A stretch of 64,000 bases of DNA from Listeria ivanovii subsp. londoniensis. GTDB lineage: Bacteria > Bacillota > Bacilli > Lactobacillales > Listeriaceae. The position numbers were made by a program, and so were the translations under genes. Below, piece after piece: positions 1 through 64,000 of this stretch; the first letter of the stretch is position 1; every line of letters starts with the position of its first letter. The notes below the pieces were generated by a model. The model made no database searches. It was not told the origin of the DNA and was given only the letters and a program-made list of their open reading frames with translations. Location of the stretch: positions 2,957,001 to 3,021,000 of the forward strand of contig NZ_CP009576.1 of NCBI RefSeq assembly GCF_000763495.1, read 5' to 3'.

Positions 1-1021
1 GCATTTGTTGTTGCGCAATGTTTAAAATTTTCACAAACTCATATATTTTCAGTGAGTCAGCTCGTTTCGCTAGCGCTACAAAATCATCATCAACTAAAGC
101 TCGCTCCAAAGTTTCTTCTAAATTAGGAGCTTTTTGGTAAAGTAATACATCTCTGAAAAATACTAATAAATCTTCCACAAGTCGAACCGGATCTTTTCCT
201 TCTGCAAGTAAAGCTGTTAAGGTCGAAATCGCTTCTGCCGCATCACCATCAAAAGCCGCACTAACAAGCTTAGTAAGCAAGCCTTGTGCAACAGAACCGG
301 TAATCTCAAGCGCATCTTCTACGGTAACTTCTTCTGAACCGTAAGAAATCACTTGGTCAAGCAAGCTAAGTGCATCACGCATCCCACCTTCAGCTGCGCG
401 TGCCACAATCATCAGCGCTTTTTCATCATAAGGAATCTTTTCTTCTTTCAAAATGAATTCCAGACGTCCGATAATATCTTGTGTCGTAATCCGTTTGAAA
501 TCGAATCGTTGTACACGTGAAATAATTGTCAGTGGAAGCTTATGTGGCTCTGTCGTTGCCAAAATAAAAATGACATGTTTTGGCGGTTCTTCTAGCGTTT
601 TTAGTAGCGCATTAAACGCTCCCGTCGACAACATATGCACTTCATCAATAATATATACTTTATATTTCGCCACAGTCGGCGCATATTTCACTTTTTCCCG
701 GATATCCCGAATCTCTTCAACCCCGTTATTACTGGCAGCATCAATTTCAAGAACATCTGGTATAGAGCCATCCGTTGTTCCTTTACAAATTTCACACTCA
801 TTGCAAGGCTCCCCGTCATGACCGTGTTCACAGTTAATCGCCTTCGCAAAAATTTTCGCCGCACTTGTCTTCCCAGTCCCCCGAGGTCCCGAAAACAGAT
901 AAGCATGCGAAGTTTTATTCTGTATAATGGCATTTTTAAGCGTTTTCGTCACATGTTCCTGTCCCACAACATCCTGAAACGACTGCGGCCGAAAAACCCG
1001 ATACAAAGCCTGATACGCCAT
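1..1021 (-). CDS. dnaX: DNA polymerase III subunit gamma/tau (partial, N-terminal part)
   Basis: Clamp-loader ATPase that loads the sliding clamp for the replicative polymerase. The 340 N-terminal residues are inside the window; the C-terminus runs off the left edge. The protein begins MAYQALYRVFRP. It carries Walker A GPRGTGKTS (about residue 45), the four-Cys zinc module CEHGHDGEPCNECEIC, the DEVH Walker B (IIDEVHML) and an SRC-like sensor region (ISRVQRFDF). The ATG at 1021 is preceded by GAGGAGAG. A sigma-A promoter lies 40-70 bases upstream and overlaps the 77-bp repeat array. In Firmicutes ybaB and recR usually follow; they would lie off the left edge. Confidence 0.97.
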   Translation of the reverse strand, partial: MAYQALYRVFRPQSFQDVVGQEHVTKTLKNAIIQNKTSHAYLFSGPRGTGKTSAAKIFAKAINCEHGHDGEPCNECEICKGTTDGSIPDVLEIDAASNNGVEEIRDIREKVKYAPTVAKYKVYIIDEVHMLSTGAFNALLKTLEEPPKHVIFILATTEPHKLPLTIISRVQRFDFKRITTQDIIGRLEFILKEEKIPYDEKALMIVARAAEGGMRDALSLLDQVISYGSEEVTVEDALEITGSVAQGLLTKLVSAAFDGDAAEAISTLTALLAEGKDPVRLVEDLLVFFRDVLLYQKAPNLEETLERALVDDDFVALAKRADSLKIYEFVKILNIAQQQM

Positions 1022-1059
1022 TTGCCACTCTCCTCACCTGAAACCTTTTTAGTAGTTTT

Positions 1060-1088
1060 ATTATAACGTATTGTTGAAGAAGTTTCAA
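1060..1088 (-). promoter_or_regulatory. dnaX sigma-A promoter, -35 box inside tandem repeat copy 1
   Basis: On the minus strand TTGAAA (1088-1083), a 17-bp spacer and TATAAT (1065-1060) form a near-consensus promoter about 40 bases before the dnaX ATG. The TTGAAA is the end of the first 77-bp repeat unit, while the TATAAT lies in unique sequence. Internal repeat copies carry the same TTGAAA but have no TATAAT at the right distance. Confidence 0.75.
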
Positions 1089-1695
1089 AACGTTGTTTGT
1101 TTTGATTTACTTCTTCAATATAGATCCGAGCAAAGCGAGGATTTAATCCTTCGTGGAAGTTTCAAAACGTTGTTTGTTTTGATTTACTTCTTCAATATAG
1201 ATCCGAGCAAAGCGAGGATTTAATCCTTCGTGGAAGTTTCAAAACGTTGTTTGTTTTGATTTACTTCTTCAATATAGATCCGAGCAAAGCAAGGATTTAA
1301 TCCTTCGTGGAAGTTTCAAAACGTTGTTTGTTTTAATCTACTTCTTCAATATAGATCCGAGCAAAGCGAGGATTTAATCCTTCGTGGAAGTTTCAAAACG
1401 TTGTTTGTTTTGATTTACTTCTTCAATATAGATCCGAACAAAGCGAGGATTTAATCCTTCCCAAAACTTTCAAAACGTACTTTGCTTTGATTTACTTCTT
1501 CAATATAGATCCGAACAAAGCGAGGATTTAATCCTTCCCAAAACTTTCAAAACGTTGTTTGTTTTAATCTACTTCTTCAATATAGATCCGAACAAAGCGA
1601 GGATTTAATCCTTCCCAAAACTTTCAAAACGTACTTTGCTTTGATTTACTTCTTCAATATAAATCTGAGCATCGCAATGATTTAATCCTTAAGCC
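1080..1695. repeat. Eight-copy 77-bp tandem repeat (minisatellite) upstream of dnaX
   Basis: Units begin at 1080, 1157, 1234, 1311, 1388, 1465, 1542 and 1619, an exact 77-bp period. Copies 1-5 are almost identical; copies 6-8 diverge at the junction (CCAAAAC instead of CGTGGAAG) and the last is most worn. Each unit holds two possible hairpins: TCAAAAC-N7-GTTTTGA, and TAGATCC...GGATTTA closing a short GC stem. There are no spacers and no open frame, so this is neither CRISPR nor coding repeat. Copy number is likely to vary between strains. Confidence 0.95.
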
Positions 1696-1714
1696 TAACA
1701 AAATTACGCTATCC

Positions 1715-1750
1715 CCAAAAAAAGAACCAGACTCCCAAAAGCCCGATTCT
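1715..1750 (-). terminator. Rho-independent terminator of the PTS operon
   Basis: On the minus strand GAATCGGGC pairs with GTCTGGTTC (nine pairs including G-U pairs, eight-base loop) and is followed by a run of seven T. It sits just after the stop codon of the DUF3284-like gene and separates the operon from the repeat array. Confidence 0.85.
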
Positions 1751-1759
1751 CATTTCTAT

Positions 1760-2224
1760 CTACTCTTCACTTTTCGCCGCTAACTTCTCTTGCTTCTTCT
1801 TACTTTCATCAATAACCGAAAGCTCAATTGATTTCAGCAAGTTTTTGACGCGTTTCTTACGGAAAAATCCAAACATAAAACCAACAATAATATTATTCAT
1901 TTTATTTAATGCTTTCTCTGTTTCAATTAATTCATTATATGTCACTTCACATGTCGTTTCGCTTGTAGATTTTATTGTATAAGTTGTTGTATGTGTATTC
2001 ACTCGGCTACTTGTTTCAAATTGATAAAGTTCGTAAGGTTTCACTTGAACAATTTTGGTTGTTGCAAGGGCGCCATTAGACATTGTTCTTTGATATTTGT
2101 GTCCTTCTAATTTATGCCTTTGAACCGTTTTTCCAGTAGCATTTTTCACATCATAAATCGCTGAGCTGACGATGGTATCAAAACACTCTTTTTGGGATAT
2201 ATACAATTTCTGAGTTACATTCAC
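1760..2224 (-). CDS. DUF3284-like protein of the PTS operon
   Basis: A 154-aa protein of unknown function. It resembles the DUF3284 family that often sits beside lactose/cellobiose PTS genes (recognised by eye, not by search). A single hydrophobic stretch (IIVGFMFGFF, about 110-120) followed by FRKKRVK suggests a membrane-edge helix. The C-terminus is Lys-rich. The start is GTG at 2224, overlapping the stop of the preceding gene, with GAAGGAG 11 bases upstream; no other start fits. Last gene of a four-gene transcript, followed directly by a terminator. Confidence 0.8.
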   Translation of the reverse strand: MNVTQKLYISQKECFDTIVSSAIYDVKNATGKTVQRHKLEGHKYQRTMSNGALATTKIVQVKPYELYQFETSSRVNTHTTTYTIKSTSETTCEVTYNELIETEKALNKMNNIIVGFMFGFFRKKRVKNLLKSIELSVIDESKKKQEKLAAKSEE

Positions 2225-2424
2225 TTTTCAATCGACTCCTTCTTATTCTTTTCTTTCTTATCTTTGCGCAGTTTTAGCACGATAAAAAGGCAACCAATCA
2301 AAACAACCACAAGTCCGGTAACTAAAATAGGTACATTAGCCATCCCATCTTTTCCATAAGAAGGACTAAACATAATAATAATAAGACCAATACTAATTAT
2401 AAATAGTGCATTAACAATTTTCAT
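2221..2424 (-). CDS. Small two-helix membrane protein, PTS operon
   Basis: A 67-aa protein beginning MKIVNALFIIS with two hydrophobic segments (about 5-20 and 33-52) and a strongly basic tail (KLRKDKKEKNKKE). Function unknown. Its frame also opens with a TTG at 2430 that overlaps the upstream stop codon, so translation may be coupled either way. The end overlaps the GTG of the next gene by four bases. Position between PTS genes suggests a role accessory to sugar uptake, but nothing in the sequence shows what. Confidence 0.75.
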   Translation of the reverse strand: MKIVNALFIISIGLIIIMFSPSYGKDGMANVPILVTGLVVVLIGCLFIVLKLRKDKKEKNKKESIEK

Positions 2425-2426
2425 TT

Positions 2427-2648
2427 TCAACCCACACTAACTTGGAAATAGAGTACAGAGCCTATTTCAGTTGCTTTTATTGTTTCTTTGGCGATTTTTG
2501 CTGCTTTTTCTTCGTCCTCGATGTTGGTTTCAAAAGTCAGTTTCATACCTTGCTCAGCTATTTTTTTAAAAGTTACACCGTCTTTATCGTATGTTTCTAG
2601 TAATTCAGTAATATACTCTCGTTTCATTGGGCAATTAAGAATAATCAT
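2427..2648 (-). CDS. Small conserved hypothetical protein, PTS operon
   Basis: A 73-aa soluble protein (starts MIILNCPMKREYITELLE) with an alternating alpha/beta look and no membrane segment or signal. The RBS is a full AGGAGG eight bases before the ATG. It follows the PTS IIC gene after a 130-bp gap that contains an imperfect stem-loop without a T-run. I do not recognise the family. The acidic helix around EDEEKAAKIAKETIKA could be a partner-binding surface, which is only a guess. Confidence 0.75.
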   Translation of the reverse strand: MIILNCPMKREYITELLETYDKDGVTFKKIAEQGMKLTFETNIEDEEKAAKIAKETIKATEIGSVLYFQVSVG

Positions 2649-2733
2649 TTAAAAAACCTCCTCTTATATAGTTTAACTTTATCTCTTCTGACTTGCAATG
2701 AATAAAAATGGTGCAGGAATTCCTACATGATAT

Positions 2734-2762
2734 ACTGACTAGGCACAACAGAATGCACCTAG
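2734..2762 (-). promoter_or_regulatory. Intercistronic stem-loop after PTS IIC
   Basis: Minus-strand CTAGGTGCA can pair with TGTGCCTAG (nine pairs, two G-U) but no T-run follows. It lies between the PTS IIC gene and the three small downstream genes, so it may set mRNA stability or lower downstream expression rather than terminate. Confidence 0.5.
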
Positions 2763-2780
2763 CCAGAAACTTGTTTTTTT

Positions 2781-4145
2781 CTAAGCTTTCATCTCTTCTT
2801 CTGGTACACCAACCCGATTTGCGGTAATAACAAATGGTACCCAAATTAAGAAGGCGACGACCATATTTATGAGTGAAATCACCGGTGCCATCCAGTCTCC
2901 TCCAGTTGCTAGGAATGAATTCAAGAGTGGTGGCATTACCCAAACTACAGCAATCTTAACTGGCCCAACCAGTCCAAGAGTTGTTGCAAAGTAAGCAATA
3001 GTAACCATTACCATTGGTGCAATAAGGAATGGAATTAGGTAGATCGTATTTAATACAATCGGTAAACCAAACATAATTGGTTCATTGATATTAAATATCC
3101 CCGGAGCAAGTGACAATTTGGCCACTGTTCGTGCATCCGCTCGTTTCGAGAACATTAGTAAAGCAATAATCAGTACGAGTGTTCCGCCTGATCCACCCAT
3201 CCATACGTAAGCATCGAAAGAGCCACGTACCCATTCGAATGGTAATTTAACACCTTCTTGTGCTGCACTAATATTTTGCAGCTGTGCCGTACCCCAAAGT
3301 GATTCTAAAACTGGCGCAAGAACGTTTGGTCCATGAATACCGAAGAACCATAGTAATTGAACAAGGAACGTAACTAATAAAACAGCCCCATACCCTTGCG
3401 AAAGTGATAACAGTGGCTCTTGAATTGTTTTAGAAATCCACGTAATAACATCCATATTAGTGATTTTGAAGAATGCCCAGTCAATAATACCCACTACATA
3501 AAGCGCCACAAGTGCAGGAATAATCGCTGCAAATGCTTTACTTACTGCCGGTGGAACAGTATCTGGCATTTTAATAATAATATTTCTACGCATTAGTTTC
3601 GCGTAAATAATAGTTGAAATAAAACCGAAAATCATTGCAGTAAACAAACCTGTCCCATTTACTTGACTAAGGCTAAAGAACCCATAAATCCCAGCAAATT
3701 CTTTTGGTAGTGTATTGACATCAAAATTAGCATTAGCAGCGGCAATTGCACCTTTTACTGCATCTAAGCTAACAGTAACAGTTAAGTTCATGACAAAAGC
3801 AGCAAGTGATACTAGCCCCCCAGCTAGACGATCCACTTCATACACTTTTGATAAATTGTATCCTAGTGAAAAAGCAAAAATAATCGAAACAATTGCAAGT
3901 GTCCCATTATATACGTATCCATTAACTTCGATCAGCGGTTGCATTGCTGTAACAAAGCCTGTCCATCCCCAGTCAGTTGGAAAATCTCTGAAAAAGGCAT
4001 TTAAAAGTACTGCAATCGAACCAGCCATTGTGATTGGCATTGTTGAAATAAATGCATCACGCAAAGCAACTAAATGTTTTTGCGAACCAATTTTCGCAGC
4101 TACTGGTACAAAATACTTTTCTAAAAATGCTGTTAATCCATTCAT
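2781..4145 (-). CDS. PTS cellobiose/lactose-family transporter subunit IIC
   Basis: Membrane channel component of a phosphotransferase system that imports a beta-glucoside while it is phosphorylated. The 454-aa protein has about ten hydrophobic segments and the family signatures FFGIHGPN (about residue 265) and NEPIMFGLPIVLN (about 345), which hold the conserved His and Glu of the sugar site. The true start is the ATG at 4145 because the longer frame would place GGGAGGAT inside the coding sequence. No IIA or IIB gene is present, so those parts must come from elsewhere. The operon is driven by a sigma-54 promoter. Cellobiose is a family inference. Confidence 0.93.
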   Translation of the reverse strand: MNGLTAFLEKYFVPVAAKIGSQKHLVALRDAFISTMPITMAGSIAVLLNAFFRDFPTDWGWTGFVTAMQPLIEVNGYVYNGTLAIVSIIFAFSLGYNLSKVYEVDRLAGGLVSLAAFVMNLTVTVSLDAVKGAIAAANANFDVNTLPKEFAGIYGFFSLSQVNGTGLFTAMIFGFISTIIYAKLMRRNIIIKMPDTVPPAVSKAFAAIIPALVALYVVGIIDWAFFKITNMDVITWISKTIQEPLLSLSQGYGAVLLVTFLVQLLWFFGIHGPNVLAPVLESLWGTAQLQNISAAQEGVKLPFEWVRGSFDAYVWMGGSGGTLVLIIALLMFSKRADARTVAKLSLAPGIFNINEPIMFGLPIVLNTIYLIPFLIAPMVMVTIAYFATTLGLVGPVKIAVVWVMPPLLNSFLATGGDWMAPVISLINMVVAFLIWVPFVITANRVGVPEEEMKA

Positions 4146-4375
4146 ATTATATCCTCCCATTTTTCCTTTTTATTTATCGCTCATCTCTTGAAACCAAATA
4201 TAATTTCTATGTATATATCCCCTTTAAGCTAGTCAGCTATATCTGTTCACTTTATTTTTCACAATCCCCATTACGAAAAATAAATCAGATGGAACCTTTG
4301 CACACCTCGTGAAATTGTGGGAGTCCTCCTCTCCGCTTCATGATAAGGCTTACATTTAGATTCACCTTATTTTAT

Positions 4376-4392
4376 TGCAATTTCTGTGCCAA
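4376..4392 (-). promoter_or_regulatory. Sigma-54 (RpoN) -24/-12 promoter of the PTS operon
   Basis: Minus strand reads TTGGCAC, five bases, TTGCA, which matches the sigma-54 consensus with the invariant GG and GC. The transcript would start near 4364, giving a leader of about 220 bases before the IIC start codon. RpoN with LevR/CelR-type activators controls several PTS operons in Listeria. No activator gene is in the window. Confidence 0.85.
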
Positions 4393-4460
4393 CTCTCTAA
4401 AACATTCCAAGGCTACAAAAATGACTTGCGCATAGCATCTTTGCCCCTCAAAAACAAGGC

Positions 4461-4512
4461 TTACACACATAACTAAAAAACTGTGTAAGTAAGCGCTAAC
4501 ATTACACAGTTT
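4461..4512. promoter_or_regulatory. Upstream activator array: three TTACACA half-sites in alternating orientation, with embedded cre-like box
   Basis: TTACACA at 4461-4467, TGTGTAA at 4482-4488 and TTACACA at 4502-4508 are spaced 21 and 20 bases apart, two helical turns. The second and third form an 11-bp perfect inverted repeat (AAACTGTGTAA / TTACACAGTTT, 4478-4488 and 4502-4512). The array is 70-120 bp upstream of the -24 box, the usual place for an enhancer bound by a sigma-54 activator. The sequence AGTAAGCGCTAACA (4488-4501) also matches the CcpA cre consensus with one mismatch. It could equally serve the rightward gene at 4590. Confidence 0.65.
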
Positions 4513-4515
4513 CAG

Positions 4516-4551
4516 TAAATTTATACTTAATCATTTTTGTGTTATAATGAG
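4516..4551 (+). promoter_or_regulatory. Sigma-A promoter for the 54-aa small protein
   Basis: TATAAT at about 4545-4550 with a weak TTTATA 17 bases upstream. It begins directly after the inverted repeat 4478-4512, so whatever binds there could also act on this gene. Confidence 0.55.
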
Positions 4552-4589
4552 CATAAAGCAAGTAATACGAATAGTTTGAGGTGATATTT

Positions 4590-4754
4590 ATGGCTGTTAA
4601 ACGCGACATGCCGGAAGAATCTAAAAATAGCAAGGTGGTTAAAAAAGAACATTTTTCAATTGTTTTTCCGGATGATATCAAAGTGCCAAAAAGTGAACAG
4701 GAATTGGAAGAAGAAAAAGCAGAAAATAAATCAGCACAGGATGAAACAAATTGA
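4590..4754 (+). CDS. Small acidic protein, 54 aa, unknown function
   Basis: Frame MAVKRDMPEESKNSK... ends ...DETN. It is preceded by GAGGTG seven bases before the ATG and by a TATAAT box about 40 bases upstream. The first half is basic, the second strongly acidic (EQELEEEKAEN), with no membrane segment. It is too short for common ORF cut-offs. It is divergent from the PTS operon and shares its upstream array. No function can be inferred. Confidence 0.7.
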   Translation: MAVKRDMPEESKNSKVVKKEHFSIVFPDDIKVPKSEQELEEEKAENKSAQDETN

Positions 4755-4774
4755 TGGATAAAAAATACCCTTTA

Positions 4775-4869
4775 GACAAAATGAATGAATCATGCTATAA
4801 TTTTAAAACAGTGAACATTACAAGTTAGACGTAGGAACCATCTGGACAGGTGGTTTCTACGTCTTTTTT
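4775..4869 (+). ncRNA. Short transcript or attenuator: strong promoter followed by terminator hairpin
   Basis: TTAGAC, 18 bases, TATAAT (4795-4800) is a good sigma-A promoter. Only about 20 bases past its start site begins a stem (AGACGTAGGAACCATC pairing with GGTGGTTTCTACGTCT, 4827-4863) followed by TTTTTT. RNA made here would be about 60 nt unless it reads through into the DUF2798-like gene 36 bases later. I know no riboswitch class that it fits. Confidence 0.55.
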
Positions 4870-4905
4870 GCGTCTACTGATGATAAAAAAGATAGGAGCA
4901 AGAAA

Positions 4906-5377
4906 ATGAATCAAGATTTACGCTTACCACAAAACAATAAAGAAGGACTTTTATACGGTGTCATTATTTGTAGCATTACAGCATTTCTAATGACTACGGT
5001 AAACACTTACCTACAAATTCGAATAGTAAATACCGATTTACTTATATCAATTCTAAAGTTATTCCCATTATTCTTTATTGTTGCGATGCTATTAGAAAAT
5101 TTTCTTATTAGTCACTTCTCCAGAAAAATGGTAACTAAATATATGGATGCAAGCGACAGTTTTAATGCTTATATTCTTTTTTCCGTTTTATTTACCGTTT
5201 TGGGAATGTCTTTTTGCATGACATTTATTGGTGATTTTATTGGTCACGGGTTTGTTATGGAAGAAGGCCTATTATCCAGATTTTTTAGTGCCTGGCCAAG
5301 GAATTTTTATAGTGCTTTTTATTGAGCTAATCATCGCACAACCACTTGCAAGAAATGTCATGTCTATCCTTCATTAA
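4906..5377 (+). pseudogene. DUF2798-like membrane protein gene, frameshifted near the 3' end
   Basis: The open frame gives 139 aa ending ...SAWPRNFYSAFY. Removing one T from the five-T run after codon AAT (near 5304-5308) restores ...RNFIVLFIELIIAQPLARN and a stop at 5377, for 156 aa in all. The restored end contains the last membrane helix and the AQP motif expected for the DUF2798-like family, so the intact frame is very likely ancestral. Four hydrophobic segments in total. RBS GGAG seven bases before ATG. It could be a true mutation, a sequencing slip or slippage at the T-run. Convergent with the next gene across a terminator. Confidence 0.7.
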
Positions 5378-5381
5378 GGAT

Positions 5382-5410
5382 AAAAAGTGCACCCGCTATG
5401 GATGCACTTT
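5382..5410 (-). terminator. Terminator of the membrane-anchored gene at 5413
   Basis: AAAGTGCA and TGCACTTT arms with a GC-rich top pair around GCTAT; on the minus strand a T-run follows. It probably also stops rightward transcription from the DUF2798-like gene. Confidence 0.75.
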
Positions 5411-5412
5411 CG

Positions 5413-6054
5413 TTATTTAATAGAGAAAATAACCATTTTTTTATCATCATCAATCCGCACATTAACATCCATTCCAAGTTTATCCTTGAATAACGCTGTA
5501 ATATCTAAATAATCATCATAGCTTCCGATATCACTTTTTTCGTAGCCTTGTAAAATGGTTGGTTTAATGCGAACGATATAATCATCTGTTGAGGTTTCTT
5601 CCGGGTTGTAAGTATAAATTTTCTTCCCATTCTTATCGAAAAAATCGTATGTTGCATAGGATTCATCCTTCGTCATATAGACATCTTTCTGCGTCACATA
5701 GGCGTTATCGGCAACACTGTAATCCATTAGACCGGAATAATACTTGTTAGTAGATGGTTCATTTATTTCATACTGTTTATAAGCTAGCCTAAATAAATAA
5801 TCGATATTATAATAACTGTTCACGCGGAAATAAAAATGTTTATCCTCTGATTTCTTGTCTATTCCAATATCTGTTGTACTAATTGGAAACACTTCATATA
5901 GTTTACCATCTATTTCGTAGGCGACATCATATTTATCAAATACTTCTTGGCGTTGAAAAAAACCAAACATAATTGCCAAAATGACAAGTATCCCTACCAA
6001 AACTGCGACAATTAGCGCTGGCAACCATTTCTTTTTTGTTTTTAGTTGTTGCAT
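5413..6054 (-). CDS. Membrane-anchored extracytoplasmic protein, unknown function
   Basis: About 213 aa. Basic N-terminus (QLKTKKKW) then one hydrophobic segment (about 13-33), then a hydrophilic, Tyr/Asp-rich domain that should lie outside the cell. No Cys lipobox, no known motif. I prefer the second ATG (6054), since AAAGG lies nine bases before it but directly abuts the first ATG (6063). Monocistronic with its own terminator. Not recognised; probably a conserved Listeria hypothetical. Confidence 0.8.
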   Translation of the reverse strand: MQQLKTKKKWLPALIVAVLVGILVILAIMFGFFQRQEVFDKYDVAYEIDGKLYEVFPISTTDIGIDKKSEDKHFYFRVNSYYNIDYLFRLAYKQYEINEPSTNKYYSGLMDYSVADNAYVTQKDVYMTKDESYATYDFFDKNGKKIYTYNPEETSTDDYIVRIKPTILQGYEKSDIGSYDDYLDITALFKDKLGMDVNVRIDDDKKMVIFSIK

Positions 6055-6153
6055 TATTTTCATCCTTTGTTATGAATTACGTTACTTATCCTATATTGTA
6101 CCAGTTTATATACTATTATACATTATTTTTCTGCAATAGATTTCGATTTCACT

Positions 6154-6190
6154 AAAAAAGACTACTTCGCGCTGAGCAAAATAGTCTTTT
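6154..6190 (-). terminator. Terminator of the SRP RNA
   Basis: Minus-strand stem AAAGACTA...TAGTCTTT with an inner GC/GC pair, followed by a T-run. It lies 15 bases beyond the predicted 3' end of the RNA. Confidence 0.85.
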
Positions 6191-6204
6191 AATATATTTA
6201 AAAT

Positions 6205-6476
6205 TAGTGTCGCGCACCTCACATCGACATGCAATCACCTGCGTTACCCTGATAGTTAGCTCGGGCCAGGCAACCTCGCGGCACATGAGAAGCACTGATT
6301 AATGCTGCTTCCTTCCGGACCTGACATGGTTCACAGGTTCTCATTGCGCAAGACCCAACCTTCAACACCACTTGTCAAGGGCAGACCAAACAATTACGAT
6401 GCCTCAAGTGAGGAATTCAACCCCGCTAGAGCGGATTGCGGGTTACAGGGCGCCGCTACCTCCCCGTCTAGCACGA
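6205..6476 (-). ncRNA. ffs: Signal recognition particle RNA, large (scRNA) type
   Basis: Minus strand carries the universal domain IV core, with TCAGGTCCGGAAGGAAGCAG (GGAA tetraloop and the asymmetric internal loop for Ffh), and the Alu-type 5' domain beginning GTGCTAGACGGGGAGGTAGC. About 270 nt, as in Bacillus scRNA. The RNA joins Ffh to target ribosomes to the membrane. Exact ends are estimated; Bacillus scRNA is processed from a longer precursor. In Bacillus the gene sits between tadA and dnaX; here both neighbours are still within 11 kb. Confidence 0.96.
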
Positions 6477-6598
6477 CAAATTTGCTACCAATAATTAGTT
6501 CGCAAAACAAAAAACATTTAGCCTAAACTCTGAAAAGAGCTCAATTACTAGTGTACCTTTTTCATATGAAAAGTGCAAGTAGAAACTCGGGAAATTTT

Positions 6599-6694
6599 TT
6601 AACGTAAGTAAAAACTCATGATCGCGGCAACTATTGTTCCAACTACACAAATACCTACTAATGTTAAGGCAATCCATACTATTTTCTTATTCAC
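6599..6694 (-). CDS. Small single-helix membrane protein, about 31 aa
   Basis: Frame NKKIVWIALTLVGICVVGTI... ends ...SFYLR. It is one hydrophobic helix flanked by KK at the start and R at the end, a typical small membrane protein. GGGGGAG lies six bases before a GTG (6694); the in-frame ATG at 6700 touches the Shine-Dalgarno and is less likely. An extended -10 (TGATATAAT) on the minus strand near 6743 gives a start site about 35 bases upstream. Function unknown. Confidence 0.65.
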   Translation of the reverse strand: MNKKIVWIALTLVGICVVGTIVAAIMSFYLR

Positions 6695-6737
6695 GTTCAT
6701 CTCCCCCTTACTTCACATTTTCGCTTTTCTTTTAGTG

Positions 6738-6746
6738 ATTATATCA
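6738..6746 (-). promoter_or_regulatory. Extended -10 promoter for the 31-aa membrane protein
   Basis: Minus strand TGATATAAT, an extended -10 element, without a clear -35. It lies just after the gluconate kinase stop codon and suggests separate transcription of the small gene. Confidence 0.5.
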
Positions 6747-6759
6747 TGAAATGGAAAAT

Positions 6760-8274
6760 TTAGCTGTTATTTTCAAACTTCTTTTGCCAACTATTTAATT
6801 GACTATAGCTAGACATTAGCTGGGTTGATACTTGTTTGAAAATCGAACGTAATTCTGCATACTTTTCTACGTTTTCGCTAGGATGATAAATAGCTTTGAT
6901 TGGCAGTTTTCTTTGGAGATTTAGGTCTTTTAATATTCCAAGTGAGCGCATTCCAATAATAGCAGCTCCTAAACTTGATCCTTCAATTGTGTGAGGGACG
7001 CGAATTTCTCGGTTCAAAATATCAGCTAGCAATCTACACCAATCTTCATGAGCTGAAATCCCGCCCGTTACATAGATAATATCATCAGGTGCTGAAACTG
7101 CCTCATACACTTCAGCAAGATTAAAAGCAATTCCTTCCAAAATCGCTCTGACGAAATGGGCTTTGGTGTGATTAATCGTGAGCCCCACGAACCCGCCTCG
7201 GATATCATTCGTCCAAAAAGGCGCACGTTCTCCTAGTAAGTACGGTTGGAATAAAAGACCCGCTGCTCCTGGATTCACTTGATCAATACAGGCAATAAAG
7301 CTAGCAAAGTCTCGGTTCGCAATTTCACTTTCTGAGCCAAATTGTTCAAGACCCCATTCGACCACTTTTCCACCATTATTTACTGCTCCACCGGCAATAA
7401 AATAACCATCTCCCGCACCATAACAAAAAGTGCGACCGCGTGAATCGACTTGAAATTCGGTTGTTAATTTTCTGACAGCACCACTTGTGCCAACAGTAAT
7501 GGTCACATCACTCTGTCCAGTTGCTTGAATTCCAATATTTGCGAGTGCACCGTCACTACCTCCAATAATAAATGGAACACTTGCTGGAATCCCCATCATT
7601 TCCGCATACTCTGCTTTAACTCCACTTAATTGATGCGTTTCCGGAACCACTTTTGGAAAAAAATCTGGTGTTAATTTCACAATTTCCATTGCTTCAAATT
7701 CCCAGTCATGTTCCGAAATATTGTAAAGTCCTGTTCCAGATGCCAGCGATTCATCCATCACCCATACCCCAAAAAACCGATACAAAATATAAGATTTAAT
7801 ATCTATAAATTTTTCCGCGCGATTAAATAGCTCGGGTTCTGTTTCTTTCAGCCAGCAGATTTTTGCAAATGGACTCATTGGGTGTATCGGTGTCCCTGTC
7901 GCTTCGTAAAGTTGAAAAAGGTAATTATCTCGTTTGACATTTTCAAGCGCCTCACTGCTTCGTCCGTCCGCCCAGGTAATACATTCAGTTAGAAGTTCCC
8001 CATTACTTTTGGCTGCGATCAAACTATGCATGGCAGAACTAAAGGCTATTCCGCACAAATCTGCTTTATTTATCTTACTCATCACGTGACGGATGGAGGT
8101 AAGTACCGCTTCAAAAATTTCTGTAGGACTTTCTTCTGCCTTACCAGTTTCATCCGTCACTAAATCATAGTGAGACGCTTCTCGGTGGATAACCTCTCCC
8201 TGCTCATTAAAAAGAACTGCTTTTGTGCTAGAGGTTCCAATGTCCACGCCCATTATGTAAGAGCTATTCGTCAA
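6760..8274 (-). CDS. gntK: Gluconate kinase, FGGY carbohydrate kinase family
   Basis: Phosphorylates D-gluconate (likely) to 6-phosphogluconate in the cytoplasm. The 504-aa protein shows the two FGGY domains: phosphate-1 loop GVDIGTSSTKAVLF at residue 9, GGSDGALANIG (about 245), FQPYLLGERAPFW (about 345), VTGGIS and EGSSLGAAIIG at the C-terminus. Length is usual for GntK. The best start is TTG at 8274, seven bases after GAGGTGA; ATG at codon 8 has no ribosome site. No gluconate permease or GntR regulator is adjacent, so substrate choice is from overall resemblance only; xylulose kinase is the alternative. Confidence 0.88.
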   Translation of the reverse strand: MTNSSYIMGVDIGTSSTKAVLFNEQGEVIHREASHYDLVTDETGKAEESPTEIFEAVLTSIRHVMSKINKADLCGIAFSSAMHSLIAAKSNGELLTECITWADGRSSEALENVKRDNYLFQLYEATGTPIHPMSPFAKICWLKETEPELFNRAEKFIDIKSYILYRFFGVWVMDESLASGTGLYNISEHDWEFEAMEIVKLTPDFFPKVVPETHQLSGVKAEYAEMMGIPASVPFIIGGSDGALANIGIQATGQSDVTITVGTSGAVRKLTTEFQVDSRGRTFCYGAGDGYFIAGGAVNNGGKVVEWGLEQFGSESEIANRDFASFIACIDQVNPGAAGLLFQPYLLGERAPFWTNDIRGGFVGLTINHTKAHFVRAILEGIAFNLAEVYEAVSAPDDIIYVTGGISAHEDWCRLLADILNREIRVPHTIEGSSLGAAIIGMRSLGILKDLNLQRKLPIKAIYHPSENVEKYAELRSIFKQVSTQLMSSYSQLNSWQKKFENNS

Positions 8275-8400
8275 AATATTTCACCTCATAACTGCTTTTC
8301 TTACCATTATACGTCAAATCGAAAAATTTGGTGGCTGGAGTGCTTCATTTTGGTGAAAAATACAAAACTACATAGAATAGCCAGATATAACCCAAAATAA

Positions 8401-8462
8401 ACAAGCAGAAATCATTGTATAGCATCATTAAAAAATGTTTTATACAAGATTTCTGCTTGCAT
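8401..8462. terminator. Long bidirectional hairpin between SnoaL-like gene and gntK promoter
   Basis: CAAGCAGAAATC...GATTTCTGCTTG outer stem plus an inner TGTATA/TATACA stem. It follows the SnoaL-like gene on the minus strand. Confidence 0.7.
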
Positions 8463-8501
8463 TTTATTATTGAAATACTTTTATTTTAGCCGCTTTTAGC
8501 T

Positions 8502-8942
8502 TTATTTAACTTGATTTTCGATTGTTGTTGGTGTTAATCCAGAATCATTGATTTGACGAATTTCATATACTTTTCCTTCATCATTAAATTCAAAAAACTC
8601 TACCGCACCATAACTAAATTTTTTCCCTGTTTTACTTGCGCTATCTCCATTTGGGAAAGTAATATCTCCTGTTAAAGTTCCAGATATGCTAAAGCGACTT
8701 ATTGCTACGTTATCATCCGCATAAATTTCATGGTCTTCTACTTTAGCATCATTTGAAAAGTCAACAATTGCACGAATAGTAGCAATAAAATTATCCGCTC
8801 CTTCAATCACTGCTCCATTTTTATGAAAAATAATGTCTGGTGTAATTAATTCATACTGTTTATCAAAGTCTCTATTATTAAGATTCGTATGGAAAAGATG
8901 TGGAATCATTCTTTTCTCTTCAATTGTCATTGGATTTCCCAT
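8502..8942 (-). CDS. SnoaL-like / NTF2-fold protein
   Basis: A 146-aa protein whose pattern (N-terminal helices, HTNLNNRDFDKQYELITPDIIFH, then GADNFIATIRAIVDFSND, and a C-terminal VEFFEFNDEGKVYEI strand pair) fits the SnoaL-like NTF2 superfamily. Members are small cone-shaped cyclases, isomerases or ligand-binding proteins. The substrate cannot be told. Start ATG at 8942 lies six bases after AAAGGGGCG. A TATAAT box on the minus strand lies near 8984. Single gene. Confidence 0.8.
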   Translation of the reverse strand: MGNPMTIEEKRMIPHLFHTNLNNRDFDKQYELITPDIIFHKNGAVIEGADNFIATIRAIVDFSNDAKVEDHEIYADDNVAISRFSISGTLTGDITFPNGDSASKTGKKFSYGAVEFFEFNDEGKVYEIRQINDSGLTPTTIENQVK

Positions 8943-9094
8943 TTATATCGCCCCTTTTTTTATATGAAAAGCTTTTCCTACTTAATTATATCAAAAAAAT
9001 GTTTTCATAATGTGTAGAGCTGATGAACATTAATAAAAAAAGCCTCTATATTATGTATATTTACCACAGAAAAGCTTATTTTTGCATAATTAGC

Positions 9095-9147
9095 AAAAAA
9101 GCAGCGGAGAAATCAATATAACTGATTTTTTTCTGCTGCTTTTTGTC
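9095..9147. terminator. Terminator after the LPXTG gene
   Basis: AAAAGCAGCGGAGAAATCA pairs with TGATTTTTTTCTGCTGCTTTT across a seven-base loop; T-runs on both sides make it work in both directions. Confidence 0.85.
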
Positions 9148-9204
9148 AGAACTTAATTTATCGTGCTAAATGGCTTATGTTTTTTTGCTATGAAGATAGT
9201 TTAG

Positions 9205-10134
9205 TTATTTTTTGCGTTTTCTTAAAAGTACTATTGCTATAAGAATGACTATTGCACCAATGACAACAAAAATCCATTCAACGCCTTGGTCACCGGTGCT
9301 TGGAAGTTCTGATTTAGACGCTGCTTCTTTCTTAGGTTCCTCTGAGGTAGCTGTAGTAACACTTTTTACAGAATTATTGTTTTCGATTTTTTTCACTTTT
9401 TTAGGGACTTGAACAGCTTCTTCATTTTCTTTTTTCGCTGGGACAGTGTAAGTTACTTCTTCACTAAAGTTTCCTGCTTCATCAAATGCATAAGTAGTAA
9501 TTTCCTTTGGCGTGGTTGCCCAAGAAGCATAGAAGTTCCCATCTTTATCCGCATCAACACGCCCTTCTCCAAAGGTTTCATCTTCTGGAGAGCTCATATA
9601 AACACTGGCAAAAGGTTTGGTTTTTCCTGAGAAAATTTTCGTTTCTAAGTCAAAATTCAAATTAGTAACTGATAAAGTTGCAACAGATGCTTTTACCAAG
9701 TAATTTAACTTAACCGCAGTTGTTTCACCCTCTTTTGTATCACCAAGTAATGTCACATCTTGTAAGCCAACATCTGCTGTTGTTAGCGATATATCCTCAG
9801 CCAAACGATAATTGGACAATTCCGTTCCTGTATATTCACTTAAAGTTTCGGTGAAATCAGCTAGTTTGATAGCGTTATTTTGTTCATACGTATAAACTTC
9901 CGTTGAGTCCGTAATGTCTATCGTTGTTTCGGGTGTTGCCGATTCTTTCGCTGGTTCCGTTGTTTTTGAATCAACTTCTGGAACTGTATTTTCAGTGGAA
10001 TGAGTTGTTTTTTCCTCAGTATTAGGTTGATTATTACCATTTTCATTCGTTTCAGCGCTTGCTGCCAATGAAAATGGGGTGATTAGACAAGTTAATAAAA
10101 CGACGAATACTAGTCCGCGGAATTTTTTCATCAT
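9205..10134 (-). CDS. LPXTG cell-wall anchored protein with bacterial Ig-like domain
   Basis: Surface protein attached to peptidoglycan by sortase A. The 309-aa precursor has a signal peptide ([20 protein letters not shown], cleavage probably after SAAS-A), a Thr/Glu-rich linker (about 30-80), an IgG-like domain with the [11 protein letters not shown] and [10 protein letters not shown] hallmarks of bacterial Ig folds (about 160-235), and the sorting signal LPSTG, hydrophobic helix and RKRKK tail. The start at 10134 is chosen since AAAGGGG lies five bases upstream; the longer frame would put that inside. It is downstream of, and codirectional with, cydABCD but separated by a terminator. Confidence 0.93.
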
Positions 10135-10235
10135 AAATTCCCCTTTCTTTTTTCTTGTCTTAATCATAAGCAGAAATAGTCTTAAAGTCAATTAAAAATT
10201 ACAAAATTGTTACAAATATTAAAAATGAGCGACAA

Positions 10236-10272
10236 AAAAACAACTTGCTAATAAAATTTTAGCAAGCTGTTT
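10236..10272 (-). terminator. Terminator of the cydABCD operon
   Basis: AACAGCTTGCT pairs with AGCAAGTTGTT followed by seven T on the minus strand, right after the cydD stop codon. Confidence 0.9.
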
Positions 10273-10274
10273 AT

Positions 10275-12014
10275 TTATAGTTCGATTGGTCGGTCTAGTT
10301 GATAAAGTCGTTTGTATCGCGGTTCAGCTGCCATTAATTCGGCATGTGGGCCTTCCATCAACGTTTTTCCTTCTTCTAAAAATAACACGCGATCCATTTT
10401 TTCAGCTCCAACTAAGTGATGCGTTACCCAAATTAATGATTTATCTGCTAAGGTTTCAAAAATCGTAGCTAATAAATCTCGTTCGGTTATTGGATCAAGC
10501 CCCACAGTTGGTTCATCTAAAATAACAATCGGCGTATTTTGAAGTAAAATTCGTGCTAGTGCAATTCGCCCGCGTTCCCCACCTGAAAAACGTTCGCCCA
10601 TCTCACTCATTTGTGTATGGTAACCATCTGGCATACTCATAATAAACTCATGCAATTGGACTTTCTTAGCTGCTTCGTATACTTCCTCATCACTAGCATC
10701 TTGATTTCCTAATCGAATATTATTTAATACACTCGTACTAAAAAGATGTGCCTTTTGATTTAGCATCGATGTGAGTTTAGGAATCTCTGGTCTAAGTTTT
10801 TCTACTTCAACCCCATTCATCGTCACTTTTCCATCAGTAGGAAGAAGTGCGCCTTGGACTAACTTAAGAAAAGTTGATTTCCCCGTTCCACTTCGACCGA
10901 TAATTGCTACTTTTTCACCTTGTTGCAAAGTAAAATCAAAGCCATTCAAGATTTTCGGAGACTTTTCATCATAAGCAAAAGTTAAGTTTTCAGCTTTTAA
11001 AATAACTTCCTGTGTATCGATTCGCTCCATTTCCTTCATTTCTTCATCAAAATTTGGTAGCGTTGGATCTTCCACCTTATCTAGGCGAGAAAGCGAATCT
11101 TGATAGAGTGATTTGTCACTAATGGCGCTAGATACTGGTACAAACGCTTCAGCAAGTGCCATAATCGCTAAAACGAATGCAGCAATCATCGTGCCAGAAA
11201 ATGCTCCGTCACGTGACTCAGCCGTACTCCAGTAAACCATCGTAATAACCATAAAACCAACGACCAACTGACTAAAGAAATCGCGCCAGTTAACAAAATG
11301 GAATTGCTTATTCTCTATATGAAGCATAGTCGCTTCATCTTTTTCATAGTTAGTAATAAAGGTTTTCTCACGACCGCTAAATTTCCAGTCACTAATTCCA
11401 AAAACAGCATCCGTAAACTTTTGATAAAGACCATTTCGTCCTTGTTTTAAATAAGCATTTTTCCCGCGAGCATATAAAAGGGAAAGCCATGGTAAAACAA
11501 GTACCAACATCCCAATTAAGAAAACAAATAGTATCGCAAATGGTACCGAAAATATACCTAGTGCGATTACAACCCCTGCATAAAGGACTAAACTTACAAT
11601 TGCCGGTAGCATCGTTGTGAGGTAGAAGTTTTGCAAATGCTCAATGTCTCCAGCAAGCAGTCCGAGGATATCGCCCGTTTTATAGCGCGATTTCAGTAAC
11701 AAAGCTTGCGGCTCTAGTAAGCGGTATAAACGTACCCGCATTTTTTCTAGAATTCGCAGTACTAGAGAATGGCTCATAAGTCGTTCTACGTAGCGTGATA
11801 CAGAACGCATAATTCCGAATGCGCGCACACCAACTGTTGCAACATATACTGCCATTATTGATTCTGGCATTAAGGACGATTTAGAAATTAAATGACCTGA
11901 TGTAAACATTAGCGCCCCAGCAGAAGCAAAAGTAAGCGTTCCGAGGAAGATAACAAGTAAGAACAAGCCGCGGTTTTCTTTTATATATGGGATAATCCAG
12001 CTACTTTTCCGCAT
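10275..12014 (-). CDS. cydD: Heterodimeric ABC transporter subunit CydD (thiol exporter for cytochrome bd assembly)
   Basis: ABC exporter half (579 aa): six membrane segments in the first 310 residues, then an ATPase with Walker A GRSGTGKST (about 370), signature FSGGERGR, Walker B IVILDEPT and H-loop VTHH. With CydC it exports glutathione or cysteine in E. coli, which is needed to mature cytochrome bd; in Firmicutes it is needed for bd oxidase but its substrate is less clear. Its start overlaps the stop of cydC by one base. Last gene of the operon. Confidence 0.95.
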   Translation of the reverse strand: MRKSSWIIPYIKENRGLFLLVIFLGTLTFASAGALMFTSGHLISKSSLMPESIMAVYVATVGVRAFGIMRSVSRYVERLMSHSLVLRILEKMRVRLYRLLEPQALLLKSRYKTGDILGLLAGDIEHLQNFYLTTMLPAIVSLVLYAGVVIALGIFSVPFAILFVFLIGMLVLVLPWLSLLYARGKNAYLKQGRNGLYQKFTDAVFGISDWKFSGREKTFITNYEKDEATMLHIENKQFHFVNWRDFFSQLVVGFMVITMVYWSTAESRDGAFSGTMIAAFVLAIMALAEAFVPVSSAISDKSLYQDSLSRLDKVEDPTLPNFDEEMKEMERIDTQEVILKAENLTFAYDEKSPKILNGFDFTLQQGEKVAIIGRSGTGKSTFLKLVQGALLPTDGKVTMNGVEVEKLRPEIPKLTSMLNQKAHLFSTSVLNNIRLGNQDASDEEVYEAAKKVQLHEFIMSMPDGYHTQMSEMGERFSGGERGRIALARILLQNTPIVILDEPTVGLDPITERDLLATIFETLADKSLIWVTHHLVGAEKMDRVLFLEEGKTLMEGPHAELMAAEPRYKRLYQLDRPIEL

Positions 12015-13738
12015 TATACTTCCTCCAATTGGGCTTTAACTAAATCGTAATAGAAACCTTTTTTCTCAAGTAGTTCGTCGTGTGTTCCTGTCTCAACCAC
12101 AGCCCCGTGGTCGAGAACGATTATCCGGTCCATTTCAAGCATCCAGTGCAAGCGATGTGTTGCAAAAAAGACCAGTCGATTTTCAAATAAATCTAGCATC
12201 GGCTTTTTAAGTTCGTATTCTGTTTCAATATCTAAATGGGCAGTTGGTTCGTCCATTAGTACAACCGGACGATCAGTTAAGAATGCCCTCGCAAGTGCCA
12301 CGCGCTGTTCTTGTCCGCCGCTCAGCATCCTACCCGATTCTCCGACAAGCGTTTCGTATCCATTTTCAAGTCCGGCAACCAACTGATTTAAACCTGCTGA
12401 TTCCGCCGCTTTTTCTATTTCTTCTTCTGTAGCATTGGGATGGTAAAACCGGATATTTCCAGCAATTGTATCATGAAAAAGATACGGGTGTTGCGGAATA
12501 TAAGTTACTTGTGTTTGCCAGTCCGCCGATGAGAGTGTGTCACCTACTTTACCATCACAGCGAAATTCACCAGAAGTAGGGTTTAAAAAGCCACTTAATA
12601 CATCTATCAGCGTTGATTTTCCAGCACCAGTTGCACCAATAATCCCGATTTTCTCAAAACCGTTTACTGTAAAACTTGCTTCATGTAGTGACTCTGCATC
12701 ACCATCGCCATGCTTTACTGTAATATTTTCAAATGAGAAATTCGTATTTCCATCAAAAGTCGTTAGTGAAAGAGCACTGTCTTCATGTTTTTCATTCTTA
12801 GCACGATCAATGATACCTTGGATAACTCTTCCTGCCTCTTGTCCGTCAAGTGTCGCGTGGTAATCCGAACCAACTTCACGCACTGGCAAAAAATACTCTG
12901 GCGCAAGAATCAGCACACTTAAGGCAATTGGCAGGTTCATATTGCCATCAATCAATCCCAGTCCAAGGAATAACGCCACAAGAGCAATCGAAAGCATCGT
13001 GAAGAAATCCATCGCAAATGACGACATAAACGCAACACGCAAGGTTTTCATCGTCGCTTTCCGGTAACGCGAACTAACTGAAGCAATTTTCCCTTCATGT
13101 CCATGGCTTAACCCCAAGTATTTCAACGTTTCCAAGCCTTTTAGCGAGTCGACAAAATGATTCGAAAGCACGCGATACGTTTCAAATTGCGAATCGGCTT
13201 GTTTCTTTGCAGCTAGCCCTAAAATAATCATAAATACAATTAAAATTGGCAAAGTAATCATCAAAATAAAGGCCGATGTCCAGTCTTGAAATGCGATATA
13301 AATCCAAATCATTGCCGGAATAATTGCCATGTTCATCATTTTCGGTAAAAACAGCTCCAAATAATTCCGAAAATCTGCTACACCTTCCATCACCATCGTT
13401 ACAACTTTCCCAGTTCCTTCCGCACGTGCAAAACGTGGACCAAGCGCAAACAAACTATCCAGCAGCTCTTCCCGCATCGTTTTCGCTAAGTTAGAAGCAT
13501 AACGGTAAACGATTTGTTTTTTCCATACATTCAAAAAGTGACGCAAGAAATAGGCCCCTGCGAAGAGACCTATTTGTAATGTGACTGATTGAAACGCGTG
13601 CTCATGAAATAAATCCGTAATTGCACGAGCAAGTGTTATTGCCATCACGATAATCGCAGCACCTTGAATAAGCGTGAAAACTGCGAGTATCGCCATTATT
13701 TTTTTAATTCCTTTGTAGTTCCTTAAATCTTTTCCCAT
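12014..13738 (-). CDS. cydC: Heterodimeric ABC transporter subunit CydC
   Basis: Partner of CydD (574 aa), with six membrane segments and an ATPase with Walker A GATGAGKST (about 370), signature LSGGQEQR, Walker B VVLMDEPT and H-loop FATHR. Both ATPases look catalytically complete. Its ATG overlaps the cydB stop, so the four cyd genes are translationally coupled. The C/D naming follows the Bacillus order cydA-B-C-D. Confidence 0.95.
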   Translation of the reverse strand: MGKDLRNYKGIKKIMAILAVFTLIQGAAIIVMAITLARAITDLFHEHAFQSVTLQIGLFAGAYFLRHFLNVWKKQIVYRYASNLAKTMREELLDSLFALGPRFARAEGTGKVVTMVMEGVADFRNYLELFLPKMMNMAIIPAMIWIYIAFQDWTSAFILMITLPILIVFMIILGLAAKKQADSQFETYRVLSNHFVDSLKGLETLKYLGLSHGHEGKIASVSSRYRKATMKTLRVAFMSSFAMDFFTMLSIALVALFLGLGLIDGNMNLPIALSVLILAPEYFLPVREVGSDYHATLDGQEAGRVIQGIIDRAKNEKHEDSALSLTTFDGNTNFSFENITVKHGDGDAESLHEASFTVNGFEKIGIIGATGAGKSTLIDVLSGFLNPTSGEFRCDGKVGDTLSSADWQTQVTYIPQHPYLFHDTIAGNIRFYHPNATEEEIEKAAESAGLNQLVAGLENGYETLVGESGRMLSGGQEQRVALARAFLTDRPVVLMDEPTAHLDIETEYELKKPMLDLFENRLVFFATHRLHWMLEMDRIIVLDHGAVVETGTHDELLEKKGFYYDLVKAQLEEV

Positions 13739-14751
13739 TAATACGTCATTTTCTCCTTACTAGAAACGCGCTTACGGAAAACATAGTAGCTCCAAATTTG
13801 GTAACCAAGCACGAACGGCAAGAGTGTAACGGCAACAATGGTCATCACACTTAGCGAATATTGCCCGGAAGCAGCATTTTCTATTGTTAAATCAAACGCA
13901 CTGTTAATAGAACTGATCATCACGCGTGGGAAAAGTGCCACGAAAATCGAACCAATCGTGAAGACAATTCCAAGTCCACCGAATGTAAATGCTAAAATAT
14001 CGCGACCTTTCCAGATGAATAAAGCAGATAATACGTACATTACCACTACTATCCCAATCATCAGTGGAACAAGAACAGGTCTAACTTGGAACATATCTGT
14101 ATTGAAGTAAGCAAGTACAACAAAGATTAATAATACTGGTACCGTAATAAACCAAACCCGTTTCGCCATACGACGAGCACGGTCTTGAATATCATCTTCT
14201 GTACGTAATGTAATAAATAGTAATCCGTGAAGCAGACACATTAACGTAATCGTTAGTCCGCCCCAAACAGAAAATACAGTTATATAATCAAAGAATCCGG
14301 CATACATATCCATATCACTATTAATTGGCATACCTTGAATCAAACTAGCAAATAGTACTCCAAATAGGAATGGCGGCAAAATACTACCGAAGAAAATAAC
14401 CCAATCCCACGTTTTTACCCAAAGAGCAGAATCTTTTTGACCACGGAATTCAAAAGAAACACCACGGCCGATTAAGGCAAGTAATAAGAACACTAGCGGA
14501 ATATAATATCCACTAAACATCGTTGCATACCAGTTAGGGAAAGCCGCAAAAATCGCGCCCCCAGCTGTTAGTAACCAAACTTCATTTGCATCCCAGAACG
14601 GCCCAATCGTATTTACGAGTACGCGACGTTCTAGAGCATTTCTAGCCATAAAGCGTGTAGACATCCCTACACCAAAGTCAAAACCTTCAAGGAAGAAGAA
14701 TCCAATGAACAAGATGGCGATTAATAAAAACCATAACTCATTTAGTGACAA
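13738..14751 (-). CDS. cydB: Cytochrome bd ubiquinol oxidase subunit II
   Basis: Membrane subunit of the bd-type quinol oxidase. About 337 aa with eight or nine helices. It opens LNELWFLLIAILFIGFFFLE and carries the family motif EGFDFGVG near residue 30. Start choice: the ATG at 14760 directly touches AAGGGGG, while a TTG at 14751 lies nine bases from it and aligns with the N-terminus of Bacillus CydB, so I prefer TTG. The start overlaps the end of cydA by 14 bases. Confidence 0.94.
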   Translation of the reverse strand: MSLNELWFLLIAILFIGFFFLEGFDFGVGMSTRFMARNALERRVLVNTIGPFWDANEVWLLTAGGAIFAAFPNWYATMFSGYYIPLVFLLLALIGRGVSFEFRGQKDSALWVKTWDWVIFFGSILPPFLFGVLFASLIQGMPINSDMDMYAGFFDYITVFSVWGGLTITLMCLLHGLLFITLRTEDDIQDRARRMAKRVWFITVPVLLIFVVLAYFNTDMFQVRPVLVPLMIGIVVVMYVLSALFIWKGRDILAFTFGGLGIVFTIGSIFVALFPRVMISSINSAFDLTIENAASGQYSLSVMTIVAVTLLPFVLGYQIWSYYVFRKRVSSKEKMTY

Positions 14752-16144
14752 TGCTAGCATCCCCCTTATCAAACGGATCTACGGAAACTTCTTCTTTTTC
14801 TGGTTTGTGTCCGTCTGGTCCTTTTTTAATTTCACGAATAAACAAGTAAACCAAGAGAATTGCTAAAATCGTATAGATTGTGGAGAACGCAATTATCGAG
14901 AATAAAATTTGTCCGGATGATACGTTTGGCGATACTGCATCAGTCGTTTTCATGTAACCGAAAACTACCCATGGTTGCCGCCCAATTTCTGTCATAATCC
15001 AACCCATTGAGTTCGCGAGGAACGGGAAGCCAATCATTGGAATCATTAAACGTAAATACCATTTTGCATTAACGAGTTTTTTCTTCCAAGCAAGTACGAT
15101 ACCAATTAGCGCGAACATAATCATTAGCATACCGGCGCCAACCATAATGCGGAAACTCCAAAATGCTGTTTTTACTGGTGGAATGTAATCACCCTCACCA
15201 TATTTTTCTTCATATTCTTTTTGTAGCGTGTTCATACCTTCTACGCTACCACTTAATGTTCCGTAAGATAAGAAACTTAGCGCATACGGGACGTTGAGTT
15301 CCCAGTCGTTTTTCTTATTCTCTGGATCAATTTTGGCGAGCATCGTCCACGGAGCTGGGTCAGCTGTATCTTCCCAAATCCCTTCTGTTGCTGCCATTTT
15401 CATTGGTTGTGTTTTAACCAAGTATTGTGCTTGTGAGTGTCCACTAAACGCAACACCAAAGCCACCAATAACGGCCATTACCATTGCAATTTGGAATGAT
15501 CGTTTAAAAAAGGCGACATCTTGTTTTTTGAGCATCTTATACGCACTGACACCGGCGATGAAAAAGGCCCCAGTGGCAAAAGCCCCGAATATAACGTGCG
15601 GAAACTCCACTAGTAGTTGTCCGTTAGTAATTAGTTGTAAAAAGTCATTCATTTCTGCACGACCGTTTTTAAATTCAAAACCAACCGGATGTTGCATAAA
15701 TGAGTTTGCTGCTAAAATCCAGAAACTAGACATGATTGTTCCGATTGAAACCAGCCAAATACATGCTAAATGTAATTTTTTTCCTAGTTTATCCCAACCG
15801 AAAATCCATAGCCCAATAAAAGTAGATTCCATAAAGAATGCAAGCAGCGCTTCAATCGCAAGTGGCGCCCCGAATACATCCCCAACAAATCTAGAGTAAT
15901 CTGACCAGTTCATCCCAAACTGGAATTCTTGAATAATCCCGGTTACAACACCGACAGCAAAGTTAATGAGGAATATGTGTCCCCAAAACTTCGACATTTT
16001 TTTGTAAATTTCTTTCCCCTTCACGACATACAACGTTTCCATAAGAGCAACCATAAATACAAGTCCAATTGAAAGTGGTACAAATAAGAAATGGAAAATC
16101 GTTGTTGATGCGAATTGAAAACGGGCTAAAAATAGTTTATCCAC
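14738..16144 (-). CDS. cydA: Cytochrome bd ubiquinol oxidase subunit I
   Basis: Heme-bearing subunit that oxidises menaquinol and reduces oxygen to water. 468 aa. It begins MDKLFLARFQFASTTIFHFLFV with the His ligand of heme b595 at about 18. It has the Q-loop (short form, as in Bacillus), GRQPW near 395 and nine helices. The start is GTG at 16144 with GGAGGAG six bases before it. First gene of cydABCD; the 375-bp upstream region holds Rex-like operators, so low NADH/NAD+ repression is expected. Confidence 0.97.
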   Translation of the reverse strand: MDKLFLARFQFASTTIFHFLFVPLSIGLVFMVALMETLYVVKGKEIYKKMSKFWGHIFLINFAVGVVTGIIQEFQFGMNWSDYSRFVGDVFGAPLAIEALLAFFMESTFIGLWIFGWDKLGKKLHLACIWLVSIGTIMSSFWILAANSFMQHPVGFEFKNGRAEMNDFLQLITNGQLLVEFPHVIFGAFATGAFFIAGVSAYKMLKKQDVAFFKRSFQIAMVMAVIGGFGVAFSGHSQAQYLVKTQPMKMAATEGIWEDTADPAPWTMLAKIDPENKKNDWELNVPYALSFLSYGTLSGSVEGMNTLQKEYEEKYGEGDYIPPVKTAFWSFRIMVGAGMLMIMFALIGIVLAWKKKLVNAKWYLRLMIPMIGFPFLANSMGWIMTEIGRQPWVVFGYMKTTDAVSPNVSSGQILFSIIAFSTIYTILAILLVYLFIREIKKGPDGHKPEKEEVSVDPFDKGDASIVTK

Positions 16145-16522
16145 CCTTTTCTCCTCCTTTTATGCTAAATGTTACTAGTTTTGCTCCTCATTTCGCATCT
16201 TTCTTAAAAACCTTGTGAAAAATCGCCCAAAGCGACGTGTTCAGTTGCTCTGTTATTCACAAAACATAGCAATATAATATGTATTCTTGGCTTTCACAGA
16301 TTTAGGAACTAGTTAAGAAAGATTTTTATTTTATAATAAGTTCTATCTGGAGTATATTTTATCCTATTTTGAGACAAATTTATTTAGTACTTTCGATGTT
16401 ATTTTCGCGCGGCAATTTTGTGATGAATTTCTCAATTGTTATGAGGCTGTAAATGTTGATAAAGCTTATTGCTTTTTATTTCACAAACAAGTATTCAAAA
16501 TTGCGTTTCTACATAATGAGTA
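16145..16522 (-). promoter_or_regulatory. cydA upstream region with candidate Rex operators
   Basis: TTGTGATGAATTTCTCAA (16418-16435) matches the Rex consensus TTGTGA-N6-TCACAA with one change. Further TTGTGA half-sites face it: TTGTGAATAAC (minus strand, about 16252-16262), TTGTGAAAAATC (16212-16223) and TTTGTGAAATAA (minus, near 16490). A TATATT box lies near 16280 on the minus strand. No coding sequence is seen in the gap. Rex control of cydABCD is known in B. subtilis; here it is an inference from the motif. Confidence 0.6.
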
Positions 16523-16993
16523 TTAAGACCTATCTATTTTCTTCCTTTTTCGTAATTCTTGGAAAAAACTTTTTAACATCTCGCTACTTTCGGCTTCCAT
16601 TAATCCCGATTCCACTTCACAAGTATGGTTAAACCTGTCATCTTGTAGTAAATTCATGAGTGAACCAGCTGTCCCTGCTTTTGGATCTTTTGCTCCGTAA
16701 TATACTTTATCAATTCTCGAAAGCAAAATCGCTCCACTACACATTGGACACGGCTCTAATGTAACATACAACTCCGCCCCACTTAATCGCCATGAATTTT
16801 GGTAATTACAAGCATCTTGAATTGCAAGTAATTCCGCATGGGTCACTGCATTCTGGCTAGTTTCACGCAAATTATGCGCCCGACCAATAATTTTTCCATC
16901 TAAAACAACCACTGCACCAATCGGAACTTCTCCAATTTCGCGCGCTTTCTCTGCTTCTTCAAGCGCTTGTTGCATAAAGAAAGCTCGTTCCAT
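16523..16993 (-). CDS. tadA: tRNA-specific adenosine deaminase
   Basis: Converts A34 of tRNA-Arg(ACG) to inosine. The 156-aa protein has the zinc deaminase motif HAELLAIQ (catalytic Glu, about 54) and PCPMCSGAI (about 84). Length and motifs are standard. ATG at 16993 is preceded by a GAGGTGC-type site. In Bacillus tadA is next to the SRP RNA and dnaX; here 10 kb of PTS, gnt and cyd genes separate them. Confidence 0.96.
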   Translation of the reverse strand: MERAFFMQQALEEAEKAREIGEVPIGAVVVLDGKIIGRAHNLRETSQNAVTHAELLAIQDACNYQNSWRLSGAELYVTLEPCPMCSGAILLSRIDKVYYGAKDPKAGTAGSLMNLLQDDRFNHTCEVESGLMEAESSEMLKSFFQELRKRKKIDRS

Positions 16994-17100
16994 CTATGCA
17001 CCTCATTTCTAAAAAGTCACTCATTGTCATTTTAGCATAGCTTGTATTAGATATAGCAATAATCTGCTCAAACTTTCACAGGAATACTTTTAGTTGCTTT

Positions 17101-17142
17101 CACGCGTCATTTATATTACCATATATTAATACTAGGTACTAA
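17101..17142 (+). promoter_or_regulatory. Promoter with FapR-like operator of the CoA ligase gene
   Basis: TTAATACTAGGTACTAA (17126-17142) is a 17-bp near-palindrome that resembles the FapR operator (TTAGTACC.. / ..GGTACTAA type). It overlaps or lies just after a TATATT/TACCAT -10 region. FapR is the malonyl-CoA-sensing repressor of lipid genes in Bacillus and Listeria relatives. The motif match is by memory of the consensus. Confidence 0.6.
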
Positions 17143-17188
17143 AACAAAATTATCAAAATATACAATCTACTTATAAAGGAGAATTATT

Positions 17189-18766
17189 ATGAATTCAGAG
17201 AACCTACTTGCTCCAGAACTTTATAATATTACCGACGAGATTGCTAAATTTAGTTCTGAAAAAACGGCTTTAATTTGGAAAAATGAACATGATGAAACAA
17301 AAACTTGGAGCTACCGTCACCTGCTTGAACAAGCGAATAAGTTTGCGAATGTTGCAAAAGATGCCGGCGTAAAAAAAGGCGACCATGTTATCGTAATGAC
17401 GCCTCGCTTGCTCGAAACATATGCGATTTATATGGGCCTATGGAAAGCTGGAGCCATCATTATTCCCGCTTCCGAATTACTTAAAGCACACGATTTAGAA
17501 TACCGCATCCATCATGCTAATGTGAAAGCAATTGTTTCTTATAACGGAATGACTGCTGAATTTGATAAAATTAACGACATCCCATCTGTTGCTAAAAAGA
17601 TTATTGTTGGCGAAAAATTAGCTGGTTGGGATCATTATGAAACATTAATGGAACAGGCTTCAGTAGAATTCGAACGGGTGGAAACTTCACGCGATGATGC
17701 ATGCTTACTTGCTTTCACTAGTGGGACAACAGGTAATCCTAAAGGGGTTGTACATATTCATGGTTGGGGTTACGCGCATATTCGTATCGCCGCTGATCAC
17801 TGGCTAGACATTCATGAAGACGATATTGTCTGGGCAACTGCAGGACCCGGCTGGCAAAAATGGGTCTGGTCTCCATTCCTATCCGTTCTTGGAAAAGGTG
17901 CGACTGGTTTCATTTATAATGGCCGCTTCATTCCCGAAAAACAACTCAACTTGCTTAGCGAAGAAAAAATCAACGTCCTATGTTGTACGCCAACAGAATA
18001 TCGCTTAATGGCAAAAGTGAATAATTTGCGCGAACATGACTTAAGCTCCCTTCGCAGTGCTGTTTCAGCTGGTGAGCCACTAAACCGTGAAGTAATTCAA
18101 GTTTTCCAAGACAATTTTGACATTAAAGTTCGTGATGGATATGGACAAACAGAAAGTACATTATTGATTGGAACGCTTGTAGATACGCCAATTCGCCCCG
18201 GTTCAATGGGCAAACCAATTATGCCTGAATATATGGCGATTATTGATGCTGATGGAAACCCGGTCGGTGTTGGTGAAATCGGTGATATTGCAATGCGTAG
18301 AGATTTCCCAGCATTGTTTAAAGAATACTATAAAGAACCTGAACGCCTTCAAAAAGCGATTCGCGGTGATTATTTTGTTTCTGGTGACCGTGCGATTCGT
18401 GACGAAGATAACTATTACTGGTTCCAAGGTAGAAACGACGATATTATCATTAGCTCCGGTTATACGATTGGACCTTTTGAAGTGGAAGACGCCTTGACTC
18501 ATCACCCTGCTGTGAAAGAAGTTGCTGTTGTCGCGAGCCCTGACGAAATCCGCGGCACCGTCGTAAAAGCATTCATCGTCTTAAAAGATGGTTATGAAGG
18601 CACCGACGACCTAGTTCACGAGTTACAAACGTTTACGAAAGAACAAACCGCACCATACAAATATCCGCGCCGTATCGAGTTTACAAGCGCTCTGCCAAAA
18701 ACCGATTCTGGGAAAATTCGTCGTGTGGAATTGCGGGATGCTGAATTTGCGAGTGTGCAAAAATAG
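17189..18766 (+). CDS. Acyl-CoA synthetase, acetyl-/medium-chain acyl-CoA ligase family
   Basis: AMP-forming CoA ligase (525 aa) that activates a carboxylic acid through an acyl-adenylate. It shows the AMP-binding P-loop LLAFTSGTTGNPKGVVH (about 175), the DGYGQTES core (about 315), SGDRA and the hinge GRNDDIIISSGYTIGP (about 415), and the C-terminal catalytic Lys in SGKIRR. It resembles the acyl-CoA synthetases AcsM/MbcS rather than AcsA, suggesting medium or branched chain acids. RBS AAAGGAG seven bases before ATG. It stands alone between divergent tadA and a shared terminator; an FapR-like box links it to lipid metabolism. Confidence 0.9.
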   Translation: MNSENLLAPELYNITDEIAKFSSEKTALIWKNEHDETKTWSYRHLLEQANKFANVAKDAGVKKGDHVIVMTPRLLETYAIYMGLWKAGAIIIPASELLKAHDLEYRIHHANVKAIVSYNGMTAEFDKINDIPSVAKKIIVGEKLAGWDHYETLMEQASVEFERVETSRDDACLLAFTSGTTGNPKGVVHIHGWGYAHIRIAADHWLDIHEDDIVWATAGPGWQKWVWSPFLSVLGKGATGFIYNGRFIPEKQLNLLSEEKINVLCCTPTEYRLMAKVNNLREHDLSSLRSAVSAGEPLNREVIQVFQDNFDIKVRDGYGQTESTLLIGTLVDTPIRPGSMGKPIMPEYMAIIDADGNPVGVGEIGDIAMRRDFPALFKEYYKEPERLQKAIRGDYFVSGDRAIRDEDNYYWFQGRNDDIIISSGYTIGPFEVEDALTHHPAVKEVAVVASPDEIRGTVVKAFIVLKDGYEGTDDLVHELQTFTKEQTAPYKYPRRIEFTSALPKTDSGKIRRVELRDAEFASVQK

Positions 18767-18767
18767 C

Positions 18768-18814
18768 GAAAAAACAGAAGTTCTCTTTTAAAATTGAGAA
18801 CTTCTGTTTTTTTG
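18768..18814. terminator. Bidirectional terminator between the CoA ligase and the LXG operon
   Basis: AAACAGAAGTTCTC pairs with GAGAACTTCTGTTT around ten bases, with A-run and T-run flanks. It closes both the rightward ligase gene and the leftward immunity array. Confidence 0.92.
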
Positions 18815-18819
18815 GATAG

Positions 18820-19632
18820 TTAATCCGTATACCATTCCTCTTCCGTAAATTCATATTCTACTCTATAGTTTTCTGCGTATTTTTTATAAATATATCCATC
18901 CACCACAACAGATGCATTTAAAAGGAGGGTAGGAAGTAGCGTGATTAGTATTAAAGCTGTAATACCAATAAATATAAAAACAGCTGATAATACTGTTCCT
19001 ATGAGGGTTCCATTAAAACCCGAAAGAAACTCATAATTTGCCCCATCAATCCACCACTTATTAACCCTATAAACTTGCATTCCCACGATTACAACTACTA
19101 TAAAACTCACTAACACAGTAGATAATACCTTTACTATCTTTATTGTTCTTTTTTTCTTTATTTGCTTCCCCTCATCTGCCAGATACTTTGTCTGGATATT
19201 TTCAATAAGTTTGATTTGTATGACATAAAAGGATAGTCCATACATTAACAAAATATAAAGTGAAGCAACTATTCTATTTATAACATTACTATCTGATATT
19301 TCCAGAGAAGCTATGTAAAAAATGAGGGCTGTTTGCGTAAATAAGTAAACAGCCATTGTATATGCAGCTTTCCTGAAAAAAAGACTGCTTCTAAAGTAAC
19401 CTATGCCAATAACTACAACTATAATTGATGCCACAATAGGAAACACATACCAGTTACTCGCAGAAAAAATACATATCAGCCAAGAAATAGCAGCAAATAT
19501 AACTATCTTTAGTGACATAGGTAACAACTCTTTGCCAGTACCATTTAAAGTTTCATAGACATGGTGCAAAGAATTGCTTTTTAATGAATCTACAAATGAA
19601 ACTTGTTCTACTATTTTAGAAAATGTTCTCAT
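18820..19632 (-). CDS. Polytopic membrane protein, probable LXG-toxin immunity paralog 3
   Basis: 270-aa protein with about six hydrophobic segments. It shares with the next two genes the motif YRVNKWW (about 190), LLPTLLLNA (about 235) and the C-terminal KKYAENYRVEYEFTEEEWY. The three are clearly paralogs. Position after an LXG toxin and membrane location suggest immunity to a membrane-acting effector. RBS GGAGGAG before ATG at 19632. Last gene of the operon. The assignment is by context; no immunity family was matched. Confidence 0.7.
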   Translation of the reverse strand: MRTFSKIVEQVSFVDSLKSNSLHHVYETLNGTGKELLPMSLKIVIFAAISWLICIFSASNWYVFPIVASIIVVVIGIGYFRSSLFFRKAAYTMAVYLFTQTALIFYIASLEISDSNVINRIVASLYILLMYGLSFYVIQIKLIENIQTKYLADEGKQIKKKRTIKIVKVLSTVLVSFIVVVIVGMQVYRVNKWWIDGANYEFLSGFNGTLIGTVLSAVFIFIGITALILITLLPTLLLNASVVVDGYIYKKYAENYRVEYEFTEEEWYTD

Positions 19633-19671
19633 TGATCTCCTCCATGTCTGAATATGTGTATTTAGCGTTGT

Positions 19672-20427
19672 TTACTTTTCTCCATACCATTCTTTTTCAG
19701 TTAATCCATACTCTTTTCGAAATTCTTCAGCGTATTTTTTTATCAATCTTCCTTTAACATACTGTGAAGGTGAAAATAATAAGGTTGGCAATAAAGTAAA
19801 GCCAATCAGCAAGACCAATAGCCCGACACCCCAAATAGCATACTGTAAAAAGCCTGATGTTCCCACTGTTGTATTCATATTTATTAGCCACCATTTGTTT
19901 CCACGATAAAATAAGATAGAAATAATCACCACAGCGAGAAAAATACTTAAAATCTTAGTTATAGTCTTTGAAAATACTCTTTTTTTAGAGTTATGTATCT
20001 CCCCAAATGTCTCTTTCACATAAGTATTTGTACGAGCTCGTATAAATAAAAATGAGAATCCATAGCTTAAAATGATGTACAGTAAAGGAATAAGATGATA
20101 TGTATCTGCCTTTACTCTTAAAAAAACAATCATAAAAAATATTGCCGCGGTTTGCCATACTAGAAATAGTACCGTGTTATAATTTAATATTTTAAAAATG
20201 GGCTTAAAAGTTACATACCTTACAACTAAAATGCTTAAAAAAATTAGAGCTCCAATTAAATATATTGCGTAATAGTTTGTTGATGGAAGGCCTAATAGAA
20301 GGGCAAACAATATACTTCCCACTATCTTACCAGTGTAGGAGGATGTATGTTCTATTTTTGAATTAAGTTGCTCTATTTCCTGAGAATTAATTTTTTGCTT
20401 TGCGTTCTCATAACTCACATTATTCAT
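19672..20427 (-). CDS. Polytopic membrane protein, probable LXG-toxin immunity paralog 2
   Basis: 251 aa from the ATG at 20427 (GAGGTGG eight bases upstream; a GTG at 20439 lies inside that site). About six hydrophobic segments. Shares YRGNKWW, LLPTLLFSP and KKYAEEFRKEYGLTEKEWYG with its two neighbours, but its N-terminal domain is diverged. Loop length differs by 10-20 residues from the others, mostly in the N-terminal region and just after NKWW, where the toxin-facing surface might lie (inference). Confidence 0.7.
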   Translation of the reverse strand: MNNVSYENAKQKINSQEIEQLNSKIEHTSSYTGKIVGSILFALLLGLPSTNYYAIYLIGALIFLSILVVRYVTFKPIFKILNYNTVLFLVWQTAAIFFMIVFLRVKADTYHLIPLLYIILSYGFSFLFIRARTNTYVKETFGEIHNSKKRVFSKTITKILSIFLAVVIISILFYRGNKWWLINMNTTVGTSGFLQYAIWGVGLLVLLIGFTLLPTLLFSPSQYVKGRLIKKYAEEFRKEYGLTEKEWYGEK

Positions 20428-20526
20428 TATTTTTACCACCTCGGGATACCATTGTTGAAATCTTCTACGTCAAGAGTAAATCCCATTTCTCTTTACTGAA
20501 ATTTATATCCCAGCTTCTTTCAATAA

Positions 20527-21324
20527 TCACTCAGTATACTTCTCTTTTTCTGCCATACCATTTTCTTTATGGAATTCTTCTGCATACATTTTTAACAAAA
20601 TACCTTCTGAAATTGTTTTTGCATTAAATAATAAAGTTGGCAATAACGAAAAAACAACCACAAATGCTATTAGTAAAACCCCACCAACTAAAACTATTAA
20701 AGTTCCCAGCCATTCATTTTGAATAGATACTACTCCCGGCGAGCTGTCATTTCCAATGAACCACCATTTATTTAGCCTGTATATTTGTGTTCCCAAGACA
20801 ATAGCCACTAATAAACCAATTGAAAGTTTCAAAAAAATTTTATTCCATACTTTAGGTACTGCAGTTTTTTTAAAATTTATACCGTTGTTTTTCAAATAAT
20901 TTAGCATCATAGCTTTACATCGGAAAAAGCAAAGCAAAGCAACCACAAACAAATAACATAGTGCTACTAAAATATAAAACTTTCCGAAAGGCCTATTACC
21001 ATCAATTCTTATACCTAATAGCATACTTATTGTAATAGTTTGAATCATTAAGTATTTCGCCAACTGCCATCCAAAATCTCCCAAAATTCTATCACTAGAT
21101 TTCAAAGTTAAATAATAGATATAACTTATAGATATAATTATTATAAGAATGCATGTTATAATTATTGAATTCTGCAAAGGTAATAAAGCCACAAAGCCAC
21201 AAAACAAGGCAAGTATAAACAGCTGTAACCCCCTTGAAATGGTACTTTTTTTCGCTTCTTTTTCTCCTATATCTACTAATTTTTCAGCTTCTTTAAAAGA
21301 GATTTTACTCATTATAGTTTTCAT
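20527..21324 (-). CDS. Polytopic membrane protein, probable LXG-toxin immunity paralog 1
   Basis: 265 aa, about six hydrophobic segments, and directly downstream of the LXG toxin gene (42 bases), the usual place of the cognate immunity gene. Motifs YRLNKWWFIG, LLPTLLFNA and KMYAEEFHKENGMAEKEKY match the paralogs at 18820 and 19672. GGAG seven bases before ATG at 21324. The most likely true partner of the toxin; the other two may protect against variant toxins of other strains. Confidence 0.72.
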   Translation of the reverse strand: MKTIMSKISFKEAEKLVDIGEKEAKKSTISRGLQLFILALFCGFVALLPLQNSIIITCILIIIISISYIYYLTLKSSDRILGDFGWQLAKYLMIQTITISMLLGIRIDGNRPFGKFYILVALCYLFVVALLCFFRCKAMMLNYLKNNGINFKKTAVPKVWNKIFLKLSIGLLVAIVLGTQIYRLNKWWFIGNDSSPGVVSIQNEWLGTLIVLVGGVLLIAFVVVFSLLPTLLFNAKTISEGILLKMYAEEFHKENGMAEKEKYTE

Positions 21325-21366
21325 TTAAGAACTCCATTTCTGTCAGTGGATTTATGAAAATTAATA

Positions 21367-22980
21367 TTATTCACTTTGAATATTCGGATTAAAGTTAGGA
21401 CTCCCACTGTGTGGTTTCACTCCTATCCTATATGCCTTGTCCGTGGCTATACTCTCGTGTTTTCCATACTGTTCATATACTTTTTTCAGCCATTTTTGTT
21501 TGTTTTTTTCTTTCTCTTTCGAATTGCCACTTAAGCCCAAATAAAATTTATACGAACTTATATCAATTTTCCCAAAAGTAGTATTTATATTAATCTCAGG
21601 AGTAGTTATATCCACCCCTTTGATTATTGTATTCACTGTTCCAGCTACGGCCCCAAAAGGTCCGCCATATTGAGCACCTTCTAATGGTCCAACATTCCAT
21701 AAAAACAAGCTTAATCCCCCATATACCGCTTTACTTGCGTCTCCATATGCGGGACTTTTTGGATTGGTAAATTCATCATAAGCATAAGCTGTCACACTTA
21801 GCCCATCACCTATATAACCAACGCTTTCTCTCGCAACAGGATGAGCTTTAACAAACTCAGAAACCGGCTTTAATTTTTTAAACAAATCAAGCCCTACCTT
21901 AGAGCTAGCTATGAGTTTAGCCCCTTCACTAGTCTTAGAAAGAATTTTAGTTGTATATCCAATTGGTGCAAGTACGCTCCAACCCTTTTCGCTTAATTTA
22001 ATTAGTCCGCCATAAACAACAGCTTGCGTCGCCATCGATGCTTCACTAATATAAGAAGCAAATTTCGGACTATTCAGGACTTTTACAGCTGTATCTTTTG
22101 GTAACTTATTCCAGCTCTCTTGCGCAATGAAGATGCCAAGTGCCGCATTTTGAATACCTTCTGGAAACTTATCTAAAGCTCCTATTACATATCCAAATAA
22201 ACGATCATTATTTTTAATTTTCTCAATCGCTGCCATTGGATTTTTCTCATATAAATCATTTATCTCTTTAATTGCTGCTTTCTTTGCCTTCTCTTCCATT
22301 TCCTTTTGTTGTTTTTTACTTTTTAATTCTGTAAACCAACTTTTATCCAAACCTACAGGCAATTGATATGTTCCATCGGCGTTTACAGTAGTGCCATTTA
22401 AAACTAAAACCCCCTGCATAGCTAACTTCATTTCATCTAAGCTACTAGTAAAAAGTTCTTTGGTTTCTGCATCAAACTCACGTAATTTCTCTATCTTCTT
22501 CTGCAACTCATCGATATCTTGTTGAAGATTATCTGACATTTGATCTAATTCTCTCCAATGATCCGATGCTGCATCCGATAGAGCAGCGACTACACTTGTC
22601 TTTATCACCTTCATAAACATGGATGTGCGTTCTACTGATTCCTTCATATTTCTTTTCGTCTCGATTTGTTCCTGTAAGTTATCTTCATCTAAATATCCCT
22701 CACTTGAAACATCCAAATCAGCCGCCTTATATTTCTGTAATTCTTGATTAAGCGTATCGCAAGCTGATGTTACCTTTGTAATTGTCGGTAAAATAAGATC
22801 CATAAACAAGCCTTTCCCTGCTGTATAAGCAGTTCCTGACAGTGTATGACCATCTACTGCTTGGATAATCTTTTCGCTTCCGATTTTTAATTTATTAAGC
22901 GCTTCTTTTCCACTTGTTAAGTTTTTAGATAAAGCTTGTATCAATTTCTCTGAATCTTCACTTGAATAAATCAGTCCCAA
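21367..22980 (-). CDS. LXG-domain type VII secretion toxin with C-terminal glycine zipper
   Basis: 537 aa. Residues 1-200 fit an LXG domain: long helices and the hallmark around HTLSGTAYTAGKGLFMDLIL (45-64), with coiled-coil 145-175. The middle is helical. Near the C-terminus GAQYGGPFGAVAG (about 435-447) is a run of GxxxG steps, a glycine zipper, in a hydrophobic stretch, followed by a polar tail. No nuclease or NADase motif is seen. Zipper LXG toxins such as streptococcal TelE act on membranes. The start is TTG at 22980 after AGAGGTGA, overlapping the preceding gene by ten bases. The secretion machine itself is not in the window. Confidence 0.85.
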   Translation of the reverse strand: MGLIYSSEDSEKLIQALSKNLTSGKEALNKLKIGSEKIIQAVDGHTLSGTAYTAGKGLFMDLILPTITKVTSACDTLNQELQKYKAADLDVSSEGYLDEDNLQEQIETKRNMKESVERTSMFMKVIKTSVVAALSDAASDHWRELDQMSDNLQQDIDELQKKIEKLREFDAETKELFTSSLDEMKLAMQGVLVLNGTTVNADGTYQLPVGLDKSWFTELKSKKQQKEMEEKAKKAAIKEINDLYEKNPMAAIEKIKNNDRLFGYVIGALDKFPEGIQNAALGIFIAQESWNKLPKDTAVKVLNSPKFASYISEASMATQAVVYGGLIKLSEKGWSVLAPIGYTTKILSKTSEGAKLIASSKVGLDLFKKLKPVSEFVKAHPVARESVGYIGDGLSVTAYAYDEFTNPKSPAYGDASKAVYGGLSLFLWNVGPLEGAQYGGPFGAVAGTVNTIIKGVDITTPEININTTFGKIDISSYKFYLGLSGNSKEKEKNKQKWLKKVYEQYGKHESIATDKAYRIGVKPHSGSPNFNPNIQSE

Positions 22981-23333
22981 GGAATTTCACCTCTTTGCTT
23001 GTATAATATTTCACGTTCATCATCAGCTTGAACTATTTCTTTTTTAAAGACACTGGCAAATTGTTCTTTAGCATCCATTACTCGCTGCCGAAATCTTCTT
23101 TCTTGATCGTCCGTTCTCTGTTGTATTTGAAAGAAATCTGATTGTCTTTCTTTTACATTTTCATCATTCAACATTCTTAACTTCTGATAGCCTCTTTGAA
23201 AATCTTCTTCTAATTGATAAAGTAATCTTTCTACTTTTTGTTTTTCTTCTCTCAGCTTATCCAGCTGATTTTCTTTTTGAATAATTTGTTGGGTAAAAGC
23301 TGCCCGTTCTTGTTCGTGTGTTTTCTCTCTCAT
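22971..23333 (-). CDS. DUF3958-like coiled-coil partner of the LXG toxin
   Basis: 120-aa, highly charged, almost wholly alpha-helical protein. Residues 10-95 form a long coiled coil (QLDKLREEKQKVERLLYQLE). This fits the DUF3958-type targeting factors encoded just before LXG toxins, which bind the LXG domain and steer it to the EssC/YukD machine. The second ATG (23333) is favoured as AAGGG lies nine bases before it and abuts the first ATG (23342). Ends in ...EIPWD, overlapping the toxin start. Confidence 0.8.
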   Translation of the reverse strand: MREKTHEQERAAFTQQIIQKENQLDKLREEKQKVERLLYQLEEDFQRGYQKLRMLNDENVKERQSDFFQIQQRTDDQERRFRQRVMDAKEQFASVFKKEIVQADDEREILYKQRGEIPWD

Positions 23334-23345
23334 TATTTTCATCCC

Positions 23346-23603
23346 TTAAAATTTAATCTGACTGTCTTGTAAATCCATCATTTTAGCGATTTTAGGAAAC
23401 TTTTCACTTTGTTCCTGAACACAATTTATTAAATCTACTAAATCTGTTAACAATTGATTGTTAAGCTTTTTCCCGGATTTCATGCTAGAAAGGTTGCTCT
23501 TATCCAAAGAAACTTGTTCACCCATATCTACAGAAACTGTTGTTACATCAGATACTGCCGTCTGCGCTAAACCTGAATTTGAAGCAATATTCACCATTTT
23601 CAT
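23346..23603 (-). CDS. WXG100-like small partner (TIGR04197 type) of the LXG toxin
   Basis: 85 aa, first gene of the operon. It starts MKMVNIASNSGLAQTAVSDV and has a helical C-terminus (LTDLVDLINCVQEQSEKFPKIAKMM). Length, position and the early SNSGLA pattern fit the TIGR04197/DUF-type chaperones placed before LXG toxins (such as streptococcal LapA type). AAAGGG precedes; either ATG at 23603 or 23597 is possible. A TAAAAT-type -10 lies near 23640 on the minus strand. Confidence 0.75.
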   Translation of the reverse strand: MKMVNIASNSGLAQTAVSDVTTVSVDMGEQVSLDKSNLSSMKSGKKLNNQLLTDLVDLINCVQEQSEKFPKIAKMMDLQDSQIKF

Positions 23604-23708
23604 TATCCCTTTCTGTTTGTTCTATTTATATGAAACTATTTTAACATAAAAATAATGCATTATATACTCACTTCTATTCGCTAATTAGCTGCTTGTCATT
23701 TTTATAAA

Positions 23709-23746
23709 CTAAAACATGGCTAGCAAGCGCTAGCCATGTTTTTTTA
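23709..23746. terminator. Terminator of the NagB-like gene
   Basis: AACATGGCTAGC pairs perfectly with GCTAGCCATGTT around AAGC, with T-run on the plus strand and A-rich flank. It overlaps the stop codon of the gene at 23744 and isolates it from the LXG operon. Confidence 0.85.
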
Positions 23747-24463
23747 AATATTCAACTCACTCGCTGCTTCCTCATCCAACACTACTGTAAAATTAGGATG
23801 CAATTGGAAAATCGAGCTTGGGATGTCCTCGGTAACTTCACCTTGTAATGCTTTTTTAATAATAGCTGCTTTTTTCTTTCCATTTGCGAACATAATTACT
23901 TCTTTCGCATGCATAACACTTTTTGGACCCATTGTTACATAGTTTTTTGGTACGTTCTCTGGATTGCCACCAACCTCATCAAGCAAAACGTCGAACATAC
24001 TTGGTAAGGAATCAACTGAAACAAGCCTAGTTTCATCGCCAAATTTAGTGACACCTGGAAGATTTCCACAAAAATGACCATCTTCGCCAATACCAATTAA
24101 AATTGCATCCAGTCCACCAACATGTTTTAAATGCGCCTCATGCTCGGTATAGTTTTTTGTATCAAGCACATGAATCTGCTCTTCTGGAATTCCCGCTGGA
24201 TCAAAATACATTTCTTTTAAATTACCAACTGTCACACCAAATTTTTCTTCCCCAATTGGAATTTCATCAAAATTATAATAGCAAACATTTTTAAGCGGTG
24301 TCTTCTCACGCATTTCACTCACCAGCATCTCGTACATTCGTTTTGGTGTAGAGCCTGCCGTGATGGCCAAATGTACTTCCTTATCTTGATACATCTTCCC
24401 TAAAAGCAGCTGCATTGTAGTTTTACTCATATTTTCATAATCTTTTTCGATAATTATTTTCAT
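23744..24463 (-). CDS. Glucosamine-6-phosphate isomerase / 6-phosphogluconolactonase family protein
   Basis: 239 aa of the NagB/SugarP isomerase fold: N-terminal AITAGSTPKRMYE phosphate loop (about 37), NFDEIP (about 68) and GIGEDGHFCGNLPG (about 130), which corresponds to the NagB active site GIGxDGHIAFNEP but with a diverged end. So it acts on a phosphosugar, but the exact reaction (deaminase or lactonase) is open. Start ATG at 24463 after GAGGTG; the longer GTG frame includes the ribosome site. It is divergent from a MerR gene, and its promoter has a MerR-type 19-bp spacer. Confidence 0.82.
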   Translation of the reverse strand: MKIIIEKDYENMSKTTMQLLLGKMYQDKEVHLAITAGSTPKRMYEMLVSEMREKTPLKNVCYYNFDEIPIGEEKFGVTVGNLKEMYFDPAGIPEEQIHVLDTKNYTEHEAHLKHVGGLDAILIGIGEDGHFCGNLPGVTKFGDETRLVSVDSLPSMFDVLLDEVGGNPENVPKNYVTMGPKSVMHAKEVIMFANGKKKAAIIKKALQGEVTEDIPSSIFQLHPNFTVVLDEEAASELNI

Positions 24464-24493
24464 TTTTTTCACCTCTCACTTTGAATTACCTTT

Positions 24494-24524
24494 ATGGTAA
24501 AGTATATAGTAACTATAGAGTCAA
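24494..24524 (-). promoter_or_regulatory. MerR-type promoter of the NagB-like gene (19-bp spacer with dyad)
   Basis: Minus strand TTGACT (24524-24519), 19-bp spacer, TACCAT (24499-24494). The spacer holds the perfect dyad TATAGT-T-ACTATA (24505-24517). Long spacers with central dyads are the mark of promoters twisted into activity by MerR-family regulators; one is encoded divergently. A rightward promoter TTGAAT, 18 bp, TATAGT (24481-24510) overlaps it and should drive the regulator. Confidence 0.8.
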
Positions 24525-24544
24525 ATGGAAAGGATGATAAATAA

Positions 24545-25279
24545 ATGACACCACTGTTGTCCATTGGTGAGATGGCGAAAAAAAGTCAACTCTCCATTCA
24601 GCGACTGCGCTATTACGATAAAATCGGGCTTTTAGTTCCCGCATTTACTGATTCGGTTTCTGGATATCGCTATTATGAAGTAGCACAAGAAGAACAGCTT
24701 AATTTTATTCAAGCCTTGCAATATATGGGCTTTTCTTTGAAAGCAATCAAACAATATCTTGATAAAAATACGCCTGAAAGCTTACCCGAACTACTTATTA
24801 AATATCAACAAAAGCTCCAAGAAGATGAAGCGCGTATAGCTCGAAAAAAATGGCTGCTTAATCGATTTCAATTACTTCTAAAACGGAAACCTGAAAAATC
24901 TCAATCTGTGAAAACTACTAGATTAATACTTACAGAACCATTACAAATGCCTATTCATTCGACCATTTTAAATGATCCACTGTTTCACCAGGAAGTCCAA
25001 GCGTTGATAAATCGCCTAAATCTTTCTAAAAGTTACTCGCAATTTCCGGGCTATTTGATGCTAGACGGACAGGCTTACCTTTTCATTGAGCTTGACCATT
25101 CCGTTAAAGCAGACGGAGAGCGCTCTTTGCAAACAAGCGAACGCAAACCATTTTGCCTCCCGCAAAATTGGGAATTAAAATCCGAAAGTGAAAATTATCT
25201 CCTTCAAGAAACGGTAGCTTGGGTAGATAAAGAGTTAGTTCATGGCTATTCCTATGAAACAAATTTATATTTTGAGTGA
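24545..25279 (+). CDS. MerR-family transcriptional regulator with effector-binding-like C-terminus
   Basis: 244 aa. N-terminal winged helix LLSIGEMAKKSQLSIQRLRYYDKIGLL (about 4-30), linker YRYYEVAQEEQLNFIQALQYMGFSLKAI, a dimerising coiled coil, then a C-terminal domain of about 120 residues that looks like a GyrI/BmrR-type ligand pocket. It therefore probably senses a small molecule. Divergent from the NagB-like gene and very likely its activator through the dyad at 24505-24517. RBS AAAGGATG before ATG. Confidence 0.85.
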   Translation: MTPLLSIGEMAKKSQLSIQRLRYYDKIGLLVPAFTDSVSGYRYYEVAQEEQLNFIQALQYMGFSLKAIKQYLDKNTPESLPELLIKYQQKLQEDEARIARKKWLLNRFQLLLKRKPEKSQSVKTTRLILTEPLQMPIHSTILNDPLFHQEVQALINRLNLSKSYSQFPGYLMLDGQAYLFIELDHSVKADGERSLQTSERKPFCLPQNWELKSESENYLLQETVAWVDKELVHGYSYETNLYFE

Positions 25280-25332
25280 CATTTTCTGGGGAATGGTTAT
25301 AATAGAAAGAAATAAAGTGGAGGTGGATTGCC

Positions 25333-25779
25333 ATGGAAATCAAGCAAATTGCATCAAAAGACACTCAGGATATCAGACATCGGGTCCTTCGCCCAGAGCA
25401 ACCGGAAAGTAATGCTATTTATAAAAATGATGATTTAGAAGGAGCTTTTCATTTAGGAGCTTTTGAAAAAGATATTTTAGTTGGTGTAGCCAGTTTTTAT
25501 CCAGAAAAATCAGCAATCATTATGGCACCTGAGCAGTACAGGATTCGAGGTGTGGCGGCAGAACGTGGGATGCGCTTAAAAGGTGTAGGTTCCGCTTTAC
25601 TTTCGGCCGGTGAAGCGGAAATTTGGAAGCAGGGTGCAGAGATTATCTGGTGTAATGCGCGGATTGTCGCAGTCGGTTTTTATGAAAAACATGGTTATCG
25701 TAAAGTTGGTAAATCGTTTGTTATCCCAGGAATCGGCGAGCATTATTTAATGACAAAAGTGAACCCCATTGGATTGTAA
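25333..25779 (+). CDS. GNAT-family N-acetyltransferase
   Basis: 148 aa. The acetyl-CoA loop is RGVAAERGMRLKGVGSALL (about 73-92, R-G-x-G-V-G), followed by WCNARIVAVGFYEKHGYRKVG, a standard GNAT motif B, and a C-terminal IGEHYLMTK. Transfers an acetyl group to an unknown amine. Strong RBS GTGGAGGTG. It follows the MerR gene by 53 bases on the same strand, and might be in its transcript. Confidence 0.88.
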   Translation: MEIKQIASKDTQDIRHRVLRPEQPESNAIYKNDDLEGAFHLGAFEKDILVGVASFYPEKSAIIMAPEQYRIRGVAAERGMRLKGVGSALLSAGEAEIWKQGAEIIWCNARIVAVGFYEKHGYRKVGKSFVIPGIGEHYLMTKVNPIGL

Positions 25780-25801
25780 AAAAAACGCGCCATTCTGGAA
25801 G

Positions 25802-26097
25802 TTATGTAATACACTCCCCCATAAAGTTAATACTTTTATCTTTATCACCTGAATTTTTTACAAATATATACTTTATAATATCCATGCCAAGTTCCAAGTG
25901 TGTATCTTTTTCTGCTTGTAGCGCATTTGATAAATCCTGCCTAATTTGAAAGTTCGTAATTCCTGATATTGTAATGGCATTCAAAAATTCTGGTGAGGTT
26001 GAATCTTCTGAATTGGGAATAATTTGTTAGCGCTCTGGTGGTAGTCATAACATTTCTCTTGATTTCTTGCATCAATCACTTGTTTATTAGCCATCAT
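25802..26097 (-). pseudogene. Frameshifted remnant of a small gene
   Basis: One frame opens MMANKQVIDARNQEKCYDYHQSANK (start 26097), then stops; another frame continues as QIIPNSEDSTSPEFLNAITISGITNFQIRQ...FMGECIT to 25802. Joining them in the overlap near 26020-26040 gives one protein of about 97 aa. No good RBS precedes the ATG. I do not recognise it. It marks the left edge of a decayed zone. Confidence 0.5.
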
Positions 26098-26524
26098 TAT
26101 TTAATGAGCGATCTTTTTTGTCTATCTATACTAGTAATACTATTTGTTCATTGTATCACTAATCAAATTCCAGTTAACAATAAACCCTTTCTATACGTTT
26201 TTACATAAAAATATAAAGTACGATCTCCAGAAAATTTTAGTCAAGTAAAATTGCTTTCATATCATGTTAAGCTTGTTTCAAATTTTTTATTATACACTTA
26301 AACTAATGAATTGATATTAGCATATTCTTGTATCTTTCAGGCATACCTTATTTAGACAATCGAAAATTATATACTAATTCATATCCATGTTAAACGTAAT
26401 TCATTATAGGCATATAAAAAGAGGAAGCGAAAATTCGTCTCCTCTTCTAAATCTCATTGTTATTATTAATCCATAATTCCTATCAAACTAAATTAACGAG
26501 TTTTTAACTCCGCTCAATTTAATG
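26098..26524. other. AT-rich intergenic stretch with one terminator
   Basis: No frame with a ribosome site is visible. The only clear structure is the minus-strand terminator at 26414-26448. The base composition is lower in G+C than the flanking core genes, in keeping with decayed foreign DNA. Confidence 0.6.
26414..26448 (-). terminator. Terminator downstream of the DUF3139-like gene
   Basis: AGAGGA-GCGAA pairs with TTCGTCTCCTCT, T5 on the minus strand. Its centre GCGAAAATTCG is shared with the hairpin at 28219. Confidence 0.75.
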
Positions 26525-26902
26525 CTACTTTGTTTTATTCATCTCTTCCAATTGTTCTGGAAGAGGTGGGTGTTTCATCTGGTTATCCTCTTGACTTGAG
26601 CCATCTTTAAATGCAACGACATAAATATGATGTGGATATTCGTATCTTTCATCATAAACATACTCATATTTTAAATCTGGATCATCTTTAAAAACTATCT
26701 TCGTAAGATAACCACCCATTTTCCAATCTTTCTTTATTACTCTTGTATCAATTTGATTGGATGTAATTTTTTGTTCTGCTAAGTAGTCATCTACGGCTTT
26801 ATTAGCCGTATTTTTGGGAATTACAAACCAAAAGATATATACAATCAATCCAAGAATCAACACAACTCCTAATGTTATCCACCATTTTTTATACTTTTTC
26901 AT
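26525..26902 (-). CDS. DUF3139-like membrane-anchored small protein
   Basis: 125 aa. KKYKKWW, then one membrane helix (about 8-28), then an extracytoplasmic domain of about 95 residues with a conserved-looking KKDWKMGGYLTKIVFKDDPDLKYEYVYD core, as in the DUF3139 family of Firmicutes (recognised by eye). Function unknown. It follows the secreted hydrolase gene by 28 bases and is probably cotranscribed with it. Confidence 0.72.
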   Translation of the reverse strand: MKKYKKWWITLGVVLILGLIVYIFWFVIPKNTANKAVDDYLAEQKITSNQIDTRVIKKDWKMGGYLTKIVFKDDPDLKYEYVYDERYEYPHHIYVVAFKDGSSQEDNQMKHPPLPEQLEEMNKTK

Positions 26903-26929
26903 CTAGTTACACTTCCTAATATATTAGAT

Positions 26930-27757
26930 TTATTTAAAGTATTTCACTTGTTGTGGCTTATACGATTTTGAAAAATAGTTAGGTAAATCATAAACTGCAA
27001 CTAATGACGGAAATACATGTACTACAGGCTTGCTTCCCGTACCAAAATAGTAAGCTTGAAGCACGATCTTAGAACAATAAGTTGGGTTCTTACTATATCG
27101 ACTTCCTGTCATTCCATACTTCGGAAAAATGTTTTGCTTGGATGTCCCGTTAGTGGAGTAGTAATTTTTATCTGCCCAGCTTGCTGCTGCATTGGCGACC
27201 GAACTATCCTTCAACCGATATACTTTTACCCAACCTTTACCATCATATTCTTTCATCCATTTTGCCGTACTCTGTTGTCTTGTCGTTTCTCCTTTGCCAG
27301 GAATATCTAATATATACTCATTACCATTCGCAATAGCTGCATGCCCTAATAATCCAGAAGATGAAGTTCCATTAGTAATCAGAATATCTCCCTTCTTAAC
27401 AGTGTAGCCCTTATATACACCTCTTACCATTGGCTTCTGTGGTACTTCTTCCCATTCTTCCTCTACAACAGGGGGTTGACCATAGTTATTAAATTTTATC
27501 CATTCTTCATAAGACATCGAGTTATCATATACACCATCTTTTAGTCCATCTTGATAAACTTGTTCATACTGATTTTTATTCTCATCTGTCCATGCTGCTA
27601 AACTCACATCCGCTTGTTTAATAATTCCTTCTGAAACTCCCTGATTATACAACGCTTCATAATCCACTTTTTCTTGCGCTTGACCAATCACTGGAGACAT
27701 CAAAATCCCACTTATTAGAAAAAGTATTGTAATAATCCCAACTAACCATCTTTTCAT
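26930..27757 (-). CDS. Secreted YiiX/NlpC-P60-like cysteine hydrolase
   Basis: 275 aa with a signal peptide (KRWLVGIITILFLISGILM, cleavage probably at GQA-QEK). A linker of about 80 residues follows, then a papain-like domain: GDILITNG, GHAAIANGNEYILDIPG (catalytic His about 145) and NPTYCSKIVLQAYYFGTG (Cys about 235). The Cys after the His marks the circularly permuted NlpC/P60 (YiiX/DUF830) group. It may cut peptidoglycan peptides or amides. The start at codon 7 of the longer frame is preferred (GAGAG upstream). Confidence 0.8.
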   Translation of the reverse strand: MKRWLVGIITILFLISGILMSPVIGQAQEKVDYEALYNQGVSEGIIKQADVSLAAWTDENKNQYEQVYQDGLKDGVYDNSMSYEEWIKFNNYGQPPVVEEEWEEVPQKPMVRGVYKGYTVKKGDILITNGTSSSGLLGHAAIANGNEYILDIPGKGETTRQQSTAKWMKEYDGKGWVKVYRLKDSSVANAAASWADKNYYSTNGTSKQNIFPKYGMTGSRYSKNPTYCSKIVLQAYYFGTGSKPVVHVFPSLVAVYDLPNYFSKSYKPQQVKYFK

Positions 27758-28218
27758 TACATTCTCTCTTTTCATGTAAAATTTAGTATGCTAACAACAA
27801 AACTATAACATAAAAAACAAATGTATAACCAAAAATGTAATGAAATATCCAATTCTTGTCATGAACGGCAAATTCCGACTTTAATTTTCGCTGTTTTAAC
27901 ACAAACTGACTGCATTTATTAAGAAATTTCGAAATTAATCACATATTGTGTTATTATACACCGTTTAATAGTTTGATGCTAAATATTCCAAGTATTTCTC
28001 TTTATAAGTTAAATTTTCCGTATATTTTTGCTGCTTTTTAAATTTAATGCTGCATACACTATTATATTTATACATATTAACCTCTAATATCATGTGATTT
28101 TTCATCTTTCCACTCAATTTCAGTGTATCTAACATATATTCTCTAGTAATTAGTAATTAATTCAAAAATCTTACATAACACCATTTCAGAACACATTAAG
28201 TAAGATTCAAGCTAACTG

Positions 28219-28254
28219 AAAAAAAGAGAGTAAACGAAAATTCGTTTACTCTCA
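28219..28254 (-). terminator. Terminator hairpin, 13-bp perfect stem
   Basis: GAGAGTAAACGAA pairs with TTCGTTTACTCTC around AA; seven T follow on the minus strand. It would end transcripts from the remnant at 28364. Confidence 0.8.
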
Positions 28255-28281
28255 TAGAACTCCAATGCTTCACGGCATTTT

Positions 28282-28322
28282 ATCGAATCTAACTCAATGC
28301 CATTGAGTTAGATTCGTTTTTT
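28282..28322 (+). terminator. Terminator hairpin, 15-bp perfect stem, rightward
   Basis: CGAATCTAACTCAAT pairs with ATTGAGTTAGATTCG around GCC; GTTTTTT follows on the plus strand. No rightward gene precedes it within 2 kb, so what it ends is unknown. Confidence 0.75.
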
Positions 28323-28363
28323 GCTACTGCAACATAATAAATAGCTAAATTTTATTCCTTATT

Positions 28364-28566
28364 TCAATTATTTTTAAAGGTATTTGGTATAATTAACCTT
28401 TCTTGATCAATTTCCATAATTGGAACGGTAATACTCATCTCTACTTCTTGATTATAGTCATAATCAAAAAAATTTGTTATATCCCATCCAATCATGTCCT
28501 CTTCACTTGTGAAGTTTGAATACAATGAAAAGCCAAATGGAAAAAAGCTAATTTCATCTATTTTTT
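28364..28566 (-). pseudogene. C-terminal remnant of an unknown gene
   Basis: A frame of about 66 codons (IDEISFFPFGFSLYSNF...IIPNTFKNN) ends at 28364 but has no start codon except an internal ATG (DMIGWDITNFFDYDYN), and a stop codon lies just upstream. Composition is protein-like, so it is probably the tail of a lost gene. Confidence 0.45.
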
Positions 28567-28609
28567 AAAAAAGATATAAGCTTACAATTAATTATTCAAA
28601 AATAGTACT

Positions 28610-29131
28610 TCACCATTGATAATCATATGTCTTATAATCGTACACTACAATAACGGATACTTTTCCTTTGTCATTTAAAGCAAAACCCAGCTTTATGTTT
28701 TTGTTTTTATCCGTATATAATATTAACTTTCCATATTTATCGCTATTCATTTTTTTATATTTATCACCATACTCACTGATTACTTCTTTTTTTGTAGAAC
28801 CAATACCTATATTTTTATTTGTCTTCAAATTTAGCTTATTTATCATTTGATTGTTTTCTATATACACCACTTTATGGGTCGATTTATCAGAAGATACTAC
28901 GAAATAATTTTCATCTTCATAATAATAGTCTTTAAATTTCCCTTTCTTGGTCATATAAAAGTCAGGGTAATCATGAGCCACTTGTTTATCATCTGAATGG
29001 ATGGATAAACCAGCAAATTCTAAATCACTTAAATCTGTATTTTTGTCAAATAGAGTTGTATTTCTATACAACAAGAAAACAGCTAATAAGCTAATAATTA
29101 CTAATATACTTACCAAAAACTTCCTTTTCAT
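28610..29131 (-). CDS. Membrane-anchored extracytoplasmic protein, unknown
   Basis: 173 aa. MKRKFLVSILVIISLLAVFLL is a signal anchor without lipobox. The outside domain is rich in Lys, Asp and Tyr and shows a strand pattern with KTNKNIGIGSTKKEVISEYG, similar to repeats in secreted hypothetical proteins of Firmicutes. RBS GGAGG before ATG. It follows the odd frame at 29151 by 19 bases, so the two may work together. Not recognised. Confidence 0.7.
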   Translation of the reverse strand: MKRKFLVSILVIISLLAVFLLYRNTTLFDKNTDLSDLEFAGLSIHSDDKQVAHDYPDFYMTKKGKFKDYYYEDENYFVVSSDKSTHKVVYIENNQMINKLNLKTNKNIGIGSTKKEVISEYGDKYKKMNSDKYGKLILYTDKNKNIKLGFALNDKGKVSVIVVYDYKTYDYQW

Positions 29132-29150
29132 ATGCTAAATACCTCCTATA

Positions 29151-29714
29151 TCAATATTTATGGAAAGTTTTTTTATGCTTGATAAGTCCACTGCATTTAC
29201 CATTTTTACCTTTAGGACTCCAAGCACAATATCTGTATTTTGCTGGTCCATAATCTTTTAAGCATCCCTTTGATCTAACTAATGCTTTATCCCAATCACA
29301 CGTCTTTGATGCCAATAATTGTATAGTATAATTAGAGCTATTAGTAGTATTTAAGGGTGCAAGTGGAACTGCTAAAGTTATAGAACCATGCTTGTTTTCC
29401 ATATTAGCTACAAAAGTATTATTTTCTCCCATCTTTTGCATAAGTCCGTCCACTGAAATATCTTCCACAATTTCAGCCTTATGTACATCTTTATTTTCTA
29501 CAACTACAGATTCGGTAGCTTCTCCTTGATAAAGCATTTCTTCCACGGCATTTTTCTTTGCTTCGCCAACATTTTGACATCTTTTGTACCAATCACGTAT
29601 AGTCGAATTTGGTATATTTGTTTTTTTAGAACCGAGATTTCTTGATTTTTCCTTTTCAAGAATCTCTTGTACAGCAAATGGCCTTTGTTCAAAACTAGTT
29701 TTATTGATTGTTAT
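29151..29714 (-). pseudogene. Cys-rich basic protein frame with lost or non-standard (ATA) start; N-terminus HTH-like
   Basis: The first ATG (29546) has no ribosome site, yet the same frame runs upstream to 29740. GAGGAG (29729-29724) lies nine bases before an ATA codon at 29714, where an ATG would be expected. From there the 187-aa product has an HTH-like start (FEQRPFAVQEILEKE..IPNSTIRDWYKRCQNVGEA) like OrfA of IS3-family elements, a middle of about 60 residues, and a basic tail with four Cys (TCDWDKAL..GCLKDYG..YCAWSPKG..KCSGLIKHK). The ribosome site lies inside a long stem. Either a start-codon mutant or a rare ATA start. Confidence 0.5.
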
Positions 29715-29720
29715 AGAAAA

Positions 29721-29779
29721 ACACTCCTCATAAAGTAACTAGAATTTTGTTTTCCTAGTGTCTACTTTATAGGGAGTGT
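29721..29779 (-). promoter_or_regulatory. Long imperfect hairpin that covers the ribosome site of the 29151 frame
   Basis: ACACTCC..TAAAGTA..CTAG pairs with CTAGT..TACTTTAT..GGAGTGT, with a three-base bulge. On the minus strand the 3' arm contains GAGGAG and TTTTT follows it. It may act as attenuator or ribosome-site lock, or be a leftover inverted-repeat end of an insertion element. Confidence 0.5.
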
Positions 29780-29891
29780 ATCGGTTATTAAATCATATTT
29801 ACGAATATTCATCGTGTTTTTAATAATGCTACTGTCAGGGAGTCATGTTCGTAATAACATTTATTCACTTATTTGACAATATTCATGCTAG

Positions 29892-29926
29892 CAATCTGGA
29901 ACTTTGAAATCCAGATTCTTTTCTTT
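29892..29926 (-). terminator. Terminator-like hairpin after the PhnB-like gene
   Basis: AATCTGGA pairs with TCCAGATT around nine bases directly after the stop codon. The T-rich side is on the plus strand, so as a leftward terminator it is weak. Confidence 0.45.
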
Positions 29927-30369
29927 TATAATTTCGAATAAGGTTGCGAATGAAGCATCCAAGAAATTCCATATGCATCTACGAATTGTCCCATTTTTCC
30001 GCCCCAGAATTGCTCTGCGTATGGTAAAGTGACGGTTACTTTTCCAGATGAGCTAACTTTTTCATAAAAAGCTTCTGCCTCCGCTACGGCCACCGGATCT
30101 TCATTGTCTAAGTCTAGCATAATAGAAATCTGATTTGTCGCTGAAACTGGTTTTCCAAATGAATCTGAGCAAAATAGATTAGCACCAAGTACCGTAAATC
30201 CACCATGAACCGTGGAGTTTTCAAGGTCTTCATTTGGGAGTCCAAACATCTCGCTTTGTTCTTCATTCACAGGTAAACGGGTAATATTCGTCGCTCCAAA
30301 TACTTCTTCATAATAACTTAAAGCCTCTTTTGCATTATCAAAAGCTAAATACGGGTACAACTTTGCCAT
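29926..30369 (-). CDS. PhnB-like glyoxalase/VOC-fold protein
   Basis: 147 aa, a VOC protein of the PhnB/3-demethylubiquinone methyltransferase-like group: MAKLYPYLAFDNAKEALSYYEEVFGA at the start, VHGGFTVLGANLFCSDSF and the C-terminal FWGGKMGQFVDAYGISWML, the typical PhnB end. Reaction unknown; no metal ligand set can be named with certainty. Start ATG at 30369 with AGGAG eight bases upstream. Confidence 0.88.
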   Translation of the reverse strand: MAKLYPYLAFDNAKEALSYYEEVFGATNITRLPVNEEQSEMFGLPNEDLENSTVHGGFTVLGANLFCSDSFGKPVSATNQISIMLDLDNEDPVAVAEAEAFYEKVSSSGKVTVTLPYAEQFWGGKMGQFVDAYGISWMLHSQPYSKL

Positions 30370-30431
30370 AAAAATCACTCCTTCATTCTTTTTTCAGACG
30401 CTAATAACTAAAATACCCAAAGCCTTTACAT

Positions 30432-31784
30432 TTAAACTAGTTCAGTATTTTTGAAAATTGGACGCCAAGTTTTCTTCATAATTATAACACAGACAGTAAA
30501 TGCACCTAGGTCAGCAAGTGGGAAAGCGTACCAAATGCCATTTAAGCCGAAGAATTGAGGCAATATAATTAACAGTGGTACTAAACAGATGATCTGACGC
30601 ATAAGCGAAATAATAAACGAAATCCGCGCCCGACCGAGTGCTTGATATAGTCCACCACAAACAATTTGGAAACCAATTGTCGGTGCGGCTAACAACATAA
30701 ATCTAACGGCATTCGTTCCTTCAGCAATCAATTCTGGGTCGTTTGAGAAAATCCGGACAAGCATTCCTGGGAAAATTTCGACCAAACCCCAAGCGATTAA
30801 AGACATAACCGTCGCTGCAAACATAGAAACTTTGACAGCTTTCATCACCCGTTCAAACTGTCTGGATCCATAGTTAAAACCGACAATCGGCTGCATCCCT
30901 TGTGTTACACCATTTATCGGCATAATCACGAATGAAGCAATTCGGTTGGCAATTCCATAAACTGCAATAGCAAGCGTTCCACCATAAATATTTAGCATCC
31001 AGTTTACCGCGATTGTAACGATACTTCCTGCTGACATCATGATAAATGACGGGAACCCAATCGCCATAATCCGGCGAATAAGCGGGAAATCCATTCGGAA
31101 AGTTATCCCCTTTAGAGATAGAGTGCTTTTTCCGGATAAGAAATAAATCAGCAGCCAAACCGCCCCAACTGCTTGAGCAATTACCGTTGCAAGAGCTGAA
31201 CCACGAACGCCCATGCCAAATCCCATAATAAAAATCGGATTTAAAATCATATTTAAAATAGCGGAAATGAGCATTGTTAACATCGCTGTTTTAGCATTAC
31301 CTTCCGAACGAACAATATTATTCATTGCCATTGCAAATGTCTGGAATACTGCTCCTAGCAAGATAAGTGACAAGAAATCACTTGCAATATCGTGAATGTC
31401 TGCTGGTGCGCCAAAAAGTGTAATCAATGGATCTAAGAAAATAAATGTAATAATAGCAATAAAAATACTAGATAATACGACCAACCAAATGACTTGGTGG
31501 AAGACTTTATTCGCCTGACCCTGTTCCCCGGCACCGAGCGAACGAGAAATAATCGAAGCACCACCAATTCCAAACATTGCAGCCATCGCCATTAGTATCA
31601 TTTGAACTGGAAAAGCAATTGAAAGCGCCGCAACGCCAGATGGTCCAACCCCGTAAGACACAAAAATCGTATCGACAATATTATACATACCCATAACAAA
31701 CATCCCAATAAATGCGGGAACCGATAGTCGCGCCATAAGTGATGGTATGCTATCTTCACCTAAACGTTTACTTTGTTCTTTCAT
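30432..31784 (-). CDS. MATE-family multidrug efflux transporter
   Basis: 450 aa, twelve hydrophobic segments, two MatE repeats. The first starts at SIPSLMARLSVPAFIGMFVMGMYNIVDTIFV, the second near FPSFIMMSAGS. Exports drugs or metabolites in exchange for Na+ or H+. Its ATG overlaps the stop of the MarR gene by four bases, so the pair is one transcript and drug-responsive repression by MarR is likely. Confidence 0.92.
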   Translation of the reverse strand: MKEQSKRLGEDSIPSLMARLSVPAFIGMFVMGMYNIVDTIFVSYGVGPSGVAALSIAFPVQMILMAMAAMFGIGGASIISRSLGAGEQGQANKVFHQVIWLVVLSSIFIAIITFIFLDPLITLFGAPADIHDIASDFLSLILLGAVFQTFAMAMNNIVRSEGNAKTAMLTMLISAILNMILNPIFIMGFGMGVRGSALATVIAQAVGAVWLLIYFLSGKSTLSLKGITFRMDFPLIRRIMAIGFPSFIMMSAGSIVTIAVNWMLNIYGGTLAIAVYGIANRIASFVIMPINGVTQGMQPIVGFNYGSRQFERVMKAVKVSMFAATVMSLIAWGLVEIFPGMLVRIFSNDPELIAEGTNAVRFMLLAAPTIGFQIVCGGLYQALGRARISFIISLMRQIICLVPLLIILPQFFGLNGIWYAFPLADLGAFTVCVIIMKKTWRPIFKNTELV

Positions 31785-32230
31785 TCCATATCTCCTCCTC
31801 CAACAGCCCTAATCGCATTATCCGACAACCTATCAAGCAAATGAAGCAAGTTATCTTTTTCTTCTTCGCTAAAACCAGCTGTTAACTTCGCTGACCAATC
31901 AGCAGTTGTTTCTTCAATCAAATCACGCATCATAAAGCCTACTTCAGTCACAAAAATTCGCTGAATACGTCGATCTTTCGCATCCATTTCACGGCGAATC
32001 ATTCCCAGTTCTTCTAAACGTTTAATATGTCTCGTTACACTTGCTTTATCGACCATAAAACGTTTAGCCATTGATTCCTGGGAAATACCATCTTCTTTAT
32101 AAAGTGTCCATAAATAGCGTAATTGTCCTATATTAAGACCTGTTTCAAGTAATTTTTTATTTTTAAAAGTACTTTCTGAACGATGGATTATCGCGATGGC
32201 CTTTGCTAAACTTTCTTGTCTATCCGCCAT
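31781..32230 (-). CDS. MarR-family transcriptional regulator
   Basis: 149 aa. Winged helix with QLRYLWTLYKEDGISQESMAKRFMVDKASVTRHIKRLEELGMIRREMDAKDRR (about 40-95), the classical MarR recognition helix and wing. It very likely represses itself and the MATE gene. Start ATG at 32230 after AAGGAG. Two copies of TAGTTG-N6-CAACC in front are good operator candidates. Confidence 0.92.
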   Translation of the reverse strand: MADRQESLAKAIAIIHRSESTFKNKKLLETGLNIGQLRYLWTLYKEDGISQESMAKRFMVDKASVTRHIKRLEELGMIRREMDAKDRRIQRIFVTEVGFMMRDLIEETTADWSAKLTAGFSEEEKDNLLHLLDRLSDNAIRAVGGGDME

Positions 32231-32267
32231 ATTCACTTCTCCTTATACAAAAAATCCGCCACATAAT

Positions 32268-32323
32268 TAGTTGCGGCATCAACCATTATCTAGTATACCA
32301 ACAATTTAGTTGACTGCGCAACC
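32268..32323 (-). promoter_or_regulatory. marR-MATE promoter flanked by two TAGTTG-N6-CAACC operators
   Basis: TAGTTGCGGCATCAACC (32268-32284) and TAGTTGACTGCGCAACC (32307-32323) are two 17-bp dyads with the same half-sites, 39 bp apart. On the minus strand a TATACT -10 lies between them and a TTGCGC -35 falls inside the upper one. Binding at both would block the promoter. Confidence 0.72.
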
Positions 32324-32327
32324 TTTT

Positions 32328-32341
32328 ATTTCCCGGGTAAT
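32328..32341. promoter_or_regulatory. Noc-binding-site-like palindrome (13 of 14)
   Basis: ATTTCCCGGGTAAT differs in one base from the Bacillus Noc site ATTTCCCGGGAAAT. Intergenic. Confidence 0.5.
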
Positions 32342-32401
32342 AATTTGACTTCCTATCTTTCTTTTGTGAAAATAAAGATTAGAGAAGGGGTGCTATCCGC
32401 T

Positions 32402-33289
32402 ATGCACATTAAAATATTAAAAAATAGATATCCCAATATTGTCGTTTCAAAAAATCCGATTAAACCAACTGCTCAAGTGATTTCTTTTTTTGAAGAACCA
32501 TATTATTTTACGATTCCTAAAAACAATCTTTCAGAAGAAGAAACAACCTTATTAAAAACATTATTTCCCGAGCCATCGCCAAAATTTCATAAAGAATCCA
32601 CACAATTTTGGTTCGATTTATTATTTGGTAATGGGGAACTTTCTATTCCAAACGAAAATGACGCTTACAGAATAACGCAATTTCATCTTAGAACTGACGC
32701 CACTAAAAGCATGCTACAAGAATGGCAAAAAGCTTTACTTAGTTTCTTTAGTCCGGAAGCTGAATTAGTTATGTTTTCGAGCCACTATGGCGTAATTGTT
32801 GAAAAATCAGCTAGCTCTCTTATCGGTGAGGAAGAACTGGAAGCTGTTGCTAGTACTCTCGAAAATGATTTTTATATTCAAGCCACTTTTTTCATGGGGC
32901 TATTTCACCCATTAAATATGCAGCTTCGTGATTTGTTCGCGGAAGAACGAGCAATTTTTAATTATAAAAACCGCTCGATTGTTCAAACAGTTGCCTCTGA
33001 AAGTTTAAAAGTAATCGCCCTAAGAATGAAAGAAAGTTTAATTACTAGTGAACTTAAAAACTTTTTTAACCAGGATGACACGTGGATTCCACTGATTCAC
33101 ACGTTATTTAAGAATCAAGGAAATATTAGTCTAACTGCCAAAGAACTCTTTATGCACCGCAACACAATTCAATATCGTTTGGACAAATTTCATGAACAAA
33201 CGAACCTTTCCCTTCGTAAAATGGATGGACTGCTTCTGGCTTACCTAGCTACTCTCCAAACTAATACGAAAAACAGTAATCAAGATTAA
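32402..33289 (+). CDS. CdaR/PucR-like regulator with C-terminal HTH
   Basis: 295 aa from ATG 32402 (GAAGGGGTG nine bases upstream). The C-terminus (LIHTLFKNQGNISLTAKELFMHRNTIQYRLDKFHEQTNLSLRKMDG) is the HTH_30 domain of PucR/CdaR-type regulators, preceded by a helical region and an N-terminal domain with no named motif. Such proteins activate sugar-acid or purine use genes. No target is obvious; the SDR gene downstream has its own MerR-type promoter. Confidence 0.8.
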   Translation: MHIKILKNRYPNIVVSKNPIKPTAQVISFFEEPYYFTIPKNNLSEEETTLLKTLFPEPSPKFHKESTQFWFDLLFGNGELSIPNENDAYRITQFHLRTDATKSMLQEWQKALLSFFSPEAELVMFSSHYGVIVEKSASSLIGEEELEAVASTLENDFYIQATFFMGLFHPLNMQLRDLFAEERAIFNYKNRSIVQTVASESLKVIALRMKESLITSELKNFFNQDDTWIPLIHTLFKNQGNISLTAKELFMHRNTIQYRLDKFHEQTNLSLRKMDGLLLAYLATLQTNTKNSNQD

Positions 33290-33324
33290 GTAGGCTCTTC
33301 TTGCTTGCTGTTTTTTCTTTCTGC

Positions 33325-33355
33325 TTGACTTAAAGTGCACTTCAAGGACTAGACT
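33325..33355 (+). promoter_or_regulatory. MerR-type promoter of the SDR-MerR operon (19-bp spacer)
   Basis: TTGACT (33325-33330), 19 bp, TAGACT (33350-33355), with the dyad CTTAAAGTGCACTTCAAG (33329-33346) across -35 and spacer. This is the layout of AdhR/MerR-controlled promoters, and a MerR gene is the second gene of the operon. Confidence 0.82.
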
Positions 33356-33386
33356 TGAATTATCACCTGAGCAAAGGAGAATAAAA

Positions 33387-34133
33387 ATGATAAAAAAAGA
33401 AAAAGTAATCGTCATCACAGGCGCATCCAGTGGAATCGGTGAAGCTACCGCTAAACTTTTAGCTGAACAAGGTAATAAAGTCGTTTTAGGTGCTCGTAGA
33501 AAAGAAAATTTAGAACGAATTACGAGTGAGATTAAGGCAAGTGGCGGCGAGGCGATTTTCCAAATAACAGATGTAACCAAACACACTGAGGTTGAAGCAT
33601 TGGCACAACTTGCATTAACTGAATTTAAACAAATTGATGTTTGGATTAACAATGCTGGTTTAATGCCGCATTCTACTTTTGATAAATTGAAGGTAAACGA
33701 ATGGGATCAAATGGTCGATGTTAATATTAAAGGCGTTCTTTATGGAATAGCCGCAGCACTCCCAGCCATGCGCCAAAGGAAAACGGGTCACTTTATCAAT
33801 TTATCATCTGTCGCTGGTCACCAAACACATTCTGGTGGTGGAGTTTATAGTGGAACAAAATATGCGGTTCGTGCGATCAGTGAAGCACTTCGCCAAGAGG
33901 AGGCAGCAGCTAAGAGTAACATTCGCGTAACCATTATTTCTCCTGGAGCTGTCGCAACCGAATTGCCGAACACTATCACAGATGAAGATTTAAAAGGTGG
34001 CATCAATCAACTTTACGAAGCGGTCGCAATTAGTCCGGATAGAATCGCTGAAACAATTCTATTCGCCATCAACACACCTGAAGACACTACCATGAATGAA
34101 ATCCTCTTACGCCCAACTATTCAGCAACCATGA
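33387..34133 (+). CDS. Short-chain dehydrogenase/reductase
   Basis: 248 aa classical SDR: NAD(P) loop TGASSGIGEATA (about 12), ARRKEN after the second strand pointing to NADP, NNAG (about 88), Ser in INLSSVAG and catalytic YSGTKYAV (Tyr about 152, Lys about 156). It reduces a carbonyl; with the MerR partner, detoxification of reactive aldehydes is a sound guess. AAAGGAG six bases before ATG. Overlaps the reach of the next gene's leader by a few bases. Confidence 0.92.
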   Translation: MIKKEKVIVITGASSGIGEATAKLLAEQGNKVVLGARRKENLERITSEIKASGGEAIFQITDVTKHTEVEALAQLALTEFKQIDVWINNAGLMPHSTFDKLKVNEWDQMVDVNIKGVLYGIAAALPAMRQRKTGHFINLSSVAGHQTHSGGGVYSGTKYAVRAISEALRQEEAAAKSNIRVTIISPGAVATELPNTITDEDLKGGINQLYEAVAISPDRIAETILFAINTPEDTTMNEILLRPTIQQP

Positions 34134-34156
34134 TTTCAAGTATAGGAGTGAACATA

Positions 34157-34537
34157 ATGAATATTAAAGAAGCAAGCGAAAAAACTGGTGTTTCTGCAGA
34201 TACCATTCGTTATTATGAACGGATTGGCTTAATCCCCAATATTAGTCGCAACGAAAACGGTGTGCGCAAATTTGATGAGGAAGATTTGCGCTGGATTGAT
34301 TTCAGTCGCCAAATGCGGTGTGCTGGAATGTCCATTGAATCGCTAATTGATTATTTGTCTCTCTTTCGCGAAGGAGAAAAGACACTAGAACCTCGGATGG
34401 AATTATTAAAAGAACAACGCGCAGAACTTCAAGACCGGATTGATATGATGCAAGAAGCACTAGAACGGCTCGACTTTAAAATCGAAAACTATGATACGCA
34501 TCTTATCCCAGCCCAAAAGAAATTAAAAGAATTTTAA
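34157..34537 (+). CDS. MerR-family regulator, AdhR-like
   Basis: 126 aa from ATG 34157 (GGAGTG upstream; the longer frame is discarded). Starts NIKEASEKTGVSADTIRYYERIGLIP, then FDEEDLRWIDFSRQMRCAGMSIE and a coiled coil, as in AdhR/CueR-size members. Only one Cys (about 56), which fits thiol-based aldehyde sensing as in AdhR. Probably activates its own operon at the dyad at 33329. Confidence 0.9.
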   Translation: MNIKEASEKTGVSADTIRYYERIGLIPNISRNENGVRKFDEEDLRWIDFSRQMRCAGMSIESLIDYLSLFREGEKTLEPRMELLKEQRAELQDRIDMMQEALERLDFKIENYDTHLIPAQKKLKEF

Positions 34538-34545
34538 GGAAAAAA

Positions 34546-34585
34546 AATAAACCCGCAAACTTTTTAATGAAGGTTTGTGGGTTTT
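34546..34585. terminator. Bidirectional terminator between MerR and HAD genes
   Basis: AAACCCGCAAAC pairs with GGTTTGTGGGTTT (one G-U) around 11 bases, T-runs on both sides. Confidence 0.85.
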
Positions 34586-34590
34586 CCTTG

Positions 34591-35202
34591 TTATTTTACT
34601 ACATAAGCTAAAATATCTTCTGGTTTCTCAAAGACATACTCTGCTGCTTCAAATCCTTCAGTAGATTTCGCACCCCAGAGCGCTAAACCAAAATGAACAC
34701 CGGCCGCATGGGCACATTTCATATCATAAGAAGAATCGCCAATATAAATGACTTCATGGGGTTCACGCTCAAGAAGTTCTAGGCTTTTAAGTAACGGATC
34801 TGGATGCGGTTTATGATTTTCGGTATCACTGGCACAAACAATCGCTTCAAAATGATCATGAATTTCAAATGGATAAAAACCTTTGTCCATTTCTAGTGAG
34901 TTTTTAGAAGTGACGACACCACTTTCTGGAATCGCATGAAGCACTTTATGAATTCCATCGAAAACCTCTACTTCATCGATAAAAGACGCTTCTCGTTCAA
35001 TCCAGTTAGCGAGTATCCGCTCCTCATCTAATATATTCAGTTGTTCAAGCGCCGCTGCCCCAGTAATTCCTAGCACAAATCGTAACTCAGCTAAATCATA
35101 AGTCAATCCTTCTTCCGCTAAAACGGTCTGAAGTGAATGCAAAACTGCTCTTTCTGTATCCAAAATCGTTCCATCTACATCAAAAATAATTGTTTTATAC
35201 AT
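34591..35202 (-). CDS. HAD-superfamily hydrolase, phosphatase type
   Basis: 203 aa. HAD motif I FDVDGTILDTE (Asp at 8 and 10), motif II VVTSKN, motif III Lys in ENHKPHPDP and motif IV YIGDSSYDM. The cap is the small helical type, as in PGMB/phosphoglycolate phosphatase-like enzymes. Substrate unknown. The ATG at 35202 follows AAGGAGGAG; the much longer frame has no support. Follows the gene at 35219 by 16 bases; both form one transcript. Confidence 0.9.
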   Translation of the reverse strand: MYKTIIFDVDGTILDTERAVLHSLQTVLAEEGLTYDLAELRFVLGITGAAALEQLNILDEERILANWIEREASFIDEVEVFDGIHKVLHAIPESGVVTSKNSLEMDKGFYPFEIHDHFEAIVCASDTENHKPHPDPLLKSLELLEREPHEVIYIGDSSYDMKCAHAAGVHFGLALWGAKSTEGFEAAEYVFEKPEDILAYVVK

Positions 35203-35218
35203 GAAAACTCCTCCTTCA

Positions 35219-35584
35219 TCATTGAGCAAAATTGTGATAGTGATGAGTTGTATACCTTGTTTTTTCAATACTTTTTTCTTTCTTAAAATCAGCACCATCG
35301 AGGCCTTTATTCTCAAGTAAATGTCGAAATTCGTACAAGCTTCCTTGCGTATTTTCATTTAATTCAAATTCAATATTATCGCAACTAAATGTTAAGCAAA
35401 TTTCATTTCTATCAGTAGTCAACGCGATATTACGCAATTTTGCAACTGGGAAAGTTTGTCGTTTTTTCATGCCCAAGCTGAAGTTTTGGTCAAAAACAAG
35501 ATAATCTCTATCGATGTAAAACTCTCCGAATTGATATTCTAGTCCTAAAGATGAATAAATCTTGCATACACCTTCTAGTTTCAT
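35219..35584 (-). CDS. Conserved hypothetical protein, possibly PH-like beta fold
   Basis: 121 aa. Alternating strands (GEFYIDRDYLVFDQNFSLGMKKRQTFPVAKLRNIALTTDRNEICLTF) suggest a pleckstrin-like or GRAM-like beta barrel, a guess from pattern. The C-terminal part is helical. Start ATG at 35584 follows GGAGG by eight bases. Probably cotranscribed with the HAD phosphatase. Not recognised. Confidence 0.75.
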   Translation of the reverse strand: MKLEGVCKIYSSLGLEYQFGEFYIDRDYLVFDQNFSLGMKKRQTFPVAKLRNIALTTDRNEICLTFSCDNIEFELNENTQGSLYEFRHLLENKGLDGADFKKEKSIEKTRYTTHHYHNFAQ

Positions 35585-35669
35585 ACCATCCGCCTCCTTC
35601 ATCACCTTATATATTAGTTTTAAATGATGAAATGGGTTTCATGTCAAGTAATTTATCAGAAAAAATTTT

Positions 35670-36626
35670 CTAAACCGTTTTTCTTCTGATTAATTCATGC
35701 TTAATTTGAATATTTTGCAGCTTTCCCTGCTCAAAAATAGCAAAAGCATTTTCGCCTAATTTTTTCAAGTGGTGATCAAGCGTTGTAATTCCCATCGCTT
35801 TTCCAATTGCCAAGTTTTCTTGCCCCAGAATCGCCACATCTTCTGGTATCCGAAGCCCAAGCTCTTTCGCATGAAACATAATCCCAGCTGCAACTTCATC
35901 ACCATTAGCATAAAAAGCGTCCGGCCAGTCTTTCCCTTCACCAAAAAAGTGTTTTCCCGCTTTTAAACCATCTTCAAAAGTATAACATTCCCCCAAAAAG
36001 CGGTTTTCACTAACTGGTCCAAATACTTGTTCATAAGCATCAATCTTCCCATATGTACTAGTGCTTTCAAGTGATTCACGTCCAGCTGTAAAGGCAACTT
36101 TTTTATAACCTTCCTCTTGTAAAAACAAAAATCCATCTCGATAAGCATCAATTCTATCAATGAAAGAACAAGATATTTCGGGAGAATCAACATACTCACA
36201 AGCAACAATTGGTCCATATGCTAGGTAAGGCAAAATCACATCCCAGTTATTGGCACGCGAAGTAATAATTAGCCCATCGACTTGTTTAGTTTTAAGGCGC
36301 ATCAAATATTTTTCTTCCTCTTTCGTATCATACCCTGTTGGAAAAAGTGTTACAGAATACCTATTTTTAAAGGCCGCCTCAAGAACTCCATTAACAATTT
36401 TATCAAACCAAGGATGGTCATTATAAGGCAAAATGATACCAATTGTATTAGTTTTCCCAAGCGCCAAGTCTGTAGCAATACGATTAGGAGAATAATCAAG
36501 TTCTTCAATAATAGCTTGAACTCGCGACCTCTTATCTTCGGCGACATAAGGGTGATTATTAAGTACGCGTGACACGGTCGTCACAGAAACTCCTGCTAAT
36601 TTGGCAATTTCTTTAATGTTCGGCAT
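35670..36626 (-). CDS. LacI-family transcriptional regulator (orphan)
   Basis: 318 aa. HTH with hinge helix: NIKEIAKLAGVSVTTVSRVLNNHPYVAEDKR (2-32), then a periplasmic-binding-like sensor (TNTIGIILPYNDHPWFDKIVNGV). LacI regulators normally sit by the sugar genes that they control. Here no permease, PTS or glycosidase is next to it; from memory, L. monocytogenes EGD-e carries a fructose-PTS/sucrose phosphorylase cluster near this point. So the target operon may be lost in this strain. No clear promoter fits in the 25 bases between the upstream terminator and its RBS. Confidence 0.9.
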   Translation of the reverse strand: MPNIKEIAKLAGVSVTTVSRVLNNHPYVAEDKRSRVQAIIEELDYSPNRIATDLALGKTNTIGIILPYNDHPWFDKIVNGVLEAAFKNRYSVTLFPTGYDTKEEEKYLMRLKTKQVDGLIITSRANNWDVILPYLAYGPIVACEYVDSPEISCSFIDRIDAYRDGFLFLQEEGYKKVAFTAGRESLESTSTYGKIDAYEQVFGPVSENRFLGECYTFEDGLKAGKHFFGEGKDWPDAFYANGDEVAAGIMFHAKELGLRIPEDVAILGQENLAIGKAMGITTLDHHLKKLGENAFAIFEQGKLQNIQIKHELIRRKTV

Positions 36627-36647
36627 TCTAAAAACCTCATTCCTAAG

Positions 36648-36682
36648 AAAAAAGTGCGGATAGATTTCTCATACCGCACTGT
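36648..36682 (-). terminator. Terminator after the CBS-domain gene
   Basis: AGTGCGG pairs with CCGCACT around a 14-base loop, T6 on the minus strand. Confidence 0.75.
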
Positions 36683-36692
36683 AATTTTATCA

Positions 36693-38027
36693 TTAAGCTA
36701 ACTGCTCTAATTCGCTTGTTTGGAAATCTCTTTCCACACGAACAGAAACTAGTCTAGCATCATTCATTTCTTCTACTGTAAATCGAAGGCTATCGTATTC
36801 AACTACTACTTTATCATCTTCTTCTGGAATTGTCCCGGTTAAGGTTAACACAAACCCAGCTACAGTATCTATGCCACGTGATGGAAGTTCCACGTGAAAC
36901 ATTTTATTAAAATCATCTAGCGTCATGCGGCCTTCCACGATAAATGTAGAATCATCTATTTTCTTCACTTCATCTGAAAACACATCATTTTCGTCATCGA
37001 TTTCGCCAACAATCTCTTCTAACAAATCTTCTACGGTGACAATTCCGGCAACTCCACCGTATTCATCCATTAAAATTGCCATCTGATTTCTAGTTCTTTG
37101 CATATTTTTGAGTAAATCATCAATGAACATTGTCTCCTGCGCAAAATACGCCTCTTTTACGAGCGACTTCACATCAATGTTTTCAAAGCCTGACTTTCTA
37201 GCTTCCACAAAAAAATCTTTCATATGCAGAATACCCAGCACCGAGTCCTGATTGTCTGTATAGACGGGAACTCTTGAAAAATTCTCACTTAATAATGCGT
37301 CACAAAGCGCTTCTGATTCCGTTTCGGCGTCAACCATAAACGCATCTGTTCGCGGTACCATTACTTCACGTGCGTATTTATTATCCATTTCAAATACACC
37401 ACGAAGCATTTGTAATTCTTCTACCTCAATTACACCATCACGTCGACCGGTTTCAATCAGTAATTGCATTTCTTCTCGTGTCATTTTTTCATTATCCGTA
37501 TTTTTCTCCATTCTCGTTATTTTCACAAGAATATCCGTGGAAAAGGATAAGAATTTCACGAATGGACGAAGCAAAACGCCTACTGCCATGATTGGTCGTA
37601 CAGAAACTCGGGCAATTTTCTCTGATTTTTGAAGTGCTAAACGTTTTGGATAAAGTTCACCGAAAACAAGTGTGATATACGATAACACAATCGTTACGAC
37701 AATAATCGATAGCTCTTTGGCAAAACTACTTCCTCCAAAAACAGGTTCCAATCTAGTCGCAATGCTAGTAGCGGCTGACGCACTGGAGAAGAATCCAGCG
37801 AGTGTAATACCAACTTGGATTGTAGCAAGAAATTTACTTGGATCGTCTACGAGTTTAGCAAGCAAAATCGCTTTTTTATCACCAGTTGCGGCTTGGCTCT
37901 TTACTCGATTTTTGTTCAGTGATACAAGCGCCATCTCTGCTGAGGCAAAGAATGCGTTGAGCATTGTCAACACAACAATAAGAATTAACTGCAAGATAAT
38001 CTGCTGACTCTCGGGGTCAGGGTTCAT
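36693..38027 (-). CDS. CNNM/CorC-type CBS-domain membrane protein (hemolysin C family)
   Basis: 444 aa. N-terminal CNNM (DUF21) domain with four helices (about 10-190; FFASAEMALVSLNKNRV, LVFGELYPKRLA), two CBS modules (about 210-330; REVMVPRTDAFMVD, QMAILMDEYGGVAGIVTVEDLLEEIVGEI) and a CorC_HlyC end domain. Members move or regulate Mg2+ or Na+; named hemolysins for historical reasons. Start ATG at 38027 after GGAGAG. A parS-like 16-mer lies within the coding sequence at 36886. Confidence 0.92.
   Translation of the reverse strand: MNPDPESQQIILQLILIVVLTMLNAFFASAEMALVSLNKNRVKSQAATGDKKAILLAKLVDDPSKFLATIQVGITLAGFFSSASAATSIATRLEPVFGGSSFAKELSIIVVTIVLSYITLVFGELYPKRLALQKSEKIARVSVRPIMAVGVLLRPFVKFLSFSTDILVKITRMEKNTDNEKMTREEMQLLIETGRRDGVIEVEELQMLRGVFEMDNKYAREVMVPRTDAFMVDAETESEALCDALLSENFSRVPVYTDNQDSVLGILHMKDFFVEARKSGFENIDVKSLVKEAYFAQETMFIDDLLKNMQRTRNQMAILMDEYGGVAGIVTVEDLLEEIVGEIDDENDVFSDEVKKIDDSTFIVEGRMTLDDFNKMFHVELPSRGIDTVAGFVLTLTGTIPEEDDKVVVEYDSLRFTVEEMNDARLVSVRVERDFQTSELEQLA
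36886..36901. promoter_or_regulatory. parS site (15 of 16)
   Basis: AGTTCCACGTGAAACA, one base off the Bacillus consensus TGTTCCACGTGAAACA; inside the CorC-like gene. Loading site for ParB (Spo0J). Confidence 0.8.
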
Positions 38028-38144
38028 ATGGAACTCTCCACTCCTTATTTTCATCGAGAAAACGAGTGCTCATTTTCTCTAAATATTCCGGATAATTTTC
38101 CGGTTAAGAAAATTCTATCATGCTACCCTTATTACTGCAAGGTT

Positions 38145-38837
38145 TCAAATCTTCGCAAAAACTTCTATCGCATCATTTTCTATCATTTCAAAAGAATACG
38201 GCAAGAAAATTCGTTCTTTATTTACAGCAAAAATTTGCGCTGTTTTATTTCGGTAATCGGTTAAATTACAAAACGGACTCACTCTAAAAGAAGTCCCCAC
38301 AATTACAATCAAATCTGCATGCCTGATTGCGGAAAGAGATTGATTTATAGCACTTTCTTGGATGGCTTCTTCGTAAAGCACTACATCTGGTCGAATAATA
38401 CCTAGACAATCTTCATGAACATTGGACTGAAGATACGTCTCAGCCGGAATGCTCATTTGGCACTTTTGGCAATAACAATGATACAAGCTTCCGTGAAAAT
38501 TAATCACTTTCTTAGAGCCAGCTTTTTCATGAAGTCCATCAATATTTTGTGTAATAATCATCACATCTTTTTGCTGCGAGATTTCAGCCATTTTAGTATG
38601 AATCATGTTTGGCTCTGCATCTGGATAATACATATTTTCCTTAACAAATTGATAAAACTTATCCGGTTCTTGCGTAAGACATGTATGACTGAGCATATAT
38701 TCAGGGCTTTCCATCCTTGTATATAAACCATTTTTCGAGCGATAGTCAGGAATCCCAGAAGGTACCGACACCCCTGCACCCGTTAAAAAAACGATTTTGT
38801 TTGCTTGCTTAATCGCTTCCTTTAAATCATTCATCAT
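38145..38837 (-). CDS. Sir2-family NAD-dependent protein deacylase
   Basis: 230 aa. NAD motifs GAGVSVPSGIPDYRS (about 20), TQNIDGLH (about 100) and FHGSLYHC with catalytic His (about 117). The zinc ribbon has CYCQKC, but the second half reads HEDCLGIIRPD, where one of the two usual Cys is absent and a His may replace it. Removes acyl groups from lysine using NAD. The start overlaps the stop of the Cdd1-like gene (TAATG). Last gene of an MFS-Cdd1-Sir2 transcript. Confidence 0.92.
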   Translation of the reverse strand: MMNDLKEAIKQANKIVFLTGAGVSVPSGIPDYRSKNGLYTRMESPEYMLSHTCLTQEPDKFYQFVKENMYYPDAEPNMIHTKMAEISQQKDVMIITQNIDGLHEKAGSKKVINFHGSLYHCYCQKCQMSIPAETYLQSNVHEDCLGIIRPDVVLYEEAIQESAINQSLSAIRHADLIVIVGTSFRVSPFCNLTDYRNKTAQIFAVNKERIFLPYSFEMIENDAIEVFAKI

Positions 38838-39118
38838 TATTTCTTCCTTTCATTTTCATGTGCCTTGTCTTTCCAATTCCACCATTTGCGTAACTCGGGC
38901 TGTTGTTTATCTTGTGCTGTTTCTGCTACATAAACAGCACAACGATATGTGTATAAAACACATGGATCCATTCTTTCACCGCGTTTTTCACAAGTTTTTT
39001 CGTATAATTCAAGCGGATTTCCCCCTTTCAAATCCGCTATTTCTTTAACTCCAATTTCATTTAACATGACGACCATTTTTTTGCCAATTCCTGGTAATTT
39101 TATTAAGTCAGACTGCAT
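38837..39118 (-). CDS. Cdd1-like helix-hairpin-helix protein
   Basis: 93 aa. [43 protein letters not shown] (about 5-48) is a helix-hairpin-helix pair; the rest ([16 protein letters not shown]) fits the Cdd1 family (PF11731). HhH pairs usually bind DNA without sequence preference, but the role of Cdd1 proteins is unknown. Overlaps the end of the MFS gene by 11 bases and the start of the sirtuin gene by one. Confidence 0.82.
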
Positions 39119-40316
39119 GATTCCCCTTCTTTCTATGCATTTTTTGGTTGAAATAAAAACTGATAATCACATTGATGAAAATAAAGCCAGCTACAACCAG
39201 GAATACATCCCCATACCCAAAATGCGCGGCAACACTAGATCCGACTAGCGGGCCGATAACATTCCCGATATATTGAAATGATTGATTGTATCCAAAAATA
39301 CGTCCAGAAACCTCTCGAGGAGCATTTTTTGCAAGTAGTGATTGAACTGCTGGTAATAATGCACCATCTGTAAGCCCTAGTAGAAAACGCAAAATACCAA
39401 GCTGCCAAGGATTTTGTGCGAACGCCATTGGTATTTGTAATAACATCGATCCAATGAGTGCCCCAAGTAAAATTCGCTCAGAACCAATTCTGTCACCCCA
39501 CCTCCCAAGCCTTGGTGCAGCTATAAGGGCAGCAACCCCTGGAACAGAAGCAATCATCCCACTAATAAAAGCAATATTTTGAGCATTTCCGGCAAGATCT
39601 CGTACATATAAAGTTAAAATCGGGTTAACTGAGTTGGAAGCTATTTGAATCATCATTGTCGTAATAAACAACGAGATAATTAAGCCAGGGTTTTTGAGTG
39701 ATAAGAAAACCTCTTTCCCAGAGCGCATTTCTTTTTTCTCTATCGGAGTAAATTTCTCTTTTACAAAGAATAGTGTTAAGAAAAAGCTACCTAGTAAGAG
39801 TGCTCCTGTAATATAAAATACTGGCCTAACTCCAAAGGTATCCGATAAGGCTCCACCAATTAGCGGACCAATTAGCACACCCGATACAGCTGCCGTTGAT
39901 AATGCTCCTAGGGCCCAACCACTACGATGACGCGGAACTTGTGTTGCAACGAGTGCATTTGCTGTGGAAATATATCCTGAAAAAATTCCCATTAATAAAC
40001 GCAATCCTACAAATTGATATACATTGCTCACTAACCCCATAAGAATCATCGCTATCGCCATACCAAGAGAAGCACGCAATAACATGACTCTTCGTCCTTT
40101 TTGATCAGCAAGCTTCCCCCAAATTGGTGACATAATTGCCGAAACTAAAAAAGTTGAACTGAGCGCAATTCCTGACCATAAACTTACTTGGTCTGGATTA
40201 TGTACACCTAGCTCTTCAATATATAATGGCAAAAACGGCATAATCAAATTTAGTCCAGTTCCTGTAAGAAAACAACCAATCCAAACAACATATAGATTTT
40301 TCTTCCAATTTTCCAT
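39108..40316 (-). CDS. MFS-type drug efflux transporter (DHA1, PmrA-like)
   Basis: 402 aa, twelve helices. Motif [14 protein letters not shown] (about 68), motif C-like [17 protein letters not shown] (about 147) point to the DHA1 drug/H+ antiporters. First gene of the operon with Cdd1-like and sirtuin genes. RBS not clear in the short leader AGGTGGATTT before ATG. Substrate unknown. Confidence 0.9.
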
Positions 40317-40359
40317 AAATCCACCTAGATTCTTCCATCATTACTCTTAATTATTCCAC

Positions 40360-40398
40360 AAAAAAAGCGAAAGTAAAACTAATCCTTCGCTTTTTTGC
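40360..40398 (-). terminator. Terminator after the SH3 gene
   Basis: AAAAAAGCGAAGG pairs with CTTTCGCTTTTTTT on the minus strand. Lies between the SH3 gene and the MFS gene. Confidence 0.8.
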
Positions 40399-40413
40399 TA
40401 TATTAGGTTAAAT

Positions 40414-40429
40414 TGTTTCACGTGAAACA
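40414..40429. promoter_or_regulatory. parS site (15 of 16)
   Basis: TGTTTCACGTGAAACA, a perfect 16-bp palindrome, one base from the asymmetric consensus. Intergenic, two bases after the SH3 gene stop. Confidence 0.88.
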
Positions 40430-40431
40430 TT

Positions 40432-40779
40432 CTAAATTTCTAGATTTTGAAGCGGAACCCAGCCAGCTTGGTTTTCTTCAGTCACACACCAAACCCAACC
40501 ATTTAATTCCCGATTACTTTCTAATTTATCGCCAGGTTTTACATTTAATTCACGCGCAGAATAATCTTCTGTCACTGTTCCGCTCTTGTCATCACTGCTC
40601 ATTTGAATAATTTGCTTTGGAACCCAGCCTTCTTTACCAGAAGATTTCACTTTACAAAAAATCCACCCTGGATACTCAGTGTCTTCTTGAAAAACCCAAA
40701 TCGATTCATTCTTGTTAACGAAAAGCGGATCAGGATAATTGCTTTTATGCTCTTTTTTTACAGTAAATGTTTGATTCAT
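40432..40779 (-). CDS. Protein with two SH3-like domains
   Basis: 115 aa made of two SH3-type repeats: GWIFCKVKSSGKEGWVPKQII (about 38-58) and GWVWCVTEENQAGWVPLQNL (about 92-112), both with the GWVP core. No signal peptide, so probably cytoplasmic, unlike the wall-binding SH3b domains. RBS AAGGAAGG before ATG. It follows the transaldolase gene by 18 bases. Role unknown; peptide binding is the usual job of the fold. Confidence 0.82.
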   Translation of the reverse strand: MNQTFTVKKEHKSNYPDPLFVNKNESIWVFQEDTEYPGWIFCKVKSSGKEGWVPKQIIQMSSDDKSGTVTEDYSARELNVKPGDKLESNRELNGWVWCVTEENQAGWVPLQNLEI

Positions 40780-40797
40780 AATTTGAAACCTTCCTTG

Positions 40798-41442
40798 TTA
40801 GTTTTTAGCTGCTTCCCAATCTGCAAGGAATTTATCAATCCCGCTATCGGTCAGAGGATGTTTTAGCATTTGTTCGAACACTTTATATGGAACTGTGGCA
40901 ATATCCGCTCCTGCTTTAGCACATTCGATAACATGGATTGGATGGCGAACACTTGCCGAAATAATTTCTGTTGGGATACCGTGTATTTCAAAAATTTGTG
41001 CAATATCACGAATAAGAACCAGACCATCATCGCCAATATCATCTAGCCTACCTAAGAACGGTGATACATAAGTAGCTCCTGCTCTGGCAGCTAATAATGC
41101 TTGTGCTGCAGAAAACACAAGGGTAACATTTGTTTTTATTCCTTCTTCTGTCAACACTTTAACCGCTGCTAACCCTTCTCCTGTCATCGGTATTTTCACA
41201 ACCATATTCGGATGGGTTTTTGCGATGACTCGACCTTCTTCAACCATACCATTTGCTTCCAAACTTACTACTTCGCCGCTAATTGGTCCATCAACAATGG
41301 ATGTAATTTCTTGAATGACCTCATTAAAATCTCGACCTTCTTTGGCAACAAGAGATGGATTAGTCGTGACTCCAGCAATAAACCCCATTCTGTTAGCCTT
41401 TTTGATTTCTTCTACGTTCGCTGTATCGATAAAAAATCTCAT
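40798..41442 (-). CDS. tal: Transaldolase, TalC/fructose-6-phosphate aldolase type
   Basis: 214 aa short-form transaldolase. Starts [16 protein letters not shown]; has [20 protein letters not shown] (Schiff-base Lys about 83), [18 protein letters not shown] and [13 protein letters not shown]. Works in the pentose phosphate pathway or as a sedoheptulose/fructose aldolase. Start ATG at 41442 after GGAGG. A TATAAT box and a cre-like box (41463-41477) lie just upstream. Confidence 0.93.
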
Positions 41443-41462
41443 TAAAACATCCTCCTTTTCTA

Positions 41463-41477
41463 TCAAGCGCTTTCAAT
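41463..41477 (-). promoter_or_regulatory. cre-like CcpA site in the transaldolase leader
   Basis: Minus strand TTGAAAGCGCTTGAT has the TGAAARCGNTT core of the cre consensus, with the last two bases diverged. It lies downstream of a TATAAT box (near 41493), where CcpA would block transcription. Confidence 0.6.
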
Positions 41478-41529
41478 TACAGAGTCATTATAACGCAAAA
41501 GTCAAAAAAATGCTTTAGAATTGATTTAT

Positions 41530-41564
41530 GCACAAAAAAAGAATGCCTATAAAAGCATTCAAAA
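41530..41564 (-). terminator. Terminator of the Crp/Fnr gene
   Basis: GAATGC pairs with GCATTC around eight bases, T7 on the minus strand. Confidence 0.75.
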
Positions 41565-41580
41565 AGTTTCACATGAAACT
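41565..41580. promoter_or_regulatory. Degenerate parS-like palindrome
   Basis: AGTTTCACATGAAACT differs from TGTTTCACGTGAAACA in three bases, including the central CG. Probably weak or inactive for ParB. Confidence 0.3.
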
Positions 41581-41584
41581 TGTG

Positions 41585-42274
41585 TTATAAACGAGTTTTG
41601 TCCATCACTAACAGAGGTTTTGGTCTATTTCTAATTATCTCCTCTTTAATTAAATATGTGAGAGTGTGCGCCACATACTCGCGTGATGTATTGGTATACC
41701 TTGCTAATACTTCTTGCGTTACTTCTCTCGGTAGCAGTATCCCATTATCCGAAAAAGTTCCTAAAGTTTGAGCACATTTTAGAATGGCTTTGCGAATTCG
41801 TTCTTCTTTCTTCAAGAAGCTTAGTTTTGCAAATGCGTGTGCTTCGCGTAATTCCTCCGACATTACTTTAACCATGAAAAAGTTATTCTGATCTACTTTG
41901 TCAAAAATAGAAAATAAAAAATTACTATCTACTTCCATAACTTCACCATGACCTAAGCTCTGCATCGAAACATGCGGGCTCCATTCATCATAAAAGAGAT
42001 GGTACAATCCAAAATTATCTCCTTTTTGCAAAAAACGAATAATGCTTTCTTTACAATTCTCTTCTTCTAATTCTGCATCTTTTTCTACAATCATCCCGTA
42101 TATGCCACTAAGAACAAAATAAACCTTTGTTCCAGTTGGACTTAAACTTTCTAGAACCTCACCCTTCTTCGTGCGGATAACCGAGCAGTAATCTTTGAAA
42201 TTTGGATGTTCAAAGCACAGCTCCATTAACTTGCTAACCGTTAGATTGGATTCAAGCTCTTTTAAAAATAGCAT
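41585..42274 (-). CDS. Crp/Fnr-family transcriptional regulator
   Basis: 229 aa. N-terminal cyclic-nucleotide-binding-like barrel (about 20-125; SLSPTGTKVYFVLSGIYGMIVE, FLQKGDNFGLYHLF), central dimer helix, C-terminal winged helix (PREVTQEVLARYTNTSREYVAHTLTYLIKEEII). No Cys cluster for iron-sulfur and no clear cAMP pocket residues. Listeria has many such PrfA relatives of unknown ligand. Divergent from the ABC exporter at 42609; a TGTAA-N4-TTACA dyad lies at its own -35 region. Confidence 0.88.
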   Translation of the reverse strand: MLFLKELESNLTVSKLMELCFEHPNFKDYCSVIRTKKGEVLESLSPTGTKVYFVLSGIYGMIVEKDAELEEENCKESIIRFLQKGDNFGLYHLFYDEWSPHVSMQSLGHGEVMEVDSNFLFSIFDKVDQNNFFMVKVMSEELREAHAFAKLSFLKKEERIRKAILKCAQTLGTFSDNGILLPREVTQEVLARYTNTSREYVAHTLTYLIKEEIIRNRPKPLLVMDKTRL

Positions 42275-42608
42275 ATTCTCTCCTTTGCTATATTGTATTG
42301 AAAAAACACGTAGTAATTATATCATAAATACTATGTAAAAATTTACACTAAAAATAAAATACGAAAAGCCAAGACTTTAATTTTAGTTAATTATTTCACA
42401 AATAAATTTAAAATACTTAAAAAAGTTATCTTTATTTCTTTCAAATTTGCCGTATTTTCGAACTTTTTGTTACTTTTTATAAAAATTACAATTATAAAAA
42501 ATTATTTAATAATTACCACTTTAGACTGGTTTATTATTCATAAAAATGATTATACTTAAAAAAGTAAGCAACTAGATATTAATAGGTAACTCAGAAAGGG
42601 TGAATCGA
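42275..42608. promoter_or_regulatory. Divergent promoter region between Crp/Fnr gene and ABC exporter
   Basis: Leftward: extended -10 TGATATAAT near 42325-42317, with the dyad TGTAA-N4-TTACA (42334-42347) over the -35 position, a candidate binding site for the Crp/Fnr protein itself. Rightward: TATACT (42551-42556) before the exporter, RBS AGAAAGGG. The 200 bases between are very AT-rich with no other structure that I can name. Confidence 0.55.
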
Positions 42609-44336
42609 ATGGATCAGAAAAAATATAGCTGGCGTAGCTTTTTTCAGCTACTTATTAGCGCCAAGCCTGCTAATTGGATTATTTTCTGCGCTTTATTTGC
42701 AAGTGTTATTACCACAGTCGCCGGTTTAATTGTGCCGCTTTTTACTAAAAATTTAATTGACGGGTTCTCCATCGCGTCACTTGATGTAAAAATGGTGGTT
42801 TTAATTGTTCTTGCGTTTATTTTGCAAGCAATTACAAATGGTTTTTCGATTTTCTTGCTAAATTATATGGGACAAAAGGTAGTTGCAACTATTCGGGAAC
42901 GTCTGTGGAAAAAAATTGTGCATTTACCAGTTTCCTACTTCGATAATACCAAAACTGGTGAGATGGTAAGTCGAATGGTAAACGATACAGTGGTTGTGAA
43001 AGAACTAATTGCTGATCACTTCCCACAATTTGTTACCGGAATTATTTCCGTGGTCGGCGCGATTATTATCTTATTCTTTATGGACTGGAAAATGACGCTG
43101 ATTATCTTAGTCGCTGTGCCAATCACAGCTCTTGTTGTTGCCCCACTTGGTCAAAAAATGTTTAAAATTTCTAAAGGGCTTCAAAATGAAACGGCCAATT
43201 TCACTGGAACAATTAGCCAAACGCTATCGGAAGCAAGACTTGTAAAAGCTTCTAATGCCGAAACAATTGAGACAGAGTCAGGCCATCAAGGAATTAATCG
43301 TCTATTTGGTTTTGGTATTCGAGAAGCCAAAGTTGTCGCAGTTCTAGGCCCGCTGATTTTCTTTGTTGTTATGGGAGTTATTGTTGGTATCATTGGCTAC
43401 GGCGGTATTCGCGTTTCGGCTGGGACAATGACTACGGGAACACTAATCGCCTTCTTGCTTTATCTTTTCCAAATTATCGTCCCAGTAACCTCTTTTGCCA
43501 CTTTCTTCGCACAACTTCAAAAAGCAAAAGGTGCAACGGAACGAATTGCGGATATATTGAATGAATCAGAAGAAGATTTTGATGCTGGTAAAGAAGTCGA
43601 TGTTAGTGGAAAAACAATTCGTGCTTCCGCTATTTCATTTTCATATAATGAAGGTGAGCCCATTTTGAAGGATATTTCTTTTGATACGAAACCAGGAGAG
43701 GTAATCGCTTTTGCCGGTCCAAGCGGCGGAGGTAAGTCTACCCTTTTCGCGATTCTGGAACGTTTTTATGAGCCAAAAACAGGTGGAATATTCGTTGGAG
43801 ATACTCCTCTTTCTGAGATTTCGATTAACTCATGGCGCTCACAAATTGGGTATGTTTCACAAGAAAGCGCCATGCTCTCTGGAACGATTCGTGATAATTT
43901 ATGTTATGGCTTAGATCGTGAAATCAACGAAGACGAACTTTGGAACGTCGCAAAATTAGCTTATGCTGATGGATTTATTTCCGAACTACCTGACAAAATG
44001 ACAACAGAAGTCGGCGAACGAGGTGTGAAGCTTTCTGGAGGACAGAGACAGAGGATTGCAATTGCTCGGGCATTTTTACGCAACCCAAACATCCTAATGC
44101 TAGATGAAGCCACTGCGAGCCTAGACAGCCAATCAGAACAAATCGTCCAACAAGCCTTAGCAAATTTAATGGAAGGTCGTACTACTTTTGTAATCGCACA
44201 TCGACTTTCTACTATTGTTAATGCTGACCAAATTCTCTTTATTGAAAACGGAGAAATAACCGGTCGTGGAACACATAGCGAACTGGTTGCCACTCATCCG
44301 CTATACGCTTCATTTGCGGAACAACAATTAAAATAA
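42609..44336 (+). CDS. ABC exporter, homodimer type (multidrug or peptide)
   Basis: 575-aa half-exporter: six helices (about 20-310), then ATPase with Walker A GPSGGGKST (about 370), Q-loop VSQESA, signature LSGGQRQR, Walker B ILMLDEATASLD and H-loop IAHR. All catalytic residues are present, and no partner gene is adjacent, so a homodimer like BmrA/LmrA is likely. Start ATG at 42609 is eight bases after AAAGGG. Ligand unknown. Confidence 0.9.
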   Translation: MDQKKYSWRSFFQLLISAKPANWIIFCALFASVITTVAGLIVPLFTKNLIDGFSIASLDVKMVVLIVLAFILQAITNGFSIFLLNYMGQKVVATIRERLWKKIVHLPVSYFDNTKTGEMVSRMVNDTVVVKELIADHFPQFVTGIISVVGAIIILFFMDWKMTLIILVAVPITALVVAPLGQKMFKISKGLQNETANFTGTISQTLSEARLVKASNAETIETESGHQGINRLFGFGIREAKVVAVLGPLIFFVVMGVIVGIIGYGGIRVSAGTMTTGTLIAFLLYLFQIIVPVTSFATFFAQLQKAKGATERIADILNESEEDFDAGKEVDVSGKTIRASAISFSYNEGEPILKDISFDTKPGEVIAFAGPSGGGKSTLFAILERFYEPKTGGIFVGDTPLSEISINSWRSQIGYVSQESAMLSGTIRDNLCYGLDREINEDELWNVAKLAYADGFISELPDKMTTEVGERGVKLSGGQRQRIAIARAFLRNPNILMLDEATASLDSQSEQIVQQALANLMEGRTTFVIAHRLSTIVNADQILFIENGEITGRGTHSELVATHPLYASFAEQQLK

Positions 44337-44338
44337 CT

Positions 44339-44352
44339 ATTTCCCGGGAAAT
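44339..44352. promoter_or_regulatory. Noc-binding site (exact match)
   Basis: ATTTCCCGGGAAAT is the 14-bp palindrome bound by nucleoid occlusion protein Noc in Bacillus. It lies two bases after the ABC exporter stop codon. Listeria encodes a Noc homolog elsewhere (from memory). Confidence 0.7.
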
Positions 44353-44353
44353 A

Positions 44354-44390
44354 AAAACCGACTTGCGCAAATGCCAAGTCGGTTTTTCAT
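44354..44390. terminator. Bidirectional terminator
   Basis: AACCGACTTG pairs with CAAGTCGGTT around CGCAAATGC; T5 on the plus strand, A/T-rich on the other. Ends the ABC exporter and the serS-TfoX transcript. Confidence 0.88.
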
Positions 44391-44391
44391 T

Positions 44392-44643
44392 TTATAAGGT
44401 TTGGTAAAATTTCTTTAACTCGCTTTTCTTTATTTCATCTAAATCATGCCACCTGATACCTTCAATGGCTCCTTCAAGTGCACATAATTTACTCAAACAA
44501 GCGGTATAATCATTTTCCCAAATTCGTAAAAAGGCTGCTTTGCTACCAACATTCCTCAGCTCTGTAGGGGTTCTTGTGCCCGTCTTAATTAGTTCTTGCT
44601 CAAGTACTTTGCCAATGTTTGGAAGTTCGCTCAGTTCGAGCAT
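44392..44643 (-). CDS. TfoX C-terminal-domain protein
   Basis: 83 aa. LSELPNIGKVLEQELIKTGTRTPTELRNVGSKAAFLRIW (about 3-42) is a helix-hairpin-helix start followed by the TfoX_C pattern ACLSKLCALEGAIEGIRWHDLD. It lacks the N-terminal domain of full TfoX. In Firmicutes such single-domain proteins are common and uncharacterised. It follows serS by 18 bases and may share its T-box controlled transcript. Confidence 0.85.
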   Translation of the reverse strand: MLELSELPNIGKVLEQELIKTGTRTPTELRNVGSKAAFLRIWENDYTACLSKLCALEGAIEGIRWHDLDEIKKSELKKFYQTL

Positions 44644-44660
44644 TTTTAGTCCTTCTTTCC

Positions 44661-45947
44661 TTATTTTGTTGGGGCTGCTATTCTTTCAATACCACCCATA
44701 TAGCCTTGAAGTGCTTTTGGAATACGAACTGAACCATCCGCATCTTGATAATTTTCTAGAATTGCAGCAACTGTACGACCAAGCGCTAAGCCAGAACCAT
44801 TTAGTGTGTGTACATATTCTGGCTTGCTTCCTGGTTCACGTCGGAAACGTATGTTAGCACGTCTTGCCTGGAAGCTTTCAAAGTTACTACACGACGAAAT
44901 TTCGCGATACGAATTGTAGCTTGGGATCCATACTTCTAAGTCATATTTTTTGGCAGCAGTAAAACCTAGGTCTGCTGTACACATACTAAGAACACGATAT
45001 GGTAATTCTAGTCGGCGCAATACTTCTTCAGCATTTTCCGTTAATTTTTCTAGCGCCGCGTAAGAATCTTCTGGTTTTACAAATTGAACTAGCTCAACTT
45101 TATTAAATTGATGTTGGCGAATTAAACCACGAGTATCACGACCAGCAGAACCAGCTTCAGAACGGAAACATGCGCTAAAGGCAGTATATTTTCTTGGTAA
45201 ATCTTCTGCTTTTAAAATATCTTCACGGTGGTAGTTTGTTACGGGAACTTCTGCTGTTGGAATTAAGAAATAATCTTCTGCTTCAATAAGAAAAGCATCT
45301 TCTTCAAATTTCGGCAATTGACCGGTACCAGTCATGCTTGCGCGGTTAACCATGTATGGCGGTAACATTTCTTCGTAGCCGTGTTCATTAGAATGCAAGT
45401 CCATCATAAAGTTAATTAGCGCACGTTCTAATCTCGCACCCAATTTTTTATAAAAGACAAAACGGCTTCCAGTTACTTTAGCAGCATTTTCAAAGTCAAG
45501 AATATCTAAATCTGTTCCAATGTCCCAGTGAGCTTTCGGTTCAAAATCAAATTCCCGCACTTCGCCCCATTTGCGAATTTCAATGTTATCATCTTCTGAT
45601 TCACCAATAGGCGTAGATTCATGGGGAATATTCGGAATCGACATTAAAATCGTATCTAGCTTATCATCTATTTCTTTTAGTTCAATATCAAGGGTCTTAA
45701 TTCGATCCCCAACAACACGCATTTCTTCAATTTTTGCTTCTGCATCCTGTTTTTCCCGTTTTAGTTTGGCAATCTCTTGGGAAACTTCATTCCGCTGATT
45801 TTTAAGTGCTTCCGTTTCAACAATTAAAGTTCGACGACGTTTATCTAACTCGCCAAATTTTTCGAATTCACCAAGGTCTTCTCCGCGATTTTGTAGTTTT
45901 TGTTTTACTTCATCAAAATTATTACGTAACAATTTAACATCTAACAT
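44661..45947 (-). CDS. serS: Seryl-tRNA synthetase
   Basis: 428 aa class II synthetase that charges tRNA-Ser. N-terminal antiparallel coiled-coil arm (about 30-105, [21 protein letters not shown]), then motif 1 and motif 2 ([22 protein letters not shown], about 270-290) and motif 3 ([16 protein letters not shown], about 380). Start ATG at 45947 follows AGGAGGAG; the upstream open frame is only leader RNA. Expression is set by a T-box riboswitch. Confidence 0.97.
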
Positions 45948-45975
45948 GCTAACTCCTCCTTTATTTTTTTCCATA

Positions 45976-46238
45976 TAAAAACTCCCGTACTTTCCCGAAT
46001 TAACAGGAAAGGGACGAGAGTTAACCGCGTTGCCACCCTTATTGGGACTTATAAAAATCCCCAGCTTCATTTAGGTTTAACGGACCATTCCGGAATGACT
46101 TACTCGCAAAAATTGCTTTCCACCACTCACTCCAAGATGGATTCATAAGGAAATTACGCCAGGTTCGCACCAACCACCTGCTCTCTTTAGAAACTTGACC
46201 TTATTACTACTTCTTGTCTTCGCTTTTCGTATGAATTT
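45976..46238 (-). promoter_or_regulatory. Serine T-box riboswitch in the serS leader
   Basis: Contains the T-box AAGGGTGGCAACGCGG (minus strand, 46040-46025) and, after it, the terminator stem CTCCCGT...ACGAGAG with T5 (45976-46020). The Stem I hallmarks AGAGAGC and GGTGCGAACC appear upstream near 46170-46200. UCC triplets in the specifier region fit Ser but I could not fold the loop. Uncharged tRNA-Ser would favour the antiterminator. Confidence 0.93.
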
Positions 46239-46244
46239 AAAGTT

Positions 46245-46273
46245 ATTCTATCGCATATCTATCTAAATTACAA
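46245..46273 (-). promoter_or_regulatory. serS promoter
   Basis: Minus strand TTGTAA (46273-46268), 17 bp, TAGAAT (46250-46245); start site near 46238, at the 5' end of the T-box. Confidence 0.72.
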
Positions 46274-46281
46274 GCAATTAT

Positions 46282-46701
46282 TTAACCAATTAAATCAAGT
46301 GTATCAGATCCGTCGCCATTTGCATTCAATAATCTAATTTGCTCAGGAACAATTTTTATCACTACAAAAGAAGGCGACTCTTCATTTTGAAACCATTCTT
46401 TCGAGATGTTTTCCCAAATAAGTTCTTTGATTGATTCATCTTCTTCCAGCGAAGCAAGCCCGTTTACTTCTAAAAATGGCGAACCTTTCCCGTCATAACC
46501 AATTAGCACACAAACATGTGGATTTTTGCGAACTTCTTCAGTTTTGGGCTGCTGTTTTCCAGAAGGTGTATAGAGTGTTAAACCTTCATGAAGGAATGTC
46601 ATATATCTAGCATGCGGAAAATCTCCTTGTACAGAAGCGAGTACCCCTACTTGATGTTCGTCCAAAATTGCAAGTATCTTATTTTCTAGTTCATTTTCCA
46701 T
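46282..46701 (-). CDS. Pyridoxamine 5'-phosphate oxidase-like flavin-binding protein (general stress protein 26 type)
   Basis: 139 aa. Split-barrel FMN-binding fold: VGVLASVQGDFPHARYMTFLHEGLTLY (about 17-43), PKTEEVRKNPHVCVLIGYDG, then a C-terminal KIVPEQIRLLN. Resembles B. subtilis YdaG (GSP26). From memory the Listeria homolog is under sigma-B; a GTTT...GGAA motif is present upstream but is not a good sigma-B promoter. Divergent from pabA. Confidence 0.85.
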   Translation of the reverse strand: MENELENKILAILDEHQVGVLASVQGDFPHARYMTFLHEGLTLYTPSGKQQPKTEEVRKNPHVCVLIGYDGKGSPFLEVNGLASLEEDESIKELIWENISKEWFQNEESPSFVVIKIVPEQIRLLNANGDGSDTLDLIG

Positions 46702-46768
46702 CTAAAACACCTTCCTTTACTTGTTTATTGTACCTTTCCACTTGTTTTATCGCATTAAACATTTGAAC

Positions 46769-46797
46769 TTGTTATCTAAGTGACTATTTGCTATAAA
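46769..46797 (+). promoter_or_regulatory. pabA-pabBC promoter
   Basis: TTGTTA (46769-46774), 17 bp, TATAAA (46792-46797). Confidence 0.65.
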
Positions 46798-46830
46798 GAA
46801 GTATAACCATTTAAAATTGGGGGGATTCGA

Positions 46831-47403
46831 ATGATTTTACTAATTGATCATAATGATTCATTTACCTATAATTTATACCAATATTTTTCAGAGCTTGGGG
46901 AAGATATCCGCGTTGTCTCCGCAGCGAATTTGACACTTGATAAATTTTCAGCACTTAACCCAGAAATGGTCGTACTTTCTCCTGGACCTGGTTCGCCGGA
47001 AGAATTCCCTACCAGTTTGGAAATTCTCGATAAAACTAGTTTACCTATTTTAGGTATTTGCTTAGGACATCAAATGATTGCAACTGTTTTTGGAGCTAAA
47101 GTTGTTCGGGCTAATGTTCCAGTTCACGGAAAGACGAGCTTCATCACGCACGATCAAGCAGGGTTATTTACAGGACTTGCGACCCCATTTCTAGTAACTC
47201 GCTACCATTCGCTAATTGTGCAAAATAATTCCCTTTCAGCCGAATTAGAAATAACAGCTATAACAGATGACGGCATTATCATGGGATTAAAGCATGCCAC
47301 AAAACCAATTTATAGTGTGCAGTTCCATCCAGAAGCCATTCTTTCTGAATGCGGACACGAACTACTTCAAAATTTTGTACGGATAGGGAGAAATGAAAAA
47401 TGA
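46831..47403 (+). CDS. pabA: Aminodeoxychorismate synthase glutaminase subunit
   Basis: 190 aa class I glutamine amidotransferase: LLIDHNDSFTYNLYQYF, SPGPGSPEE, GICLGHQMIA with catalytic Cys (about 77) and QFHPEAI with His (about 168). It hands ammonia to PabB for folate synthesis. In Bacillus the same protein may serve anthranilate synthase (TrpG). Here it sits in a folate pair with pabBC. GGGGGG-type RBS. Overlaps pabBC by four bases. Confidence 0.92.
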   Translation: MILLIDHNDSFTYNLYQYFSELGEDIRVVSAANLTLDKFSALNPEMVVLSPGPGSPEEFPTSLEILDKTSLPILGICLGHQMIATVFGAKVVRANVPVHGKTSFITHDQAGLFTGLATPFLVTRYHSLIVQNNSLSAELEITAITDDGIIMGLKHATKPIYSVQFHPEAILSECGHELLQNFVRIGRNEK

Positions 47404-49106
47404 GTTTGTTACGATTTGATTTTGAAGGTGAAGTTAAAATATTTGAAAATCCTCTGCAAGAACTTGTTGCTAATGATTTGAGTGAGGTTTTATCTGTTAT
47501 GCGTGCAGCAGAAGAAGCGCAAAAATCGGGAAAATATGTTGCTGGTTTTGTTAGCTATGAGGCTGCTCCTGCTTTTAAACAAAGTTTGGTGACGAAAACT
47601 TCTGATGAAACTCTACCGCTTGTTTGGTTTGGCGTATATGATCATTTCACAGATGCCATTTTTGAAACGGAGCAAGCTACAGCTATCTCTTTTAAAATGG
47701 ATACAGATTATTCTAAGTATGCCAAGAAAATCGCAGCAATCAAGTCTGAAATAGCTGCTGGGAACACCTATCAACTTAACTACACCGTGCGACTCAAGGG
47801 CGATTTACCTGATTACTTTTCTGCTAAAGCGACTTATCAGACTTTACAACAAGCTGGAAAAGCAAATTACACGGCATTTCTTTCTACTGATAACTTTCAA
47901 ATCATTTCTACGTCACCTGAATTATTTTTTAAACAACAAGGGACTTTGCTGACGACCAGACCGATGAAAGGCACTGTTCGACGCGGAAAAACGGATGACG
48001 CAGATCGAGCTGCACATGATTGGCTAATGAACGACCCAAAAAACCGCGCAGAAAATGTCATGATTGTGGATTTATTACGCAATGATTTAGGAATGATTGC
48101 TCGACCAGGAAGTGTCAAGGTGCCCAAACTAATGACTTTAGAACCTTACCCAACTGTTTGGCAAATGACTTCAACTGTTACTGCCGAGACCCTTCCAGAC
48201 ACAAGTTTAACGGCCATTTTCAAAGCCCTGTTCCCTTGTGGTTCAATAACGGGCGCACCGAAAGCAAAAACAATGGAAATCATTTCTGCTTTAGAAGACT
48301 CTCCTCGTGGTGTTTATTGTGGAGCAATCGGATATTTAGAGCCTAATGGAAATGCAATTTTTAACGTTCCCATTCGAACCATTTCCATCACGAATAAGAA
48401 AGCGACATATGGTGTAGGTGGCGGTATTGTTTGGGATTCTGATACCGAAAGTGAGTTTTCAGAAATCCATGCTAAATCAGCTATTTTGAAAAACCAAGCT
48501 ACTTTCTCCTTAATTGAATGTTTACGGTTAGAAAATGGGCAACTAGCTCGACTAGCGTCTCATTTAGAACGCCTTGAAAAAAGCGCACATCATTTTGGAT
48601 TTCCCATTAATAGGAAAGAAATGGAACAACAATGGCGCAAAATTGCGGAAAATCAACCAACTGGTACACATAAATTCCGCGTTCTATTACATTCTGATGG
48701 ATCAACCAAGTTTGAGCTCACTGAAATCAGCGCGAAAAGCTCGCCAATTACTGCTTCTTTAGCGAGCAAACCAGTATTGGCAAATGACCCATTTCTTTAT
48801 CATAAAACGACGAATCGGACTATTTATAATAACTTAAAAAACACCCATACCGATGAAACGCTCTTATGGAACGAAAACGGAGAGCTAACAGAGTTCATTA
48901 ACGGGAATATAGTTCTAGGTATAAAGAATCATCTTTTAACTCCACCATTATCTTCTGGTCTACTTCCAGGGACAATGAGGGCTAGTTTATTAGCAGAAAA
49001 GAAGATTTTCGAACAAACACTAACAAAAAGAGACCTTTTGGAAGCTGACTTTGTGTGGTTAATTAATAGTGTAAGAGGTTTTGTAGCAGTGGAAATCAAG
49101 CGTTAA
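47400..49106 (+). CDS. pabB: Fused aminodeoxychorismate synthase component I and aminodeoxychorismate lyase
   Basis: 568 aa fusion. Residues 1-360 are a chorismate-binding domain (KIAAIKSEIAAGNTYQLNYT, STSPELFF, TRPMKGTVRRG, GSITGAPKAKTMEII, GGGIVWDS). Residues 370-568 are a PLP fold-type IV domain of PabC type (LENGQLARLASHLERLEKSAHHFGF; HKTTNRTIYN with the PLP Lys; ELTEFINGNIV). Together with PabA it makes 4-aminobenzoate from chorismate in one protein pair. Fusions of this kind are known in Listeria and other bacteria. A weak hairpin with T5 (49106-49126) follows. Confidence 0.92.
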   Translation: MSLLRFDFEGEVKIFENPLQELVANDLSEVLSVMRAAEEAQKSGKYVAGFVSYEAAPAFKQSLVTKTSDETLPLVWFGVYDHFTDAIFETEQATAISFKMDTDYSKYAKKIAAIKSEIAAGNTYQLNYTVRLKGDLPDYFSAKATYQTLQQAGKANYTAFLSTDNFQIISTSPELFFKQQGTLLTTRPMKGTVRRGKTDDADRAAHDWLMNDPKNRAENVMIVDLLRNDLGMIARPGSVKVPKLMTLEPYPTVWQMTSTVTAETLPDTSLTAIFKALFPCGSITGAPKAKTMEIISALEDSPRGVYCGAIGYLEPNGNAIFNVPIRTISITNKKATYGVGGGIVWDSDTESEFSEIHAKSAILKNQATFSLIECLRLENGQLARLASHLERLEKSAHHFGFPINRKEMEQQWRKIAENQPTGTHKFRVLLHSDGSTKFELTEISAKSSPITASLASKPVLANDPFLYHKTTNRTIYNNLKNTHTDETLLWNENGELTEFINGNIVLGIKNHLLTPPLSSGLLPGTMRASLLAEKKIFEQTLTKRDLLEADFVWLINSVRGFVAVEIKR

Positions 49107-49266
49107 TTTTTAGCGTTTTTCACAATCTAAAATAAATACCAGTGCTGATTTTGCCACATTTTCGCCATATTTACAATTAGGAAAAATTTCTCTTGCAAAT
49201 TTTCACAATCTATATTAGAATATACGTTCGCACTTCTATATTTCCGTTTTCCAAGGGAGGAAAATC

Positions 49267-50988
49267 ATGAAAGTATTGTTTCATCATCTTAAAAATTACA
49301 AACTACAAGCAACACTATCGACACTGTTTGTAGTCGTCATGGTTATCTCACAACTATGGCAACCAAAATTACTCCAACAAGTTCTAGATGCCATTATGAA
49401 AGATGATATGGACAAAATCTCGTCCATTGGCGTACTGCTAATCGGTATCGCTGCTGTTGGCCTTGTCGCAGGGGTTCTAAATACGATTCTTTCTGCCAAA
49501 GTCGCTCAAGGCGTTGGTGCAGATATTCGTGAATCTAGTTTTCGCAAAATCCAAACATTTTCATTTAGTAATATTGAAAAACTTTCGACCGGTAACCTTG
49601 TTGTAAGACAAACAAATGATATTACTCAGGTCCAAAACTTAGTGATGCTTTCACTACAATCGCTAACGAGAATTCCGATTATGTTCATTGGAGCTTTTAT
49701 CTTAGCGATGTTTACTTTACCTGAATTATGGTGGGTAATTATTGTTCTTGTTGTTCTCGTTGTTCTGATTGTCGTGTTCACTTTCGGTTCGATGGGTAAA
49801 CATTTTGCGATTATTCAAAGCTTGATTGATCGTGTAAATGCCATCGCGAAAGAAAACCTTGCTGGAATGCGCGTTGTTAAATCTTTCGTCCAAGAAGACA
49901 ACGAAATTGGTCGCTTCACTACTGTCAGTGACAAATTAACTCGTCATACAATTATCGTTGGAACACTTTTCTCCGTGATGATTCCTGCATTTATGCTCGT
50001 TTCTAACTTAGCAATTGTTGTTTCTATCTACTTTGTTGGCGATATGGCAGCGGATAATCCTGAAGTTATCGGGGCAATTGCCTCCTTTATGAACTATCTT
50101 ATGCAAATTATGATGGCAATTATTATCGGCGGGATGCTGATGATGATGGCTTCACGTGCACTTATTTCATTGAAACGTATTACCGAAGTACTTGAAACAG
50201 AGCCAGATATTACGTACAACGAAAATGCACCTGAACAAGACCTAGATGGTACAGTAGAATTTCGCCATGTTAGTTTTAAATACGACGGCGATGATACACC
50301 CGCGCTGCAAGATATCTCCTTTAAGGCAGGTGTTGGGGAAATGGTAGGAATCGTTGGTGCCACTGGTTCTGGTAAGTCAACCCTTGCCCAGCTAATCCCT
50401 CGCCTTTATGACCCAACAGAAGGTGAAGTTATTATTGGTGGAACTAACTTAAAAGATATTAACAAAAAAACGCTTCGAAATACCGTTTCTTTCGTTCTTC
50501 AACGTGCGATTCTTTTCTCTGGAACGATTGCAGATAATTTACGTCATGGTAAAAAAGATGCAACACCCGAAGAAATGGAAAAAGCGAGTAAAATCGCCCA
50601 AGCTAAAGAGTTCATTGACAAACAAGCGAAACTCTATGACGCTCCTGTTTCTGAACGTGGGAATAACTTCTCTGGTGGGCAGAAACAACGCTTATCGATC
50701 ACTCGTGGCGTTATCGGTTCTCCTAAAGTATTAATTCTCGATGACAGTACTAGTGCGCTTGATGCGAAGTCTGAGAAATTAGTAAAAGAAGCACTTAATA
50801 AAGAACTCGACCACACCACTACCTTTATCATTGCCCAAAAAATTTCCTCAGTGATTCAAGCAGATAAAATTCTTGTTCTTGATCAAGGAAAACTAGTTGG
50901 CGTCGGTTCTCACAAAGAACTTATTAAAGAAAATGCGGTTTACCGTGAAATCTATGACACTCAAAAAGGCAAGGAGGTAACTGCATAA
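49267..50988 (+). CDS. Heterodimeric ABC exporter subunit with degenerate catalytic site
   Basis: 573 aa: six helices, then ATPase with Walker [10 protein letters not shown] (about 365), signature NFSGGQKQR, Walker [12 protein letters not shown], where the catalytic Glu is Asp, and IIAQKISS, where the H-loop His is Gln. These changes mark the non-catalytic site of heterodimeric exporters (BmrC/LmrC-like). Its normal signature would complete the active site of the partner. Start ATG at 49267 after GGGAGG. Overlaps the next gene by one base. Confidence 0.92.
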
Positions 50989-52760
50989 TGAAAGAGTTTA
51001 AACAAATTAGCCGCTTTTTCTGGCACTATCTCAAAGGTTATAAACCACAACTTGCTGTCATTTTAGTTGCTGTCATTTTTGCAACATACCTGCAAGTAAA
51101 AGCACCACAATATATCGGTAATGCTGTTCAAGAGCTAGGCGATTACGTCGTTCGGTTAATGCAAACTGGCGTGGACGATAAGAGCGACTTCATCCATATT
51201 ATTTGGATGCTCGTTCTCTGCTACGTACTGCTCGCCGCTGCCACTTTTATCCAAAGTATTATTATGACCGGAGTAGCTGGCAAATCGACGAACAGAATGC
51301 GTATAGGGCTTTTCCGCAAGATGGAAAAACTATCGATTCGTTTCTTTGATAGCCGCAATGATGGCGAAATGCTTAGTCGTTTCACTAGTGACTTGGATAA
51401 CATTTCCAACACACTAAATCAGGCGCTTATTCAAGTTCTTTCTAATATCGCACTAATGGTTGGTGTTATCATCATGATGTTCCAACAAAATGTAGAACTT
51501 GCTTTTGTTACACTAATTTCAGCACCGTTTGCAGTAGCTATTGCAACGATTATTATCCGAAAAGCCCGTAAGTATGTCGATGTGCAACAAGATGAACTAG
51601 GCGTATTAAACGGCTATATCGATGAAAAAATTTCTGGTCAAAAAATTATTATCACTAATGGCTTGGAAGAAGAAACGATTGAAGGCTTTGTCAAACAAAA
51701 TAATGTCGTAAAAGAGGCGACTTACAAAGGCCAAGTTTACTCTGGTTTACTTTTCCCAATGATGCAAGGTATTTCACTACTTAATACAGCAATTGTTATC
51801 TTCTTTGGAGGATGGTTAGCTTTAAATGGTGACTTAGAACGTACTGCTGCTCTTGGTTTGATTGTCATGTTTGTCCAGTATTCACAACAGTTCTATATGC
51901 CACTAACGCAAATCTCGTCCCAGTATAGTTTACTGCAACTTGCAATCACTGGTGCGCGCCGTGTTAGCGAAGTATTTGCCGAGGAAGAAGAAGTCGAACG
52001 TGCAAATCTGCAAACCATTGATGGTATTAACAAAGGCGTTAAGCTAGATCATGTCGATTTTGCTTACGACCCTGAAAAGCCAGTTTTAAAAGATGTTTCG
52101 ATTGATGTAAGTAAAGGGAAAATGGTTGCACTTGTTGGCCCAACTGGTTCTGGTAAGACTACTGTTATGAACTTGCTGAATCGGTTCTATAACGTTGATG
52201 GCGGTTCAATTTTGTTTGATGACATTGATATTCGTGACATTAGGCTAGATTCACTACGGAAGCAAGTTGGCATCGTGCTGCAAGACTCGGTACTCTTCAC
52301 TGGTACGATTCGTGATAATATTATTTTCGGTAAGCCAGAAGCAACAGACGAAGAAGTTCTTGATGCAGCAAAACAAGCTAACATCCATGACTTCATCATG
52401 AGTCTAGAAAATGGCTACGATACGGAGATTAGCGATGAAAACAATATTTTCAGTGTCGGTCAAAAGCAGTTAATGAGTATTGCTAGAACTATCATTACTA
52501 ACCCTTCTCTACTAATTCTAGATGAAGCAACGAGTAATGTAGACACCGTAACAGAAAGCAGAATCCAAAAAGCAATGGATAATGTAATCTCTGGTAGAAC
52601 AAGTTTCGTTATTGCCCACCGTTTAAAAACAATCCTCGATGCTGACCATATTGTGGTGCTACACCAAGGAGAAGTTATTGAGCAAGGTAATCACGATGAA
52701 TTGATGAAAGCAAAAGGATTTTATTCGGAGCTTTATCATAATCAGTTTGTGATTGAATAG
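50988..52760 (+). CDS. Heterodimeric ABC exporter subunit, catalytic partner
   Basis: 590 aa: six helices, Walker [10 protein letters not shown] (about 388), Walker [13 protein letters not shown] and H-loop IAHR intact, but the signature reads [10 protein letters not shown] instead of LSGGQ. This fits a pair with one degenerate site made of the partner's Walker motifs and this signature, and one complete site. Likely exports drugs or peptides like LmrCD/BmrCD. GGAGG in the end of the previous gene serves as RBS. Confidence 0.93.
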
Positions 52761-52761
52761 A

Positions 52762-52808
52762 AATTAAAAAGTCGATTTCCCGGATTTGGGAAATCGACTT
52801 TTTTAATT
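52762..52808. terminator. Bidirectional terminator between ABC exporter and dacA
   Basis: AAAAAGTCGATTTCCC pairs with GGGAAATCGACTTTTT around GGATTT. Very strong stem, T-runs on both sides, includes the dacA stop codon. Confidence 0.93.
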
Positions 52809-54140
52809 AAACCAACCTTGCACACCGTCAGCCACATAATTGCCAACACCTGTAAAGAATGATCCAACTGCTTGTGCGGAAAGGGCAAACCAGTTTGCTT
52901 TTTCGACGTCGCTAGCAGTCACAACTTTAACATTTTCTGTTTGTGATCCGTCAAGATAGCCTAATTTGTCGCCATCTTTCAAGGAGACAGCCATTTCGCC
53001 AACTTCGGTATTTTTCTTGACTGGTGCTTCTAATGTTTTATCTTTGAGTGTAACCTTTGTAGTTAATTTTGGTTCATTGCCATTTTTTGGTACGACTAGT
53101 TTTACTGCATCTTTTGTAACAAGTCCAACTGTATCGTCCTTACCTTTATCTACGGCAATAGTGGAAGGATTTTTCACTTTCGAGTCTGCTTTTTGCACTT
53201 CTTTTACTTGAAAATTATTAAAAGAGTAGTCTAGCATTTTGTTGGTTTCGTCAAAACGGGCACTAGTATGTTCTCCTTCGCCCCCACCATTAGCATGAAG
53301 TACGACCGTGATTACACGCATACCATTTTGCACAGCAGTAGCCGTCAAACACATACCTGCATAATCTGTTGTTCCGGTTTTCAGTCCGTCTACACCTTCA
53401 CGACCGTAAATCAGACCTGGCAGTAGCCAGTTCCAGTTTGTCATGTCGGTTTGGTCAGATGTCCCTTTACGAAATTCCTTTTTGGTCGTGCTTGCTGTTT
53501 TAAGTACTTCTGGATAGTCATTAATTAAGTGTTTCGCTAATTTTGCCATACCGCGAGCTGTCATTTTGTTTTCATCTTTTGGACCACCAACTTGCTGACC
53601 GCCTTTTAAATCTTCGTTATTAAGACCAGTTGAGTTAACAAATTGATGCTCACCAAGCTTTAGTTCTTCTGCTTTTTTGTTCATCATCGCTACGAACTCT
53701 TTTTCAGAACCAGCAATTTTTTCAGAAATAGCAATTGCTGCACCGTTTGCTGAATAAATCGCCATTGCTTCGTATAATTCTTGCACTGTGTACTGTTCGC
53801 CTAGTCTCAGCGGCACATTGGATAATGAGGTATCTTGAGAAACCTTGTACGCATATTCAGAAATGGTTACTTTATCGTCCCATTTTAGCTTTCCATCATT
53901 AATTGCTTCAAGTAGTAAGTATTCATCCATCATTTTTGTCATTGATGCGATACCCATGAGTTTATCAGCGTCTTTTGAATACAAAATTTTTCCTGTACTT
54001 TCTTCAATTGCGATGGCTGCATTTGCATTTACGTTTGGTGCTTCTGCGGCTTCCGCTAAATTCGGACTTACCAAAAAGCCACTTACTGCAAGGGATACAG
54101 CCATGATAGCAATCCCAGCTTTTTTTATTATATTTTCCAC
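52803..54140 (-). CDS. dacA: D-alanyl-D-alanine carboxypeptidase (PBP5)
   Basis: Trims the terminal D-Ala of peptidoglycan pentapeptides outside the membrane. 445 aa: signal peptide (cleavage after AEA, about 31), peptidase S11 domain with SMTK (Ser about 66), SANGAAI (about 130) and LKTGTTD (about 250), a PBP5 C-terminal beta domain, and an amphipathic C-terminal helix (GVGNYVADGVQGWFN) for membrane anchoring. Start is GTG at 54140 after GGAG. In Bacillus dacA follows guaB directly; here CocE, topB and recQ lie between. Confidence 0.96.
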   Translation of the reverse strand: MENIIKKAGIAIMAVSLAVSGFLVSPNLAEAAEAPNVNANAAIAIEESTGKILYSKDADKLMGIASMTKMMDEYLLLEAINDGKLKWDDKVTISEYAYKVSQDTSLSNVPLRLGEQYTVQELYEAMAIYSANGAAIAISEKIAGSEKEFVAMMNKKAEELKLGEHQFVNSTGLNNEDLKGGQQVGGPKDENKMTARGMAKLAKHLINDYPEVLKTASTTKKEFRKGTSDQTDMTNWNWLLPGLIYGREGVDGLKTGTTDYAGMCLTATAVQNGMRVITVVLHANGGGEGEHTSARFDETNKMLDYSFNNFQVKEVQKADSKVKNPSTIAVDKGKDDTVGLVTKDAVKLVVPKNGNEPKLTTKVTLKDKTLEAPVKKNTEVGEMAVSLKDGDKLGYLDGSQTENVKVVTASDVEKANWFALSAQAVGSFFTGVGNYVADGVQGWFN

Positions 54141-54317
54141 TGCAACTTCTCCTTCGTTTAAGCAAAAAAATGCTCATGTTATCTATAATCTATATTTTCA
54201 TCAAGAACCCTATTGTAAGTTCCCTTTTTCCAATAGGGTTCATTTTTCAGGCGGATACTTTCATATTTTACCATGATTTAATATCCTCGTATATAAAACT
54301 TTTCGCCCAAAGACGAA

Positions 54318-55985
54318 CTATCTAACAATTGGTAATAGGATATGTGACGGGTATTCTGGGCTATGATAAATGGTTTGGTTTGCAACTTGACTTTCGGTGG
54401 AGTTAATAAAGCTCTCTCCTGTGTTTGGGTTCGGGTCGAATCTTGGAAAGTTACTAGAAGAAATTTCGACACGGATTTGGTGTCCTTTTCGAAATAGATT
54501 ACTTGTTGCCCATAAATCAATTGTGTATTCATTGATATTATTTTGCACTCGATCACCGTACTGCTTAGCTGCGCGAATAATCCCGTCAGCGAGGTTAAAT
54601 GCTCTACCATCTGGGAATACATCTACTAGTTTAGCAGTAAAATCAGTGTTTGGCGCATCTGTTTTAGCCCATAACCTTACTTGCACAGATCCTGTTACTT
54701 CTAACGCTTCAGTTAATGGTGCTGTTGTATAGCAAAGTATATCTTCCCGCAATTCTAATGCTTGTTGGTCGCGCGGTCCGTCAGCATGCAGTTCCTTGTG
54801 CAGCGTTCCTCCACCATTAGACGGCACGGGATTTTCTGGGTTGTAGCTAAATGTAGCTTCAGAATCAGTAGTTGGTTGTGTAAACTCGGCGCTTACTTTC
54901 CCTTTTTGAAAATAGAGCGGTGTAATGGTTGCATTTTCAGGTGGCCATTCTTCGGTAGTTTTCCACTCATTTAGCCCCATAACAAAGTAATTAATTGGCG
55001 CTATTTCTGGAAGTGGTTTTTGTTTTAGCCAGTGATTAAACCATTCGATATGCCGTTTATGCATACTCGCTTCCCCCCACGCATTAGCAGCCATTCCAAA
55101 ATCACGGTCACCAATCATTTGCCCAAAATTAGCATGTGTCCATGGTCCAATTACCAGCCGATCGCCAAGCCCTCTAGTGTGTCCATTTTGGAAATTAGCA
55201 ATTGTTTTATCTAGAAAACAGTCATACCAGCCAGCGACATGGAGGCCGGGAACTTTGATTTTTTCGTAATTACTTTTAGCATCAATTCCCTGCCAGTGGC
55301 TGTGCGTTGGTTCATAATCAAGTAATTGGGAAAAATAGGGCATTTCTTCGGGACCAATTGCCGGCCAATTTTTGTATGGTTTGAACTTGTAAAGTGCATC
55401 TAGGCTATCTAGATTTTTCATTAACTTGTCTATTGCTTGTTTTAGCTCTTCTCGCGTCTCGTATTTTCTTGCGAGCATATTTGGTAGCATTGATTCGAGA
55501 TTCCATGTCTCCCACATACCTAGTTCAAGTGCGCCATCATGATCATTAAACACGTCTGTCATGCTATTTTGTGCCATAATTGGTGCAATTGCCTTCAAAT
55601 GCTTATTTCCACTAATTGCTGCTAATATCTGCGTGTAGCCATAGTAAGATAAGCCAAACATCCCTACGTCCCCATTTGAGTAAGGAAGTTTAGCTGCCCA
55701 TTCAATGGTATCGTAACCGTCATCAACTTCTGCTATGTAAGGGACAAATTCTCCTTCTGATGTATATCTGCCGCGGACATCTTGAACGATAACGATATAA
55801 CCTTGCTCTGCCAAAATATTAGGTCTAATAAAGTGAAGTCCGTATGCTTTGCTATAAGGTAACCGCGTAAGTAAAACTGGATATTCCCCTTCGTCTGCTG
55901 GGCGATATATATCTGCATAAAGCGTTACCTCGTCCCGCATCTTAGCTGGAATGTCTGTTTCTATAATTAATCGATTATGTTTCAC
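54318..55985 (-). CDS. CocE/NonD family hydrolase (X-Pro dipeptidyl-peptidase-like)
   Basis: About 555 aa. Alpha/beta hydrolase with GMFGLSYYGYTQIL (nucleophile Ser in GLSYYG, about 120), a helical cap (about 140-240), and a C-terminal jelly-roll (VTGSVQVRLWAKTDAPNTDFTAKLVDV) as in cocaine esterase and PepX. No signal peptide. Hydrolyses an ester or amide; substrate unknown. A parS site covers the start: AAGGAG touches an ATG (55994), while a GTG in the middle of parS (55985) is nine bases away and better placed. Confidence 0.9.
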   Translation of the reverse strand: MKHNRLIIETDIPAKMRDEVTLYADIYRPADEGEYPVLLTRLPYSKAYGLHFIRPNILAEQGYIVIVQDVRGRYTSEGEFVPYIAEVDDGYDTIEWAAKLPYSNGDVGMFGLSYYGYTQILAAISGNKHLKAIAPIMAQNSMTDVFNDHDGALELGMWETWNLESMLPNMLARKYETREELKQAIDKLMKNLDSLDALYKFKPYKNWPAIGPEEMPYFSQLLDYEPTHSHWQGIDAKSNYEKIKVPGLHVAGWYDCFLDKTIANFQNGHTRGLGDRLVIGPWTHANFGQMIGDRDFGMAANAWGEASMHKRHIEWFNHWLKQKPLPEIAPINYFVMGLNEWKTTEEWPPENATITPLYFQKGKVSAEFTQPTTDSEATFSYNPENPVPSNGGGTLHKELHADGPRDQQALELREDILCYTTAPLTEALEVTGSVQVRLWAKTDAPNTDFTAKLVDVFPDGRAFNLADGIIRAAKQYGDRVQNNINEYTIDLWATSNLFRKGHQIRVEISSSNFPRFDPNPNTGESFINSTESQVANQTIYHSPEYPSHILLPIVR

Positions 55986-55993
55986 GTGAAACA
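55978..55993. promoter_or_regulatory. parS site (15 of 16) over the CocE start codon
   Basis: TGTTTCACGTGAAACA palindrome; it includes the likely GTG start of the hydrolase, so ParB loading could affect its expression. Confidence 0.88.
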
Positions 55994-56047
55994 TCTCCTT
56001 TTTGATATGAATTCTCATTTTATTGTTTCGTAAATGGCAGTTTATGT

Positions 56048-56090
56048 CAAACAAAGCGACCAACTCATTTTGAGTGGGTCGCTTTGTTTG
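56048..56090. terminator. Strong hairpin after topB
   Basis: CAAACAAAGCGACC pairs with GGGTCGCTTTGTTTG and the inner ACTCA with TGAGT. It lies directly after the topB stop codon. Confidence 0.82.
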
Positions 56091-56093
56091 ATT

Positions 56094-58247
56094 TTATTTA
56101 TCTAGTTTTAGTTTAGCGAGAGCTTCTGCCATTGGATTATTAAATGGTTCATCTTCTTGCTTGTTTTGTTTTTTCATAAATTTAGCTACGTCTGTTTTTG
56201 AGACATTCTTATTTTTTTGCTTATCGCGACGTTCTTGGAAAGCGGATAGCTTCTCACGATACCCACAAACACAAACAAATAGCTGTTTGTCACCTTCACC
56301 ACGCATTTCCATCCGTTTATGGCAATTAGGACAACGGGCATTGGTTGTTCTCGAAAGTGATTCACGGTGTCCGCATTCGCGGTCTTGACATACTAACATT
56401 GTACCGCGTTTACCTTTAACTTTTAGCATTGGCTTCCCGCAATCAGGACATTTTTGTGAAGTAATATTATCATGTCGAAATTTCTTATCATTTTGCTTAA
56501 TTTCCAATACTGCTTTTTTCGCATAATCGCGCATTTCTGCAGTAAACTTACGATAATCTAATTCACCTTTGGCAATTTTAGATAGTTTTTGTTCCCAACG
56601 AGCAGTTAATTCCGGGGACTTCAAGTCTTCTGGAACTAGCTCAAGTAGTTGACGTCCTTTAGAAGTAATTTGGATGTCCTTACCTTGCTTTTCTAGGGAG
56701 AAGCTGTTAAAAAGTTTTTCAATGATGTCTGCTCGAGTTGCAACAGTTCCAAGTCCACCTGTATCACCAAGCGTTTTCGCTAGCGCTTTACTTGATGTTT
56801 CCATATATTTTGCTGGATTTTCCATTGCAGATAAAAGTGTTGCTTCATTAAATCTAGCGGGCGGCTTAGTTTTTCCAGTTTCTAAATTTACTCGTTTAAC
56901 TGGAATTTTATCGCCTTTTTTCATTTTGGTCAGCTGATCTGGTTCGCGTGCTTCCCCGTAAATGCTTTTCCAACCAAGTGATTTAACGACTTTTCCTTTT
57001 ACCGTGAAATCTTCTTGACCAATTTTTGCTTTAACAGAGGTTTCTTCATACACATATGGGTCTGAAAGTACTGCTAAGAAACGTTTGACAACTAAGTCAT
57101 AGATTTTTCTTTCTTTATCGCTTAAGTCTCCAAGTGAAACGGATTGTTCTGTCGGGATAATCGCATGGTGATCACTAACTTTGCTGTTATCTACGAACGA
57201 TTTATTAGCTTTGATAGGCTTGCTACTAATTTGGCGCGCGGCTTTCGCATTTTCACCAACGCCACATGCTTGCAGACGTTCTTTTAAGGTTGGAACGATA
57301 TCCGTAGAAATAAAGCGTGAGTCCGTTCGAGGATAAGTTAAAATTTTATGACGCTCATACAGTGTTTGCATAATGTTAAGCGTTTCTTTTGCCGAAAAGT
57401 CATAACGATTATTGGCATCGCGTTGAAGTTCTGTCAGGTCATATAGCCCTGGAGAAAATGTTTTCTTTTCTTTCATAGAAACATCGGTAATAACAGCTGT
57501 TTCACCCTGTAAAGATTTCACTAGTTTTTCAGCTAAAGCTCTATCAAAGGTTTGCCCATTGTTCCACGTGAAACATTCTTGCTCAGTTAAAGCAGTAATT
57601 CCGTAGTACTCACGTGGTTTAAAGTTGCGAATTTCTTCTTCACGATGCTGAATCATCGCAAGTGTAGGTGTTTGAACTCGCCCACATGAAAGTTGAGCAT
57701 TATATTTGGTAGTAAGTGCTCGTGTTGCGTTAATCCCAACTACCCAGTCAGCTTCCGAACGCGCAACAGCAGAATGATATAGATTTTCGTAGGCTTTTCC
57801 AGGTTTTAAATGTTCAAAGCCTTCGCGAATTGCTTTGTCGGTTACAGATGAAATCCATAGTCGTTTAAGTGGCTTCTTGATTTTTGCATAATCAATAATC
57901 CAGCGCGCAACAAGTTCGCCTTCTCGTCCTGCATCGGTTGCAATAACGATGGTTGTAATATCGGTACGATTCATTAGTTTTTTCACTGTCTCGTATTGTT
58001 TTCGTGTTTGTTTAATTGGTTCTAGCTTCATTTTTTCTGGCAGCATCGGTAAATCTTCCATATTCCAATTTTTATATTTGGGGTCGTAGCGTTCTGGGTC
58101 TGCTAGCGTGACAAGGTGTCCAAGCGCCCAAGTAACAACATACTTTCCGCCTTCTAAATAGCCATTTTTCCCTTGTTTAGCACCGAGTACGCGACCAATA
58201 TCTTTACCGACAGACGGTTTCTCTGCCAATACTAATGTTTTTGTCAT
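56094..58247 (-). CDS. topB: DNA topoisomerase III
   Basis: Type IA topoisomerase that decatenates DNA. 717 aa: Toprim domain (LVLAEKPSVGKDIGRVLG at the start, DAGREGELVARWI about 105), SCGRVQTPTLA and active Tyr in LTYPRTDSRF (about 305). The C-terminus has two zinc-ribbon-like units (CPDCGKPM...CGHRE and CPNCHKRM...CVCGYRE). AGAGGA before ATG at 58247. Next to recQ, a pairing that fits the known RecQ-topoisomerase III partnership. A perfect parS is inside the gene. Confidence 0.96.
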   Translation of the reverse strand: MTKTLVLAEKPSVGKDIGRVLGAKQGKNGYLEGGKYVVTWALGHLVTLADPERYDPKYKNWNMEDLPMLPEKMKLEPIKQTRKQYETVKKLMNRTDITTIVIATDAGREGELVARWIIDYAKIKKPLKRLWISSVTDKAIREGFEHLKPGKAYENLYHSAVARSEADWVVGINATRALTTKYNAQLSCGRVQTPTLAMIQHREEEIRNFKPREYYGITALTEQECFTWNNGQTFDRALAEKLVKSLQGETAVITDVSMKEKKTFSPGLYDLTELQRDANNRYDFSAKETLNIMQTLYERHKILTYPRTDSRFISTDIVPTLKERLQACGVGENAKAARQISSKPIKANKSFVDNSKVSDHHAIIPTEQSVSLGDLSDKERKIYDLVVKRFLAVLSDPYVYEETSVKAKIGQEDFTVKGKVVKSLGWKSIYGEAREPDQLTKMKKGDKIPVKRVNLETGKTKPPARFNEATLLSAMENPAKYMETSSKALAKTLGDTGGLGTVATRADIIEKLFNSFSLEKQGKDIQITSKGRQLLELVPEDLKSPELTARWEQKLSKIAKGELDYRKFTAEMRDYAKKAVLEIKQNDKKFRHDNITSQKCPDCGKPMLKVKGKRGTMLVCQDRECGHRESLSRTTNARCPNCHKRMEMRGEGDKQLFVCVCGYREKLSAFQERRDKQKNKNVSKTDVAKFMKKQNKQEDEPFNNPMAEALAKLKLDK
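57560..57575. promoter_or_regulatory. parS site (16 of 16)
   Basis: TGTTCCACGTGAAACA, an exact match to the B. subtilis parS consensus, inside topB (codes for part of NNGQTF-upstream region FTWNN). Confidence 0.93.
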
Positions 58248-58293
58248 CTGTCAAAATCCTCTCTTCTATCCTATTTATCGTAACACAACTTAT

Positions 58294-60069
58294 CTATTCT
58301 TTCACTGCCTCTTGTTGTAAAATTGCCAAGAATTCTGCTCCGTATTTATCACGTTTCATTGCACCAATACCTTTAATTTCTAAAAGTGCCTCTTCGTCTT
58401 GCGGCAAGTATGCGCACATTTCCCGTAAAGTTTCATCGGAAAAAATGATATACGGCGGTACTTTATGTTTCGAAGCTAATTCTCTTCGCACTTCACGGAG
58501 TTGTTCAAATAAATCACTATTTACTTCTATTTTCACTTTTTCTGCTCGTTTTGCTTGTTTTCGTTCAACTTTTAATTCACCTCGTAGCACTGAAACTGCT
58601 CGTTCCGTCAATTTTAAGGCAGGGAACTGGCTATCAGTTGGTTGTAAATACTTTTCAGCTATGAGGTAATCAATAAGTTGCAGAACATCATTTTGAGAAG
58701 CATCTTTCATTAACCCATAGGTACTCAGTTCATCAAAGCGCCAGTCTTTTACTTTTTGATCAGCTGAACCAGTTAATACTTTGGCAATCAGAACTTTTCC
58801 AAAGCGCTCTCCCATTCGTTTAATACAAGAAAAAACTTGCTGCGCTAAAATCGTTACATCAGTGGCTTCTCTAGTATCTAAGCAGTTGCTACACTTCCCA
58901 CAATTCTCTTCATCATCACCAAAATATTGAACAATATACTTTTGCAAACAGATTTCCGTATAGCCGTAACCTGTCATTTGGCGTAATTTGGCAAATTCGT
59001 TCTGTTTCCGCTCCTCGTCCATTTCGGATTGTTCAATTAAAAATTGCTGGATTCTGCTATCTTGTGGTGAAAAAAGCAAGATACAATCGCTCGGCACCCC
59101 GTCTCGCCCAGCACGTCCCGCTTCTTGGTAGTACGCCTCAATATTTCGTGGAATGTTATAGTGAATAACAAAGCGTACATTAGACTTATTAATTCCCATT
59201 CCAAATGCATTTGTGGCAACGATTACACGAATATCATCGTATAGAAACTTCTCTTGCCAATCTTGTCTTGCCAAATCGCTCATTCCACCGTGATACATTC
59301 CGGATTCAACGCCTTTTTTTAGTAAAAAAGCATGCAAACGTTCTACTTCCTTACGCGTCGAAGCATAAACAATACCAGATTCTGTCTTGTTTTTTGTTAA
59401 ATAATCCATCAAATACTTATCTTTATCTTGCCCTTTAACAACTTGAAATGACAAATTATCTCTCGAAAAGCCTGTTTTCACGACTGAATTAGGCTGGATT
59501 CGGAGCAACCGACAAATATCGTCTGAAACAGCTTGAGTTGCAGTTGCTGTTAGCGCGATAACAAGCGGTCTTTTCTTCATTTTATCTAAACTATCACACA
59601 GCGTTAAATAGCTTGGTCTAAAGTCGTGTCCCCACTGTGAAATACAGTGAGCCTCATCAATCGCGAATAAGGAAATCGGTACTTGTTCGATTAAGCGCTG
59701 AAAACCGGGCGTTTCGATTCGTTCTGGAGCAATATAGAGCATCTTAAGTTCTCCTGAAAAAGCGGCATCTAAACGAAGATCGATTTCGTGAGTAGTTAGT
59801 GTACTATTTATAAAAGTGGCTCGAATCCCTTCAGAAACCAGCGCATCTACCTGATCCTTCATTAATGAAATAAGTGGAGAAACAACGATAGTTAGTCCAT
59901 CAAATAAAAGTGCTGGAATTTGGTAACAAAGCGATTTCCCACCACCTGTTGGCATGATTGCGAGGGTATCTTCTCCCGCGCAAAGTTTGGAAATGACATC
60001 CACTTGACCAGCCCGAAAATCTTGATAACCAAAATTCTGTTGTAAAATAAGTTTTGCTTGCTCTATCAT
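58294..60069 (-). CDS. recQ: ATP-dependent DNA helicase RecQ
   Basis: 591 aa 3'-5' helicase. GYQDFRAGQVDVI, Walker A MPTGGGKSLCYQ (about 40), DEAHCISQWGHDFRPSY (about 138), TAT, QEAGRAGRDG (about 320), RQC zinc site with CGKCSNC, and a single HRDC domain at the end (EVRRELASKHKVPPYIIFSD). Acts in fork repair with topoisomerase III, encoded 46 bases downstream. The spacing from GGAGG to ATG is rather long (14). Confidence 0.95.
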   Translation of the reverse strand: MIEQAKLILQQNFGYQDFRAGQVDVISKLCAGEDTLAIMPTGGGKSLCYQIPALLFDGLTIVVSPLISLMKDQVDALVSEGIRATFINSTLTTHEIDLRLDAAFSGELKMLYIAPERIETPGFQRLIEQVPISLFAIDEAHCISQWGHDFRPSYLTLCDSLDKMKKRPLVIALTATATQAVSDDICRLLRIQPNSVVKTGFSRDNLSFQVVKGQDKDKYLMDYLTKNKTESGIVYASTRKEVERLHAFLLKKGVESGMYHGGMSDLARQDWQEKFLYDDIRVIVATNAFGMGINKSNVRFVIHYNIPRNIEAYYQEAGRAGRDGVPSDCILLFSPQDSRIQQFLIEQSEMDEERKQNEFAKLRQMTGYGYTEICLQKYIVQYFGDDEENCGKCSNCLDTREATDVTILAQQVFSCIKRMGERFGKVLIAKVLTGSADQKVKDWRFDELSTYGLMKDASQNDVLQLIDYLIAEKYLQPTDSQFPALKLTERAVSVLRGELKVERKQAKRAEKVKIEVNSDLFEQLREVRRELASKHKVPPYIIFSDETLREMCAYLPQDEEALLEIKGIGAMKRDKYGAEFLAILQQEAVKE

Positions 60070-60171
60070 GATCTATTGTCACGCCTCCTCTATAGGATTA
60101 GTATAGCTGTTTTGCGACTGTAATTGAAGCTTTTTGAGGAAATTCGTGTTTTGGAGCTGCTTTGGATTTTT

Positions 60172-60217
60172 TACTAAAAAAAGCAGAATCTCTGAATTAA
60201 AGAGATTTCTGCTCGGA
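60172..60217 (-). terminator. Terminator upstream of recQ
   Basis: AGCAGAAATCTCTT pairs with AGAGATTCTGCT around six bases; T7 on the minus strand. Confidence 0.85.
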
Positions 60218-60337
60218 TAGTAACCAATCAATAATATAAATTATAGGAATTCCGTCTATTTGAAGTAATGTTCTAGTTAATAAATATTTCACCATTATTT
60301 GAAGTTAGCTTCAAATAATGACGTTTAAAGTACTTTT

Positions 60338-60383
60338 TAAAAAAACCAGGACTCTCATCCACCTCTTGAGAATCCCTGCTTTC
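60338..60383 (-). terminator. guaB terminator
   Basis: CAGGGATTCTCA pairs with TGAGAGTCCTG around AGAGGTGGA; T7 follows on the minus strand. Eight bases after the guaB stop. Confidence 0.85.
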
Positions 60384-60390
60384 TAAACAC

Positions 60391-62053
<1,663 letters not shown>

Positions 62054-62097
62054 GAAGGTTTTATTTTATTGTTTTATTCAGAAAATATAGTAAAAAA

Positions 62098-62113
62098 TGT
62101 TTCACGTGAAACA
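62098..62113. promoter_or_regulatory. parS site (15 of 16)
   Basis: TGTTTCACGTGAAACA, full palindrome, in the gap between guaB promoter and the macrodomain gene. Confidence 0.88.
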
Positions 62114-62114
62114 T

Positions 62115-62150
62115 TAAAAAAACCGTCTAAGATATTTATCTTAAACGGCC
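62115..62150 (-). terminator. Terminator of the macrodomain gene
   Basis: GGCCGTTTAAGATA pairs with TATCTTAGACGG, T7 on the minus strand; the stop codon lies in the stem. Confidence 0.85.
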
Positions 62151-62671
62151 TCACTTTTGATTAATTTATTATACAATGCAAGATTTTCATCATCATAACA
62201 AATGAAGCGAATTTCTTTAATGCTTGAATCATACTCTTCTTCTATCCATTTTCGCACAGTATATAATACTACTTCGGCAGCTAGTTTTTTAGGAAATCCA
62301 TATATGCCAGTTGAAATATTCGGGAACGCAATAGATGTTAAATCTTTTCCGGCTGCTAGGTCTAACGATTTCCAATAACAAGAAGCTAACTTATTTGCTT
62401 CTTGATGTTCGCCACCCTTCCACACTGGGCCTACCGCATGGATGATGTAGTGAGTTTTTAGTTCGCCCGCTGCTGTAATAACAGCTTCTCCAGCTGGACA
62501 GGAGCCAATTCGATTAATAACCTCTTGGCATTCTTTTAATAAACCTGGTCCAGCTGCCTGATGAATTGCTCCATCGACTCCTGCACCGCCTAAAAGTCCT
62601 GAGTTAGCTGCATTCACAATAACATCGACATCTTGTTCGGTAATATCACCTTTTACAATTGTTAGCTTCAC
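62141..62671 (-). CDS. Macrodomain protein, O-acetyl-ADP-ribose deacetylase type
   Basis: 176 aa single macrodomain: [34 protein letters not shown] (about 7-40), then [19 protein letters not shown] and [10 protein letters not shown] (about 120). Removes ADP-ribose from protein or hydrolyses O-acetyl-ADP-ribose, the sirtuin product. A sirtuin gene (38145) is in the same window but not the same operon. RBS GAGGTGA before ATG. Confidence 0.94.
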
Positions 62672-62728
62672 TTCATCACCTCTTTTCTTTATTCTAATTT
62701 ATTTTAATGATAATTTCCAGCTAAGCGA

Positions 62729-64000
62729 CTAATTTCGTTTCGTCAATGCGTAACTATAATTCCCTTCATAGGTGATTAACTGCTGGTTTTCAAGCCAAAT
62801 TACTTTTGAGCAAAGTTGATCCATAAAGTAGCGGTCATGCGATACTATTATAACCGTTCCCGAAAACGATTTGATGGCTTCTTCTAAAACTTCACGGGAT
62901 GCAATATCTAAATGGTTCGTCGGTTCATCCAAAACCAGCGTATTGACAGGCATATTAATAAACTGGGCCAGCCTCAGCCGCATTCGTTCCCCGCCACTAA
63001 TATTCTCGACTTTACGAAAGACCATTTCTCCGTAAAACATAAAACCGGCCAGCATTTTCCTTGCATCTCCTTCTGTCACTTCCACCTTATCTCGGAACGC
63101 TTCAAGCACGGTCAGTTCTTGGTTAAGTTCTTCCATTTGCTGTGAAAGTGATGCGATTTTAACACTTGGACCAACTTTAATAAAACCGCTATCTGGCGTG
63201 ACTTTACCCTCTATCATTTTTAGAAGCGTTGTTTTCCCTGTGCCATTTTTACCAATAAGTGCTACTCGTTCCCCTTGCCTAATTTGTAGAGATGCATCCT
63301 TTACAATCGGCTTATCTACAAAAGCTTTAGTCAAATTCTCCATAACTACTACTTCTTGCCCACTACGACCTGCTTCATCAAATTGAAGTTGCATTTGTTT
63401 TTGCGTCAAGACAGGTCGCTTCACCATCACGATTCGCTCTAAGGCTTTTTCCATGTTCTTTGCTCGGCGGAACATTGCATCACTAGGAGGATTTGATGCC
63501 ATTGCCCAAATACGTAGCTGTTTAATCGCCTTTTCCATTTTTTTGATTTTCTTTTGTTGGTCTTTATATTGTTGAAATTCGTGCAATAACCGCTCTTCTC
63601 GTTCCTTTAAATAACCAGAAAAATTCGTGTTATAAATGATTAGTTTTTTATTTTCCAACTCAACCATTTTCTGAACTACTTCGTCTAAAAAGTATCTATC
63701 ATGCGATACAACAAAGACAGTTCCAGTATAATGTTGCAAAAATGCCGTTAACCATTCTACCGCCATAAAATCTAGGTGGTTTGTTGGTTCATCTAGTAGT
63801 AATAAATCTGTTTTCTGTAACAATAAATGGGCTAATGCAGTTTTTGTCTTTTCGCCACCGCTTAGCTCGCTCCATTTTCTAGTCTTCAACATACTAATAC
63901 CTAAACCATTCACTACTTTGTTCAGATTAGCATCCATTTCATAGCCGCCAAGTTCCCCAAATAATGACATCTTATCACCATAACGATTCAGTAGTTTTTC
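62729..64000 (-). CDS. ABC-F family ATPase (partial, N-terminus off the right edge)
   Basis: At least 423 aa of a soluble double ATPase without membrane helices. First ATPase: LSGGEKTKTALAHLLL and LLLLDEPTNHLDF; then the long P-site tether (LKEREERLLHEFQQYKDQQKKIKKMEKAIKQL); second ATPase: Walker A GKNGTGKTT, SGGERMRLRLA, LVLDEPTNHLD. ABC-F proteins work on ribosomes (translation factors or antibiotic protection). The frame stays open to base 64000, with ...RYGDKMSLFGELGG at the edge. The short C-terminus lacks the usual extension. Confidence 0.92.
   Translation of the reverse strand, partial: EKLLNRYGDKMSLFGELGGYEMDANLNKVVNGLGISMLKTRKWSELSGGEKTKTALAHLLLQKTDLLLLDEPTNHLDFMAVEWLTAFLQHYTGTVFVVSHDRYFLDEVVQKMVELENKKLIIYNTNFSGYLKEREERLLHEFQQYKDQQKKIKKMEKAIKQLRIWAMASNPPSDAMFRRAKNMEKALERIVMVKRPVLTQKQMQLQFDEAGRSGQEVVVMENLTKAFVDKPIVKDASLQIRQGERVALIGKNGTGKTTLLKMIEGKVTPDSGFIKVGPSVKIASLSQQMEELNQELTVLEAFRDKVEVTEGDARKMLAGFMFYGEMVFRKVENISGGERMRLRLAQFINMPVNTLVLDEPTNHLDIASREVLEEAIKSFSGTVIIVSHDRYFMDQLCSKVIWLENQQLITYEGNYSYALTKRN

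Follow-up and report, generated by a model that had tools for sequence, protein, structure and literature searches.

A likely LXG toxin-immunity island with banked immunity genes in Listeria ivanovii

Introduction

Why would one LXG toxin gene be followed by three different versions of what looks like its antidote? The question arises in a 64,000-nucleotide stretch of the Listeria ivanovii subsp. londoniensis chromosome (GCF_000763495.1, contig NZ_CP009576.1, positions 2,957,001 to 3,021,000; hereafter the window), where a minus-strand operon encodes, in order, proteins of 85 and 123 aa, an LXG protein of 537 aa, and membrane proteins of 265, 255 and 270 aa, here called imm1, imm2 and imm3. 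A first-pass annotation had read the operon as a toxin gene with two small partners and an arms-race bank of immunity paralogs, and its gene order, sizes, motifs and paralogy agree with the coordinates and alignments reported here. Comparison of this locus with its counterparts in 25 Listeria genomes, one per species, makes it likely, in our view, that the operon is a type VIIb toxin-immunity island in which an LXG toxin is accompanied by a bank of immunity genes, the toxin probably being used against rival bacteria.

Results

The operon and its small partners

The operon is headed by a presumed LXG-associated export partner of 85 aa (23346..23603, minus strand), with an ortholog at 95% in G011, followed by a second of 123 aa (22971..23342, minus strand) whose gene shares 10 nt with the start of the toxin gene. 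Across 123 aa the second protein has 39% identity with the product of a gene preceding another LXG gene in the same genome, and it is from this counterpart, together with position and size, that a partner role is presumed for both. The labels ‘WXG100-like’ and ‘DUF3958-like’ given them earlier could not be upheld: neither has a convincing Pfam or NCBIfam family match, nor do three orthologs of each in NCBIfam. An EssC open frame of 1499 aa is encoded in the same genome. The operon lies between an inverted repeat that is likely a two-way terminator (18769..18812; 17-bp arms, with a T run on both strands) and another that is likely the terminator of an upstream nagB-like gene (23711..23742; 14-bp arms). 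An automated promoter and terminator scan was set aside, as its 15 promoter-like sites fell below the shuffle mean of 22 and it left these two long repeats unlisted.

The toxin and its glycine ladder

The toxin gene (21367..22980, minus strand, TTG start) encodes an LXG domain (about residues 12-201; PF04740, E = 1.9e-14 over 12-201), a conserved core (about 220-420) and a polymorphic tip (about 420-537), within which residues 431-447 form an exact glycine ladder, GxxxGxxxGxxxGxxxG (G431-G435-G439-G443-G447; 21640..21690, minus strand). Shuffling the whole protein gave a run of this type in 0.1% of cases, and shuffling the C-terminal 220 aa in 0.2%. The 11 toxins of this class found among the 25 genomes, the window toxin included, all have G431, G435, G443 and G447, and 10 also have G439; past the ladder six further columns are invariant (N450, W497, L498, Y502, Y505 and G526). 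Beyond the LXG domain the window toxin has only weak stray matches in Pfam and NCBIfam (best E 0.026). Across the 11 toxins NCBIfam returned WXG100_ESAT6 in 8 (best E 1e-4) and otherwise single stray matches, one of them SecA at 3.4e-5. The toxin profile had no meaningful match among solved structures (best E 2.5), and the toxin C-terminus matched nothing in 397 other Bacilli genomes at E <= 0.001.

The toxin does carry a C-terminal glycine zipper, as in the TelE/EsxX class, though a weakly hydrophobic one: the best 19-residue Kyte-Doolittle mean of the C-terminal part is 0.81-1.09 in the 11 toxins, whereas three Listeria LXG toxins encoded next to DUF5085 genes reach 1.51-1.87. The case for membrane insertion is accordingly less plain than for those DUF5085-neighbour toxins. 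TelE and EsxX loci carry DUF5085 proteins, as PMC10434224 and PMC12744356 describe. In the 25 Listeria genomes DUF5085 occurs at six places, none of them at the 11 toxin loci; the place in the present genome is about 1 Mb off, beside another LXG gene. A profile of the 11 toxins matched only the first 222 residues of one of the three Listeria DUF5085-locus toxins, and hhalign gave 0.2% for the toxin C-terminus against that toxin. The earlier designation ‘TelE type’ is therefore not supported, given the absence of DUF5085 matches at the 11 loci, the lower hydrophobicity of the zipper and, in a comparison that covered the Listeria DUF5085-locus toxins, the lack of C-terminal homology to these.

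We infer that the toxin attacks membranes. A different reading, which we think rather unlikely but worth weighing, is that it forms no channel and acts from outside on something else in the envelope, such as cell-wall precursors or a membrane receptor, which the immunity proteins would shield; the LXG toxin TelC, for one, acts outside. Apart from the weak hydrophobicity, this reading draws on the core ahead of the ladder, which is more conserved than the tip, and on TelC being a lipid II phosphatase (PMC9484751). Against it stand the four of five ladder glycines that are invariant at i+4 steps, the lack of a convincing enzyme family match, and the six invariant columns past the ladder, which include no typical charged catalytic residue. 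Moreover, TspA and EsxX, type VII toxins that depolarise membranes, each have polytopic immunity proteins as partners.

A family of six-pass membrane proteins

Directly after the toxin gene lies imm1 (20527..21324, minus strand, 265 aa), followed by imm2 (19672..20427, minus strand; 251 aa from a better-placed ATG at 20427 within the 255-aa frame) and imm3 (18820..19632, minus strand, 270 aa). The three share the motifs YRxNKWW and LLPTLL and a KxYAE tail, while the two paralogs are only 31% and 26% identical to imm1. Six transmembrane helices are predicted for imm1 and for the family as a whole, with both ends inside (K+R sum 19.9 inside versus 3.1 outside), and conservation is strongest at the C-terminal end.

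The profile searches proposed in the first-pass annotation, for the toxin end and the three membrane proteins, have now been run and returned no convincing family match, for imm1-imm3 in either Pfam or NCBIfam. Several candidate identities were rejected as weak and inconsistent: in Pfam, across 37 members, ThrE, the strongest match (3 members, best E 3e-5), and DUF4064, the commonest (5 members, best E 0.0013); for imm2 alone, KwaA (0.0013, PADLOC) and AmaP (0.0073, NCBIfam); and for imm1, DUF2101 (0.0039, Pfam). Comparison by hhalign gave probabilities of 6.8% and 0.9% against membrane proteins at Listeria DUF5085 loci and 0.4% against eight Listeria DUF443 proteins, and imm1-imm3 have no Pfam match to DUF443. 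Nor did imm1-imm3 match DUF5079 or DUF5080 in Pfam at E <= 1; neither appears among the 25 families listed, of 57, for the 37 members, and no such protein was found in 41 genomes of one other family or in the controls. The immunity profile had no meaningful match among solved structures (best E 0.38). Outside Listeria, with six candidates scored per genome, weak partial matches in 9 of 397 other Bacilli genomes (15.7-24.6 bits) are read as chance. Searching plasmids and phages with imm1, plasmids with imm2 and viral contigs with imm3 brought up no relatives. In these searches the family was thus seen only in Listeria.

Toxin tip and immunity gene vary together

At all 11 toxins of the class the next gene is a member of the immunity family, which bears out the proposed tie between these membrane proteins and the LXG toxin. 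The family is patchy, being present in 14 of the 25 genomes (9/9 with the toxin class, 5/16 without), and a single member stands at 5 of the 11 toxin loci (L057, L058, L060, L063 and L068); the gene order of G015 (L065, L066) is uncertain owing to runs of N. Similarity of the toxin C-terminus is strongly correlated with that of the first immunity protein (Mantel r = 0.83, p = 5e-5; partial r = 0.84), in contrast to similarity of the LXG half (r = 0.13, p = 0.17), the 11 pairs being mutually related and hence not independent. Along the toxin the correlation reaches 0.91-0.97 over residues 420-507, peaking at 0.97. Three natural swaps (G000/G011, G015/G003a and G003b/G002) make the same point: in each, the LXG halves are 98-100% identical while the immunity genes reach only 21-33% identity. 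Sequence comparison thus shows a conserved LXG half and core with a polymorphic tip, the tip and the next gene changing together.

In a tree of 39 of the 46 immunity places, imm1 shares its clade with the leading immunity gene at each of the four loci whose toxins are most similar, and the paralogs of the arrays fall into clades that match different toxin tips. The clade of imm3, an orphan paralog, has no toxin-adjacent member among the 39 sequences, in which no partner toxin for it was found; its G011 ortholog is interrupted by a stop. The seven places outside the tree are this broken ortholog and a tail fragment (L062), another tail fragment (L054), two broken pieces (L064) and two partial genes (L066). 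A reduced set of 37 rows (A2) also leaves out two N-containing rows, both from L065. In the tree, the branches G008b_1 and G014_2 are long and their placement unsure. Free-standing tail fragments of an immunity gene occur in G001 and G011.

A mosaic and the scar of an older toxin

A tract of ~1.05 kb that takes in the toxin tip and the larger part of imm1 is G020-like, and both its flanks are G011-like. The first recombination breakpoint lies between informative sites 21874 and 21846 (21846..21874; toxin residues about 369-379): from 23603 to 21874, 153 of 168 informative sites are as in G011, and from 21873 to 21367, 187 of 204 are as in G020. The second, also placed by informative sites, lies inside imm1 near the YRxNKWW codons (20776..20791), with 68 of 72 sites as in G020 from 21345 to 20850 and 23 of 24 as in the orphan imm1 of G011 from 20849 to 20527. 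Fisher tests give p = 1e-75 and 9e-18, respectively, for block limits chosen after seeing the data. The two breakpoints may reflect one event or two.

Ahead of imm2 lies a scar, the last 41 nt, including the stop, of a G011-type toxin gene (20433..20473, minus strand), which holds the likely ribosome-binding site of imm2. From 20473 to 20401 the sequence is identical at 73 of 73 nt to L062 7233-7305, spanning the end of the G011 toxin gene and the start of the imm2 of G011, and the gene directly 3’ of the G011 toxin is 98% identical to imm2. A second scar, identical at 28 of 28 nt, stands ahead of a retained imm2-like gene in G002. At the level of sequence, these comparisons indicate a joint exchange of toxin tip and antidote, with retention of the antidote to the earlier, discarded toxin. 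Given the co-variation of tip and immunity gene, the mosaic, the 41-nt scar and the place of imm2 directly behind the G011 toxin, the cognate immunity gene is most likely imm1, while imm2 is most likely the retained immunity gene of the displaced toxin.

The copies could instead have come from local tandem duplication, for dosage or by drift, and not from toxin displacement. Their tandem arrangement in the same orientation, their common tail, the tail fragments in G001 and G011 (which suggest recombination at the tail) and the missing partner toxin of imm3 would all fit. We nonetheless judge this origin improbable, as the copies are just 26-31% identical to imm1 within the array while each has closer relatives in other species, and as the scar derives from another allele of the toxin, which already disfavours duplication for imm2. 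It is more improbable still that imm1-imm3 form one obligate hetero-complex, all required against one toxin in the manner of ExiC and ExiD, both of which are needed against EsxX from outside (PMC12744356). All three genes run in one direction with little space between them, but the loci with a single member, the match of paralog clades to different tips and the scar ahead of imm2 speak against such a complex. That they are housekeeping proteins merely sited behind a toxin gene, for which one could cite the lack of a family match, is scarcely credible given their patchy distribution, their absence beside acs in six genomes and their co-variation with the toxin tip; the 11/11 linkage disposes of the related suggestion of a housekeeping family unlinked to LXG genes.

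Immunity arrays without a toxin

The site beside acs is empty in 6 genomes, holds toxin and immunity genes in 4 and immunity genes only in 4, and the toxin-less arrays adjoin the same acs gene in four species. Estimates of dN/dS are 0.08-0.30 for non-cognate copies versus 0.14-0.35 for cognate copies, 0.12-0.30 among the toxin-less copies a1-a3, and 0.195, based on 12 changes only, for imm2. Judged by these ratios, the toxin-less arrays are under purifying selection. The notion of an arms-race bank thus gains from the toxin-less arrays, from the dN/dS of non-cognate copies and from imm2, which in G011 stands right behind the displaced toxin; it needs amending in that the three copies are not equivalent.

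Discussion

In its logic the locus resembles TspA-TsaI of Staphylococcus aureus, in which, as PMC9484751 and PMC12744356 describe, tandem polytopic immunity genes that differ from one another stand behind a polymorphic membrane-depolarising type VII toxin, with a single kind of membrane antidote and a toxin-gene fragment inside the array. TsaI, however, is a DUF443 protein of about five transmembrane helices conserved at its start, while the Listeria family has six predicted helices, is conserved most at its end and is apparently unrelated. EsxX of S. aureus ST398, with ExiAB and ExiCD, is likewise an LXG toxin with a glycine zipper and polytopic membrane immunity, and orphan immunity genes occur there in islands without the toxin (PMC12744356). 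It differs in that the 11 Listeria loci have no DUF5085 match and the window proteins no DUF5079 or DUF5080 match in Pfam, and, by gene count, in that Listeria family members often stand singly, unlike ExiC and ExiD. TelE of Streptococcus gallolyticus is also an LXG toxin with a C-terminal glycine zipper and several alleles across strains, but its antidote is the soluble DUF5085 protein TipE, and a six-pass protein beside telE gave E. coli no protection (PMC10434224).

The scar recalls sequential displacement at Vibrio cholerae type VI loci, where a new pair ousts the old effector and the old immunity gene is kept behind it; a shifted-back 3’ end of an old effector is also described (PMC5361080). 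Those are type VI effectors, whereas at the present locus the exchange is confined to the C-terminal part of the toxin and the scar retains the likely ribosome-binding site of the kept immunity gene. In the same genus, chromosomal hotspots of L. monocytogenes have been described that carry LXG genes together with immunity genes and one or two small partners, along with orphan immunity genes (PMC10327511); the available part of that paper describes no glycine-zipper toxin (the term is absent from its main text), no tip-swap scars and no recognisable member of the present family.

Based on these comparisons we can present a proposal for the working of the island. The two partners would lead the toxin to the genome's own EssC machine, and the secreted toxin would act from outside on neighbouring Listeria, using its glycine-ladder region against their envelope. 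There imm1, with six helices and both ends inside, would recognise the ladder and tip region at the membrane and block the toxin, and imm2, perhaps also imm3, would shield the cell against kin still bearing other tips. Since the searches turned up no DUF5085 antidote at the locus, we would predict harm from outside only, as reported for TspA. More tentatively, the immunity family might be restricted to Listeria and read only a short polymorphic tip next to the ladder, with no change in the toxic core; the tip could then move with its immunity gene as a cassette of ~1 kb between homologous blocks, the toxin core upstream and the YRxNKWW-to-tail segment downstream, with orphan immunity genes as both shields and landing sites.

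The locus adds an immunity family without a convincing Pfam match to the small set of known type VII membrane antidotes. It also holds a well-preserved record of an arms race, in two alleles with a near-identical LXG half and core, different tips and their own next genes. As a natural allele pair, the window and G011 allow recognition by membrane immunity proteins to be tested without engineering.

Operon architecture and toxin class

The operon consists of six co-directional genes on the minus strand of the 3.05-Mb G000 chromosome (window positions 18820-23603; window 2957001-3021000), and their spacing (in operon order 3 nt, an overlap of 10 nt, 42 nt, 99 nt and 39 nt) is tight enough that a single transcript is likely. 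Strong inverted repeats bound the two ends (18769-18812 and 23711-23742), and on either side lie genes resembling those for acyl-CoA synthetase (17189-18766) and glucosamine-6-phosphate isomerase (23744-24472), which we take to be acs and nagB, presumably the counterparts of EGD-e lmo2720 and lmo2721. The toxin matches PF04740 over residues 12-201, followed by a conserved core and a glycine ladder (G431-G435-G439-G443-G447). Counting the window toxin, the class has 11 members, of which 10 show the exact ladder; the G002 toxin has an alanine in place of the third glycine. The first-pass annotation of an LXG toxin with three paralogous membrane proteins is confirmed. For the toxin C-terminal part, family scans and a solved-structure profile search gave no convincing match. 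The same chromosome carries a short EssC-like fragment about 11 kb past its complete essC (L137 2363-2566; G000:C1 ~122363-122566), with 97% identity to G024 EssC over 68 aa.

Averaged over 37 members, the immunity family has six hydrophobic segments, with 19.9 Lys+Arg in the would-be inside loops versus 3.1 in the outside loops, a distribution that probably places both protein ends inside. The YRxNKWW motif lies after TM5 and is predicted to be on the outer side, and the best conserved stretch is the tail after TM6 (mean 0.60). No convincing match to the family was found in Pfam, NCBIfam or PADLOC. Free-standing pieces of this tail, both covering profile positions 239-267, stand shortly ahead of an intact family gene in two stretches (L054 4594-4680 and L062 10458-10544) and are likely recombination leftovers.

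Among 25 Listeria genomes, a profile of the three paralogs found 46 places in 14 genomes, and a search with the toxin C-terminus found 11 places in nine, at all of which the next gene belongs to the immunity family. The family is present in 9/9 toxin genomes versus 5/16 toxin-free ones (Fisher p = 0.001); 397 other Bacilli genomes held no convincing relative of either. A second site, beside a gene labelled by eye as dehydrogenase-like, carries the same toxin class in G002, G003 and G012 (L055, L057, L063) and family members without that class in G005 and G022, while G024 has just one of the flanks in common (L059, L070, L072). The LXG gene ahead of the G005 member (G005:C2:53079-55827, L059) belongs to a different class, and the 151-aa gene between them may be that toxin's own immunity gene.

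Co-variation of tip and immunity gene

Across the 11 pairs of toxin and next gene, C-terminal similarity between toxins (counted from residue 318 on) went with similarity of the immunity proteins (r = 0.83, p = 5e-5, the floor of 20000 permutations; r = 0.84 with the LXG part held constant), whereas similarity of the LXG part did not (r = 0.13, p = 0.17). Since the pairs share ancestry, the p values are a guide, and the real control is this contrast between halves of the same proteins. In 40-column windows r was at most 0.33 up to residue 399, 0.37 at 380-419, 0.70 at 400-439, 0.91-0.97 for residues 420-507 and, at the extreme end, 0.69-0.71. Three natural swaps (G000/G011, G015/G003a and G003b/G002) combine LXG halves 98-100% identical with immunity genes only 21-33% identical.

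Remnants of other toxin genes

G011 carries this operon at the corresponding site; its LXG half is 99% identical to that of the window, and its tip is different. There the gene after the toxin is imm2 (98% identical to window imm2), followed by an imm3 broken by a stop and lastly an imm1-like gene (80%). In the window, 73 nt (20473-20401) are identical to the G011 sequence in which the toxin gene ends and imm2 starts, and 41 of these (20473-20433) are the end of a G011-type toxin gene, stop codon included. The toxin carried by the window's ancestor thus had the other tip, most likely with imm2 as its partner. The ribosome-binding site of imm2 probably falls within the scar, which would account for the scar's survival. 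The proposal that the tandem copies are an arms-race bank is strengthened, and made specific for imm2. Similarly, in G002, 28/28 nt of a G003b-type toxin gene end lie ahead of a retained imm2-like gene and behind the new immunity gene. The G015/G003a swap showed neither a retained copy nor a scar within the stretch compared.

Informative sites against G011 and G020, in blocks whose limits were chosen after seeing the data, reveal a mosaic: 153/168 match G011 at 23603-21874, 187/204 and 68/72 match G020 at 21873-21367 and 21345-20850, and 23/24 match the orphan imm1 of G011 at 20849-20527. One switch lies in the toxin gene between 21874 and 21846 and the other in imm1 between 20791 and 20776, near the YRxNKWW codons, so that roughly 1.05 kb, comprising the tip and two thirds of imm1, sits between G011-like flanks. 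This tract may have arrived in one event or by displacement and then a later exchange.

Distribution of the immunity genes and selection on them

In a tree of 39 members, in which the placement of the long branches G008b_1 and G014_2 is unsure, toxin-adjacent genes fall in the imm1, imm2, G002/G008b and G003a clades, and none in the imm3 or a2 clades. Beside acs, four genomes have toxin and immunity genes (G000, G003, G011, G020) and four have immunity genes only (G002, G018, G022, G024), with nagB behind the array in the first three of these and not detected in G024. In six others (G005, G012, G013, G016, G017, G019) nagB directly adjoins acs. G015 has toxin and immunity genes behind nagB, on a scaffold that contains runs of N; in eight other species the short acs flank showed neither nagB nor an island gene, and in two genomes the acs search gave no match.

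For groups a1-a3 of the toxin-less arrays, dN/dS is 0.12-0.30; the a4 clade, one of whose genes is toxin-adjacent, gives 0.08-0.15; retained versus cognate imm2 copies give 0.18-0.20 (from few changes) and cognate pairs 0.14-0.35. Purifying selection on non-cognate copies is thus no weaker than on cognate ones, as would be expected of working immunity genes.

Relation to known systems

EsxX (PMC12744356) and TelE (PMC10434224) are countered by soluble DUF5085 proteins encoded at the locus, whereas none of the 11 loci of the present class has a DUF5085 match. Moreover, the best 19-residue hydrophobicity mean of the C-terminal part is 0.81-1.09 in the 11 toxins versus 1.51-1.87 in three Listeria LXG toxins adjoining DUF5085 genes, which argues against simple TelE-like insertion. 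The 'TelE type' label of the first-pass annotation is not supported; membrane action of the window toxin is plausible. A separate, glycine-rich LXG locus in G000 (L091 4594-8324; G000:C1 ~1957593-1961323) encodes an LXG toxin whose first ~220 aa are shared with that of the window, together with a 123-aa partner, a membrane protein of 340 aa and two proteins of 149-150 aa, one with a DUF5085 match; by its gene content this is the EsxX/TelE arrangement in Listeria.

The closest parallel is TspA (PMC9484751, PMC12744356), which is toxic from outside only and is countered by just one kind of membrane antidote, encoded in tandem arrays that also contain a fragment of the toxin gene. However, its antidote family, DUF443, is not detectably related to the window immunity family. 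The displacement model itself has been described for V. cholerae type VI clusters (PMC5361080), and Listeria LXG hotspots are the subject of PMC10327511. Our literature search, which took in neither supplements nor reference 22 of PMC10327511, gave no recognisable description of this immunity family or of tip-swap scars in LXG loci; the window toxin may already be catalogued in that reference or those supplements. Four Listeria genomes (G007, G008, G014, G024) have DUF443 matches over the cut-off, several of them near LXG matches, and at G014:C1:135227-138561 an LXG match is followed by three tandem DUF443 (TsaI-family) genes (L121, L127, L128); judged by their sequences, such loci are TspA-TsaI-like.
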